A DNA stretch of 43,877 nt, from contig JAFUBM010000009.1 in assembly GCA_017460225.1 (NCBI GenBank), positions 1 through 43,877 of the forward strand, written 5' to 3'. Positions 1-43,877 of this stretch are shown piece by piece. Made by a program: the position numbers and the translations under genes. This DNA is from Candidatus Saccharimonadota bacterium (GTDB taxonomy: Bacteria > Patescibacteriota > Saccharimonadia > Saccharimonadales > Saccharimonadaceae). Position 1 is the first letter of the stretch. Every line of letters starts with the position of its first letter. The notes beneath the pieces were generated by a model. The model saw only the letters and a list, made by a program, of their open reading frames with translations. It searched no databases and was not told the DNA's origin.

Positions 1-246
<246 letters not shown>

Positions 247-404
247 TGAGAAGGAATGATGCGCACGAAGGCGAAAGCCCGCGTGTAGCTAGGTCGGTCG
301 TAATTGTGTATGGTAAGCTTAGTACACAATATTGTCCTTTGGGACACGACTTGAAGCTTAACGACGAATTGAGATGAAAATTGCACAACTAAGTTGTTAA
401 TGAG

Positions 405-429
405 AAATTGCCCGGACGGGCAATTTTTT
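405..429 (+). terminator. Terminator of the 16S transcript
   Basis: A perfect 9-bp stem (AAATTGCCC with GGGCAATTT, loop GGAC) is followed by a T run. It ends the 16S transcript about 160 nt after the mature 3' end, so no 23S can be co-transcribed. The stem also contains the -35 hexamer of the next promoter. Confidence 0.9.
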
Positions 430-436
430 GTATAAT
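408..436 (+). promoter_or_regulatory. Promoter of trmH-family gene (leaderless)
   Basis: TTGCCC (408-413), a 17-nt spacer and TATAAT (431-436). The -35 lies inside the 16S terminator stem. Only 6 nt separate the -10 from the ATG at 443, so transcription should start on the A of the start codon. Confidence 0.7.
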
Positions 437-442
437 CATTTT

Positions 443-976
443 ATGAACGAAGATACAAGGAATTTGGTGGATGAGTACAAAGGCATGACAAATGAACAAG
501 TTTTTGATGCGTTGAGTAAAAAAAGAAATGAGCTTGAAATAGCAATTGAGAATGTGAGTCATGATTTTAACGTGGGGACGATTGTGCGGAGCGCAAATAG
601 TTTTAACGCGCGGACGGTGCATATAATAGGGAAGAAGAAATATAATCGTAGAGGAGCGATGTGCACAGATAAGTATCTGGAGATAAAATATTGGGATGAG
701 TGGAAAGATTTTATACAGGACCAGAAGGAACGCGGACGGGAAGTGGTGGCGATTGAGAACAACACGCCGCGCGCGGCGGGGCTAGGCGATAAAAAGTTTG
801 CACAGAAAACGACGCTGGTGTTTGGGAGCGAGGGGGAGGGGATTACGGCGGAGCTGTTAGCGGTGGCGGATGATGTGCGATATATAGAAAGCTTTGGGTC
901 GACGAGGAGTGTTAATGTGGGTGTGGCGGCAGGGATAGCGATGTATGAGTGGGTAAGACAAAGAGTGCTTGACTAG
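443..976 (+). CDS. TrmH/SpoU-family RNA 2'-O-methyltransferase
   Basis: A 177-aa SpoU-type (SPOUT, knotted) methyltransferase, expected to methylate ribose 2'-OH of tRNA or rRNA using S-adenosylmethionine. The three family motifs are visible: NVSHDFNVGTIVRSANSF near the N-terminus, LVFGSEGEGI in the middle, and SFGSTRSVNVGVAAGIAMYE at the C-terminus. It lacks the extra N-terminal substrate domain of RlmB, so it is a minimal catalytic domain. I start it at ATG 443: the in-frame TTG at 428 lies inside the terminator/-10 region and cannot be transcribed. Its position between 16S and the two tRNA genes suggests an RNA-maturation role, but the exact target is unknown. Confidence 0.9.
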   Translation: MNEDTRNLVDEYKGMTNEQVFDALSKKRNELEIAIENVSHDFNVGTIVRSANSFNARTVHIIGKKKYNRRGAMCTDKYLEIKYWDEWKDFIQDQKERGREVVAIENNTPRAAGLGDKKFAQKTTLVFGSEGEGITAELLAVADDVRYIESFGSTRSVNVGVAAGIAMYEWVRQRVLD

Positions 977-979
977 GGG

Positions 980-1008
980 TTGCATTTTTGGGAATAATCG
1001 GGTAAAAT
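980..1008 (+). promoter_or_regulatory. Promoter of tRNA-Ala/tRNA-Ile
   Basis: TTGCAT (980-985), 17-nt spacer, TAAAAT (1003-1008). Predicted start near 1015, three bases before mature tRNA-Ala. It begins four bases after the trmH stop codon. Confidence 0.75.
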
Positions 1009-1017
1009 ATTCTGTAC

Positions 1018-1094
1018 GGGGTAATAGCTCAGTTGTTTAGAGCGCCGCCTTTGCAAGGCGGAGGTCCAGGGTTAGAGTCCCTGTTACTCCACCA
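1018..1094 (+). tRNA. tRNA-Ala (anticodon TGC)
   Basis: A 77-nt cloverleaf with acceptor stem GGGGTAA/TTACTCC. It carries the G3:U70 wobble pair that alanyl-tRNA synthetase recognises. The anticodon loop TTTGCAA gives TGC. Discriminator A and CCA are encoded. In many bacteria this gene sits in the 16S-23S spacer; here it has its own promoter about 770 nt downstream of 16S. Confidence 0.97.
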
Positions 1095-1103
1095 AGAAAG
1101 TGA

Positions 1104-1180
1104 GGGGATATAGCTCAGCTGGTTAGAGCGCGTCACTGATAATGACGAGGTCTGTGGTTCAAGTCCACATATCCCCACCA
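1104..1180 (+). tRNA. tRNA-Ile (anticodon GAT)
   Basis: A 77-nt cloverleaf with acceptor stem GGGGATA/TATCCCC, anticodon GAT at 1138-1140, discriminator A and encoded CCA. It lies 9 nt after tRNA-Ala and is probably co-transcribed with it. It is charged by the IleRS encoded at 21345-24233. Confidence 0.97.
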
Positions 1181-1185
1181 ATAAT

Positions 1186-1210
1186 AAAAGCCGATGTCTC
1201 GGCCTTTTTT
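1186..1210 (+). terminator. Terminator after tRNA-Ile
   Basis: GCCGA/TCGGC stem with loop TGTC, followed by TTTTTT at 1205-1210. It closes the tRNA-Ala/tRNA-Ile unit, confirming that no 23S rRNA follows. Confidence 0.8.
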
Positions 1211-1230
1211 AGTTGTTTACTATTTGTGGG

Positions 1231-1303
1231 ACAAGAAAGGAGCTGGGTGGGCCAGCTCCAAAGGTCATATTTGAGTAACCTCGCAGTTGTGATTACTCAA
1301 ACT
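1231..1303 (-). ncRNA. Candidate small RNA, two hairpins (about 73 nt)
   Basis: A complete transcription unit on the minus strand with no convincing ORF. A TTGACT-17-TATAAT promoter (1338 to 1310) predicts a start near 1303. The RNA then folds at once into a perfect 9-bp hairpin (1301-1293 with 1278-1270) with a 14-nt loop containing GCGAGG. A short linker leads to an 8-bp GC-rich hairpin (1259-1252 with 1246-1239) and a U-rich tail, a typical intrinsic terminator. I recognise no Rfam family. The G-rich loop could pair with mRNA or with CCTCC-like sequence, but that is speculation. The region 1211-1417 holds no other gene that I can see. Confidence 0.55.
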
Positions 1304-1309
1304 ATATCT

Positions 1310-1338
1310 ATTATATATCATAAGCTGAATAAAGTCAA
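1310..1338 (-). promoter_or_regulatory. Promoter of the minus-strand small RNA
   Basis: On the minus strand: TTGACT (1338-1333), exactly 17 nt, TATAAT (1315-1310). This is among the best consensus matches in the window, and no coding gene lies downstream in that direction. Confidence 0.65.
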
Positions 1339-1417
1339 GACTGAGGAGGGGTGGGGATTTTCCACAATGGGGAAAAGTAGGCATTATAGTTATGCAATAA
1401 AATCTTAAAATTGTCTA

Positions 1418-1446
1418 TTGACAAAACGGAAGCGCTATGGTAAAAT
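1418..1446 (+). promoter_or_regulatory. Promoter of the KGG-protein gene
   Basis: TTGACA (1418-1423), 17 nt, TAAAAT (1441-1446) with an extended TGG just before it. Predicted start near 1453, leaving a leader of about 64 nt with an AGGAGAG ribosome-binding site before ATG 1517. This is a strong sigma70-type promoter. Confidence 0.8.
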
Positions 1447-1516
1447 AAGCATAATCATCCGAAACAGGGTGGGTTTGTTAATATATATAAAATGGTGGGC
1501 AGAAGGAGAGATCCAG

Positions 1517-1720
1517 ATGGCTGGAACGAAAGCTGGCGGTCTTAAAGCTGCCGCAACTAATAAAGCTAAATATGGCAAAGAGTTCTACGCGATGATTGGC
1601 CGCAAAGGTGGCCAAAATGGTCACACTGGTGGGTTTGCCGCTAACCCGGCGCTTGCAAAAATTGCCGGTGCTAAAGGCGGACGTATCTCCCGCCGTGGCC
1701 CTGCCACAAAGGCTGCGTAA
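1517..1720 (+). CDS. KGG-motif stress-type small protein
   Basis: A 67-aa basic, glycine-rich protein with repeated glycine motifs (RKGGQNG, HTGGF, AKGGR). These resemble the KGG repeats of the GsiB/con-10 general stress (hydrophilin-like) family, which are unfolded proteins linked to desiccation or starvation. The exact role here is unknown. The start is ATG 1517 because AGGAGAG lies 7 nt upstream; the longer reading frame from 1418 begins inside the -35 box. It is monocistronic, with a strong promoter and a strong terminator, which suggests high expression. Confidence 0.8.
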   Translation: MAGTKAGGLKAAATNKAKYGKEFYAMIGRKGGQNGHTGGFAANPALAKIAGAKGGRISRRGPATKAA

Positions 1721-1728
1721 AACCCAAC

Positions 1729-1752
1729 AAAGTCCCTTTGCGGGACTTTTTT
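1729..1752 (+). terminator. Terminator after the KGG gene
   Basis: AAAGTCCC pairs with GGGACTTT (1729-1736 with 1742-1749), loop TTTGC, T run to 1752. The next -10 box starts only 8 nt later. Confidence 0.88.
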
Positions 1753-1759
1753 GATGATG

Positions 1760-1765
1760 TATAAT
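1760..1765 (+). promoter_or_regulatory. -10 box of the mazG-like gene
   Basis: TATAAT, predicted start near 1772. The short leader contains AAAGGAGG just before ATG 1786, so this gene uses a Shine-Dalgarno site. A -35 at the right spacing would fall in the terminator loop and is weak. Confidence 0.55.
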
Positions 1766-1785
1766 CATAAGAAGAAAGGAGGAAA

Positions 1786-2121
1786 ATGAACGAGTATCAA
1801 GAGGCTTGTCGGCAATACGACTTGTTTCGGCAGACGGAGGACTATAAAAGTCCAGCGTTTTTAGAGAAAGTCTTGGGACTCGTGGGTGAAGCCGGGGAGA
1901 CGGCTGACAAAATTAAAAAGGTGATTCGAGACAAAGATGGGATTATTTCTGAGACAGACCGGAAAGAAATCGCCAAGGAACTAGGCGATACGCTCTGGTA
2001 TGTGGCGACGATTGCGCGGTATATCAAAATGCCGCTAGCGGAGGTTGCGGAGATGAACCTAGAGAAGCTCGAAAGCCGCAAACAAAGAAACTTATTAAGC
2101 GGGGAAGGAGATAATAGATAA
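1786..2121 (+). CDS. MazG-like nucleotide pyrophosphohydrolase
   Basis: A 111-aa all-helical protein of the MazG/dUTPase-like superfamily, which hydrolyses (d)NTPs or related nucleotides to monophosphates. The metal-binding signature is visible as GLVGEAGETADKIKK (about 31-45) and later KELGDTLWY (about 64-72), matching the EExxE and ExxD motifs. Its length fits single-domain MazG proteins such as those typed MazG-like or RS21-C6. The start has a near-perfect AAAGGAGG site. It probably cleans the nucleotide pool; the substrate cannot be read from sequence. It ends 74 nt before the convergent metallopeptidase gene with no clear terminator. Confidence 0.85.
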   Translation: MNEYQEACRQYDLFRQTEDYKSPAFLEKVLGLVGEAGETADKIKKVIRDKDGIISETDRKEIAKELGDTLWYVATIARYIKMPLAEVAEMNLEKLESRKQRNLLSGEGDNR

Positions 2122-2194
2122 TGTTTGGATTGTCTTTTTTGAGATTGAAGATTTTTGTATTGCCGAGAATGGGCGGGCAACGGATTTATTGGAC

Positions 2195-2686
2195 TTAAGG
2201 ACGAGGATAGGTCTTTTGGCAAAAGGGGCAGTAAAGGCTCTCTGAGTTGACTTCGAGGCAAGATAGGCCACAAGTCTTACAGAGGGTCTTTTTGTGCAGC
2301 CAGTCACGATAGGTGTTTAGCTCGGCTTCGGCGAGGGAATCTAGGAAAGGAACTTTGTAGTCTGAGCAGAGCTGGCGAGTTTTCTCCCAGGCGTCGCGCT
2401 CAAGAGTAAGGCGCTCAAGCGAAGTGTCGTAAGAGAAATGCTTGAGGAGGGCGTGGGCGAGCTCATGAAGGAGGAGGAAACGAAAATTGTCGTTGTCTTC
2501 TAGATAAAAAATCGTGCGTTTGGGACGGAAGAGGAACTTGCGCCCGGGCTTAAAGAAAAAGTCTGGGTAGGCGGATTTTAGCGAGTCGAGAAAAGCGAGG
2601 TTGCGGGCGTTGAGGGGAGAGGAAGGCTCTGGCGAGGCGGGAGGGTTCTCGCGGACGTTGTCGGAGAAGATGGAGACAGGAGCCAC
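2195..2686 (-). CDS. HExxH metallopeptidase with zinc ribbon (ImmA/IrrE- or SprT-like)
   Basis: A 163-aa protein with HELAH at 74-78 and a downstream glutamate in LERDAWE (about 96), the arrangement of small gluzincin-like peptidases such as ImmA/IrrE. The C-terminus has two Cys pairs (CKTC at 136-139 and CPFC at 153-156) forming a likely zinc ribbon, as in SprT-like proteins. The start is GTG, 5 nt after the stop of the ROK kinase gene, with which it is co-transcribed. The substrate is unknown; family members cut repressors or clear DNA-protein crosslinks. The Ser/Pro-rich N-terminal stretch may reflect strand composition bias. Confidence 0.7.
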   Translation of the reverse strand: MAPVSIFSDNVRENPPASPEPSSPLNARNLAFLDSLKSAYPDFFFKPGRKFLFRPKRTIFYLEDNDNFRFLLLHELAHALLKHFSYDTSLERLTLERDAWEKTRQLCSDYKVPFLDSLAEAELNTYRDWLHKKTLCKTCGLSCLEVNSESLYCPFCQKTYPRP

Positions 2687-2691
2687 GAGAC

Positions 2692-3513
2692 CTACTTCCG
2701 GTAGTTTTGTTTGGAGTAGAGATAGGCGCCGTAGATGACGGACTCGTTGGGTTTTTTGGCGCGCTTGATCTTAGGGAGGGTCTTGATGGACTGGCGCAGA
2801 GACTTCAGGAGAGGTTTCTTGAGCTTTTTGAGGATGAAGCCGAGCGGTCCGCCGATGATAAGAGTCTCTGGCTCTTCTTGTTCTAAGATGTCGAGGAGAC
2901 CGAGAGAGAGACGTGCGATGAGGTCTTGGGTGGTCTCGGTGTCTAATTTGAGGTCTTTGAGGGAAGAATGATAATTCTCGGAGAGGGTTTTAGCGGAAGC
3001 GATGTCCTCCCACTCGAGACGATTGTCGTTGTACTCATATTTGACGTGGCCAGGCTCAAAAGCGTCGGAGGAGGGATTAAGCTGGCCGTTCTCGGCGATG
3101 CCGCCGCCGATGCCGGTGGAGAAAGTGAGGTAGACGGACTTGCCGTGTTTGCGGCCGAAGCGAGTGGACTCGTAGAGAGTAGCTAAATTAGCATCGTTGG
3201 CGAAGAAAACTTTGCCGCTGAATAAAGTTTTTATAGGGGTGAGGAGGTCGATATTGCGCCATTCGAGATTGCCGAACTTAAATGAATAAGAATCTTGTTC
3301 GATTTTGACGACGCCGGGAATGGCGACGGTAGTGGCGAGAATTTTGCTGCGGAGGTTTGTTGGGACGAAGCCCGCGAGATTCTGAGAAAGATCTTTGAGG
3401 AACTGGGTGGCGGAAGGGGAAGTGTCAAACTTGAAACGACGAAGGCAGCGGCCGTGATAAGAGAAAAGCGCAAGAAGGGTTTTAGTACCTCCAATATCGA
3501 TAGATAAAAACAT
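2692..3513 (-). CDS. ROK-family sugar kinase-like protein
   Basis: A 273-aa actin-fold ATPase of the ROK family (sugar kinases and related regulators). It has the phosphate-1 loop DIGGTKT (6-12), the catalytic-base segment NDAN and the second phosphate loop STGIGGG. There is no N-terminal HTH, so it is a kinase type rather than a repressor. The usual ROK zinc-binding cysteine cluster after the EPGH motif is absent; here the residues are EPGHVKYEYN. The sugar substrate is not predictable. It is first in a two-gene minus-strand unit and is predicted to be leaderless. Confidence 0.85.
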   Translation of the reverse strand: MFLSIDIGGTKTLLALFSYHGRCLRRFKFDTSPSATQFLKDLSQNLAGFVPTNLRSKILATTVAIPGVVKIEQDSYSFKFGNLEWRNIDLLTPIKTLFSGKVFFANDANLATLYESTRFGRKHGKSVYLTFSTGIGGGIAENGQLNPSSDAFEPGHVKYEYNDNRLEWEDIASAKTLSENYHSSLKDLKLDTETTQDLIARLSLGLLDILEQEEPETLIIGGPLGFILKKLKKPLLKSLRQSIKTLPKIKRAKKPNESVIYGAYLYSKQNYRK

Positions 3514-3519
3514 ATATAT

Positions 3520-3525
3520 ATTATA
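3520..3525 (-). promoter_or_regulatory. -10 box of ROK gene (leaderless)
   Basis: Minus-strand TATAAT (3525-3520) with a 6-nt spacer to the ATG at 3513, so the predicted first transcribed base is the A of ATG. No Shine-Dalgarno sequence is present. Confidence 0.65.
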
Positions 3526-3550
3526 GCGCTTTTTGGCGGAAGGGGAAACC

Positions 3551-3579
3551 TTTACTTTTTAGAGGGAGATTGATATAAT
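3551..3579 (+). promoter_or_regulatory. Promoter of rpsA
   Basis: TTTACT (3551-3556), 17 nt, TGA-TATAAT (extended -10, 3571-3579). Predicted start near 3586, giving a 75-nt leader. Confidence 0.8.
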
Positions 3580-3585
3580 AAGAAG

Positions 3586-3660
3586 ATATTTGGGCTCGTT
3601 CAAGAGGTTTTAGCTAGAGGTGAAGCCTGCTGAACGGGTCCGAAGGAAGGAAAATAACTA
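3586..3660 (+). promoter_or_regulatory. Structured 5' leader of rpsA
   Basis: Nearly the whole leader folds into one hairpin. The lower stem pairs 3592-3602 with 3631-3641 (11 bp, including two G-U pairs). After a small internal loop, an upper stem pairs 3605-3611 with 3622-3628 (7 bp), closed by a 10-nt loop. The purine-rich ribosome-binding site GAAGGAAGG (3642-3650) begins at the base of the hairpin. This is the kind of structure expected of an autoregulatory ribosomal-protein leader, but I do not recognise a described family. Confidence 0.6.
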
Positions 3661-4728
3661 ATGGCTAATGCCAAAAAAGTAAGTTTTGACGAGCTTTTGA
3701 CGGAAAATGCAGAGCTTGTTAAGAAAACTGCCGTGGGCGATACTGTAAAAGGAATTGTAACCTCGGTAAAGAAACACGAGATTTTGATTGATCTCGGGAT
3801 GCAAGGAACGGGGCTAGTCTCGCGAAAAGAAGCTAGCTTTGCACGTAATCTCAACATCGGCGACGAAGTAACGGCTTCGGTAGTGGATGCGGAGATGCCG
3901 GACGGAACGGTACTGCTTTCCCTGCGTAAAGCAGTGAAAGACAAGGGCTGGGATGAAATCCAGGCGAAGTTTGATAACGCCGAAATCGTGGAGATTCAGC
4001 CGTTTGATGCGAACAGAGGCGGGTTGCTCGTAGAATACGAGGGAATCCGGGGATTCTTACCGGTGTCGCAGCTCTCGGCGGAGCATTATCCGCGTGTAGG
4101 GTCGGCCGATAAGGATGAAATCTTGCAGAGATTGAACTCGCTCGTCGGGAAGACGATCCGGGTACGCATCTTGGATGCGAACAAGAAAGAAAATAAGCTA
4201 ATCTTCTCTGAGAAAGAAGCCATTAAGGATGGGCTGGCCGCACGGTTTGCAGAGCTCAAGGTGGGCGATGTGGTAAAGGGTGTAGTGACCGGAGTCGTAG
4301 ACTTTGGCGTCTTTGTCAACGTAGACGGAATCGAGGGGCTGATCCATATTTCTGAGATTTCTTGGGAACGTGTGAATAATCCGGCAGATTACGTGAAGGT
4401 AGGCGAGACGGTAGAAGCAAAGATTATCGCGATCGATAAAGAACGCCTGAGCCTTTCCATGAAGCAATTGGTCGAAGACCCGTGGCTATCGGAAGTTGAG
4501 GGACTGAAAAAAGGCTCGAAAGTTGAGGGAACTGTAACGCGGATTACACCGTTTGGCGCGTTTGTGCAGATTTCTCCGGCAGTCGAAGCGTTGGTCCATG
4601 TCTCTGAGCTAGGCGAAGGCAGTGATGTCGACCCGGAAAAGGTCTTTACGCTCAACGAGCGCAAGAACTTTAAGGTGCTCGATATCGACAAAGAGGGAAG
4701 AAAGATTTCTCTCTCTATTGCACGCTAA
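3661..4728 (+). CDS. rpsA: Ribosomal protein bS1 (four S1 domains)
   Basis: A 355-aa protein made of four S1 (OB-fold) RNA-binding repeats. They begin near VGDTVKGIVTSV (about 25), the EIVEIQPFD segment (about 110), VGDVVKGVVTGVVDFGVFV (about 201) and GSKVEGTVTRITPFGAFV (about 281). The third and fourth are the most canonical, with VDFGVFV and TPFGAFV. S1 helps the 30S subunit bind and unfold mRNA. Proteobacterial S1 has six repeats; four is normal for compact lineages. It has its own promoter, leader hairpin and terminator, so it is monocistronic. Confidence 0.92.
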   Translation: MANAKKVSFDELLTENAELVKKTAVGDTVKGIVTSVKKHEILIDLGMQGTGLVSRKEASFARNLNIGDEVTASVVDAEMPDGTVLLSLRKAVKDKGWDEIQAKFDNAEIVEIQPFDANRGGLLVEYEGIRGFLPVSQLSAEHYPRVGSADKDEILQRLNSLVGKTIRVRILDANKKENKLIFSEKEAIKDGLAARFAELKVGDVVKGVVTGVVDFGVFVNVDGIEGLIHISEISWERVNNPADYVKVGETVEAKIIAIDKERLSLSMKQLVEDPWLSEVEGLKKGSKVEGTVTRITPFGAFVQISPAVEALVHVSELGEGSDVDPEKVFTLNERKNFKVLDIDKEGRKISLSIAR

Positions 4729-4740
4729 GAGGCGTAAGCT

Positions 4741-4770
4741 AAAAAGCCCCCTTGAAATGGGGGCTTTTTT
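4741..4770 (+). terminator. Terminator of rpsA
   Basis: AAAAAGCCCCC pairs with GGGGGCTTTTTT around loop TTGAAAT (4752-4758), followed by T6. It is very strong. The loop carries the -35 hexamer for the next gene. Confidence 0.95.
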
Positions 4771-4780
4771 GATATATAAT
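4752..4780 (+). promoter_or_regulatory. Promoter of tRNA-Asn
   Basis: TTGAAA (4752-4757) inside the loop of the rpsA terminator, then 17 nt, then TATAAT (4775-4780). Predicted start near 4787, four bases before the tRNA. Confidence 0.75.
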
Positions 4781-4790
4781 GGAAGAACCT

Positions 4791-4865
4791 TCCCGGGTAG
4801 CTCAATGGTGGAGCAAGAAGCTGTTAACTTCGAGGTTGCTGGTTCGAGCCCAGTCCCGGGAGCCA
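4791..4865 (+). tRNA. tRNA-Asn (anticodon GTT)
   Basis: A 75-nt cloverleaf with acceptor stem TCCCGGG/CCCGGGA, anticodon GTT at 4823-4825, T-arm GGTTCGAGCC, discriminator G and encoded CCA. Confidence 0.97.
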
Positions 4866-4875
4866 TCTAAGTTAG

Positions 4876-4899
4876 AAGGCGCCGTTTTGGCGTTTTTTT
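4876..4899 (+). terminator. Terminator of tRNA-Asn
   Basis: CGCC/GGCG core extended by G-U and A-U pairs (4876-4883 with 4889-4896), loop GTTTT, T run 4893-4899. It is weaker than its neighbours. Confidence 0.65.
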
Positions 4900-4916
4900 G
4901 TTGAATGAATTTTTTG

Positions 4917-4925
4917 TGATATAAT
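4917..4925 (+). promoter_or_regulatory. Extended -10 of nuclease-RecQ gene
   Basis: TGA-TATAAT with predicted start near 4932. The 30-nt leader holds GTGAGG before ATG 4962. A TTGTTG -35-like hexamer at 4898-4903 overlaps the preceding terminator tail. Confidence 0.65.
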
Positions 4926-4961
4926 AAACACAAGTAGATTAAAAACTTAAGTGAGGTAAAA

Positions 4962-7736
4962 ATGACAAAAGAGATACGCGACGTGCGGGCGGGTGCGCGA
5001 CGGGAGGGGTATGTGGCGAAGTTTTTCCAGCGCGGAGGAAAGTTCCGAATTGACTATTGCCCAGAGGCGGGGAAGCCTGAGTTGCCCCGGTATTTTGAGG
5101 TGTTGCAGAAGATAGTGTTCCGCGGAAGAGGAGGCGGAGAAAAAGAAAGGTGGCTGGCAATCTGGACGGTGCTGTACGCGCAAGGAAAGTTGACCAGAGG
5201 AAGGGCGATAAAACTGTCAAAAGAGTTGGCGAGTGAGGTGAAAGCGGCGCAGGAGGCGTTGGCAGAATTGGCGGAGCTGGATGAGAGGGTGGCAAGACTA
5301 TACGGAGAAGCGAGCGTAGTAGTAGAAAACGAGATAAGCGTAACGAGACGAAAGGCGCGTGGCGGGACAGCTTGCGAGGGGGGAGCGCGAGAGGAGTTTG
5401 GGAATAAGAGTGCAGAGGAGTGGTTCCTGGAAGAGGTGTTGAGACCGGAGATAAAAGAGAGAGGCGGGAGAGAAGCGCAGATCATACCGCAAGTGGAGTT
5501 TGGGAGTTTGTTCCCGGAGGAAATCTGGGAGAAGTCAAAAGACCAGAGACGGGTGGATTTTTTCCTGTCGGGCTCTAGGGGACGAGGACTAGTGATAGAG
5601 ATAGATGATGCGTCGCACGAAGCGGAGGTAGCACGAGATAAGGAAAGAGATAAGCTGGTGCGGGCGAATAAGATGCGGACACTACGGTTAAAAGATGAGG
5701 AGCTAAAAGATGCGGTGAGAGCGCGGCGGAAGCTAAAGAAGGCGCTGAAGGGCTTCTACGAGGGCGATACGGAGCTGTCTAACGAACGAAATAAGCAGGA
5801 CGGTAGTGGTAAGGCGGTTGTGGTAAAAAATGCGTCAGAACGCAATTTAGAGGGCTTTGGCGGCGAAATATATGTGGGGGATAACCTTGATGAGCCGATT
5901 TTGGTGCAGGAAGTGGAGCTGCCGTGGAAAATCTTGAACTACAAAGTGGAGACTAAGGGAGAAATACCGAATCTCCGGATGAATCATGAGAAGGAAATGA
6001 TACTGAAGTGGCTACTAAACTATATCTTTGGGTTTGAGGAGTTTAGGGAGGGGCAACTGGAAGCAATTAAACGGACGCTGGAGGGGAAAGATTCAATCGT
6101 GCTACTACCGACGGGTTCGGGGAAATCGGTAGTGTATCAGCTACTGGCGTTGATAATGCCGGGGATGGGGGTGATTGTGGAGCCGCTAAGGGCGCTGATG
6201 GAAGACCAGGTGACAAATCTGCGGCGATACGGAATAGACGCGGCAGTGAATTTGTCGGAGGAGGTAAATCCGCGGCAGAAGAAGCGGATGTATCAGATGA
6301 TAGAGGAGGGGGCGTTCTCGATGGTGTATATGACGCCGGAGAGAATGCAGATAAGGGATGTGAGGAAACTGTTTGTGCGGGCTAAACAGCGGCGCGTGGC
6401 GGTGGCGATGATGGCGATAGACGAAGCGCATTGTGTGTCGGAATGGGGGCATGATTTTAGGGTGCCGTATTTGAGCTTGGCAGAGGCGGGGCGACAGATT
6501 TTGCGATATCAAGGGAAAAAGCCGCGGATTTTGGCGCTGACAGGGACGGCGTCGAAAAAAGTGCTGGATGATATGATGATAGACATAGGTATCCCGAAAG
6601 AGGGGATTGTGCAGACGCGAAGCTTTGACCGGCCGGAGCTGCATTATAGAGTGATAAAAGTAAACTCAATAGATAAGCCAGAGGCGCTAGAGGAGCTGCT
6701 AAAGCGGATTAAAGATGATTTCCCGACGCTGTGCGAAGAAGAGTTGAGGGGGATTGTGTTTTGTGTGTACAAGACGGAGACGTCGGAGTTTGGGGTAGCA
6801 GCAGTGCATCAGAGGCTGGCGGAGCTCTACGGGGAGGGGCAAGTAACGAAGTATTATGGAGCGAGCGAAAAAGCGGAAATGCGAGAGAATATGCGGAGAT
6901 TTAAGGAGGATGAAGCGCGACTGATGGTGGCGACTAAGGCATTTGGAATGGGAATAGATAAGGGAAATATACGGTTTACGGTACATTTTGGGATTACTAA
7001 TTCGATAGAGGCGTTTTATCAGGAGGTGGGGCGAGCGGGACGGGACGGGAAACGGGCGATGGCGTATATTTTGTTGTCGGACGATGCACCGTGGCGGAAC
7101 CGGCGGCTACTTAAGGCGGGGACGATAGAAGATGTGCGGCGGGGTATCCGGAAAGATTGGGAAGAAAAGCGGGACGACGTAAACAGAGTATTATATTTGC
7201 ATCAGAAGCATTATGACAAATGGATGATATATAGAATCACGCGAGAGATTTTGGAGAAGATGGGACGGTTTTCTACGAAAGCGCGGGAAGAAAAACGATT
7301 GGTAGCGCGGACGCGGTATGACTTTGAGGATTATCAAAAAGTGCTGTATCGACTGAAGCTTTTGGGGCTGGTGGAGGATTATACGATTTTTGATTTCGCG
7401 AACAAAGAATTTGTGGTTTTGAACAAAAGATTTAACCCGAGGAGCGTAGTCTTAAAATATGGCGAGTATGTGGAGCGGTATCGGCCGGAACAACGCCAGA
7501 AACGATTGAACAAAATATGTAGACGCCGGTATCGGAATCAGAGAGAGTTTGTGATGGAAATGATGAAAGAGCTACAAGAGTTTATGGAAGAAGTGTTTGA
7601 AAAAAGCCGGCGACGGGCGATTTGGGAGATGCTGGAGCTGGCACGGGAGGGGGCGGAGATAAAAGATTTGGACAAGGCGGATGAAAAAATTAGACAGGGA
7701 ATCTTAAATTATTTGGACACGGGCGGAGAAATATGA
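4962..7736 (+). CDS. RecQ-type DNA helicase with N-terminal nuclease-like domain
   Basis: A 924-aa fusion. Residues about 345-710 are a RecQ-family superfamily 2 helicase: Walker A PTGSGKS (383-389), DEAH (487-490), LTGTA (526-530) and arginine-finger motif QEVGRAGRDG (687-696). Residues about 148-250 look like a PD-(D/E)xK/DUF559- or DUF2726-type endonuclease: an acidic helix (AEEWFLEEV), RRVDFFL with D199, and LVIEIDD with E213 and D215, followed by H219 and a helix ending in LRLKDEE. Residues 1-147 match nothing I know. The RecQ zinc-finger cysteines are absent and no clear HRDC is seen; the C-terminus is basic and helical. Likely roles are repair or defence against foreign DNA. It lies just upstream of infB, whose promoter overlaps its stop codon. 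Confidence 0.85.
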   Translation: MTKEIRDVRAGARREGYVAKFFQRGGKFRIDYCPEAGKPELPRYFEVLQKIVFRGRGGGEKERWLAIWTVLYAQGKLTRGRAIKLSKELASEVKAAQEALAELAELDERVARLYGEASVVVENEISVTRRKARGGTACEGGAREEFGNKSAEEWFLEEVLRPEIKERGGREAQIIPQVEFGSLFPEEIWEKSKDQRRVDFFLSGSRGRGLVIEIDDASHEAEVARDKERDKLVRANKMRTLRLKDEELKDAVRARRKLKKALKGFYEGDTELSNERNKQDGSGKAVVVKNASERNLEGFGGEIYVGDNLDEPILVQEVELPWKILNYKVETKGEIPNLRMNHEKEMILKWLLNYIFGFEEFREGQLEAIKRTLEGKDSIVLLPTGSGKSVVYQLLALIMPGMGVIVEPLRALMEDQVTNLRRYGIDAAVNLSEEVNPRQKKRMYQMIEEGAFSMVYMTPERMQIRDVRKLFVRAKQRRVAVAMMAIDEAHCVSEWGHDFRVPYLSLAEAGRQILRYQGKKPRILALTGTASKKVLDDMMIDIGIPKEGIVQTRSFDRPELHYRVIKVNSIDKPEALEELLKRIKDDFPTLCEEELRGIVFCVYKTETSEFGVAAVHQRLAELYGEGQVTKYYGASEKAEMRENMRRFKEDEARLMVATKAFGMGIDKGNIRFTVHFGITNSIEAFYQEVGRAGRDGKRAMAYILLSDDAPWRNRRLLKAGTIEDVRRGIRKDWEEKRDDVNRVLYLHQKHYDKWMIYRITREILEKMGRFSTKAREEKRLVARTRYDFEDYQKVLYRLKLLGLVEDYTIFDFANKEFVVLNKRFNPRSVVLKYGEYVERYRPEQRQKRLNKICRRRYRNQREFVMEMMKELQEFMEEVFEKSRRRAIWEMLELAREGAEIKDLDKADEKIRQGILNYLDTGGEI

Positions 7737-7742
7737 TAAAAT
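7734..7742 (+). promoter_or_regulatory. Extended -10 of infB
   Basis: TGA-TAAAAT, where the TGA is also the stop codon of the helicase gene. Predicted start near 7749; the 27-nt leader contains AAAGGAG. Confidence 0.6.
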
Positions 7743-7775
7743 AGGAGGAGTCTTAAGAAAAGAAAGGAGCGTTTT

Positions 7776-9554
7776 ATGGCTGCTGAGGTGGAAGCAAAAG
7801 TGATTCAGATTGCTGGGTCAATTACGGTGGACGAGCTAGCAAAAGCGCTCGGACTTTCTGTGACGACACTGATCGGAGAGCTGTTTAAGGAGGGGATTGT
7901 AGCGACAATTAACCAGAGGTTGGATTTTGATACGGCGTCGATTATTCTAGAGGAGCTAAACATCCGGGGGGTGAAGTTGGAGCGGAAGAACACGGCGACG
8001 CAGACGTCGGAACACCGGCGGGAGTTGTCTGATAAAGCAGTGGGGCGGCCACCGGTAGTGGCAGTGATGGGGCATGTGGACCATGGGAAAACGACGTTGC
8101 TTGATACCTTATTGCATAAGAAGACGGTCGAGGGGGAGGCCGGAGGGATTACGCAGCATATCTCGGCATATCAGCTAGAGTATGAGGGGCGGAAAATTAC
8201 GTTCCTAGATACGCCGGGACATGAGGCGTTTGCAGCGATTCGGCAGCACGGTGCAATGTTGACAGATATTGTGGTGATTGTGGTGGCGGCGGATGACGGG
8301 GTGAAGCCGCAGACCGTGGAGGCGATTAAGTTTGCGCAGGGGGCAAATGCGAAGATTATCGTGGCGATAAATAAGATTGACCGAGAGGGGGCGGACATTC
8401 CGCGGACGATGGCGGACCTTTCTCAGCACGGGTTGCAACCGGAAGAATGGGGCGGGGATGTAACGATGATTCCGATTTCTGCTAAACGGGGCGATAATCT
8501 AGAGAAATTACTGGAGATGATTCTTTTGACTTCCGATATTGAAGAGCTAAAGGCGGACGTGAATATCCCTAGCGAGGGGCTAGTGATTGAGAGCCACATG
8601 GAGATGGGGAAGGGGAGCGTGGTAAACTTGCTAGTGACGGGCGGAGAGTTGAAGACAGGGGAGTTTATCGTGGCGGGGAGTACGTATGGGAAAGTACGGA
8701 CGATGGTGGACTTCCGAGGGAAGCCCAAGGGAAAAGCGACGCCTTCGACGCCGGTGACGGTAACGGGATTTAAGGAACTGCCGAACTTTGGCGACTCGTT
8801 TATAGAAGTAACAGATGAGAAGACGGCGCGAAAAATGGCGCTACTGAACGCGCAGGCGGCACAAGACGCTAACGCGAGCGCCAATGTAACTTCGACGGAT
8901 TTGCTCCGGATGATGAATGTGGCAGATAACTCAAAGATGTTTAACGTGATTATTAAGGGCGATGTGTTGGGGTCGGTAACGTCGGTGGTGGATTCGTTGA
9001 AGATGATCGATACCAAGGGAGAGATTACGCTGAATATCGTAGCGACGGGAGTGGGGGACGTAACGGAGAATGATGTGTATATGGCCGAGGGCGGGGGGAC
9101 GGTGATTTATGGGTTCAACGTGTCGGTCCCGACAAATATTGCAAAGATGGCGGCGAGAGATGGCGTACAAATCAGGACCTTTAAGGTGATTTATGAACTA
9201 CTGGATGACGCGAAACGAGAGATGGAAGAGTTGTTGCCGGCAGAGGTGGTAGAGGAAGAAAAGGGAGAAATGAAAGTCTTGGGAGTGTTCAGGACGGAGC
9301 GGACGGCGATTATTGCGGGTGGCGAAGTTTTGAAGGGGGAGGCTAAGGCGGGCTACCGGGCAAGAGTGTTTAGGGGCAAAGATGAGATAGGAGAAGTAGA
9401 GGTAGAGAGCGTACAAAAAGAGAAGATGGCGGTGGAATCGCTGGTGGCGGGAGAGACCGGGGGGATTGCGTTGAAACTAGAAAAGAAGCTGACGGTTGAG
9501 ATAAACGACCGGCTGAGGTTCTTTACGCGAGAGCTGAAGAAACGAAAATTATAA
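7776..9554 (+). CDS. infB: Translation initiation factor IF-2
   Basis: A 592-aa translational GTPase that brings initiator tRNA to the 30S subunit and promotes subunit joining. An IF2N domain occupies about residues 12-62. The G domain has G1 GHVDHGKT (about 98-105), G2 GGITQHI, G3 DTPGH, G4 NKID and G5 SAK. Domains II-IV follow, ending with a C-terminal fMet-tRNA-binding barrel. The long charged N-terminal extension of E. coli IF-2 (890 aa) is absent, as is common in small genomes. An AAAGGAG site precedes ATG 7776. Confidence 0.97.
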
Positions 9555-9578
9555 TGGCCCAAGACGGGTGGAGGTAAA

Positions 9579-9869
9579 ATGGAATTTGACGAAAAGTTCT
9601 TAAAAGAGGTGGGACTGACGGCGATGGGGGAGGAAGAACAGAAAGCGTTTTTGGAATATATGCAAGAGGAACTAGAGGTAAGAATAGGTGAAGAGATTGC
9701 GGCGGGGATGAGTGAGACGAAAATGCGGGAATTTGAGACAGCGGAGACGGACGAGGCGGCGGAAGCGTGGCTAAAGGCGAACAAACCGGATTATAAAGAG
9801 ATTGTCCGCCGGACAATCAAAGAGCTGAAAGAAGAAGTAGCCAGGAATAGAGAAAGAATCTTGGCGTAG
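9579..9869 (+). CDS. DUF5663-like small helical protein
   Basis: A 96-aa acidic, almost wholly helical protein. The N-terminal segment (FLKEVGL, then EEEQKAFLEYMQEELEVRIGEEI) resembles DUF5663, a short domain I associate with Patescibacteria; function is unknown. A GTGGAGG site lies 5 nt before ATG 9579, and the gap to infB is 24 nt, so the two are probably one operon. There are no membrane segments and no cysteines. Confidence 0.65.
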   Translation: MEFDEKFLKEVGLTAMGEEEQKAFLEYMQEELEVRIGEEIAAGMSETKMREFETAETDEAAEAWLKANKPDYKEIVRRTIKELKEEVARNRERILA

Positions 9870-9884
9870 GGAAACGCGAGGCAC

Positions 9885-9922
9885 AAAAAAGCCCTAGGTA
9901 AGGGTGGGCATCACCTAGGGCT
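9885..9922 (-). terminator. Terminator of the minus-strand ncRNA
   Basis: Minus-strand stem AGCCCTAGGT/ACCTAGGGCT (10 bp, 13-nt loop) followed by six T residues (A run at 9885-9890 on +). The + strand has no T run after the hairpin, so the terminator points to minus-strand transcription. Confidence 0.85.
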
Positions 9923-10145
9923 ATTTCACCCTATAACGCTTCTAATTGATACCGGGGAAGCCCCGGAAGCGCGACCCACCTCACACAAATTGGGGCCCGC
10001 CGGTTATAGGGGTTGCTATGCCTTTGAAAAGTCCCTTCAAAAGTGGAGGTAATACTTATAAGACTTAAAACCATTGAAGAAGAAATTAAAAGTCCGAAGG
10101 GGTTCAAAAGCACGCAACTTTCCTCCACACAAACGTGCGAAGGAA

Positions 10146-10154
10146 TGTTATAAT
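10146..10154 (+). promoter_or_regulatory. Extended -10, possible dprA promoter
   Basis: TGT-TATAAT on the + strand, predicted start near 10161, leaving an 86-nt leader to dprA. There is no good -35. It lies inside the minus-strand ncRNA unit, so the two transcripts would overlap. Confidence 0.45.
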
Positions 10155-10198
10155 TTATTTAGGTACAGTTTAGGGCTAGAAAGCCTTAACTTGTGCTT

Positions 10199-10227
10199 AT
10201 TTTATCACACTAATCTAAAAAAGTCAA
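10199..10227 (-). promoter_or_regulatory. Promoter of the minus-strand ncRNA
   Basis: Minus strand: TTGACT (10227-10222), 17 nt, TGA-TAAAAT (extended -10, hexamer 10204-10199). Predicted start near 10192. Confidence 0.7.
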
Positions 10228-10246
10228 CACTTTTTTCACATTTTTT

Positions 10247-11116
10247 ATGAAAATCAATGAAATAGTACCCCAGAAGAATGAATATACTAAGGTGTTGGAC
10301 ACTATTGCGCTTAAGCCTAAATTATTATATTATTATGGCGAATGGCCAAAACGGAGAGTGAAGACGGTGGCGATAGTGGGGTCGCGGAAGAATACGAAAT
10401 ATGGTGAGGATGTAGCGTATAAATTGGCGTATGAGCTGGCGAAGCGAGGAGTGATAGTAATATCGGGATTGGCGTACGGAATTGACTCGATAGCGGCGAG
10501 AGGGGCGCTAGATAGCGGGGGAAAGACGATAGCGATACTGGGGACGGAGATAGAGAGGATTTATCCGCGGCAGCATATCGCCTTGGCGGAAGAGATAGTA
10601 AAGAAAAATGGCGTAGTGGCGAGCGAGTATAAGCTGGGGGATGAGGTGTTTATGAAGACGTCGTTTTTGCAGCGCAACCGGATTATTTCTGGTCTGGCGG
10701 ATGCGGTGGTGGTAATAGAGGCGGCGGAAAGGTCGGGGACGCTGAACACGGCGGCGCACGCTTTGAGCCAGGGGCGAGATTTGTTTGCGGTGCCCGGAAG
10801 AGTGTACGATAAGATGAGTGCGGGGTGTAACTTTTTGATCTCTAAGGGGGCGAACCCGCTATATTCGATAGAGGAGTTTGTGCAGTATTTTGCGCCGAGA
10901 GGCAAGAAGAAGCAAACGGAACAGATTTCGCTGTTTGGCGATACGCCGGAAGAGAGAGCGGTCTTAAAGAAGCTGGCCGCTGGGATAAGAGACGGAGATG
11001 AGATTATGGAGCAGCTGGAAATGCCAGTGCAGGTCTACAATCAGGTGATTACGATGCTGGAAATCAAGGGCGCGATACGCCCGCTAGGCGCGAATACTTG
11101 GATACTAGCGGCGTAG
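10247..11116 (+). CDS. dprA: DNA processing protein DprA
   Basis: A 289-aa DprA/Smf protein, which loads RecA on incoming single-stranded DNA during natural transformation. The Rossmann-like core is clear: VAIVGSRKNTKYG (about 42-54), ISGLAYGIDSIAARGAL (about 74-90), a PRQH segment and AERSGTLNTAAHALSQGRDLFAVPG. A C-terminal winged-helix-like segment (about 225-289) is kept. The N-terminal SAM domain of larger DprA proteins is missing. No strong Shine-Dalgarno site precedes ATG 10247. The 3' end overlaps convergent fmt by 12 bp. Confidence 0.93.
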   Translation: MKINEIVPQKNEYTKVLDTIALKPKLLYYYGEWPKRRVKTVAIVGSRKNTKYGEDVAYKLAYELAKRGVIVISGLAYGIDSIAARGALDSGGKTIAILGTEIERIYPRQHIALAEEIVKKNGVVASEYKLGDEVFMKTSFLQRNRIISGLADAVVVIEAAERSGTLNTAAHALSQGRDLFAVPGRVYDKMSAGCNFLISKGANPLYSIEEFVQYFAPRGKKKQTEQISLFGDTPEERAVLKKLAAGIRDGDEIMEQLEMPVQVYNQVITMLEIKGAIRPLGANTWILAA

Positions 11117-11887
11117 GCCGTTGAGAAAAGAACGGGCGTCCATAGGCTTACGGGAGAGTGGCTGGAGACGGTCGACAATGACGAACTTGCCGTCGGCACA
11201 AGGGATGGAGAGATCTCGAGGGGTGGCGGAGGTGGCGACGTGGGCGGAAAGAATAATGACATCTTGGCCTAGGAGAGTGTACTTTGGCTTGGGGAAATCT
11301 TGGTAGGCGACAATTTTGCGGAGAGTGATTTCGGCGGAATCGGTCTCTGGAGTGAGGCGGGAGAGAGATTTGTTGAGTTTTTGGGTAAAGGTGGCTTGGG
11401 AATCATCTTGAGGCTTAGGCGTAGGGAGAGAGGTGAGATGGGCGGTAAGCCAAGTAGCGCCAGCGGTAGCGAGAGCGGAGTAAATGGCGGATTTGTCTAG
11501 GGGGAGACCGGATAGGGTCTCTTGGTAATAGAGAGGGCCAGCGTCCATAGCGCGGACGAGTTTCATAACGGAGACGGAAAAAGAGGTGTCGCCGGCGAGA
11601 ATGGCGGACTCGATAGGGGAAGCGCCGCGGTATTTGGGCAGGAGGGAGGGATGGATGTTCAAAATGCCTTCTGGTTCAAAGAGATTGAGGATATCGGACT
11701 TGATCAGAACACCAAAGGAGGCGAGGATGCCAAAGGCTTCTGGATGCTCGCGCTTGAGGGATTTGACGGTCTCTAAGTCGTCTTTGGTGTGGGCATGGAA
11801 GATGATGTCACAAGATTTGCAGAGGACAGCAAGAGCGGTATCGGCGAGGGGACCGTTGCCAAAGAAGATGACCTTAGGCTTCGCCAT
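11105..11887 (-). CDS. fmt: Methionyl-tRNA formyltransferase
   Basis: A 260-aa enzyme that formylates Met-tRNA(fMet) using 10-formyl-THF. The N-terminal formyltransferase domain has the signature NIHPSLLPKYRGASPIESAI with the catalytic Asn-His-Asp set (N, H, and the D of AMDAGP). It is about 50 aa shorter than E. coli Fmt; the C-terminal tRNA-binding barrel is reduced. Its start overlaps the end of def by 14 bp, the classic def-fmt pairing, so translation is probably coupled. The 3' end overlaps dprA. Confidence 0.92.
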   Translation of the reverse strand: MAKPKVIFFGNGPLADTALAVLCKSCDIIFHAHTKDDLETVKSLKREHPEAFGILASFGVLIKSDILNLFEPEGILNIHPSLLPKYRGASPIESAILAGDTSFSVSVMKLVRAMDAGPLYYQETLSGLPLDKSAIYSALATAGATWLTAHLTSLPTPKPQDDSQATFTQKLNKSLSRLTPETDSAEITLRKIVAYQDFPKPKYTLLGQDVIILSAHVATSATPRDLSIPCADGKFVIVDRLQPLSRKPMDARSFLNGLRR

Positions 11888-12455
11888 CGCTGCCCCACAA
11901 CTCGACGTTGTTTACGATCTCTGAGTCGTAATCGACGGGGTCGAGATCTCCCTTGTCGTTCATACGGAAGAAGGCGTCTTTGACACCCTTGATATGGTCG
12001 ATAAAGAGGATGCCGTCGAGATGGTCGATCTCGTGGAGGAGAGTGCGGGCGAGAGAACCTTCGGCTTTAATCCGGACGGGGGTGCCGTCTTCTAGGAGGG
12101 CCTTAAGGCGGACTTTGGAAGGGCGAGGGACGAGACCGTAGATGGCCGGAACAGAGAGACAACCTTCGTAGTCCTTTTCGACTTTGCCGTCGGTCTTGAT
12201 AATCTCTGGGTCTAAGAGAGCGGTGAAGTTGACGTTTTTCTTGTCGTCTAAATCGTCGCGGATGATAATAATGCGTTTGTTGAAGCCGAGCTGAGGGGCG
12301 GCCATAGCGGCGGAGAGCTCAAAAGGATGGTCTTTTTCCCAGGAAAGAGACTCGGCACGCATCTTGGCGATAATATCGGCGGTCTCCGCGGAAGCGCGGT
12401 TGACCTTTTTGCATTTTTGGCGCAGACGAGGGTCTGGCGTCGTAACGATTTCCAT
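11874..12455 (-). CDS. def: Peptide deformylase
   Basis: A 193-aa metalloenzyme removing the formyl group from nascent proteins. All three motifs are present: AAMAAPQLGF (motif 1), EGCLSVP with the metal-binding Cys (motif 2) and HEIDHLDG (motif 3, HExxH). I start it at ATG 12455 because MEIVTTPDPRLRQ is the usual N-terminus. The upstream frame is the reverse of the priA 3' end and is Ser/Pro-rich filler. A TAGAAT -10 lies 7 nt before the ATG, so the def-fmt mRNA is predicted to be leaderless or have one extra base. With fmt and map it forms the N-terminal processing set. Confidence 0.95.
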   Translation of the reverse strand: MEIVTTPDPRLRQKCKKVNRASAETADIIAKMRAESLSWEKDHPFELSAAMAAPQLGFNKRIIIIRDDLDDKKNVNFTALLDPEIIKTDGKVEKDYEGCLSVPAIYGLVPRPSKVRLKALLEDGTPVRIKAEGSLARTLLHEIDHLDGILFIDHIKGVKDAFFRMNDKGDLDPVDYDSEIVNNVELWGSDGEA

Positions 12456-12462
12456 AGGGATT

Positions 12463-12468
12463 ATTCTA
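12463..12468 (-). promoter_or_regulatory. -10 box of def-fmt (leaderless)
   Basis: Minus-strand TAGAAT (12468-12463) preceded by TGA, 7 nt from the def ATG. It touches the priA stop codon at 12469, so any -35 is inside priA. Confidence 0.5.
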
Positions 12469-14427
12469 TCATAAGAGTGATGGCGGGTCAATTGAGACGT
12501 GGCAGGAGAGCTTGGGGTCGAGCGAAGAAAGGGCGGAGACGAGAGCGGCGCGGGAAGTGGATTTGAGGACGAGCTGCCAGGAGAAACCGGTGGCGGTGCG
12601 CTCATGGAAGCAAGGAGTGGGCGGGGAGAGTTGGACGGAGTGAGAGGAGTGCTCGAGAGAGTGAGCGAGAGTGGTGGCGGCGGCGCGGATTTTGGCGAGG
12701 GCGGTTTTTTCGGTCTTGTAGGTGACGGTGACCTTGGCGAGGTAGGTGAAGGGCGGGAGAGATTGGCGACGACGTTTTTTAATCAGATATTGATAAAAGC
12801 CAAGATAATCGGAGCGGAGGGCGAAGTCGATGACTGGGTCTTTGGGGCGGTAGGTCTGGACAATGACCGAGGCGGAGGGGAGATGGCCGCGACCGACACG
12901 ACCGATGACTTGAGTAAGGAGCTCGAAGGTTTTTTCTTCGGCGGAGAAATCGGGAAGAGAGAGCCCGGCGTCGGCTTGAACAACGGCAACAGAGGCAAGA
13001 AGAGGAAGGTCGAGACCTTTGGCGAGGGTCTGGGTGCCGATAAGGAGCTTGATTTCGCCGGACTGGACTTCGGAATAGAGGGCATCGAGGGAATTGAGCT
13101 TGGTGTTGTCGGCGTCGAAGCGAGCAAGCGGGGCGTCCGGAAAGAGCTTTTTGAGCTCTGACTCGAGGAGTTTGGTGCCGAAGCCTTTGTGAAGAATAGA
13201 GGGGTGGCCGCAAGCGGGGCAAGAGGTGGGGATTTTTTCACTATGACCGCAAGTATGACAGAGAAGGGAGAAAGAGTCGGAGTGGAGAGTAAGCGGAAGA
13301 AAACAATGAGGGCAGAGAGCTTGCCAACCGCAGTTTTCGCAGAGAGTAAGAGGGGCGGAGCCGCGGCGATTGTGGTAAATCAGAGTTTGGTAGCCGGAGG
13401 CGAGATTTTGTTTGATAGTGGAGAGGAGAGGATCGGAGAAATAGCGGGAACGAGAGAAGTCGGCGCGAGACGTGGAGTCGACGATGGTGATTTTTGGGGC
13501 GAGGGCAGAGGACTTGGCCTTTTGAGTGAGGGAGACGAGAGAACCTTTGGATTGGGCAAGATAGAAGTCGGTGACTAGGGGAGTAGCGGAACCGAGAAGA
13601 CAGGGGATTTGTAGGGTGGAAGCGATGAACGAGGCAAGGCGGAGGGCGGAGTATTTTGGCGTGTTTTCTTGATAATAGGTCGACTCGTGTGCTTCGTCGA
13701 TAATGATGAGACCGAGATTGTTTAGAGGGGCGAAGAGGGCGGAGCGGGGGCCGATGACGATTTGGGGCGAACTGGAGCAGAGAAGTTGTTCCCAAATCTG
13801 GTGACGCTCGGACTCGGTCTGGCGAGAGTGGAGTAGAGTAACATTGGTGCGGAAAGTGGACTCAAAGACCTGGACGAGCTGGGAAGTGAGGGCGATTTCT
13901 GGGACGAGGAGAATGACGGACTGACGCTGCTCGAGCGTCTCCTTGGCGAGCTGGAGATAGATGTTGGTTTTGCCGGAGCCGGTAACGCCAAAGAGAAGGC
14001 GAGTGGGGCTGTTGATGGACTTGAGCTCGGAAAGAGCCTGGCGTTGTGCGGCGTTTAGGGCGGGAGTTTTGCTGGATAGATGCTTGGCTAGGGGAAGATT
14101 AGAGGGGGTTTTTATGCGTCGTTTCTTTTCTACTCCTACCGGGAGGAGGAGGGAGGCGCAGGCGGGGAGAGGCGAGAGATAGTAAGAAGAGAGCCAGAAG
14201 AGGGATTTTAAGAGATGAGCGGGGAGAGGAGTAGGGTAGAGGAGACGGGTGATTTCTTTGCAGGAGAAGGCGGGACGGGGGACTTTTTTGGCGACGATGC
14301 CGACGCAGGAAGATTTGCCAAGGGGGATGAGGACGAGATGACCCGGGAGGAGCGGGGGCGAAGAAGTGTAGGTTAAGGCGCCGGAGTTGGTACGAAAAAC
14401 CTTGGTGGGGATTACCTCGTAAAACAT
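12469..14427 (-). CDS. priA: Primosomal protein N' (replication restart helicase PriA)
   Basis: A 652-aa superfamily 2 helicase that reloads the replisome at stalled forks. It has Walker A GVTGSGKT (about 146-153), Walker B/DEAH in LIIIDEAHES, and a zinc module with paired cysteines (CENCG, CPHC, CHTCG, CPACG). The helicase C motifs include IGTQTLAKGLDLP and QVIGRVGRG. It is about 80 aa shorter than E. coli PriA, mainly in the N-terminal DNA-binding part. The protein is unusually rich in Leu, Ser and Pro because the gene lies on the C-rich lagging strand. It is predicted to be leaderless. Confidence 0.96.
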   Translation of the reverse strand: MFYEVIPTKVFRTNSGALTYTSSPPLLPGHLVLIPLGKSSCVGIVAKKVPRPAFSCKEITRLLYPTPLPAHLLKSLFWLSSYYLSPLPACASLLLPVGVEKKRRIKTPSNLPLAKHLSSKTPALNAAQRQALSELKSINSPTRLLFGVTGSGKTNIYLQLAKETLEQRQSVILLVPEIALTSQLVQVFESTFRTNVTLLHSRQTESERHQIWEQLLCSSSPQIVIGPRSALFAPLNNLGLIIIDEAHESTYYQENTPKYSALRLASFIASTLQIPCLLGSATPLVTDFYLAQSKGSLVSLTQKAKSSALAPKITIVDSTSRADFSRSRYFSDPLLSTIKQNLASGYQTLIYHNRRGSAPLTLCENCGWQALCPHCFLPLTLHSDSFSLLCHTCGHSEKIPTSCPACGHPSILHKGFGTKLLESELKKLFPDAPLARFDADNTKLNSLDALYSEVQSGEIKLLIGTQTLAKGLDLPLLASVAVVQADAGLSLPDFSAEEKTFELLTQVIGRVGRGHLPSASVIVQTYRPKDPVIDFALRSDYLGFYQYLIKKRRRQSLPPFTYLAKVTVTYKTEKTALAKIRAAATTLAHSLEHSSHSVQLSPPTPCFHERTATGFSWQLVLKSTSRAALVSALSSLDPKLSCHVSIDPPSLL

Positions 14428-14433
14428 AGCCCA

Positions 14434-14442
14434 ATTATAGCA
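14434..14442 (-). promoter_or_regulatory. Extended -10 of priA (leaderless)
   Basis: Minus strand TGC-TATAAT (hexamer 14439-14434) with exactly 6 nt to ATG 14427. Confidence 0.65.
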
Positions 14443-14475
14443 CGCGGTGGGGTTGTAAAAAAAACTTTTCTAGCT

Positions 14476-14481
14476 TATAAT
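14476..14481 (+). promoter_or_regulatory. -10 box of winged-helix gene
   Basis: TATAAT with predicted start near 14488 and a 26-nt leader carrying AGAGAGG. It lies divergent from the priA promoter. Confidence 0.55.
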
Positions 14482-14513
14482 CTAGTACAGAAGAAAGAGA
14501 GGTAAATCACACC

Positions 14514-14813
14514 ATGTTGGACGTGTTTATTACGTCGAGAGTCAGAAGGAAGATATTGGTAGTTTTTGCGAAGTACCCAGATTTTAAGACACACGTTAGA
14601 GGGCTATCAAAGTTGATTAAGGAAGACCCGGGGAATATCCAGCGTGAGCTGAATCGCCTAGAGAAGGGGAAGTTCTTGGTCATGACTAAAAAAGGCAACA
14701 CGAAGATCTACCAGACGAACAAAGAGTTCCCGATACTAAAGGAGCTGCAAAGTATGGTAATCAAGAGTCAACAACTTTCTTCTAGTAATAAACCTAACAA
14801 GACGATAGGCTAG
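14514..14813 (+). CDS. Small winged-helix DNA-binding protein
   Basis: A 99-aa protein whose residues 5-75 look like an ArsR/MarR-type winged helix: a first helix (SRVRRKILVVFAKYP), a recognition region (VRGLSKLIKEDPGNIQRELNRLEKGKF) and a beta wing (LVMTKKGNTKIYQTNKE). The pattern of one DNA-binding fold with a polar tail suggests a transcription regulator, possibly of itself and recJ. There are no metal-binding cysteines. It is followed after 2 nt by recJ with a TTG start, so the pair is probably co-translated. Confidence 0.7.
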   Translation: MLDVFITSRVRRKILVVFAKYPDFKTHVRGLSKLIKEDPGNIQRELNRLEKGKFLVMTKKGNTKIYQTNKEFPILKELQSMVIKSQQLSSSNKPNKTIG

Positions 14814-14815
14814 AT

Positions 14816-16471
14816 TTGAGCGAGATATTTGAGCGACTGCTCGCGAAGCGAGGGTTTTCTGAGGGGTATTTGATGCCGGAGTATGAAAAACTGGCGGACC
14901 CGTTTTTGTTGCCGGACATGAAGAAGGCGTTGGAAAGAATCAAACGAGCGACTAAAGAGGGAGAGAAAATTATTATTTATGGAGATTACGATGCAGATGG
15001 CGTGACGGCGAGTACGCTACTAAACGAAGCGTTGAACCTGGCGGGAGCGAGAGTTGTACAAATAATGTTGCCGGACCGATTCAAAGATGGTTATGGTCTG
15101 AATAAAAAAGTTGTTCAAAAAGCACAAGAAACAGGGGCGAAATTAGTGATTACGGTGGACTGCGGGAGTGCTAATGCGGAGGTAGTAGAGGAGCTAAAGA
15201 GAGCTGGTATAGAGACGATCGTGACGGACCACCACGAATGTCCGGAGAAGTTGCCGGAGGCGGTGGCGGTAGTTAATCCGAAGCGACGAGATGTGGCACA
15301 GGCGGTGGAGGGATTTGAGGAACATCTGGATGAGTTGATGGCGCTCCGAGATCTCGCGGGGGTGGGGGTGGCGTTTATGGTGGCGAGGGCGATGGAGCAG
15401 GCGGCGATGATACCGACGGGGCAGGAAAAGTGGATGCTGGATTTGGTGTTGATAGGGACAGTGTGCGACTCAATGCGGATGAGCGGGGAAAATCGGACGC
15501 TCTGCTATTATGGGATGAAAGTGCTGGAAAAGACACGGCGAGTGGGGCTAAAGGAGCTGATGCGGACTTCTAGGACCGACAAGCTAAGCTCAGAGGCGAT
15601 AGGATTCCAACTGGGGCCGAGAATAAACGCGGCGGGGCGGATGGCGAATGCGGAAGTTGCGCTAGGGCTGATGATGGCGCAGAAGCGGACTGAAGCGGCG
15701 CGGTTGGCGGGGGAGCTGGAAACGCTAAACGCAAGACGGCGAGAGCAACAATTGGCGGCGATGAACGAGTTTAGGACGAGAGGGGTGCCGGATGACCGCG
15801 TGCTGGTAATGACAGGAGACTGGCACGAGGGGGTGCTGGGGATTATTGCGGGGAGACTGGTGGAAGAATATAAACGCCCGGCGTTTGTGCTGACTAGAGT
15901 AAAAACGGGAGAGCAGGAGCTCTATAAAGGTTCGGGGCGAAGTTTTGGGGAGTTTAACCTGGCGGAAGCTTTGAAGGCGATGACGGGGGAGATTGTGGGC
16001 GGAGGCGGGCACGCCGGGGCGGCGGGAGTAAAAGTGTTGCCGGAGAAGCTAGAAGAGTTTAAGGAAAAACTAAATACGTATTATGATTCGCTGGGGCTAG
16101 TGAATCAAGAGAGATTTTTTGAGCGGGAGGCGGATGTCTGGACAGAAGGGTTTAAGGAGCTAAATCTGGAATTGGTAGAGGAACTGAGGAGGCTGGAACC
16201 GTTTGGAGTGGGGAATGAGGTGCCGGTGTTTGGGTTGAGAGAAGCGTTCGTGCTGGACAAGAAGTTGATGGGGGCGGAAGGGCAACACCTAGGACTACTG
16301 GTCCGGGGTGGGGACGGAGCGCTACTGAAGCTAGTGGCGTTTTCGGCGCCGGAAGCGTGGCGACAGATTGGACAGGGGGAGCGGGCGAATATTTTGATTT
16401 CCCTAGAGGAAAATGAGTGGAACGGGACGAGGAGTGCGGAGGGGCGAATCGTGGATTTAAGGGGTTGTTAA
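14816..16471 (+). CDS. recJ: Single-stranded-DNA exonuclease RecJ
   Basis: A 551-aa DHH-superfamily 5'-3' ssDNA exonuclease for recombination and mismatch or base-excision repair. Metal-binding motifs are YGDYDADGVTAS (about 56-67), TVDCGS, TDHHE (DHH), and the DHHA1 motif GGGGHAGAAG (about 396). An OB-like C-terminal domain follows (about 440-551). The start is TTG at 14816, 2 nt after the upstream stop; it gives the usual N-terminus and implies translation coupling. The stop overlaps the -35 of the bS21 promoter. Confidence 0.95.
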   Translation: MSEIFERLLAKRGFSEGYLMPEYEKLADPFLLPDMKKALERIKRATKEGEKIIIYGDYDADGVTASTLLNEALNLAGARVVQIMLPDRFKDGYGLNKKVVQKAQETGAKLVITVDCGSANAEVVEELKRAGIETIVTDHHECPEKLPEAVAVVNPKRRDVAQAVEGFEEHLDELMALRDLAGVGVAFMVARAMEQAAMIPTGQEKWMLDLVLIGTVCDSMRMSGENRTLCYYGMKVLEKTRRVGLKELMRTSRTDKLSSEAIGFQLGPRINAAGRMANAEVALGLMMAQKRTEAARLAGELETLNARRREQQLAAMNEFRTRGVPDDRVLVMTGDWHEGVLGIIAGRLVEEYKRPAFVLTRVKTGEQELYKGSGRSFGEFNLAEALKAMTGEIVGGGGHAGAAGVKVLPEKLEEFKEKLNTYYDSLGLVNQERFFEREADVWTEGFKELNLELVEELRRLEPFGVGNEVPVFGLREAFVLDKKLMGAEGQHLGLLVRGGDGALLKLVAFSAPEAWRQIGQGERANILISLEENEWNGTRSAEGRIVDLRGC

Positions 16472-16493
16472 AAGGAAAGAAATTTGGTATAAT
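16465..16493 (+). promoter_or_regulatory. Promoter of rpsU
   Basis: TTGTTA (16465-16470), 17 nt, TGG-TATAAT (hexamer 16488-16493). Predicted start near 16500, only about 4 nt before ATG 16504. Confidence 0.75.
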
Positions 16494-16503
16494 AGGGCGC
16501 AAT

Positions 16504-16722
16504 ATGGCTATTAAAGTTACTAGAAAAGACCAATCTGAGGCGAACGAAAACGTAATTCGCCGTTTTAACCGTAAGGTGTTGCAGAGTGGAGTGATGCCAT
16601 TGGCTAAGTCTCAACTGCGTTTTTCTAAGCCGATGTCGAAGCGTGAGCGCCGGATAAAGGCGATTCTGCGCGAGGCGCGAAAAGCTGAGAAGACCGAGAA
16701 GATTAAGCTTGGCTTGCGTTAA
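16504..16722 (+). CDS. rpsU: Ribosomal protein bS21
   Basis: A 72-aa basic protein of the 30S platform. The diagnostic region is ENVIRRFNRKVLQSGVM, followed by a basic C-terminal helix (SKRERRIKAILREARKA). I start it at ATG 16504, giving MAIKVTRKDQ; an in-frame extension upstream would run into recJ. bS21 lies close to the anti-Shine-Dalgarno region and helps start-site selection, which is relevant given the many leaderless genes here. Confidence 0.85.
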   Translation: MAIKVTRKDQSEANENVIRRFNRKVLQSGVMPLAKSQLRFSKPMSKRERRIKAILREARKAEKTEKIKLGLR

Positions 16723-16724
16723 AG

Positions 16725-16748
16725 AAAATGCCCTCCGGGGCATTTTTT
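16725..16748 (+). terminator. Terminator of rpsU
   Basis: AAAATGCCC pairs with GGGCATTTT around a TCCG loop, followed by T run. The next extended -10 begins only a few bases later. Confidence 0.88.
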
Positions 16749-16751
16749 GTA

Positions 16752-16760
16752 TGGTATAAT
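16752..16760 (+). promoter_or_regulatory. Extended -10 of adk (leaderless)
   Basis: TGG-TATAAT with exactly 6 nt to ATG 16767. No Shine-Dalgarno. Confidence 0.7.
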
Positions 16761-16766
16761 AGGGTT

Positions 16767-17315
16767 ATGGTTATACTTTTTGGACTGGCGGGGACGGGAA
16801 AGAGCACGCATGGACAGCTGCTGGCGGAGAAACATCAGATGCGGTGGTTGTCGGTGGGACAAGTACTGAGAGATACGGGGCAGTTTACGGGAGTATTAGA
16901 GCGAGGGGAGTTGGTGGACGATGACGTAGTAATAAAGCTAATGAGCAAAAAGATACGGGAGATACGAGACGGAGGGGAAGATATAATACTGGATGGATTT
17001 CCGCGAGATAAGTATCAGGCAGAGTGGGTAGCGAAAAACTTGGCGGGGGAAATAGAAAAAGCAGCGCTGATAGAAGTACCAAAAGAAGAACTGGTGGCGA
17101 GATTGATGGAGCGAGGCCGGGCGGATGATACGCGCGAGGCGATTATAAAGAGGTTTGAAATTACTGAACAAAATATTTGTTCAATTTTGGAGATACTGGG
17201 GGATAAAGGGGTAGAGATTGTTAAAGTGAATGGACAGGGGACGATAGAGGAGACGAACACAAAGCTAGAGGCGGCGCTGTTTCCGGCGTGGAAATTGCCA
17301 GAGTTTATGAGATAG
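16767..17315 (+). CDS. adk: Adenylate kinase family nucleoside monophosphate kinase
   Basis: A 182-aa P-loop kinase with FGLAGTGKSTHG (about 4-15), the NMP-binding region and DGFPR (about 71-75). The LID is the short form, since there is no zinc-binding insertion. This fits adenylate kinase (ATP+AMP to 2 ADP), though a UMP/CMP kinase-like activity cannot be excluded. I start at ATG 16767 rather than upstream because the P-loop must lie near the N-terminus and the upstream bases are the terminator and promoter. A perfect 19-nt palindrome interrupts its G-rich coding sequence at 17165-17183. Confidence 0.85.
   Translation: MVILFGLAGTGKSTHGQLLAEKHQMRWLSVGQVLRDTGQFTGVLERGELVDDDVVIKLMSKKIREIRDGGEDIILDGFPRDKYQAEWVAKNLAGEIEKAALIEVPKEELVARLMERGRADDTREAIIKRFEITEQNICSILEILGDKGVEIVKVNGQGTIEETNTKLEAALFPAWKLPEFMR
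17165..17183 (+). repeat. Intragenic 19-nt palindrome, family 1 copy 1
   Basis: TGAACAAA-ATA-TTTGTTCA: perfect 8-bp arms with a 3-nt centre, inside adk. The arms are identical to those of the palindrome in ftsA (19249-19267). Confidence 0.8.
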
Positions 17316-17323
17316 AGTATAAT
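17295..17323 (+). promoter_or_regulatory. Promoter of map
   Basis: TTGCCA (17295-17300), 17 nt, TATAAT (17318-17323). The spacer to ATG 17332 is 8 nt, so the mRNA has about 2 leader bases. Confidence 0.75.
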
Positions 17324-17331
17324 AAGCGATT

Positions 17332-18084
17332 ATGGATCAGAAAAAAATTACAGCAATGCGAGAAGGCGGGAAGATTTTGGGGAATCTTTTGCGCGATTTG
17401 AAGAATTATGTAAAACCGGGGATGAGTGAAAAGGAGATTGATGCTTGGGTGCGGAAAGAGATTGTGGCACGTGGAGCGGGAGTGGCGTATGATATGTTGC
17501 CGAAAGACGAAGCGTTCCCGGGGGCGATTTGTATCTCGGTGAACGACGAGCTAGTGCACGGAGCGCCGACGGATTATGTATTGGAGGAGGGGGATAAAGT
17601 GTCGTTTGACCTCGATATTTATTATAAGGGGTACTTTACGGATTCGGCGTTTACGATGATCGTGGGAGGGAAGGGGAGCCCGGCGGTAAAGAAGATGATT
17701 TCTGTGACGGAAAGTGCGATGTGGGAGGGAATTGAGCAGGTGCGCGAGGGGGCGCGGATTGGAGATATTGCTGCGGCGGTGGAGAAGACGTTGCGGGCGG
17801 GGAAGCTCGGGGTGATTGAGAATTATGTGGGGCACGGGATTGGGAAAGAGATGCACGAAGACCCGGAGGTGCCGAACTTTGGTAAGAAAGGGCGGGGCTA
17901 TAAGTTGAAAGCGGGAGATACGATTTGTATTGAGCCGATGAGCTGCCTGGGGAAGCCGAAGAACTACGTAGACAAAGAGAGCGGCTGGACGGCAAAGATG
18001 AAGGACGGCTCGATTGCTTGCCACTGCGAGCATACAATTCTGGTTTTGCCGGACGGTTATGAAGTCCTGACCTTGCCCGATTAA
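17332..18084 (+). CDS. map: Methionine aminopeptidase type I
   Basis: A 250-aa pita-bread metallopeptidase that removes the initiator methionine. The metal ligands are visible: the Asp pair in FDLDIYYKGYFTDSAF, His in VGHGIGKEMHEDP, Glu in CIEPM and Glu in CHCEHTILV; the substrate His is in NDELVHG. Length matches type I enzymes without an SH3 extension. It is often next to adenylate kinase (and secY) in bacteria, as here without secY. It works after peptide deformylase (11874-12455). Confidence 0.96.
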   Translation: MDQKKITAMREGGKILGNLLRDLKNYVKPGMSEKEIDAWVRKEIVARGAGVAYDMLPKDEAFPGAICISVNDELVHGAPTDYVLEEGDKVSFDLDIYYKGYFTDSAFTMIVGGKGSPAVKKMISVTESAMWEGIEQVREGARIGDIAAAVEKTLRAGKLGVIENYVGHGIGKEMHEDPEVPNFGKKGRGYKLKAGDTICIEPMSCLGKPKNYVDKESGWTAKMKDGSIACHCEHTILVLPDGYEVLTLPD

Positions 18085-18101
18085 AAAACTTATGCTAAAC
18101 T
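18073..18101 (+). promoter_or_regulatory. Promoter of ftsA (leaderless)
   Basis: TTGCCC (18073-18078), 17 nt, TGC-TAAACT (hexamer 18096-18101), then 6 nt to ATG 18108. The -35 is in the end of map. Confidence 0.65.
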
Positions 18102-18107
18102 AAGATT

Positions 18108-19325
18108 ATGGATGAAACTGTAAGATATGCAGTTGGGCTTGACGTTGGGACGGAGAACGTCCGAGCGATTGTCGCGACGCAAAGTAAAGATGGCAAATTA
18201 TCCGTAGTAGGATATAATGAAGCGCCGAATATGGGGATGCGGAAAGGGATTTTGGCAAACCTGGCGGGGCCGGCGGACGCGATAGACAAGATGCTGGGGG
18301 AAGTGGAACGGATGTCGGGATACGAGATCCATTCGGCGACAGTTTCGATAAACGGGGCGCAGCTTTTGACGACAAAGACAGAGGGGATGATAGCCGTAGG
18401 GACGATGGAGCACGAAATCAATGAGGAAGATTTGTACAGAGTAGAGGATGTGGCGGTAACGGGGCGCGTGCCGGCGAACCGAGAGATCCTAGACGTGATA
18501 CCGTTTGGTTATTCGATAGATGGACAAGAGGGGGTAAAAGACCCGATCGGGATGACAGGAGCGCGGCTAGAGATGAAAGCCAGCGTGATTTCTGCTTTGC
18601 AACCAAACTGTGATAATTTGCGGAAAGCACTAGAGGGGGCAAAGTTGGAAGTAGAAGGGATGGTGCCAAGCGTAGTAGCGGCGGCGCGAGCAGTGCTGGA
18701 CGAGAAGCAGAAAGAGAACGGCGTAGCGGTGATTGACTTTGGTGCGGCGACAACGGGTGTGGCGGTGTACGAGGAGGGGGATTTGCAGTATGTGGGGGTA
18801 GTCCCGGCGGGTTCGAATAATGTGACGAACGATCTGGCGATTTGTCTGGAGATAGATACGGCGGTGGCCGAGGAGATTAAACGGCGGTATGTGACGGGAA
18901 GTTTCTCCGGAGAAAAGGACATAGTAATAAAAGTAAACCGGGAAGAGCTGACGTTTGAGCGAGAGAAGGTAGACGAGGTGGTCCGAGCGAGATTGGAAGA
19001 GATTTTTGAGAAAGTGAAGAAAGAGCTCCGGAAAGCGGGTTATGAAAAGCGGTTGCCTGAGGGGGCGGTGTTGGTAGGCGGCGGAGCGAAAATCCGGGAT
19101 ATTGAAGTCTTTGCAAAACAAGCGCTAGAGATGTCGATAAAAATCGGTGCGCCGCGGGGATTGGGCGGGGTAGCTAGCGCCGTAGAGAAGCCAGAATATG
19201 CGACGGCAGTAGGGTTGATGCTGATGTCGATAGAGGGGGGAGAAAAATTGAACAAAAAATTTGTTCAGAAAAAACAGAAGTCAAAGGGATTTTTGGGGAA
19301 CTTGTTGAAAAAGTTTAGGTTTTAG
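18108..19325 (+). CDS. ftsA: Cell division protein FtsA
   Basis: A 405-aa actin-like ATPase that tethers FtsZ to the membrane. It shows phosphate-1 GLDVGTENVRAIV (about 9-21), the SHS2/1C domain (about 85-165), phosphate-2 VIDFGAATTGVAVY (about 206-219) and the adenosine motif LVGGGAKIRDIE (about 322-333). The C-terminus ends in a Lys/Phe-rich amphipathic tail (KGFLGNLLKKFRF), the expected membrane anchor. It directly precedes ftsZ and is separate from the wall-gene cluster at 38-44 kb. A palindrome occurs at 19249-19267. Confidence 0.95.
   Translation: MDETVRYAVGLDVGTENVRAIVATQSKDGKLSVVGYNEAPNMGMRKGILANLAGPADAIDKMLGEVERMSGYEIHSATVSINGAQLLTTKTEGMIAVGTMEHEINEEDLYRVEDVAVTGRVPANREILDVIPFGYSIDGQEGVKDPIGMTGARLEMKASVISALQPNCDNLRKALEGAKLEVEGMVPSVVAAARAVLDEKQKENGVAVIDFGAATTGVAVYEEGDLQYVGVVPAGSNNVTNDLAICLEIDTAVAEEIKRRYVTGSFSGEKDIVIKVNREELTFEREKVDEVVRARLEEIFEKVKKELRKAGYEKRLPEGAVLVGGGAKIRDIEVFAKQALEMSIKIGAPRGLGGVASAVEKPEYATAVGLMLMSIEGGEKLNKKFVQKKQKSKGFLGNLLKKFRF
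19249..19267 (+). repeat. Intragenic 19-nt palindrome, family 1 copy 2
   Basis: TGAACAAA-AAA-TTTGTTCA inside ftsA: perfect 8-bp arms identical to the adk copy, with a different 3-nt centre and a different reading frame. Confidence 0.8.
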
Positions 19326-19327
19326 GG

Positions 19328-19333
19328 TATACT
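19328..19333 (+). promoter_or_regulatory. -10 box of ftsZ
   Basis: TATACT just after the ftsA stop, predicted start near 19340; the leader has GCGAGGAGA before ATG 19365. This promoter would allow ftsZ expression above ftsA. Confidence 0.5.
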
Positions 19334-19364
19334 AGGGGTAGAATTTTGTAAGCGAGGAGATTTT

Positions 19365-20552
19365 ATGCCCGAAATCAAGCCATCTGAAGTAGAAAGTACA
19401 GCCAGCATTAAAGTTATCGGTGTTGGGGGAGCGGGTGGCTCGGCGGTGGACCGGATGAAAGAAGTGGGGCTGACCGGGGTGGAACTGATTGCGATAAATA
19501 CCGATGCACAGGCGCTGCATCATTCTTCGGCGGACACCAAGGTTCATATTGGGCACGGGCTGGGCGCTGGAGGAGACCCGGCAAAAGGCGAAGAGGCGGC
19601 GCAAGAAAGCCGCGACATCATCGGTAAGGCACTAGACGGGGCAGATATGGCGTTTATTACATTGGGCGCCGGAGGTGGCACTGGCTCTGGGGCAGGACCG
19701 ATTGTGGCCGAAGAAGCGCGGGCACGAGATATTTTGACCGTGGGTGTGGCGACGAAGCCGTTTACTTTTGAGGGGGCGAAGCGCAAGGAGAACGCCGACA
19801 AAGCGATTGCAAACTTGGCGAAAAATGTAGATGCGCTGATTACAATCCCGAACGATAGATTGCTCCAGACGATTGACCCAAGGACGCCGCTACTGGAGAC
19901 GTTTAAGATTGCGGATGATGTGTTGAGACAGGGCGTACAGGGGATTTCTGAACTGATTACGGAGCACGCGCTGATTAACCTGGACTTTGCGGATGTGAAG
20001 GCGATTATGAAGAACGCCGGGAGCGCCTTGATGGGTATCGGGCGAGCGAGCGGCGAGAACCGTGCGACGATTGCGGCGCAACAGGCGATTGAATCACCGC
20101 TGATTGAAGTGAAGATCGAGGGAGCAAAAGGTGTGCTGTTTAGCGTGGCAGGCGGATATGATATGTCGATGAGCGAGATCCAGGAAGCAGCGGAAGTGAT
20201 TACGGGTGCGGTGAGCCCAGACGCGAATATCATCTTTGGGGCGAGCATCCGACCGGAGCTGCAAGACGAAATCGTGATCACGGTGGTGGCGACGGGATTT
20301 GACTCAGATTATTATAAGGAATTGGAAGCGAAAGAAGAGGCAGAGAGAATAGCGAAAGAGGAAGAAGAACGTAAGAAGAAGGAGGCCGAGGAAGAGGAAG
20401 TACGCCGTAAGGAACTAGAGGCCAAACAGACGACGGACGCCAGCGATTTTACGGCAAACAATAAAGCGAATATGTGGGACTCGATCAATAAGGTGGAACA
20501 GGAGGAAGATTTGGACGTGCCGCCAAGCTTGAGAAATCGATTCAAACGCTAA
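19365..20552 (+). CDS. ftsZ: Cell division protein FtsZ
   Basis: A 395-aa tubulin-like GTPase forming the division ring. It has the glycine-rich VIGVGGAGGSAVDRM segment (about 17-31), the tubulin signature GGGTGSG (about 102-108) and the T7 loop NLDFADVKAIM. After the GTPase core there is a Glu/Lys-rich linker (about 322-365) and the C-terminal peptide DVPPSLRNRFKR, which resembles the conserved D-x-P-x-F/L-R motif that binds FtsA. GCGAGGAGA precedes the start. Confidence 0.98.
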   Translation: MPEIKPSEVESTASIKVIGVGGAGGSAVDRMKEVGLTGVELIAINTDAQALHHSSADTKVHIGHGLGAGGDPAKGEEAAQESRDIIGKALDGADMAFITLGAGGGTGSGAGPIVAEEARARDILTVGVATKPFTFEGAKRKENADKAIANLAKNVDALITIPNDRLLQTIDPRTPLLETFKIADDVLRQGVQGISELITEHALINLDFADVKAIMKNAGSALMGIGRASGENRATIAAQQAIESPLIEVKIEGAKGVLFSVAGGYDMSMSEIQEAAEVITGAVSPDANIIFGASIRPELQDEIVITVVATGFDSDYYKELEAKEEAERIAKEEEERKKKEAEEEEVRRKELEAKQTTDASDFTANNKANMWDSINKVEQEEDLDVPPSLRNRFKR

Positions 20553-20606
20553 TGGCTGTCGGAGATTTGCTCCGCGTTTAAAATAACGGAAAAACAGGGG
20601 TAGGGA

Positions 20607-21065
20607 ATGAAATATAACTTTAAAATTGGAGATAGCAAAGTCCTGGAAAGTCGCGAGGCGCTAGACGGGACGATGATCAGGCGGCGGAGAATCACGCCGG
20701 ACGGTAAGAGGTTTACAACGTACGAGCGAATCGAGATGCCGCAGTTGATGGTGCGGAAGCGGAGTGGAGAAAAAGAAGCGTTTGACCGAGACAAGCTAGT
20801 AACGAGCGTGCGACGGAGTGTCGGGAAGTTTTTGAACTCGGAACTAGAGATTGAGGAAGTTGTTGAGCGAGCGATGGAAATCCTCTATGCAGGAGGGGGC
20901 GACCAAGTGACAAGCGAGCAGATTGGCGAAGCGGTGTTGGAAGTCCTGGCAGAGATGAATGAGGTGGCGTATGTGCGGTATGCGAGCGTGTTTAGGAAGT
21001 TCCAGACGCTGGATGAGTTTACGCGGATTATAAAGGAGCAGAAAGGAAAGCGAAAATGCGAGTAA
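20607..21065 (+). CDS. nrdR: NrdR-like ATP-cone protein lacking the zinc-ribbon cysteines
   Basis: A 152-aa protein aligned end to end with NrdR, the nucleotide-sensing repressor of ribonucleotide reductase genes. The family landmarks IRRRR and KRFTTYERIE and the ATP-cone (VRKRSGEKEAFDRDKLVTSV, about 49-68, through VAYVRYASVFRKFQ) are intact. The four zinc-ligand cysteines of the N-terminal ribbon (positions 3, 6 and two near 31-34) are replaced by Y, K, T and G. The only Cys is at the C-terminus. It may bind DNA without zinc, or may have lost DNA binding. The start has GGGGTAGGG upstream. Its stop overlaps the next ORF by 10 nt. Confidence 0.8.
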   Translation: MKYNFKIGDSKVLESREALDGTMIRRRRITPDGKRFTTYERIEMPQLMVRKRSGEKEAFDRDKLVTSVRRSVGKFLNSELEIEEVVERAMEILYAGGGDQVTSEQIGEAVLEVLAEMNEVAYVRYASVFRKFQTLDEFTRIIKEQKGKRKCE

Positions 21066-21319
21066 TAATAGTGTTCAAGGAGTTTTCTGACCACGCCAGA
21101 GAAGTGTTTGAGTGGCAAGAAGAGTTTGAGCGGCGGACGGGCAGAGAGGCTGAAACGCTTAACCCGGAGACGAAGGAAGGGGAGGGATTTTGTATGGCGC
21201 ACGGGGTGATGGAATATCCGACGATTTTGGTGATGGCGGAAGACGGAAAAGTGCTGGAAGAATGGAGAGGAACGCCGCTACCGCAGATTGATACAGTGAT
21301 GAGCTACGTTGTAAACTAG
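21056..21319 (+). CDS. Small thioredoxin-fold-like protein
   Basis: An 87-aa protein with a beta-alpha-beta start (MRVIIVFKEFSDHAREVFEWQEEF) and a cis-proline-like segment MEYPTILVMAEDGKVLEEWRG, as in thioredoxin or glutaredoxin folds. There is no CxxC active site; a single Cys lies in GFCMAHG. It overlaps the NrdR-like gene by 10 nt, so the two are co-translated. Together they hint at ribonucleotide reductase or redox control. The family assignment is structural intuition, not a clear motif match. Confidence 0.6.
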   Translation: MRVIIVFKEFSDHAREVFEWQEEFERRTGREAETLNPETKEGEGFCMAHGVMEYPTILVMAEDGKVLEEWRGTPLPQIDTVMSYVVN

Positions 21320-21329
21320 GGACAGAATA

Positions 21330-21338
21330 TGGTATAAT
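21330..21338 (+). promoter_or_regulatory. Extended -10 of ileS (leaderless)
   Basis: TGG-TATAAT with exactly 6 nt to ATG 21345. No Shine-Dalgarno. Confidence 0.7.
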
Positions 21339-21344
21339 AGGGGA

Positions 21345-24233
21345 ATGAAATATACCGCTGGAAATAGGCGACGAGCCGCCGAATATGAAAAAGCCATCAC
21401 AGAGTGGTGGAAAAAAGATAAAACGTTTGAGAAGAGTATCGAACAGCGGGATATTAGGGATTCTTATGTGTTCTATGATGGGCCACCGTTTATTACGGGG
21501 ATGCCGCACCATGGGACACTTTTGTCATCGATTGTAAAGGACGCGGTGCCGAGATATTGGACGATGCGGGGGAAGAGGGTGGAGAGACAATGGGGATGGG
21601 ATTGCCACGGGCTGCCAGCGGAGAACTTTGTAGAAAAACAACTAGGGATTACGGACCGACGGGAGATTGGGACAAAGATTTCTTTGGAGAACTATATTAT
21701 CAAGGCGCGCGAGAGCATGGTGGCGAACAGCGAGACTTGGCGTGGGACGATTGACCGGATTGGGCGATGGGTGGACTTTGACCAACCATATCGGACGATG
21801 AACAAGGAGTTTATGGAGAGCGTGTGGTGGGCGTTTAAGACGCTGTACGAGAAGGGGAAAATCTACGAGGGACGGAAGGTCCTAATGTATGATACGAAGT
21901 TTGCGACGCCGGTCAGCAAGGCTGAAGTGACAATGGATAATGATGCATATCAGACTGTAACCGATCCGTCGGCCTATGTGTTGTTCAAGAGCAAGGACTT
22001 TTATCTTTTGGCGTGGACGACGACGCCGTGGACGTTGCCGGGGAACTTGGTCTTGGCGGTCAATCCAGAGCTAGAGTATGGCATCTATAAGCTAAACGGC
22101 AAGAAAGTGGTCTTGGCAACGAAGCTGGCAGAAAAGGCGCTGGGAGAGGATTATAGCGAGCCGGTAAAGACGCTAAAAGGCGAGGAGCTAGTGGGGCTGG
22201 AATATGAGCCGCTGTTTGATTTTGCGAAAATGCTAGAAAAAGATCCGGAGAATAAGGGAAAAGAAGCATATAAGGTCTTAGGGGCGGAGTTTGTGTCGAG
22301 CGAAGAGGGGACGGGGATTGTGCACTGTGCGCCGGCCTATGGGGAAGATGACTATAAATTGTGTCAGGAAAATAACATCAAATTCCTGGATTTGATCGAC
22401 GAGAATGGCTACTATTTGCCGGAAGCGGCGGAAAAGCTGCGAGAAATCGGCGTGCGCGACACGAGCGAGCACGGAATAGAAATTTGGGCGGGGAATAAGT
22501 TTATCGCGAAAGTGCTCGAAGAGAAGAGGGTGATTTATCGGATTGAATATATTAAACACGAGTATCCGTTTAACCCGCGATCGAAGCAGAGGATTATGTA
22601 CCGGGCGTTTCCGAGCTGGTTCTTTGATGTGCAAGGCGCGAAGCCACTAATGCTGGAGAAGAACGAGAATATCAACTGGTTCCCGGAGCATATCAAGGAA
22701 GGGCGGTTCCGTAAGAACATTGAGGCGGCGCCGGACTGGAACTTGTCGCGCGACCGGTTCTGGGCGACGGCGATGCCGGTCTGGAAAGGGGACAAAGGCT
22801 CGGTTCGTGTGGTGGGGAGTTATGACGAGCTAGAACAATTGTCTGGGAAGCGGTTGGAGGACTATCACCGACCGTGGGTGGACGAGATTGAGTTTGATAT
22901 CGACGGAGAGCACTTTAAACGAATCGAGAAAGTCCTGGACTGCTGGTTTGAGAGCGGAAGCATGCCGTTTGCGCAGATGCATTATCCGTTTGAGAATAAA
23001 GAGAAGTTTGAGCGGAACTACCCGGCGGACTTTATCGTGGAGTATATCGGGCAGGTCCGGGCGTGGTTTTATTATGTTCACTGCGTAAATACGGCGTTGT
23101 TTGGGGAGGAGGCGTTTAAGAACGTGATTGTGACCGGGACGCTGGCCGGGAACGATGGGCGGAAGATGAGCAAGAGCCTTGGGAACTATACCGACCCGAA
23201 CGAGTTGATGGACAAGTTCTCGGCGGACAGTTTGCGGTTCTTATTGCTGTCGAGCCCAGTGCTAGCGGGCGAAGATTTTGCGCTATTAGACAAGGACGTC
23301 TCGGACGTGGCGCGGAAGCTGGCGATGATCTGGAACGTGTATGACTTCTTTACGACGTATGCGGCGGTGGACGGGTTTGACTCGGACGAGGCGAATATCG
23401 TGAAGCTGGAGAACGAACTGGACATTTGGATCGTGTCGCGAGTGCACCAGCTGCGCAACGAAATCGTGGAAGGTATGGAGGAATACAATCTGCCGAAGGC
23501 AGTGGGCGGAATCTTGCCGTTTATTGACGATCTTTCTAACTGGTTTGTACGGAGAAGCCGCCGACGCTTCTGGAAGAGCGAGGACGATAAAGATAAGTTT
23601 GAGGCGTACTCGACGCTGTATTATGTCTTGGTCTATCTAGCGGAGATTATGGCGCCGTTTACCCCATTCCTGTCCGAGGAACTATACCAGAAGATGACCG
23701 GCGAGGGCAGGTCTGTCCACTTGTGCGATTTCCCGGCGGCGGGGAAGATTGACCTGGAAGTCCTGGAACGGATGAAAGAGACGCGCGAGGCGATTGCGGA
23801 AGGGCTGATGCTTCGGATGCGCAAGAGCGACACAGAAGAACAAATTAAGGTGCGCCAGCCGCTTGCGAAGTTTATCTATAAGGGCAATAAGCTACCTGAG
23901 ACGTATGAAAATATCATCAAAGAAGAGATGAACGTGAAGGACGTGGAGGCGGGGAAAGAATATAAGCTTGACAAGAAGCTAACGAAAGAGCTACGCGAAG
24001 AAGGATTTGTGCGCGAGCTGATTCGCGTAGTGCAGAGCGCGAGAAAGAAGGCTGGGCTTAACGTGGACGACCGGATCAAGCTGGCGGTGACATTTGAGAT
24101 TCCGGAGAAGTTTGTGGAGACGGTGAAGACGGAAGTGCTGGCGGTGGAGCTTACGAAAGACGGGAACTTTGAGTATGATGAGATTGTGAAGGTTGAGGGG
24201 AAGCAGGGGACGATTAGCTTGAGCAAGGCTTAG
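21345..24233 (+). CDS. ileS: Isoleucyl-tRNA synthetase, eukaryote-like type 2
   Basis: A 962-aa class I synthetase that charges tRNA-Ile. The HIGH box appears as PHHG in FYDGPPFITGMPHHGTLLSS (about 45-64) and the KMSKS loop as RKMSKSLGNY. The editing domain lies between them (TTPWTLPGNLVLAV, then GTGIVHCAPAYGEDDY). The FYDGPPFxTGxPHxG form and overall layout are those of type 2 (eukaryote-like) IleRS, the class usually insensitive to mupirocin. There is no C-terminal zinc finger of the bacterial type 1 form. The gene is predicted to be leaderless and monocistronic. Confidence 0.97.
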   Translation: MKYTAGNRRRAAEYEKAITEWWKKDKTFEKSIEQRDIRDSYVFYDGPPFITGMPHHGTLLSSIVKDAVPRYWTMRGKRVERQWGWDCHGLPAENFVEKQLGITDRREIGTKISLENYIIKARESMVANSETWRGTIDRIGRWVDFDQPYRTMNKEFMESVWWAFKTLYEKGKIYEGRKVLMYDTKFATPVSKAEVTMDNDAYQTVTDPSAYVLFKSKDFYLLAWTTTPWTLPGNLVLAVNPELEYGIYKLNGKKVVLATKLAEKALGEDYSEPVKTLKGEELVGLEYEPLFDFAKMLEKDPENKGKEAYKVLGAEFVSSEEGTGIVHCAPAYGEDDYKLCQENNIKFLDLIDENGYYLPEAAEKLREIGVRDTSEHGIEIWAGNKFIAKVLEEKRVIYRIEYIKHEYPFNPRSKQRIMYRAFPSWFFDVQGAKPLMLEKNENINWFPEHIKEGRFRKNIEAAPDWNLSRDRFWATAMPVWKGDKGSVRVVGSYDELEQLSGKRLEDYHRPWVDEIEFDIDGEHFKRIEKVLDCWFESGSMPFAQMHYPFENKEKFERNYPADFIVEYIGQVRAWFYYVHCVNTALFGEEAFKNVIVTGTLAGNDGRKMSKSLGNYTDPNELMDKFSADSLRFLLLSSPVLAGEDFALLDKDVSDVARKLAMIWNVYDFFTTYAAVDGFDSDEANIVKLENELDIWIVSRVHQLRNEIVEGMEEYNLPKAVGGILPFIDDLSNWFVRRSRRRFWKSEDDKDKFEAYSTLYYVLVYLAEIMAPFTPFLSEELYQKMTGEGRSVHLCDFPAAGKIDLEVLERMKETREAIAEGLMLRMRKSDTEEQIKVRQPLAKFIYKGNKLPETYENIIKEEMNVKDVEAGKEYKLDKKLTKELREEGFVRELIRVVQSARKKAGLNVDDRIKLAVTFEIPEKFVETVKTEVLAVELTKDGNFEYDEIVKVEGKQGTISLSKA

Positions 24234-24237
24234 TATG

Positions 24238-24327
24238 GTTTTCTCAATTCAAAAGCTTTAAAAACGTATTTTTTGCTGAAACGCTCAAAAATAGTTTTCA
24301 GAACTTTTGAATTAGAAAACTGTTTTT
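24238..24327 (+). terminator. Long AT-rich inverted repeat, likely ileS terminator
   Basis: Arms 24238-24255 and 24304-24320 are complementary over 17 pairs with one bulged base (GTTTTCT, AATTCAAAAG). They enclose a 48-nt centre with a smaller nested hairpin. A T-rich stretch TGTTTTTTG follows. It could be an AT-rich terminator or the remnant of a small inverted-repeat element. The rest of 24234-24495 is promoter and A-rich leader. Confidence 0.5.
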
Positions 24328-24349
24328 TGATGGCTTAGAACAGGGGTGA

Positions 24350-24401
24350 GTTGACAAAAGGAGGGAAATAAAGCATAAGAAGTGTTGACAAAATGAGGGA
24401 A
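24350..24401 (+). repeat. Direct repeat in promoter region
   Basis: GTTGACAAAAGGAGGGAA (24350-24367) and GTTGACAAAATGAGGGAA (24384-24401) differ at one base and are 34 bp apart, about three helical turns. The second copy contains the true -35 TTGACA. The first has no good -10, so it may be an operator copy or a duplicated promoter half. Confidence 0.75.
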
Positions 24402-24413
24402 GTGTGCTATACT
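24385..24413 (+). promoter_or_regulatory. Strong promoter of the 84-aa protein gene
   Basis: TTGACA (24385-24390), 17 nt, TGC-TATACT (hexamer 24408-24413). Predicted start near 24420, then a 76-nt A-rich, unstructured leader with AAGGAAAACC before ATG 24496. Confidence 0.85.
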
Positions 24414-24495
24414 CAAAATCAGTTAGGAAATAAAATAAAAAACCTAGCAAATAAAAATAAACAATAATAAAAACAAAAAAGCAAGGAAAACCAAA

Positions 24496-24750
24496 ATGAG
24501 CGAAAAAATTAAAATAAGCGAAGGAGCGGAAGGGGAATGGAAGATCCCCAAAGAAACTAATATTGAGCACGGCGTGCTTGAGGACGCGAAAGTTGGTGAC
24601 TTTGTACCCTACGAAAACGAAGAGAAATACGATTCTGGGGAGAATCTAAATGTGGACCCCGAGGTTGAACACCGAATCGAACTCTTTGAGAAGGCGCGAG
24701 CGAAGAGAATTGGTAAGCGCGTACTTGCTTTGGCAGGAAAGGCGGCGTAA
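24496..24750 (+). CDS. Hypothetical small acidic protein
   Basis: An 84-aa protein I do not recognise. It is acidic and probably disordered in its first 60 residues (IKISEGAEGEWKIPKE, DFVPYENEEKYDSGEN), with a short basic helix at the end (EKARAKRIGKRVLALAG). It has no cysteine, signal peptide or membrane segment. The strong promoter with long A-rich leader and the following terminator show it is expressed alone, probably at a high level. Base composition is less G-rich than its neighbours. Confidence 0.65.
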   Translation: MSEKIKISEGAEGEWKIPKETNIEHGVLEDAKVGDFVPYENEEKYDSGENLNVDPEVEHRIELFEKARAKRIGKRVLALAGKAA

Positions 24751-24817
24751 CGGGACCTATGTAAAAAACGAAACAAACATCAAACCATAACAGGAAGAAG
24801 GTGATTATTGAGAAGAC

Positions 24818-24842
24818 GAGCTCCGGCAACGGAGCTCTTTTT
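24818..24842 (+). terminator. Terminator after the 84-aa protein gene
   Basis: GAGCTCCG/CGGAGCTC stem (8 bp) with GCAA loop and T5. Confidence 0.88.
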
Positions 24843-24845
24843 GGC

Positions 24846-24874
24846 TTGTCAAAGCATTACGGTTGTGGTAAGAT
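24846..24874 (+). promoter_or_regulatory. Promoter of the surface-protein operon
   Basis: TTGTCA (24846-24851), 17 nt, TGG-TAAGAT (hexamer 24869-24874). Predicted start near 24881; short leader with GGGAG before ATG 24898. A second TAAAAT lies at 24879-24884. Confidence 0.65.
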
Positions 24875-24897
24875 GGAGTAAAATAGGGAGAATTATA

Positions 24898-25170
24898 ATG
24901 AACACAAACATACCGGAAAGGGGAGAAGAAATCCTAGAAGAGAAGCTGATGGAGGAGCTGCTGTCGACTTTGCCGACGGAGTCACTGAAAGAACTGAGCG
25001 AACTAATCAAGAGAGACGAGCTAACTGAGGAGAAGTTTATGGCGGTGATAGAGAAAGCGGGTATCAAGAAGGAGAGCGTAGCGAAGAAAGTCTACGATGA
25101 ATATGCGCGTGAGTATCTAGGAAAAGAAGCCGAAGACCTGGATGACGAAGCAACGGGAGAGGAGGAATAA
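24898..25170 (+). CDS. Hypothetical acidic helical protein, first gene of surface operon
   Basis: A 90-aa protein that I cannot assign. It is helical and highly acidic ([20 protein letters not shown], then a C-terminal tail [12 protein letters not shown]). I use ATG 24898, since an in-frame TTG at 24808 would include the previous terminator. Its stop shares a base with the next start (TAATG), so translation is coupled to the surface protein that follows. It may be a cytoplasmic partner of that protein. Confidence 0.65.
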
Positions 25171-27005
25171 TGTATTACGAAAAAGAAAGTCGCGAAGAAA
25201 TCCGCCGGAGATATGAGGAGATTTTTGGTGTAGAAGAGGAGATGAAGGAAATTGGCGGGAGAGTGGCGAAGATAGCGGAAGAGGCGAAGCCGGAGGAGAC
25301 AACGGAGCCGGAGAAAGAGACAGAGAAAGCGGAGGAGCCGGAGAAAGTAGAAGCGCCGGTAGCAGAGGAGCCAGAAGAGACGCCGGAAGCGGAGCCGATA
25401 GTGGTGACAACGGAAGAGGCGGTGGTTGAGGAAACGCCAGAAGAGCCAGCGGCCGAAGAGACGCCAGAAGAATCGACGCCGGTGGTCGAGGAGACTACGG
25501 AAAAAGATAGTGAGACGGAAGATAGCGAGACGGCGGAGGCTGAAGACCTAGAAGCAGAGCGGATGGGATATGCGGCGCAAATCCGGGAGTTTTTCCGGAG
25601 TCCGGAAAAGCGGACGCTAAGACGGAGAATTGCGGCGGGATTTTTGGCACTGTTAGCTAGCGCGGGGGTAGTTTACGGCGCTGCGAAAGCGATGCGAAAT
25701 AGTGGCGGCGGAGAGGAAGCTGCGATAGAGTTTGAGCCGACGACGGCGACAGAGACCGTAGCGCCACCGATTTTTGTGTCGAAAGCAGAAACAATCGTGC
25801 AGAATATGGAGTTTAACGCGCCGGGGGCGGCGGAGACGTTTGCGGTGCCGGCAGCAGAGACAACGACGCCAGTGGCGACACCGGCCGCAGAGACGGCTGC
25901 GGCTGAGACTGAGGTGGAGATGCCGGTAGCGCGAAACCAATACGATGCAAAGGGGCTATGGGGAAGCTCGAGAAAAACCGGACCAAACGCCGTAGCGAGC
26001 GCACTGGAAATCCGGGAAGTGGTAGGGGAGGACGCACGCGACGCAGTAGTCTATACCGCGACAATGGACGAGGCGATGGCGATGTTTATCGCCGGGATGC
26101 CGGACGAAGCCAAGACCGGAAGCCTAGAAGTCTTCCGCGGGATGGATATGAAGCAGATGGAGACGGCGCTCGCAAGCATTACGGACGAGGAAGCTTACGG
26201 GCGGATCTATGCGGACTTTGTGCGGATTACCAGGGGCGCGAAGGCGGAGGCAACGACGCTTGAGGCGGGGAACTATGACAACGCTTTCCTCTATACGCTC
26301 GACCCGAATAATCTGACGCCGGAAAATATGATCCTTGAGCGGACAGTGACGTACGAGAGCGGGACGCCGGTGACGAAGTTGACTTATTATGATGAACAGG
26401 GGCGAGAACTGGGGTATATGTTAGTCAAGACGGGACAGGGAGAAGTCAACGGTTGTATGCAAGTAGTGGCGGTGCATCCGGCGGAAGTATTTACGAGCTT
26501 GCCGGAAGCGGAACCGGAGCCAGAACCAACTCCAACGCCGACACCGACTCCAGAACCGACACCGACTCCAGAACCGACTCCGGTACCGATTGACATAACG
26601 CCGACACCGGAACCGACACCTACTCCGACCCCAGAACCTACGCCGACCCCAACTCCAGAGCCTACTCCGACACCTACGCCGGAGCCGACACCAGAAGTGA
26701 TTAAGCAGAAGGACCCGGAAAGCGAAATTGAGCACGCGCAGACGGGGGATGATGCGGCGGGAGAGATTACGCAACATACCTTGGATGAGACGCCAGTGAC
26801 GACCGAACAGACAGTAGATATGACCCAAGAGGGAACGGTGGAAGTCCCGCAGGTAGAAGCACAACCGGGCGATGCGGCGGAACAAGCGGCGGCGGATCAG
26901 GCAGCGGCAGAGATGGCCCAGACGATAGCGGAGCAGACGCCAGAAGAAAGACAGGCGGTGGAAGATAACTATATCGAAGACATCCTAAACGGAGGAGCTA
27001 TCTGA
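25170..27005 (+). CDS. Large single-pass membrane protein with Pro/Thr/Glu repeat
   Basis: A 611-aa protein. Residues 1-150 are extremely Glu/Pro-rich and presumably cytoplasmic. A basic patch (KRTLRRR, about 147-153) precedes one membrane segment (about 154-174, [18 protein letters not shown]), so the positive-inside rule puts the C-terminal part outside. A possible folded domain (about 255-440, starting near YDAKGLWG) is followed by a PEPTPTPTP repeat (about 446-509) and an acidic Gln/Ala-rich tail. I know no named family. The Pro-rich stalk suggests a spacer holding a domain away from the cell, perhaps for contact with a host or partner cell. It is coupled on both sides by 1-nt start/stop overlaps. 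Confidence 0.75.
26518..26694 (+). repeat. Minisatellite-like PEPTPTP coding repeat
   Basis: Degenerate tandem units of GAACCGACACCGACTCCA type encode Pro-Glu-Pro-Thr and Pro-Thr repeats. Unit length varies (6, 12, 18, 24 nt), so slippage can change stalk length. Confidence 0.85.
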
Positions 27006-28351
27006 TGAAAGATAAGAAGAAAAAGAAAATCATCATCAGCGCGATGTTGCTGGGGTTGCTGGTGAATGTTGTAAAAATTACAACAGTGGCAGCTTGGGGA
27101 CCAGAACGGACGACCTATACTAACGAAAGCCCGGCGCCAAAAGCGGTGTTTAACTCAATTACGAATAACGCGGCGGTAGGGGACGAGCGAAACTTTGTAC
27201 GGATAGTAGAAGTCGACCCCAGCGGAGCAAAGCACGAATACATGAACGAAGTGGATGTGTCGGGCGGACATGACTACGAGGTCTATATCTATTATCATAA
27301 CAATGCGAGCGAGACCTATAACGATAAAGAACACGAATACGTGGGAGTGGCGCGCGACACGAAACTGGCGACAAGTTTCCCGACAAGCTTGAAGGCGGGC
27401 GAGGCGGGGACGGTTTCTGCGACCATCTCGGCGAGCAATACACTGGTGGAGAAGGTGTGGGATGAGGCGTTTATGAAAGCGACGGAGGACGTAACGCTAG
27501 CTTATATTTCGGCGAGTGCAAAAATCTATAATGATTGGAATAAAGACGGGACGGTATTGTCGACGGATTTGTTTAACGGGGAAGGGACGTATCTGGGGCT
27601 AAAGAGCCTGAACGGAGTAATTTTGGGCTGCGACCGGTATTCGGGGTATATCTTGTACCGGATTAGGGCGACAAAAGTGGCGGTGGAGCCGGAGCCAGAA
27701 CCGGAACGGCCGGAAGAAACGACGAGCGGATTCTCGGTTGACAAGCAAGTGTCGAAAGACGGCGGGGTTACCTGGACGGATAATGTGTCTGTGACACCGG
27801 GAGAGACACTAGAGTTTAGGGTGAGCTATAAGAACACCGGGACGGTAGCACAAACGGGAGTGACGATTTCTGATACGCTAGAGGGGGCGGCGGGGACGGA
27901 GTATGTGGCAGGTTCAACGCGGATTGTGCGCGGAGAGACAGAAACGATTGTGCAAGACGCGGACGGGACGGGGCTGTTCTCCGGAGGACTGGTGATAGGG
28001 ACGGTGGCGGCAGGAGAGGAAATTGAAATCCACTATAAGGTAAAAATCCAGGGGACGGATAAGTTTGCTTGCGGGAAGACAGTGCTGTATAACCTTGCGG
28101 GGGTGTCGGGGAAGCGGGCGGACGACGCGAGCGCAGGAGTAGCTTCTAGATATGATAAGGTGCAGATAGAAGTAATAAGAGAGGATGAAGGGTGTTTGCC
28201 GGCCGAGATTCCGGAGACGGGACCGGCGCAGATTATCTTGGCGAGTGTAGTGTCACTAGGACTGTTGGTGGGGATGGGCTACTGGCTAAACTCGAAGCAT
28301 CAGCTCCGAAAGTTAGAGCAACAGGCTAAGGGGCTTGATAAAAATCAATAG
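27005..28351 (+). CDS. Secreted surface protein with DUF11-like domain and IPETG sorting signal
   Basis: A 448-aa exported protein. A lysine-rich start and hydrophobic stretch (about 8-28) form a signal peptide, with cleavage likely near TVAA-WG. An N-terminal extracellular region (about 35-225) is followed by a short EPEPEPERPEE linker. A DUF11-like beta-sandwich (about 240-365) contains PGETLEFRVSYKNTGTVAQT and ISDTLEGAAGTEYV. The C-terminus carries IPETGP, a hydrophobic helix and a positive tail, a sortase substrate signal. No sortase is in the window. The ATG overlaps the previous stop (TGATG). A perfect palindrome shared with murG lies within the signal-peptide codons at 27067-27085. Confidence 0.85.
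   Translation: MKDKKKKKIIISAMLLGLLVNVVKITTVAAWGPERTTYTNESPAPKAVFNSITNNAAVGDERNFVRIVEVDPSGAKHEYMNEVDVSGGHDYEVYIYYHNNASETYNDKEHEYVGVARDTKLATSFPTSLKAGEAGTVSATISASNTLVEKVWDEAFMKATEDVTLAYISASAKIYNDWNKDGTVLSTDLFNGEGTYLGLKSLNGVILGCDRYSGYILYRIRATKVAVEPEPEPERPEETTSGFSVDKQVSKDGGVTWTDNVSVTPGETLEFRVSYKNTGTVAQTGVTISDTLEGAAGTEYVAGSTRIVRGETETIVQDADGTGLFSGGLVIGTVAAGEEIEIHYKVKIQGTDKFACGKTVLYNLAGVSGKRADDASAGVASRYDKVQIEVIREDEGCLPAEIPETGPAQIILASVVSLGLLVGMGYWLNSKHQLRKLEQQAKGLDKNQ
27067..27085 (+). repeat. Intragenic 19-nt palindrome, family 2 copy 1
   Basis: TGTTGTAA-AAA-TTACAACA, perfect 8-bp arms. Including three upstream bases, 22 nt are identical to 43828-43849 in murG, in the same reading frame (both encode NVVKITT). 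Confidence 0.85.
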
Positions 28352-28354
28352 ATA

Positions 28355-28363
28355 TGATAGAAT
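28355..28363 (+). promoter_or_regulatory. Extended -10 of rplU
   Basis: TGA-TAGAAT, predicted start near 28370; the 22-nt leader holds AAAGGA. Confidence 0.55.
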
Positions 28364-28391
28364 AAGAGGACTTAATAAAACAAAGGATTTT

Positions 28392-28700
28392 ATGAAGAAA
28401 GCAGTCATTAGACTTGGCGGCAAGCAGTATGTAGTCGCCGAGAAAGAGACCCTTAGGGTGGACCTCCTCCCTGAAGGAACGAAAGAGCTCGAGATGGACG
28501 CTTTGCTCGTAATTGACGGCGAGAAGACCGAAGTGGGCGCGCCGACGGTTAAGGGAGTGAAAGTAAAAGCGAAAGTTGTGGAAGAGCTAGTAAAGGGCGA
28601 CAAAGTCCGCGTAATCCGCTATCACTCCAAGAAGCGTGTGCATAAAGAAAACGGACACCGCCAAAAATACTCTTTGATCGAGATTGAGAGTATCAAATAG
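28392..28700 (+). CDS. rplU: Ribosomal protein bL21
   Basis: A 102-aa large-subunit protein. The N-terminal RLGGKQYVV and the C-terminal KVRVIRYHSKKRVHKENGHRQKY, a basic loop contacting 23S rRNA, are diagnostic. I start at ATG 28392 (MKKAVIRLGGKQY); the in-frame upstream ATG near 28335 lies in the previous gene. bL27 normally follows bL21, but here a terminator and parA follow. Confidence 0.95.
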   Translation: MKKAVIRLGGKQYVVAEKETLRVDLLPEGTKELEMDALLVIDGEKTEVGAPTVKGVKVKAKVVEELVKGDKVRVIRYHSKKRVHKENGHRQKYSLIEIESIK

Positions 28701-28706
28701 TCACTA

Positions 28707-28732
28707 AACCATCTAGCAATAGATGGTTTTTT
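28707..28732 (+). terminator. Terminator of rplU
   Basis: AACCATCT/AGATGGTT stem, loop AGCAAT, then T6. Confidence 0.88.
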
Positions 28733-28736
28733 GTTA

Positions 28737-28742
28737 TATAAT
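28737..28742 (+). promoter_or_regulatory. -10 box of parAB (nearly leaderless)
   Basis: TATAAT with a 9-nt spacer to ATG 28752; the predicted leader is about 3 nt. It starts 5 nt after the rplU terminator. Confidence 0.6.
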
Positions 28743-28751
28743 AAACCGTAT

Positions 28752-29531
28752 ATGGCTACTGTGATTTGTATTACGAATCAAAAGGGAGGTGTCGGTAAAA
28801 CCACAACGGCGGTAAACCTGGCTTATTATCTGGCGAAGGACCGGTTGCGGACGCTAGTGATAGATTTTGACCCGCAGGGAAACGCGACGAGCGGACTAGG
28901 GATTGATAAAGACGAGCTAGAGGCGGGAATGGTAGAGGTGATGGCGGGAGAGGTGGCGCTAGAAGGGGTAATCTTGGGGACGCGGACAAAAAACTTAGAC
29001 ATTGCGCCGACGACGCCAGAGCTAGCGAACGCGGAAGTTGAGCTAGTGGGCAGGCAGGGGAAGTTTACGATTTTGAAGAACGCGATTGCGAGAGTGGCAA
29101 CGGATTATGATTATATCTTGATTGATTCGCCACCGAGCCTGTCGCTGTTGACGGTGAACGGGATGATTGCGTCGGACTATCTGCTGCTGCCGGTGCAGAC
29201 GGAGTTTTATGCGCTGGAGGGGGTAGCACAGCTACTAGAGAGTATGAAGCTGGTGCGGAAAGCGATGAATCCACAGTTGCAACTGCTCGGAGTGCTGGCG
29301 ACGATGTATGACAAGCGGACGAGCTTGTCGGCGCAGGTGCTAGCGGAAATCAAAAAGTACTTTAAGGACAAGACGTTTGAGACGACAATCCCGAGAAATG
29401 TGCGGATTGCGGAAGCGCCGAGCCACGGCGCGCCGGTAGGGGAGTACGATAAGTTTTCTAAGGGCGCGAGAGCTTACAAAGAGCTGGCGCGCGAGGTAGA
29501 GGCGCGAACCGGGAAAGGAGGAAAGCAATAA
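28752..29531 (+). CDS. parA: Chromosome partitioning ATPase ParA (Soj)
   Basis: A 259-aa Walker-type ATPase that moves ParB-bound origins. It has the deviant Walker A KGGVGKTTTAVNLA (about 11-24), Walker A' DFDPQGNATSGLG and Walker B DYILIDSPPSLS. There is no N-terminal HTH, so it is the chromosomal (type Ib-like) form. I start it at ATG 28752, giving the usual MATVICITNQKGG. It overlaps parB by one base (TAATG). Confidence 0.95.
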   Translation: MATVICITNQKGGVGKTTTAVNLAYYLAKDRLRTLVIDFDPQGNATSGLGIDKDELEAGMVEVMAGEVALEGVILGTRTKNLDIAPTTPELANAEVELVGRQGKFTILKNAIARVATDYDYILIDSPPSLSLLTVNGMIASDYLLLPVQTEFYALEGVAQLLESMKLVRKAMNPQLQLLGVLATMYDKRTSLSAQVLAEIKKYFKDKTFETTIPRNVRIAEAPSHGAPVGEYDKFSKGARAYKELAREVEARTGKGGKQ

Positions 29532-30391
29532 TGGGATTAGGCAAGGGACTGGGCAGAGGGTTTGAGAGCTTGATACCGACGGATTTGATCGACGACGAGT
29601 TTGACCCGACAGCGGAGGAAGACTTGGCGGCGTCGAAGCTGCTAGAGATACCGTTAAATAAAATCGTGCGGGATGAAGATCAGCCGAGAAAAGAGTTTGA
29701 TGCGGAAGCGCTAGAGGCGTTGGCACAGTCGATCAGGGTCAACGGAGTGTTGCAACCGATAGTGGTTGTGCGCGAGGGAGAAGGATATAAGATTGTGGCG
29801 GGGGAACGTAGATACCGTGCGGCGGGGATGGCGGGGCTCGAAAAAATCCCGGCGATTGTACGGACGCTGGATGCGCAAAATCGGCTGGAGCTGTCGATTA
29901 TCGAAAATGCGCAAAGAGAAGATTTGAATGCAATTGAGCTGGCGACAGCGTATGCTAAGCTAAAGGCGCAGTTTAACCTGAGCCCGAAAGAAATCGGGGA
30001 GCGGATTGGCAAGAGCGAGTCGGCGGTAGTGAACACCTTGAGGCTGCTGAACTTACCGGAGTTTGCTAAGCAGGCGATGCGAGAACACGGATTGTCGGAG
30101 GGAGTGATGCGGCCGCTGATTACGATGGAAGAAGGGGTGGTAAGAGAAGCCTTGACGAAAATCATCGAGGAGGGATGGTCGGCGCGGAGAGTGGAAGAGT
30201 TTATCAAAGACAAGAAGAAGAAGCCGCGCTCAAGCGAGGCGCTACTGAAGGAGAGCGCGTATCAGAAGCAAGAGGTGCAGTTGACCCAGAAGTGGGCGGC
30301 GAAGCGAGTCAAGATTACGGGAAAGTCGATTACGGTGACGTTTAAGAACGGGAAAGAACTAGAAGATTATTTGGCTAAAATCTCGGCGTAA
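29531..30391 (+). CDS. parB: Chromosome partitioning protein ParB (Spo0J)
   Basis: A 286-aa ParB. The N-terminal LGKGLGRGFESLIP peptide, the sort that activates ParA, is followed by the CTPase core (DQPRKEF, GERRYRA, ENAQREDLNAIE) and the HTH that binds parS (about 140-200, LSPKEIGERIGKSESAVVNTLRLL). A short C-terminal dimerisation segment follows. I see no full parS palindrome in the window. The 3' end overlaps the convergent CYTH-like gene by 25 bp. Confidence 0.95.
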   Translation: MGLGKGLGRGFESLIPTDLIDDEFDPTAEEDLAASKLLEIPLNKIVRDEDQPRKEFDAEALEALAQSIRVNGVLQPIVVVREGEGYKIVAGERRYRAAGMAGLEKIPAIVRTLDAQNRLELSIIENAQREDLNAIELATAYAKLKAQFNLSPKEIGERIGKSESAVVNTLRLLNLPEFAKQAMREHGLSEGVMRPLITMEEGVVREALTKIIEEGWSARRVEEFIKDKKKKPRSSEALLKESAYQKQEVQLTQKWAAKRVKITGKSITVTFKNGKELEDYLAKISA

Positions 30392-30909
30392 GAGTCGCGA
30401 GTAAAGGCGGGCTCTTCGAGCTGTTTGAGGAAAGCTTCGAGATCTTCACGGAGGAAATCTGGCTTGTCGCCATCTTTGAGCTCGCGCTCGATCTTGCAGT
30501 AGAAGTTGGGCAAGCCTTCTACTTTGTCGAGGAAGAGAGTGCCGAGGTTTTTGTCGAGCTTGGCTTCTTGGCGCTTGCGGGAGACTTCTGAGGCGAGCTC
30601 AAAACCGAGCTGGAGCGCCATGCCGGCGGCGGACTGATAATCGTCGATTTTGGTAGAGAAGACGATGTCGACGCCACCTCCCTCTAAGTGGCGCTTAAGA
30701 ATAAGAGTATATTTAGCGGGGCGATCGATGGCGCGCATCTCGGTGCGGAGGATGAGACGGGGGAAGTTTGCACCGTGCTGGAAGCCGCGGGGAAGATAGA
30801 CGCGATCGTGTTGCCAGTAGATAGGGGAGAGATCGATACCGGCGCGGTCAAGTTTGGCTTCAAACTCGTCGCGACCTTTGAGCTTGGTTTTTAAGATGAG
30901 TTGTTTCAC
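30367..30909 (-). CDS. CYTH-domain-like protein
   Basis: A 180-aa protein that resembles the CYTH (class IV adenylate cyclase/thiamine-triphosphatase) tunnel fold: a first strand LILKTKLKG, central RLILRTEM and YTLILKR strands, TKIDDYQSAAGMALQLGFE and C-terminal YCKIERELKDGD. The hallmark ExExK is weak (here KTKLK), so catalysis is uncertain. I start it at GTG 30909, where GTGA overlaps the RNase HI stop by 4 nt. Longer frames upstream are the reverse reading of rnhA. Tripolyphosphate or nucleotide hydrolysis is possible. Confidence 0.65.
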   Translation of the reverse strand: MKQLILKTKLKGRDEFEAKLDRAGIDLSPIYWQHDRVYLPRGFQHGANFPRLILRTEMRAIDRPAKYTLILKRHLEGGGVDIVFSTKIDDYQSAAGMALQLGFELASEVSRKRQEAKLDKNLGTLFLDKVEGLPNFYCKIERELKDGDKPDFLREDLEAFLKQLEEPAFTRDSYAEILAK

Positions 30910-31361
30910 TTGAGGACCTTTCTTAAAATTACGGATGACTCTGGGGCGGTGAGACCGAGACGGGCGCGGTTGGCGTATTCGTCGGCGAGTTCGTTGAACT
31001 CGGTGCCGATGTGTCCGCGGACCCAACAAAGCTCGATGGGGTTCTCTCGGTAGAGACGGAAAGCAGTTTTGACCATTTCTAGATTTTTGATTGGGCCGGA
31101 CTTTTTGGTCCAGTGGCGAGCTTCCCAGGCGGGCGCCCATTTGGTGAGGACGTTGACCCAGAACTCGGAATCGGTATAAATCTTGGCACCATCAGACCCG
31201 GCGTATTCCATAGCGGCGATAAGGGCGGCGCCCTCCATACGGATGTTGGACGAGGGGTCTTCGCGACCAAGACGGACGGGCACGCCATCTTCTAGAACGG
31301 CGAAACCACCAGGGCCGGGATTGGGGCTAGCGCTACCATCTGTCCAGAGAATTTTTGTCAT
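30906..31361 (-). CDS. rnhA: Ribonuclease HI
   Basis: A 151-aa RNase H-fold nuclease that cuts RNA in RNA-DNA hybrids. The catalytic set is visible: D in LWTDGSASPNPGPGGF (about 7), E in RMEGAALIAAMEY, D in IYTDSEFWV and the last acidic residue in FNELADEYAN, preceded by WVRGHIG. I use ATG 31361, since the longer frame reads backwards through the rel gene. It is divergent from rel with only 21 bp between the start codons and is predicted to have about 3 leader bases. Confidence 0.95.
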   Translation of the reverse strand: MTKILWTDGSASPNPGPGGFAVLEDGVPVRLGREDPSSNIRMEGAALIAAMEYAGSDGAKIYTDSEFWVNVLTKWAPAWEARHWTKKSGPIKNLEMVKTAFRLYRENPIELCWVRGHIGTEFNELADEYANRARLGLTAPESSVILRKVLK

Positions 31362-31382
31362 ATATGGTATAATTTTAACATA
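31362..31382. promoter_or_regulatory. Overlapping divergent promoters, rnhA and rel
   Basis: The whole 21-bp gap holds two extended -10 boxes that overlap. The + strand has TGG-TATAAT (31365-31373) for rel with a 9-nt spacer. The - strand has TGT-TAAAAT (31380-31372) for rnhA with a 10-nt spacer. Both mRNAs are nearly leaderless, and polymerases cannot sit on both boxes together. Confidence 0.65.
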
Positions 31383-32816
31383 ATGAACGAAAAACGGAAA
31401 GATACGGCACGGATACGGCAGGCGGTAGACCTGGCGACGGCGGCGCACGAGGGGCAGACGCGACGCACGGGCGAGCCGTATATTATCCATCCGCTAGCGG
31501 TGAAAAAAATCTTGGAAGAATGGGGGATGGACGAGGACACGATTGTGGCGGGAGTCCTCCACGATACGGTAGAAGATACGGATGTAACGCTGGAACAAAT
31601 CAAAGAAGAGTTTGGCGAGTCGGTGGCGCAGCTGGTGGACGGAGTGACGAAGCTGGGAAAAATCCGGAAGAATATGAAGGACCTCGACACTTACTTGCCG
31701 GAGACGAAAGACAATTTCCTCCGGCTAATGATTGCGACGGGGAATGATATACGAGTACTAATTATCAAGCTGGCAGATAGGCTGCACAACGCGCGAACGT
31801 TGTCGGCGTTGCCGCCGGAGAAACAGAAAAAGATTGCGCTGGAGACGTTGGAGATTTTTGCGCCACTGGCGGACCGACTGAATATGGGGCGAGCGAGGGT
31901 GGAGCTGGCGGACCTCGCGTTTTCTTATGTGGACCCGAAACGGTACGCTTATCTGAAAGATTTGATCGAAAAGACGAACAAGCAAGGCGAAAAGGCGTTG
32001 AAGCAAATCGAGAAAGAAGTGTCGGAGTTGCTGAAAAAAGAGAAGATTGAGTTTGAGATTTCTGGGCGGGTAAAGTCGGTGTATTCGCTGCATAAGAAGT
32101 TGGCGAAACACGACCAAAATATGGGGGAGATCTATGACCTGGTGGCGCTGAGGATTATCGTGCCAGACATTACGAGCTGTTATCTGACGATGGGGCTGCT
32201 GCACTCACTGTATACGCCGATGAACGGGCGGATTAAAGATTATATTGCGGTGCCGAAACAAAACGGGTATCAGTCGCTGCACACGACGGTGATTACGAAA
32301 AACAAGAAGATTGTGGAGTTCCAAATCCGGACGCGAGAGATGCATGAGTACGCGGAGCGGGGGCTGGCGGCGAGCTTCTATTATAATGAACAGAAATTGA
32401 CAGAGAATTATAAGGAGGGAAAAATCCAGCATTTACCAACGAACTTGTTATGGATTACGGAGCTGCAAGATGCGGCGGCGAAATTGCGGGATGGGAAAAA
32501 AGTGGATTTGAAGAAGTTGCGGCTAAACTTGTTTGCGGATAAAATCTTTGTCTATACGCCAAAGGGGGATATTATTGATTTGCCTAAGGGGAGTTTGCCG
32601 CTGGACTTTGCATTCCGGCTACACAGTGAGATTGGGTCGCACGTGGTGGGGGTGAAAATTAACGGGAAGATGAGTAACTTGAACCGGAAGCTGGAGCATG
32701 GCGACGTGGTGGAAATCTTGACGTCGAAAAATCAGACGCCAAAGTCGAGTTGGCTGGACAAAATTATCACGCCGCACGCGAGGCAAAAGCTCAAACAGGC
32801 GTTGACACGGCAGTAA
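31383..32816 (+). CDS. rel: RelA/SpoT-family (p)ppGpp synthetase/hydrolase
   Basis: A 477-aa Rel protein. The HD hydrolase domain has RRTGEPYIIHP and HDTVEDT (His60-Asp61), with a later NDIRVLIIKLADRLHNART segment. The synthetase domain shows YDLVALRIIV, GRIKDYIAVPKQNGYQSLHT and the catalytic Glu in IVEFQIRT. A TGS domain follows (about 405-465, LRLNLFADKIFVYTPKGD). The C-terminal helical, zinc-finger and ACT domains of full Rel are missing, so ribosome sensing is probably reduced. It controls the stringent response. Confidence 0.94.
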   Translation: MNEKRKDTARIRQAVDLATAAHEGQTRRTGEPYIIHPLAVKKILEEWGMDEDTIVAGVLHDTVEDTDVTLEQIKEEFGESVAQLVDGVTKLGKIRKNMKDLDTYLPETKDNFLRLMIATGNDIRVLIIKLADRLHNARTLSALPPEKQKKIALETLEIFAPLADRLNMGRARVELADLAFSYVDPKRYAYLKDLIEKTNKQGEKALKQIEKEVSELLKKEKIEFEISGRVKSVYSLHKKLAKHDQNMGEIYDLVALRIIVPDITSCYLTMGLLHSLYTPMNGRIKDYIAVPKQNGYQSLHTTVITKNKKIVEFQIRTREMHEYAERGLAASFYYNEQKLTENYKEGKIQHLPTNLLWITELQDAAAKLRDGKKVDLKKLRLNLFADKIFVYTPKGDIIDLPKGSLPLDFAFRLHSEIGSHVVGVKINGKMSNLNRKLEHGDVVEILTSKNQTPKSSWLDKIITPHARQKLKQALTRQ

Positions 32817-32833
32817 GTGTAGACAAAGAACGG

Positions 32834-32863
32834 TTGACGCCGTTATGCGCGGGGTGATATAAT
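32834..32863 (+). promoter_or_regulatory. Promoter of HTH-murA (leaderless)
   Basis: TTGACG (32834-32839), 18 nt, TGA-TATAAT (hexamer 32858-32863), then exactly 6 nt to ATG 32870. Confidence 0.8.
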
Positions 32864-32869
32864 GGGGGA

Positions 32870-34453
32870 ATGAGAACGAAGAAGAAATTGGTGGGAGTAG
32901 AAAAAAGTTATCAGGTCCGGATTGGCGAGGCGGTGGAACGCGCCAGGCTGGAGCGAGGATGGACGCAGGCGGAGTTAGCGCGACGCGCGGAGACAAGCCA
33001 GAGCGCACTCCACAGAATCGAGAAAGGACAACAGAATGTCTCGCTTGATATGGTGAAGAAGCTGTCGGAAGTCCTGGAACGGCAAATTCTCTCTGTGGCG
33101 GACGAGGCGGCGCAGAGCTACGTGATCCGCGGAGGGAAAGAACTGCACGGGGAAATTACGGTCAATACAAGCAAAAATGCGGCGGTGGGGCTGCTTTGTG
33201 CGACGCTGCTAAACGCGGGACGGACGACTTTGAGGGGCATTGCGAAAATTGAGGAGGTCTATCGAATCATTGAAGTTTTGGAGTCGATAGGCGTGAGGAC
33301 GACTTGGATCAATAAGGGGCGAGACCTGGAAATTATATCACCGGACGAATTGAGGCTAGAGAAGATGGACCTTGTGGCGGCGCGAAGAACGCGGTCGATT
33401 CTGATGTTGATGGGGCCGCTACTACACAAATACGAAACGTTTGAGTTGCCGTATGCAGGGGGATGTTCGCTCGGGAGCCGGACGATTACGCCTCACCTCA
33501 AGGCGCTGAGCGAGTTTGGGTTGAACGTGGATGCGAAAAAGCGAAGTGGGTTTTATCAGGCGACGGTGGACGTGCGGAAGCGGGACGAATGGGATCCGGA
33601 AAAACAGGAATATAAAGAAAAGAAAATTGTACTGATCGAACGGGGCGATACGGTGACGGAAAATGTGTTGATGGCGGCGGCGAAGTATCCGGGTGTGACG
33701 CGAATCGTGGGGGCGAGCTCAAACTATATGGTGCAAGACTTGTGCTTCTTCTTGGAGAAGCTGGGAGTGGAGATAGAAGGAGTGGGGACGACAAACTTGA
33801 GCGTGCGCGGAAAAGAGAAGATTGAGGAAGAGATAGAGTATTATCCGAGCGAAGATCCGATAGAGGCGATGAGTTTGATAGCGGCGGGGATAGTGACTAA
33901 GAGCGAGATTACTGTCCGGCGAGCGCCGATAGAGTTTTTGGAGATTGAGCTGGAAGTGTTGAAGAGTATGGGGGCGGAGATTGAGCGGAGCGAAGAGTAT
34001 TTGTCAAGGAATGAGCGGACACGGCTGGTGGACTTGACAGTGCATAAAGCACGGCTACACGCGCCGGAGGACAAAATCCACCCGATGCCGTTCCCGGGGT
34101 TGAATATAGACAACTTGCCGTTTTTCTCGGTGATTGCGGCGACGGCGAAGGGGCGGACGCTGATACACGACGGGGTGTTTGAGAACCGAGCGATTTATAC
34201 AACGGAGCTAGCAACGCTGAACGCAAAAGTGGAACTGCTAGACGCACACCGCGTGTATGTTGAGGGGGAGACGAATTTCCGACCGGCAGAGATGATGGCG
34301 CCACCGGCGCTGAGGCCGGCGGTAGTGGTGTTGCTCGCGATGCTAGCGGCGCCGGGGAAAAGTATTTTGCGCAATGTCTATATGATCAAGCGGGGGTACC
34401 AGGATTTTGCGGAGCGGCTGAGAGAATTAGGGGCGGATATAGAAGTACTGTAA
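32870..34453 (+). CDS. murA: XRE-type HTH fused to MurA-like enolpyruvyl transferase
   Basis: A 527-aa fusion. Residues about 15-72 are a Cro/CI-type helix-turn-helix (GWTQAELARRAETSQSALHR, then IEKGQQNVSLDMVKKLSEVL). Residues about 84-527 are UDP-GlcNAc enolpyruvyl transferase, the first committed step of peptidoglycan synthesis. Key residues are kept: Lys in TSKNAAVG (K102), the active-site Cys in AGGCSLGSR (C199) and its Arg, Asp in GLNIDNLPFF, and FENR. The MurA half has a charged insertion (about 230-250, RDEWDPEKQEYKEK) and lacks the usual AREPEIVDL wording (here SSNYMVQDL). The start is fixed by the promoter 6 nt upstream. The HTH might let the enzyme regulate transcription. Confidence 0.88.
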   Translation: MRTKKKLVGVEKSYQVRIGEAVERARLERGWTQAELARRAETSQSALHRIEKGQQNVSLDMVKKLSEVLERQILSVADEAAQSYVIRGGKELHGEITVNTSKNAAVGLLCATLLNAGRTTLRGIAKIEEVYRIIEVLESIGVRTTWINKGRDLEIISPDELRLEKMDLVAARRTRSILMLMGPLLHKYETFELPYAGGCSLGSRTITPHLKALSEFGLNVDAKKRSGFYQATVDVRKRDEWDPEKQEYKEKKIVLIERGDTVTENVLMAAAKYPGVTRIVGASSNYMVQDLCFFLEKLGVEIEGVGTTNLSVRGKEKIEEEIEYYPSEDPIEAMSLIAAGIVTKSEITVRRAPIEFLEIELEVLKSMGAEIERSEEYLSRNERTRLVDLTVHKARLHAPEDKIHPMPFPGLNIDNLPFFSVIAATAKGRTLIHDGVFENRAIYTTELATLNAKVELLDAHRVYVEGETNFRPAEMMAPPALRPAVVVLLAMLAAPGKSILRNVYMIKRGYQDFAERLRELGADIEVL

Positions 34454-34454
34454 A

Positions 34455-36422
34455 ATGAACAAGATTTTTGAACAACTAAACGAACAACAGCTAGAAGCGG
34501 TAAAGACACTGGAAGGGCCTTTGCTGATTTTGGCGGGGGCGGGGAGTGGTAAAACAAAAACTTTGACGCACAGGATTGCAAACTTGCTTACGAACGGGGT
34601 GAGCGAGTACGAGATTTTGGCAGTGACGTTTACGAATAAGGCAGCGAGAGAGATGCGCGAGAGATTATGGAAGCTGATGCGAGGCGAGCAGGCAGAGGGA
34701 GCGGATTTGCCGCGAGGGTTTATGCCGTATATGGGGACGTTCCACGGGATTTGCGTGAGGATTCTAAGAATAGAGGCGGATGCGGCGGGGCTGGACAAGA
34801 ACTTTACGATTTATGATGCGGAAGACCAGGTGGCGCTAATCAAACGCATGATGAAACAACTAAAAATCGACAATAAGACCCTAAAGCCGAGGGCGATTCT
34901 CTCGATAATTTCTCGAGCGAAGAACGAGGGGCAGAGCCCGGAAGAATATGCCGCGGGGGCGTACTACCCGAACCAGCGGAACATCGCAAAGCTCTATGCA
35001 GCGTATGAAAAAGAAAAGGGAGAGAACGGGGCGCTTGACTTCGACGATTTACTGTTGCGAGCCTTAAAACTTTTCCGCGATGATGTCAAGGTAAGGGAGA
35101 AGTGGCAAAAGCGGTTTAGATATGTTCTAATAGACGAGTATCAAGATACGAACCATGTGCAATACCAGCTAATCAAACTGCTGGTGGGGGCGGAACATAA
35201 CATTTGCGTAGTGGGGGACGACTGGCAGAGTATCTACTCTTGGCGCGGGGCGGATTTTACGAACATTTTGAACTTTACCAAGGATTTTCCGGAAGCGAAG
35301 GTGATAAAACTGGAACAGAATTATCGTTCGACGGGGAACATCCTGGAGGCATCGCAGAAAATCATCAATCAGAATAAGCAACGGTCGGAGAAAAAGTTGT
35401 TTACGGAAGCGGGGGAGGGAAGTCCGGTAGAAATCAAGACGACGAGAGATGAGACGGAGGAGGCAAAGTGGGTAGCACGGAAGATTTTGACGATGAGCGG
35501 GGAGCGAGACTTTTCTGATTTTGCCGTGCTATATCGGACGAACGCGCAGAGTTATGCGTTTGAGAAAGTGTTTATAGAGAGACATATACCGTACAAAATT
35601 GTGGGTGGGGTACGCTTCTACGACCGGAGGGAGGTCAAGGATGTGCTGGCGATTTTGCATTTGATAGTGAATCCGCGAGATAAAGTAAGTCTGGAGCGGG
35701 TTACGAAGAATGTGATTTCTGGGATTGGCGAGAAAACGCTGGAGAAGATTTTTGCGTATCTTGATGCGGGCGGGAGGCTAGGGGACGAGGAACTGATGAT
35801 GAGCCTGACGCCGCGAGCGCGGACGGGCTTGATGAGGCTGGTAAACTTAATAACTCAAGCAGCGACGCAGATGACGGACGAGCGGCCGGGAGAGATTGTG
35901 GAGCTGGTAGTAAAATACTTTGACTTTGCGGGGCTGCTGGATGATGGGACGGAGACAGGGAAAGACCGAATCCGGAACTTGGAAGTGCTAATGGACAACG
36001 CAAATGGGTTTGGGACGGTGGAAGAATTTTTGGCGGACGCGGCGCTGATGTCGAGCGCGGACGAAAGCTCGGAGAAAAATACGGTGACGCTGATGACGCT
36101 CCACGCGGCAAAGGGGCTGGAGTTTCCGGTAGTCTTTATGGTGGGGCTGGAGGAAGGGCTGTTCCCGAGTGGGCGAGCGGAAGAGGAGGCGGACGTTGAG
36201 GAAGAGCGGCGACTAGCGTATGTGGGGATGACGCGGGCGATGCAAGAGCTGTTCCTAACTTGGGCGCAGAGTAGATTCTCTTTTGGGGGGCGGAATTATA
36301 CGATGCCGTCGAGATTCCTCACTGAACTGGGGTTTGACCCGTACGGGAGTAATGAGTTTGAGGCGGAGGAGTTTGGAGCGGACGAATTTCCGGATGAGGA
36401 AGTTTACGTTTATGATTATTAG
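34455..36422 (+). CDS. UvrD/PcrA-type DNA helicase
   Basis: A 655-aa superfamily 1A 3'-5' helicase for nucleotide-excision repair and removal of blocking proteins. Motifs: LAGAGSGKTKTLTHR (about 26-40), FTNKAAREM, LIDEYQDTN, QNYRSTGNILE, TLHAAKGLEFPVVF and YVGMTRA. It is shorter than PcrA (about 720 aa), and the C-terminus is acidic (DEFPDEEVYVYDY), unlike the basic RNA-polymerase-binding tail of PcrA. ATG 34455 lies one base after the murA stop, so the two are co-translated. Confidence 0.93.
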   Translation: MNKIFEQLNEQQLEAVKTLEGPLLILAGAGSGKTKTLTHRIANLLTNGVSEYEILAVTFTNKAAREMRERLWKLMRGEQAEGADLPRGFMPYMGTFHGICVRILRIEADAAGLDKNFTIYDAEDQVALIKRMMKQLKIDNKTLKPRAILSIISRAKNEGQSPEEYAAGAYYPNQRNIAKLYAAYEKEKGENGALDFDDLLLRALKLFRDDVKVREKWQKRFRYVLIDEYQDTNHVQYQLIKLLVGAEHNICVVGDDWQSIYSWRGADFTNILNFTKDFPEAKVIKLEQNYRSTGNILEASQKIINQNKQRSEKKLFTEAGEGSPVEIKTTRDETEEAKWVARKILTMSGERDFSDFAVLYRTNAQSYAFEKVFIERHIPYKIVGGVRFYDRREVKDVLAILHLIVNPRDKVSLERVTKNVISGIGEKTLEKIFAYLDAGGRLGDEELMMSLTPRARTGLMRLVNLITQAATQMTDERPGEIVELVVKYFDFAGLLDDGTETGKDRIRNLEVLMDNANGFGTVEEFLADAALMSSADESSEKNTVTLMTLHAAKGLEFPVVFMVGLEEGLFPSGRAEEEADVEEERRLAYVGMTRAMQELFLTWAQSRFSFGGRNYTMPSRFLTELGFDPYGSNEFEAEEFGADEFPDEEVYVYDY

Positions 36423-36424
36423 TG

Positions 36425-36433
36425 TGGTATAAT
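36425..36433 (+). promoter_or_regulatory. Extended -10 of KwaB-like gene
   Basis: TGG-TATAAT, predicted start near 36440; the 17-nt leader holds GCGAGG before ATG 36457. Confidence 0.6.
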
Positions 36434-36456
36434 GGGGGAAATTAAGCGAGGTAAAT

Positions 36457-37434
36457 ATGGAAGAGTTTGATGTGTTCCAGTGGGCGAACGAGGTGGACGA
36501 GATAAAGAACAATGTCTCGGTTGAACTGTTTTTGTTTAACAAAAATTATACGCCGTATAAGGTGCGATACAGCGATAAGCTGACGAACTCGGTAAAAGCG
36601 ATGTTTATGCAAGAGGCGATTGGATACGTGATTAAGGAAGCTGACAAGGGGTTGGAGTGCCGGACGTACGAGAAGAGCGACGGGGAAGACAAGGTGATCT
36701 ATAAGACAAAACTCGAGAACGTGGGGCGGGCGGAGACGCTATTACACCTGATTGAAAACGAATATAAAGACATCGACTTTTTCTCGGATAATGAATATGA
36801 GTTCAAGAAGGTGAAGGGGATTATCGCGAAGTTTACATACCCCGGCGGAGATGAGGGGACGAAGACGTTTTACATCGCGAAGGGATTGTCCGCGAGCGCG
36901 GCGCTTAAAGGAGCGACGAGCTGGGAGCTAAACGGCGAGAGCTTTGAGCCGTTTTCTGCGGAAGTGGCGATTAAGATGCCGGAAGACAACCAAGTGGCGA
37001 TTGTGGACGGGACGATTGTGGTGTTTAACCAGAGCAAGTTTGAGGCGCTATTCCAATACGATTATAAGTCTCAGGTGATTGCGGAGGCGAAAGCCAGGGA
37101 ATTACAGGAGAAGTATAAACTGAGCTTTGCGGAGGGGCTGACGCTGGACGCATTGCTGCAAGATCGCAAGCCGCTATTGAAAAAGTTGCAGAGCGTGGAC
37201 GTTGCGCAGGCGATGACGCAAGAGCAGATGCTGGATTATTCCGACGAGATGCAGCTTGACCTGATGACGGACGAGGACAAGTCGATTATTATTATGGATG
37301 ACAAAGATCTGACGATGTTTGTGAACCTCTTGAACGAGGATTACTATGTGTCGCCGGTGACGGGATTGCGCTATGAAATCAAGTCGAAGAAGTTGATGGA
37401 AGAAGCCGATGGCGGCGAACCACCTCGTGGATAA
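36457..37434 (+). CDS. DUF4868 / KwaB-like protein
   Basis: A 325-aa soluble protein whose second half matches my recollection of DUF4868, the family of KwaB from the Kiwa phage-defence system. It has a strand-rich segment VAIVDGTIVVFNQSKFEALF (about 184-203), a helical region (about 210-290) and a C-terminal LLNEDYYVSP followed by VTGLRYEIKSKKLM. KwaB acts with the membrane protein KwaA, but there is no KwaA-like four-helix gene beside it. It could be a solitary defence gene or a housekeeping relative. It is followed by a long hairpin repeat whose arm includes its last codons. Confidence 0.6.
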   Translation: MEEFDVFQWANEVDEIKNNVSVELFLFNKNYTPYKVRYSDKLTNSVKAMFMQEAIGYVIKEADKGLECRTYEKSDGEDKVIYKTKLENVGRAETLLHLIENEYKDIDFFSDNEYEFKKVKGIIAKFTYPGGDEGTKTFYIAKGLSASAALKGATSWELNGESFEPFSAEVAIKMPEDNQVAIVDGTIVVFNQSKFEALFQYDYKSQVIAEAKARELQEKYKLSFAEGLTLDALLQDRKPLLKKLQSVDVAQAMTQEQMLDYSDEMQLDLMTDEDKSIIIMDDKDLTMFVNLLNEDYYVSPVTGLRYEIKSKKLMEEADGGEPPRG

Positions 37435-37555
37435 GTAATATTTTGGCGAGCTGCTGCGTTGAAGCCTGCGATACTCAGGAGGCGTACCACTAAGTACGCC
37501 TCCTTCCGTTTCTCAGCTTCGCCTTGCATCTCATCCAAAATATTTACTTATCCAC
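37427..37555 (+). repeat. Long hairpin repeat, copy A
   Basis: Outer arms 37427-37446 and 37535-37555 pair over 20 bp with one bulge; the left arm includes the last codons and stop of the preceding gene. The core is a perfect 11-bp hairpin, AGGAGGCGTAC (37477-37487) with 37494-37504. Inner segments (ATTTTGGCG, CTGCGT, TGCGnTACTC, TAAGTACG, TCCGTT, CATCCAAAAT) are shared with copy B at 42373-42496. Confidence 0.85.
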
Positions 37556-37579
37556 ATTTCTGTGTTGTTTTGTGGAAAA
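37548..37579. other. DnaA-box-like pair
   Basis: TTATCCACA (37548-37556, perfect consensus) and, inverted, TGTGGAAAA (37571-37579, reads TTTTCCACA on the minus strand). The first overlaps the right arm of the hairpin repeat. Two boxes are too few to call an origin. Confidence 0.4.
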
Positions 37580-37597
37580 CTTTGGTTAAAAAAGGGC

Positions 37598-37626
37598 TTG
37601 ATTTTTCTAAATAAACTGGTTATACT
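37598..37626 (+). promoter_or_regulatory. Promoter upstream of structured element
   Basis: TTGATT (37598-37603), 17 nt, TATACT (37621-37626). Predicted start near 37633. It is followed by an A-rich stretch with a GTAGA/TCTAC hairpin and no ORF with a ribosome-binding site. Confidence 0.65.
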
Positions 37627-37690
37627 AAGTGCAGGTAGAAAATAAAATAAACATTAAACATAAAAATCTACTGAAGGTACATTAAAATCA

Positions 37691-37943
37691 GTTTGAGGAC
37701 GGTTAACAAGGAGTTTTGGCGCGCGGTTAAACTTAAGGATACGCGTCACCAAAATCCTCCGTACATTCTAAAACTAACACCTCCCAATTAAAACTCTCAA
37801 CCAATTACACAATAAGTCTCTCAACGGCCATAATATGACTCGAGATTTATCTCAGGAGATTATGGTAGATCTAAAGTGTAAGGGAAAACAAAAATCTTAG
37901 CAAAAACAAACACGCTAAAGTTTCTTGTTAAGCGTCCTTAAAC
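37691..37943 (+). ncRNA. Candidate structured RNA or MITE-like element (253 nt)
   Basis: The ends GTTTGAGGACGGTTAACAAG (37691-37710) and 37924-37943 form a 20-position stem with one mismatch and one G-U pair. Inside are a hairpin at 37711-37760 (TTTTGG/CCAAAA plus GAG/CTC and CGCG/CGCG) and another at 37828-37865 (CCATAAT/ATTATGG with an inner GAGA/TCTC). No supported ORF is present, and the interior is C-rich, unlike genes nearby. With a promoter 58 nt upstream it could be a stable RNA or a leader of rsmH. The long terminal repeats also fit a small transposable remnant, though I see no target duplication. It fills the gap 37435-37977 together with repeat copy A. Confidence 0.5.
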
Positions 37944-37959
37944 TAAAGAAGAAGCAATA

Positions 37960-37968
37960 TGGTATAAT
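37960..37968 (+). promoter_or_regulatory. Extended -10 of rsmH (nearly leaderless)
   Basis: TGG-TATAAT with a 9-nt spacer to ATG 37978; the predicted leader is about 3 nt. Confidence 0.65.
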
Positions 37969-37977
37969 ATATACCGT

Positions 37978-38853
37978 ATGGAAGAACTTCATAAACCTGT
38001 ATTATTATCTGAAGTCCTCGAGGTCCTGGATCCTCGACCGGGTGAGTCGTATTTGGACTTGACGGCAGGATATGGTGGACACGCGAGTAAAGTTTTGGAT
38101 TTGACACGGAATTATAAAGAGTCGGCGCTAGTCGACAGGGATTCTTTTGCGACGGAGTATCTACGCGGGAAGTACAAAAGTGAACCGGTAGAAATCGTAG
38201 AAGGAGATTTTTATAACTCGGTGCTGAAGTTAATTGAGTGTGGAAAGACTTTTGATATGATATTGGCGGATTTTGGAGTGTCTTCCCCGCAACTAGACAG
38301 GGCAGAACGAGGGTTTTCTTTTCTGAGGGAAGGGCCGCTAGATATGAGGATGGACAGGACGCAGGAGCTAACGGCGGAGCGGGTAGTAAATCACTATCCA
38401 GAGAAGAAGCTGGCAGAGATTTTTGAGAAGTACGGAGAAGAAAGACCCGGGAATGCAAAACGGATGGCGCGAGAAATCGTCCAAGCAAGACCGTTTAAGA
38501 CAACGGAGGAGCTGGCGGGATTTATCAAAAGTAAATCTAGATTCTCAAAGACGCATCCGGCAACACGGATTTTCCAGGCGATACGGATCGAAGTGAACGA
38601 CGAGCTAGGGCTGATCAAACAGACCTTGCCGCTGATACTGAAAGTCCTGAAGCCGGGAGGAAGAGTGGCGATTATTACATTCCATAGCTTAGAAGACCGG
38701 CTAGTGAAACAGTATTTTAGGGAAGCGAGCGAGTATGGCGAAGAGTCGGAACTGGAGATTATAACGAAGAGCCCGATAGTGGCGAGTGCAGATGAGGTTG
38801 TTATCAACCCACGCTCCCGATCGGCAAAATTGCGCGCAGCAAAAAGACGCTAA
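37978..38853 (+). CDS. rsmH: 16S rRNA m4C1402 methyltransferase RsmH (MraW)
   Basis: A 291-aa SAM-dependent methyltransferase acting on C1402 of 16S rRNA. It has the N-terminal HKPVLLSEVLEVL, the SAM loop DLTAGYGGHA (about 27-36), ADFGVSSPQLDRAERGFSF and the C-terminal ITFHSLEDRLVKQYF. It heads the division/cell-wall cluster, as is usual, but no mraZ precedes it. The gene has no Shine-Dalgarno site. Confidence 0.96.
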   Translation: MEELHKPVLLSEVLEVLDPRPGESYLDLTAGYGGHASKVLDLTRNYKESALVDRDSFATEYLRGKYKSEPVEIVEGDFYNSVLKLIECGKTFDMILADFGVSSPQLDRAERGFSFLREGPLDMRMDRTQELTAERVVNHYPEKKLAEIFEKYGEERPGNAKRMAREIVQARPFKTTEELAGFIKSKSRFSKTHPATRIFQAIRIEVNDELGLIKQTLPLILKVLKPGGRVAIITFHSLEDRLVKQYFREASEYGEESELEIITKSPIVASADEVVINPRSRSAKLRAAKRR

Positions 38854-38963
38854 ATAACAGGGGTAGGACGCAGAGCTTGTCGGAACTTTTGACCGCGCTG
38901 AAAATTGGCGAAAAAGAGAGTGGAATTGATAAAAATACAAACAAAAAACAAAAAGGAGGCAAT

Positions 38964-39029
38964 ATGCCTAAACAAATCGTAGTCTCGAACAAGAGTCGAG
39001 CGCAAAAAGTAAAAGTTACTTTTTACTAA
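38964..39029 (+). CDS. Possible 21-aa basic small protein or leader peptide
   Basis: A 21-codon ORF with one of the best ribosome-binding sites in the window: AAGGAGG (38953-38959), 4 nt before ATG. The peptide starts MPKQIVVSNKSRAQK and ends VKVTFY. The last codons form a perfect 9-bp palindrome, AAAAAGTAA-AAG-TTACTTTTT (39004-39024). It lies between rsmH and the ftsL-like gene. It may be a real small protein or a leader peptide; I know no homologue. Confidence 0.45.
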   Translation: MPKQIVVSNKSRAQKVKVTFY

Positions 39030-39041
39030 AAACTTGCCGCG

Positions 39042-39071
39042 CCTAGCCACTTTGACCTTTGTGTGGCTGGG
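39042..39071 (+). promoter_or_regulatory. Hairpin between the two small ORFs
   Basis: CCTAGCCAC (39042-39050) pairs with GTGGCTGG-type sequence at 39063-39071 (9 bp including one G-U pair), with a 12-nt loop. There is no T run. It ends about 14 nt before the ribosome-binding site of the second small ORF. Confidence 0.5.
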
Positions 39072-39095
39072 GCGATGAGGAACAGGGGGATAGAC

Positions 39096-39191
39096 ATGGC
39101 CGAAAAGGCCACCACAACTACGGTTGCGGAGTCTAAAAAGAGTGTGTTAAATATATATGACCTTCCCGAGGCGGAGCTAGTTTACTTATAG
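39096..39191 (+). CDS. Possible 31-aa small protein
   Basis: A 31-codon ORF with AGGGGG 6 nt before ATG 39096. The sequence begins MAEKATTTTVAESKKSVLN and ends in an acidic, hydrophobic tail (YDLPEAELVYL). Its final codons overlap the left arm of a 9-bp hairpin (39166-39215), an arrangement like that of attenuation leader peptides. I recognise no family. Confidence 0.45.
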   Translation: MAEKATTTTVAESKKSVLNIYDLPEAELVYL

Positions 39192-39215
39192 CTCTGGCTA
39201 GTCCACCCGCCTCGG
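39166..39215 (+). promoter_or_regulatory. Hairpin overlapping the end of the second small ORF
   Basis: CCGAGGCGG (39166-39174) pairs perfectly with CCGCCTCGG (39207-39215). A ribosome reaching the stop at 39191 would cover the left arm, so translation could control the fold. No T run follows, so it is not a plain terminator. Confidence 0.5.
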
Positions 39216-39221
39216 ACTAAG

Positions 39222-39230
39222 TGATATAAA
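39222..39230 (+). promoter_or_regulatory. Extended -10 of ftsL-like gene
   Basis: TGA-TATAAA; predicted start near 39237, then an A-rich leader with GCGAGG before ATG 39274. Confidence 0.45.
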
Positions 39231-39273
39231 CCAAAAATAAAAACCTAAAACAAAAGCGAGGAATTATTTTCTA

Positions 39274-39591
39274 ATGCGTGAATCTAGTTCGGCTTGGGTC
39301 CGAAATCGCAATATCGTCCGGCATACACCAAAGACTTTGGGGAGTGTATCGCAAAGCGTTATCTTGGGCGTGCTGGTGTTGGTGGTGGGGTTGATTTATG
39401 TCACTCAGGGAACGAAGGCAACGAGCTACGACTATGAACTGTCTAAAGTAGAGAATGATATTGCGAAGCTGGAGGCGGAGAAGGAAGATTTGGCGGTGGA
39501 GCGAGCGAGATTGACCAGCATTGCGCGGAGCGACAGCAACGAAGTGGCGGCAAATATGCAAGTGGGGCAGGTGGCTGGCTACGCGGAATAG
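39274..39591 (+). CDS. ftsL: FtsL/DivIC-like division protein
   Basis: A 105-aa bitopic protein with a polar N-terminal tail, one membrane helix (about 28-46, SVILGVLVLVVGLIYVT) and a coiled coil outside (about 52-85, ELSKVENDIAKLEAEKEDLAVERARL). This topology and the place between rsmH and the transpeptidase gene are typical of FtsL. Sequence identity in this family is always low, so the call rests on topology and context. Confidence 0.75.
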   Translation: MRESSSAWVRNRNIVRHTPKTLGSVSQSVILGVLVLVVGLIYVTQGTKATSYDYELSKVENDIAKLEAEKEDLAVERARLTSIARSDSNEVAANMQVGQVAGYAE

Positions 39592-39598
39592 TTTGTAG

Positions 39599-39604
39599 TA
39601 TAAT
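39599..39604 (+). promoter_or_regulatory. -10 box of transpeptidase gene (nearly leaderless)
   Basis: TATAAT with a 9-nt spacer to ATG 39614; the predicted leader is about 3 nt. Confidence 0.6.
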
Positions 39605-39613
39605 AAACATAAG

Positions 39614-41344
39614 ATGAATAGGATTAAAGTCTTGAAGTTAGGGCTTTACGCGGTCGCGGCAGTGATTTTGGCGCGGCTGTTTTTTGTGCAGATTATACAG
39701 AAGGAGACGTGGGTAGCCAAGGCGGAGGCGCAACATACGCTAGAAAACACGATTAAGGCGAAGCGGGGGGAGATCTACATGATGGACGGGAGCGAGCCGG
39801 TAGTGGTGGTGATGAACGAAAAGGTATATACGGTGATTGTGGACCCGATGGTGGCGGAGGAAGCGGAGCTAAAGGAGGCGGTGTTTAACGAGAATATGAA
39901 AGAGAACTTGGTGGCGAAGCTAGAGGAAGTGCTGAGTGACCGGACGCGGAGATATATGGTTGTGGCCAAGAACGTATCGAGAGAGAATGCGTTGCGGATA
40001 CGCGAGGCGCAACCGAGCGGGGTGTGGCTACAGGAGACGACGAAGCGGGTGTATCCGGAGGGGACGTTGGCGGCGCGGACGCTGGGGTTTGTGAACGCAG
40101 ACGGGGAGGGGCAGTACGGCGTGGAGGGGGCGCTAAACGCGCAGCTGGCAGGGAAGGACGGACTGCTAAAAACGGTGGCGGACGTAAACCAAGTGGCGCT
40201 GTCGATTGGTGATAAGAACGTGAAGATTCCGGCGGAGGACGGGGAGAATGTGGTGTTGACGATTGACCGGAACATCCAGGCGGAAGTGGAGAATATTCTA
40301 CAAAAGAAAATGGACGAATACGGGAAAGACCAGGCGAGTGCGGTGGTGATGAATCCGCGGACGGGGGAGATACTGGCGATGGCGAACCTGCCGAGCTATA
40401 ATCCGGCAGATTATGGCAATGTGGAGAGCGCGAGTCTTTACATCAATCGAGTGACGGAAGACCCGTATGAGCCGGCGAGCGTGTGCAAGGCGTTTACGTT
40501 TGCGACGGGGATTGACCTGGGCGTGATGACGGCAGAGTCGACGTATTATAATGTGGACAAAATCTATATTGATGGGTGGCCGATTGAGAATGCGAGCAAG
40601 AACGGGGCGGGAGTGCGGACGATGCAGTATGCACTAAACTGGTCTTTGAACGTGGGAAGTATCCAGGCGCTGAAGTGGATTGGCGGAGATGCGGAGAACA
40701 TTACGGAGGAGGGGCGGAAGACGTTGTATGATTATTATGTAAACAAGTTTGGGCTGGGGGAGGAAACGGGGATTGAGCTGTATGAGGCAACGGGGTTGAT
40801 TGGCGACCCGGTAGAGGGGGACGGGCGGGATTCGTTGTATGCGAATATGACGTTTGGACAGAATATGCTGGTGACGATGATACAGGTAGCGGCGGGGTAT
40901 TCGGCGATGATAAACGGTGGCGAGTATTATGCGCCAACTATCGTAAAGGGGACTATTGACACGAACGGGGAACTGGTGGAGAAAGAAAAAGCGGGGGCGC
41001 TAAGGCGAGTGGTGTCGGAGGATACGAGCCGGCAGATGCGCGAGATGCTGTGGGGGACGCGGAGCTCGCCGCGGCTACTGGGTATTGACCAGGCGGGCTA
41101 CTTTGTTGGCGGAAAGACGGGGACGGCGCAGGTGATTCGCGACGGGGAGTATGTGATGGACGAAAGCGTGGCGACGTATGTGGGGTTTGGCGGGGCAGAG
41201 GGGGAGATGCCGGAGTATCTGGCGATGGTGCGGATTTGGAAAGACGGGGAAACGACGGACGCACAGAAGATGGCGCTACCGGTGTTTTCTGAGATATCGA
41301 ATTATCTCATCGACTACTTGAAAATTAAACCTAAAGTGGAGTAA
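39614..41344 (+). CDS. ftsI: Class B penicillin-binding protein (FtsI-like transpeptidase)
   Basis: A 576-aa membrane-anchored transpeptidase that crosslinks septal peptidoglycan. It has one N-terminal membrane helix (about 7-27), a dimerisation region with KRGEIYMMDG, and the transpeptidase domain with SVCK (Ser289-Lys292, SxxK), SLN (344-346) and KTGTAQ (501-506). There are no PASTA domains. Placement between ftsL and mraY supports FtsI rather than the elongation PBP2. It works with FtsW at 42517. Confidence 0.92.
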   Translation: MNRIKVLKLGLYAVAAVILARLFFVQIIQKETWVAKAEAQHTLENTIKAKRGEIYMMDGSEPVVVVMNEKVYTVIVDPMVAEEAELKEAVFNENMKENLVAKLEEVLSDRTRRYMVVAKNVSRENALRIREAQPSGVWLQETTKRVYPEGTLAARTLGFVNADGEGQYGVEGALNAQLAGKDGLLKTVADVNQVALSIGDKNVKIPAEDGENVVLTIDRNIQAEVENILQKKMDEYGKDQASAVVMNPRTGEILAMANLPSYNPADYGNVESASLYINRVTEDPYEPASVCKAFTFATGIDLGVMTAESTYYNVDKIYIDGWPIENASKNGAGVRTMQYALNWSLNVGSIQALKWIGGDAENITEEGRKTLYDYYVNKFGLGEETGIELYEATGLIGDPVEGDGRDSLYANMTFGQNMLVTMIQVAAGYSAMINGGEYYAPTIVKGTIDTNGELVEKEKAGALRRVVSEDTSRQMREMLWGTRSSPRLLGIDQAGYFVGGKTGTAQVIRDGEYVMDESVATYVGFGGAEGEMPEYLAMVRIWKDGETTDAQKMALPVFSEISNYLIDYLKIKPKVE

Positions 41345-41347
41345 AAT
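41318..41347 (+). promoter_or_regulatory. Promoter of mraY (leaderless)
   Basis: TTGAAA (41318-41323), 18 nt, TAAAAT (41342-41347), whose first three bases are the stop codon of ftsI. The spacer to ATG 41354 is 6 nt. An AGGAG lies only 2 nt from the ATG, too close for normal Shine-Dalgarno use. Confidence 0.55.
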
Positions 41348-41353
41348 AGGAGA

Positions 41354-42385
41354 ATGTGGAAAGCAGAAATCAACAATGAACTGTTCTATGGATTGATTTT
41401 GACGCTGGCGGGGTTTTTGCTGTCGATGTTTTTGACGCCGATTTATACGCATTTTGCGTATAAGTATAAGTTTTGGAAAAAGCAGAAAAAGGCGACGGCG
41501 CAGGGCGATGCTTTGCCGGTGATGACGAAGCTACACGCGCATAAGTTTAAGCGGAAATTCCCGACGATGGCGGGGATTGTGGGGGTGCTGGCGGTGGCGG
41601 CGGTGACGCTGTTTTGTAATTTTGACCGGGGGCAGACGTGGCTACCGTTGGCGGGATTCCTCGGCGGGGCGATAATTGGGCTGGTGGATGATATGATCAA
41701 CGTCTTTGGCGACGGGCACGGAGCGGCGGGTTTGAGAGCGCCGGTGAAGTTCTGCTTGATTTCTGTGGTGGGGCTAGCCTTGGGCTGGTTCTTTGCGTTT
41801 AAGCTGGGGTGGACGAGCGTGATGATTCCGTTCTTGGGGCCGGTGGAGATTGGGATGGCGGGGATGATCTTGTTGTTTGCGTTTGCGGTAGTGGCGACGA
41901 GTAATGCAGTGAACATTTCTGATGGACTAGACGGGCTGGCCGGAGGGCTGATGATGATGGCGTATGGGGCGTATGGAGTAATTGCGTTGTTCCAGGGGCA
42001 GTGGATGTTGTTTGGGTTTTGTTTGACGGTAGTGGGGTGGCTACTGTCTTATGTGTGGTTTAACGTGCCGCCGGCGCGGTTTATGATGGGAGATACGGGA
42101 AGTTTTGCGCTGGGTGCGGGGCTGGGCGTGGTAGCGATGATGACGAACGCGTTTTTGCTGTTGCCGGTGATTGGAGTACTCTTGGTGGTAGAGGCGGGAA
42201 GCAGCTTGATCCAGATGTTTTCGAAAAAGGTGTTCCACCGAAAAGTGTTTATTTCTGCGCCGATCCATCATCATCTCGAAGCGAAGGGATGGGGCGAGGC
42301 GAAGATTGTGATGAGGTTTTGGGTGTTGGCGGGGATTGCGGCCATTCTCGGAATGTTTTTAGCTAGTGCCGGCGGAATTGTTTAA
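41354..42385 (+). CDS. mraY: Phospho-MurNAc-pentapeptide transferase MraY
   Basis: A 343-aa polytopic membrane enzyme making lipid I on undecaprenyl phosphate. The catalytic segments are GLVDDMINV (DDxxN type), AVNISDGLDGLAGG and APIHHHLEAKGW. About ten membrane helices are visible. It lies between the septal transpeptidase and ftsW, as in canonical clusters, but murD/murF are not here. Its last codons form the left arm of hairpin repeat copy B. Confidence 0.96.
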   Translation: MWKAEINNELFYGLILTLAGFLLSMFLTPIYTHFAYKYKFWKKQKKATAQGDALPVMTKLHAHKFKRKFPTMAGIVGVLAVAAVTLFCNFDRGQTWLPLAGFLGGAIIGLVDDMINVFGDGHGAAGLRAPVKFCLISVVGLALGWFFAFKLGWTSVMIPFLGPVEIGMAGMILLFAFAVVATSNAVNISDGLDGLAGGLMMMAYGAYGVIALFQGQWMLFGFCLTVVGWLLSYVWFNVPPARFMMGDTGSFALGAGLGVVAMMTNAFLLLPVIGVLLVVEAGSSLIQMFSKKVFHRKVFISAPIHHHLEAKGWGEAKIVMRFWVLAGIAAILGMFLASAGGIV

Positions 42386-42496
42386 TTTTGGCGCATTTCT
42401 GCGTCAGCAGGTGCGTTACTCGCTCTCCGTACTTTAAGTACGGTTCGCTCCGTTACTCCTGCTTCCTTGAACTGCATCCAAAATAAAACAATTCCG
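42373..42496 (+). repeat. Long hairpin repeat, copy B
   Basis: Outer arms 42373-42391 and 42478-42496 pair at 18 of 19 positions; the left arm includes the mraY 3' end and stop. The core CCGTACTT-T-AAGTACGG (42427-42443) is perfect, flanked by AGCAGG/CCTGCT. It has the same architecture and shared blocks as copy A (37427-37555), but different outer arms. Its right end touches the ftsW promoter. Confidence 0.85.
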
Positions 42497-42501
42497 GGAT
42501 G

Positions 42502-42510
42502 TGGTATAAT
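42502..42510 (+). promoter_or_regulatory. Extended -10 of ftsW (leaderless)
   Basis: TGG-TATAAT with exactly 6 nt to ATG 42517. Confidence 0.7.
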
Positions 42511-42516
42511 CGTAGT

Positions 42517-43728
42517 ATGAGAAAGCATAAGAGCGATTTGATAATCGGGTTGATGACGCTGGTGCTGTTGATTGCGGGGCTGATTGTGATTTATGCGATT
42601 GGGCCGATGCGGGTGAACTTTATGAATGCGGCGTATGGTAGTGAGCTGAGTGAGAACTACTTTTTTCTGCATCAGCTAGCGAACGTGACGATTTCTGTGG
42701 TGGCGTTTGTGGTGGCGTTTAGGCTGCCGTATGAGAAGTGGAAAAAATACGGGAAGTGGGTGCTTCTGATTGGATTTTTGTTGTGCGGGATTTTGTTTGT
42801 GGCGAGCAAGGCGGGGAGCGGGATTGCGAGGTGCGAGTTGGGGGCGTGTAGGTGGCTAAACCTGGGCGGGGTGGCGAGTCTGCAACCGGCGGAGATGCTG
42901 AAGCTGGGGCTAGTATTATACCTTTCTCAGCTGGCGGCGGAACGAAAGAGGGAGGGGAAGCTCGATACGAGCGATTTTTGGCTGCCGGCGGGGGTAGTGT
43001 CTGTGATTTCTTTGTTGTTTGTGGTGGTGTTGCAGAAAGATTTGGGGACAGGGGTGGTAATAGTGGCGATAATTTTGGCGACGATTTTTGCGAGTGGGGT
43101 GAAGCTGAAGTGGCTGGGGCTGGTGATACTGGCGGTGGGAGTGCTGGGAGCAGGAGCGATAGTGACGAGTCCGCACCGGATGGAGCGGATTGAGACGTTT
43201 TTGTCGGGGGAGGATGCAGATAATTACCACATCGAGAATGCCTTGATTGCGATCGGGACGGGGGGACTGGCTGGAGTGGGGGTAGGGAACAGCGTGCAGG
43301 CGACGGGGTATTTGCCAGAGAGCATTAACGACTCGGTGTTTGCGATTATGGGGGAGACGTTTGGGTTTATTGGGCTGGCGCTAGTGGTGTTGGTGTTTGT
43401 GGTGCTTTTGATGCGGATTTTGAGAGTGGCGGAGCTGGGGGCGGAGGAGGATCAGCGGCTAGTGGCGGTGGGGGTGTTTGCGTGGATAGCGGTGCAGATG
43501 GCAATAAACATTATGGCGATGACGGGGCTAATCCCGCTAACGGGGATTACTTTACCCTTGCTGTCTTACGGCGGGACGAGTATGATGTTTGTGACGTTGG
43601 CGTTGGGGCTGAGTTTGCAGCTTTCGTGCTATACTAGAAGAGAAAAAGATTTAACGAAGAAAAAATTTGCCAACGGACATCTAAAGAAAGGAAGACTTCA
43701 TGAAAGTGCTAGTCGTAGGCGGCGGTAG
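42517..43728 (+). CDS. ftsW: SEDS glycosyltransferase FtsW/RodA
   Basis: A 403-aa polytopic membrane protein that polymerises lipid II together with a class B PBP. Family motifs include WLNLGGVASLQPAEMLKL (about 111-128), LQKDLGTGVVIV with the key Asp, and the C-terminal GLIPLTGITLPLLSYGGTSM. About ten membrane helices are present and the C-terminus is basic. Context (mraY before, murG after) points to FtsW rather than RodA. I start at ATG 42517 because the earlier frame includes the promoter. The end overlaps murG by 29 nt. Confidence 0.93.
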   Translation: MRKHKSDLIIGLMTLVLLIAGLIVIYAIGPMRVNFMNAAYGSELSENYFFLHQLANVTISVVAFVVAFRLPYEKWKKYGKWVLLIGFLLCGILFVASKAGSGIARCELGACRWLNLGGVASLQPAEMLKLGLVLYLSQLAAERKREGKLDTSDFWLPAGVVSVISLLFVVVLQKDLGTGVVIVAIILATIFASGVKLKWLGLVILAVGVLGAGAIVTSPHRMERIETFLSGEDADNYHIENALIAIGTGGLAGVGVGNSVQATGYLPESINDSVFAIMGETFGFIGLALVVLVFVVLLMRILRVAELGAEEDQRLVAVGVFAWIAVQMAINIMAMTGLIPLTGITLPLLSYGGTSMMFVTLALGLSLQLSCYTRREKDLTKKKFANGHLKKGRLHESASRRRR

Positions 43729-43877
43729 CGGGGGGCACGTAACTCCGGCGATTGCGGTAGTGCGGGAAATTCTCGCTAAGAAGCCGCGAGCGAGGATTGA
43801 GTTTTGGACGGACTGGAAGTACTACAAGAATGTTGTAAAAATTACAACACTTGGCGAGGCGGGAGGAGATTTGCCGA
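43700..43877 (+). CDS. murG: MurG, lipid II synthase (5' part only)
   Basis: The first 59 codons of UDP-GlcNAc:lipid I N-acetylglucosaminyltransferase; the gene runs off the window. The diagnostic glycine-rich loop VVGGGSGGHVTPAIAV (about 5-20) is present. AAAGGAAG precedes ATG 43700, which lies inside the 3' end of ftsW, so the two are translated together. A palindrome shared with the surface-protein gene lies at 43831-43849. Confidence 0.93.
   Translation, partial: MKVLVVGGGSGGHVTPAIAVVREILAKKPRARIEFWTDWKYYKNVVKITTLGEAGGDLP
43831..43849 (+). repeat. Intragenic 19-nt palindrome, family 2 copy 2
   Basis: TGTTGTAA-AAA-TTACAACA inside murG, identical to 27067-27085 and in the same reading frame (NVVKITT). 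Confidence 0.85.

Follow-up and report, generated by a model that had tools for sequence, protein, structure and literature searches.

A family of small palindromes at stop codons and inside genes of Patescibacteria, with arms that can match host sequence

Introduction

Protein-coding palindromes were previously known from Rickettsia, Wolbachia, and one archaeon, and we know of no mechanism that accounts for them, nor of any enzyme that mobilizes the Rickettsia palindromic elements (RPE). Integron attC sites, which are located at the 3' ends of genes, combine variable stems with conserved unpaired bases. REP palindromes, which are moved by RAYT (Y1) transposases, are likewise mobile, lie between genes, and have conserved unpaired positions. 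RPE are palindromes of ~105 to 146 bp that occur between genes, in frame inside housekeeping coding sequences (CDS), and also in RNA genes (reviewed in PMC2229807). Bacterial MITEs such as Correia, ERIC, and RUP are short elements with terminal inverted repeats and no transposase gene that form long stem-loops (PMC2229807). Template switching has been proposed for the coding palindromes of nematomorph mitochondria (PMC6649704), hairpins are reported to be created and maintained by this process (PMC8794818), and it is also reported to homogenize the arms of inverted repeats (PMC8604942).

Here, we analyze two hairpins in a 43,877-nt stretch of DNA from a Candidatus Saccharimonadota bacterium (this whole stretch is referred to as the window), together with the family to which they belong. 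The family resembles RPE and the protein-coding palindromes of Wolbachia in size (~125 nt) and in lying both between genes and in frame in housekeeping CDS. It differs from RPE in phylum, in its conserved pyrimidine loops and fully covarying stems, in its exact placement at stop codons, and in arms that match host codons; comparing the families by description, we know of no report of such loops with covarying stems, such placement, or host-codon arms for RPE. It shares with MITEs the features listed above; unlike in MITEs, however, its arms differ from copy to copy while the cores are identical. No clear target-site duplication was seen at empty sites that align at only ~75% identity, and a search of three genomes turned up no clear autonomous relative that shares its ends. 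Mobility, intergenic location, and conserved unpaired positions link it to REP palindromes. The nematomorph palindromes and the template-switch-maintained hairpins are similar within-gene inverted repeats whose arms are kept identical, but neither kind forms a mobile family with conserved internal loops. Integron attC sites are alike in stems, unpaired bases, and position at gene ends, whereas the present family has no cassette array and occupies housekeeping loci.

Results

Both hairpins of the window lie on the forward strand, are ~125 nt long, and overlap a stop codon, as checked base by base. Copy 1 (37427 to 37555, both outer arms included) is hosted by a gene for a KwaB-like protein of 325 amino acids (36457 to 37434; PF16162). 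Its left outer arm (37427 to 37446; GTGGATAAGTAATATTTTGG) holds the last codons of this open reading frame (ORF) and its TAA (37432 to 37434), and its right outer arm (37535 to 37555; CCAAAATATTTACTTATCCAC) complements the left arm in inverse orientation, with a single bulge. Copy 2 (42373 to 42496, again with both arms) is hosted by mraY (41354 to 42385; 343 amino acids; PF00953). Its left outer arm (42373 to 42391; CGGAATTGTTTAATTTTGG) consists of the last codons of mraY, among them GGA ATT GTT TAA with the stop codon at 42383 to 42385, followed by TTTTGG, and its right outer arm (42478 to 42496; CCAAAATAAAACAATTCCG) pairs with this gene end at 18 of 19 positions. The original prediction that the hairpin arms copy the 3' end of each host gene is therefore borne out at both loci. 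The folds have z scores of −9.0 (copy 1) and −4.75 (copy 2), and 0 of 200 shuffles were equally stable for either.

Downstream of copy 2 lies ftsW (42499 to 43728, forward strand), whose probable true start is the ATG at 42517, about 20 nt from the end of the hairpin; relatives start near MRKHKS. An extended −10-like sequence, TGnTATAAT, is located between copy 2 and ftsW (42502 to 42510), and a similar sequence is present in 9 of 38 stop-codon copies. The KwaB-like gene, which encodes a Kiwa defense domain, sits between uvrD/pcrA and a cell-wall cluster. Elsewhere in the window, an inverted repeat with 27-nt arms that are 78% complementary (24246 to 24313) is unrelated to the palindromic element.

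Searches with exact patterns returned only the two window copies from the source genome and mostly chance matches from a collection of 84,980 species. Because such patterns were too poor, we used a covariance model (R1), built on the common skeleton of four copies: the two in the window and related copies in two other genomes (G031 and G079). R1 matches copy 1 at 37441 to 37542 (108.8 bits) and copy 2 at 42386 to 42485 (113.5 bits), both of which are among the four seeds, and its E values are rough. The model found five copies, not two, in the source genome, copies in 50 of 99 related genomes (0 to 34 per genome), and copies in 31 of 287 genomes sampled over the phylum, including many families outside the class. 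In two genomes (G198 and G024), the cores are near-identical at unrelated sites. The hairpins are copies of a small non-autonomous mobile palindrome scattered through Patescibacteria. With ~125 nt and up to 34 copies per genome, it has the dispersed, many-copy distribution of a 100- to 150-nt palindrome that is typical of RPE. Rfam gave no match at the gathering score in the window and none relevant at E values up to 1 in seven loci; judged by Rfam and a search of the open-access literature, the family is apparently undescribed so far.

Half-element remnants beside full copies were suspected by eye, of which the profile confirmed only a few. Two pairs of terminal repeats in G198 (C22:1222-1471 and C21:125473-125725) lie ~250 nt apart, twice the usual length, and are possibly composite or longer forms of the element. 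Copies also adjoin the ends of 23S rRNA genes in rRNA operons of several families (L154:1231-1328, L193:7880-7979, L193:13801-13902, L373, L384, and L388).

The placement of the copies is precise. Among 59 unique copies in the window's genus, 31 have the stop codon of an upstream same-strand ORF at −12 to +6 of the model start, where ~1.8 are expected, and almost no such stops fall elsewhere between −200 and +60. Most of the remaining copies sit in frame within a CDS. In other families, stops cluster either at −12 to +6 or at −70 to −45, the latter because a second hairpin module lies between. The hosts of in-frame copies include ileS, argS (with two copies in G017), dnaG, polA, and pyrG, and antisense copies are found inside uvrD/pcrA, der, and typA with the ORF kept open; in-gene antisense copies were seen in G092. 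As with RPE, conserved genes thus carry insertions that leave the reading frame open. The same gene ends are occupied in several genomes. Orthologs of ileS and argS that lack the insert show empty sites, and in other species these sites are occupied by other palindromic families as well; both positions are recurrent insertion hotspots for several families. Placement at stop codons or in frame inside genes identifies the element as a mobile coding palindrome that resembles RPE.

A second in-frame palindromic family, whose ends (CCCTCGTCCAATGT...CTCGGCTAGCGAG) are fixed and not locus-specific, occurs in other species at the same mraY, ileS, and argS sites. It was seen at the mraY-ftsW junction (L205), in ileS (L250), and in argS (L294) of G017, and at G000:C17:48724 and G000:C10:61597. 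Further unrelated inserts, including peptides of the RNDGRDEASR type, occupy the same positions in ileS (L240, L242, L246, L247, L253, and L256) and argS (L297).

The element has a defined anatomy. From the outside, an outer stem of ~18 bp (arms of 18 to 20 bp) is followed by a loop of C against AT, by a stem of 3 + 3 bp with a C.T or T.C mismatch, and by a 6 × 5 loop (CTGCGT/CCTTG). The center holds a variable stem of 5 to 6 bp, dinucleotide stems split by T.T and TC/TCC mismatches, and a GTAC-type hairpin tip. The internal loops are pyrimidine-rich, conserved, and remain mismatched, while the stems vary freely yet stay Watson-Crick. Across 37 distinct copies, 28 of the 29 stem pairs have changed on both sides and 95.5% of cells are paired, with a covariation score of 0.789 versus 0.215 for shuffled copies and ~0.1 for register-shifted controls; the inner stems, whose compensatory differences were first noticed between the two window copies, do covary. 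The window's genus lacks a second hairpin module (CCTGC-stem-AAAGC-stem'-CACTGC) that other families of the order carry within the outer stem, ahead of the element. At L187:9472-9572, L189, L188, and other loci outside the genus, this module sits directly upstream of the element and creates a three-way junction within the outer stem.

The mismatches bear on the molecule in which pairing is maintained. Watson-Crick pairs fill 94% of stem cells in the genus, with 30 G.T and 24 A.C mismatches; elsewhere, the G.T:A.C counts are 61:95 and 19:32, so there is no G.U excess. Selection on an RNA helix should let G.U through much more readily than A.C, yet the counts are about equal, and arm complementarity thus seems to be maintained at the level of DNA.

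Complementarity of the outer arms is specific to each copy. When copies collected by profile were compared, much as the original prediction had proposed, the distal arm matched its own left arm beyond chance: for the 59 unique genus copies, complementarity beyond the shared block averaged 8.56, versus 1.56 with swapped partners, and the copy's own right flank was the unique best partner among 59 in 46. Complementarity stops abruptly ~12 nt past TTTTGG, so that arm length is fixed rather than variable.

Comparison of orthologous loci with and without the element, with orthology judged by synteny and best matches and genomes taken at the species level, separated arms that are host-derived from arms that are brought along. 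At three loci, one of the congeners G155 and G195 has the element and the other has an empty site. The empty sites, which align at only ~75% identity and reveal no clear target-site duplication, are without the arm sequences, and a fresh insertion therefore brings its own arms. Fresh copies outside the class (G155, G195, and G198) are intact units with terminal repeats like TAGGACTTACGT...ACGTAAGTCCTA that often follow a stop codon by 0 to 4 nt or come after an intrinsic terminator; as in MITEs, the terminal inverted repeats travel with the element. In G198, left arms follow the consensus RRACNTACNN rather than host sequence. Copies there with 0 to 5 differences in 75 core positions differ at 2 to 13 of 18 left-arm positions, with the right arm changed to match, which indicates that arms are rewritten in a coordinated way. 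Recent G024 paralogs share ~11 nt of arm on both sides, and their stem changes are one-sided only.

Host-derived left arms occur at mraY and ileS. The left arm of copy 2 is ancestral mraY coding sequence: a close relative (G017) has GGAATCGTTTAATTTT at this position but not the present element. The right arm of copy 2 is missing from relatives whose mraY and ftsW genes abut or overlap (a gap of about −31 to +17 in most). In ileS copies, the left arm encodes the conserved S-A-F-V-L-F, and the right arms carry the counterparts of two synonymous codon differences between species. Conserved host codons reappear as inverse copies in the right arms at mraY, ileS, rpsO, argS, and dnaG. Since the left arm is conserved host sequence in the mraY and ileS copies, the inverse copy in the right arm arose after insertion. 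Between orthologous copies (same-locus mutual best matches), paired and one-sided stem changes number 9:2, 10:2, 6:2, and 5:1, and the arms have decayed in one orthologous old copy (G155/G195). At the mraY-ftsW junction of G031 (L208), TTTTGGCGTTCTTC is followed directly by a TGGTATAAT sequence, possibly what is left of a copy that was deleted from this orthologous site.

No mobilizing enzyme was found in a Y1 transposase check of 99 genomes and a search for autonomous elements in three genomes, in which no inverted pair of element ends was noted around a transposase-sized gene. Y1 transposase genes are present in 15 of the 99 genomes; the ones inspected have their own 20- to 25-nt repeats on either side and not the present element, so mobilization of the REP/RAYT kind is not supported. 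RAYT-like Y1 genes with their own REP palindromes of this length occur in the order at L405, L406, L408, L410, and L412.

Discussion

We favor a reading in which an inserted mobile palindrome is kept and rewritten by DNA-templated correction of its arms, with codon selection fixing the direction, and we put its probability at roughly 55%. The palindrome inserts directly at stop codons in the sense direction or survives in frame inside a gene, and the empty sites show that newly inserted copies carry complementary arms of their own. After insertion, the arms and inner stems may be kept complementary by hairpin-templated correction, that is, by quasi-palindrome template switching in replication. 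A left arm that coincides with host codons would be shielded by purifying selection, and the right arm would then be rewritten as its inverse copy; protected left arms and rewritten right arms would together give the pattern found at the KwaB-like gene and mraY. The paired changes at the same locus and the Watson-Crick-only stems fit such correction between arms. Its main difficulty is the survival of the loops: blind correction should erase mismatched loops, yet these are conserved, and they would need separate selection, for example for mobility. The fixed arm length and the one decayed old copy also count against it, as does the negative outcome of the searches for a mobilizing enzyme. Somewhat short of even odds, in our judgment, is the more general claim that a phylum-wide palindrome of Patescibacteria actively rewrites its distal arm after insertion, so that this arm becomes an inverse copy of internal codons or of the end of the host gene.

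The original prediction had reasoned that an inserted element would not normally match gene ends, and had suggested that a template switch might write out the flanking DNA in inverted form. The match is real, but exact stop-codon placement together with later arm rewriting would explain it in an inserted element. The template switch is partly supported: host-codon right arms and paired orthologous changes make template-directed correction after insertion the best supported of the options, whereas copying of the flank at insertion is refuted for fresh copies by the three empty sites and by the terminal inverted repeats that these copies carry.

The main rival to arm correction is selection of the DNA hairpin as a recombinase substrate. 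The palindrome would again be mobile, but its stems would covary only because a recombinase or transposase requires its DNA hairpin to be perfectly paired, as at attC; template switching would play no part, arms would diverge in active source lineages, and the copies we see would be young. Conserved unpaired pyrimidine loops beside variable stems are indeed reminiscent of single-stranded DNA substrates recognized by structure, selection for a DNA hairpin could also produce Watson-Crick-only pairing, and the arms are of fixed length and travel with the element. We nevertheless consider this reading unlikely, as it leaves unexplained both the right arms that copy conserved host codons in mraY, ileS, rpsO, and dnaG and the paired changes at one locus in orthologs, a setting in which selection for mobility is not expected.

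Sense-strand placement directly at stop codons, deep structural conservation, and occupation of the same gene ends in several genomes could also point to a conserved RNA structure at mRNA 3' ends (a terminator, stability element, or processing site) whose stems are selected on the transcript. The lack of a G.U excess, the in-frame copies and the antisense copies inside genes in G092, the lack of a T-tract, the copies behind existing terminators, and the absence of the element from half of the related genomes make this quite improbable. Selection for a terminator-like stem, which the original prediction had offered as its other explanation, lacks support on the same grounds of T-tract, in-frame copies, and G.U counts. 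An intrinsic terminator is not supported for the window copies, which have no T-tract after the stem; real terminators lie further downstream of some copies and upstream of others.

Still less probable is that, at each insertion, the 3' end of the element snaps back onto the left flank and copies it, making the right arm a fixed-length inverted copy of the target site. This would suit the conserved host sequence in the left arms of several old copies, the constant polarity in element coordinates, the fixed arm length, and arms that both differ between copies with identical cores. For fresh copies, however, it is contradicted by three empty sites that hold neither arm sequence, and it is at odds with the ~11 nt of arm shared on both sides by recent G024 paralogs and with G198 left arms that follow a consensus, not the host. 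Insertion into the loop of a pre-existing hairpin, with both arms old host sequence, would yield locus-specific complementary arms but is highly improbable: there is no room for the right arm where mraY and ftsW abut or overlap in relatives, and the empty sites in ileS, G155, and G195 have no such hairpin, which refutes it at mraY and at the three empty sites.

The family spans Patescibacteria and has a defined architecture, sites within essential genes that are used repeatedly and in frame, and exact placement at stop codons. Its many independent copies and empty orthologs make arm maintenance, by hairpin selection or by template switching, directly testable. The family also explains odd inserts of 30 to 45 residues in the aminoacyl-tRNA synthetases, DnaG, and PolA of Patescibacteria, which can mislead annotation and structural work. 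If arm correction is the true explanation, rewriting of the distal arm would mean that the palindrome takes on the sequence of each host gene, and the family would provide a readout of template switching that nature has repeated many times in bacteria not yet cultured.
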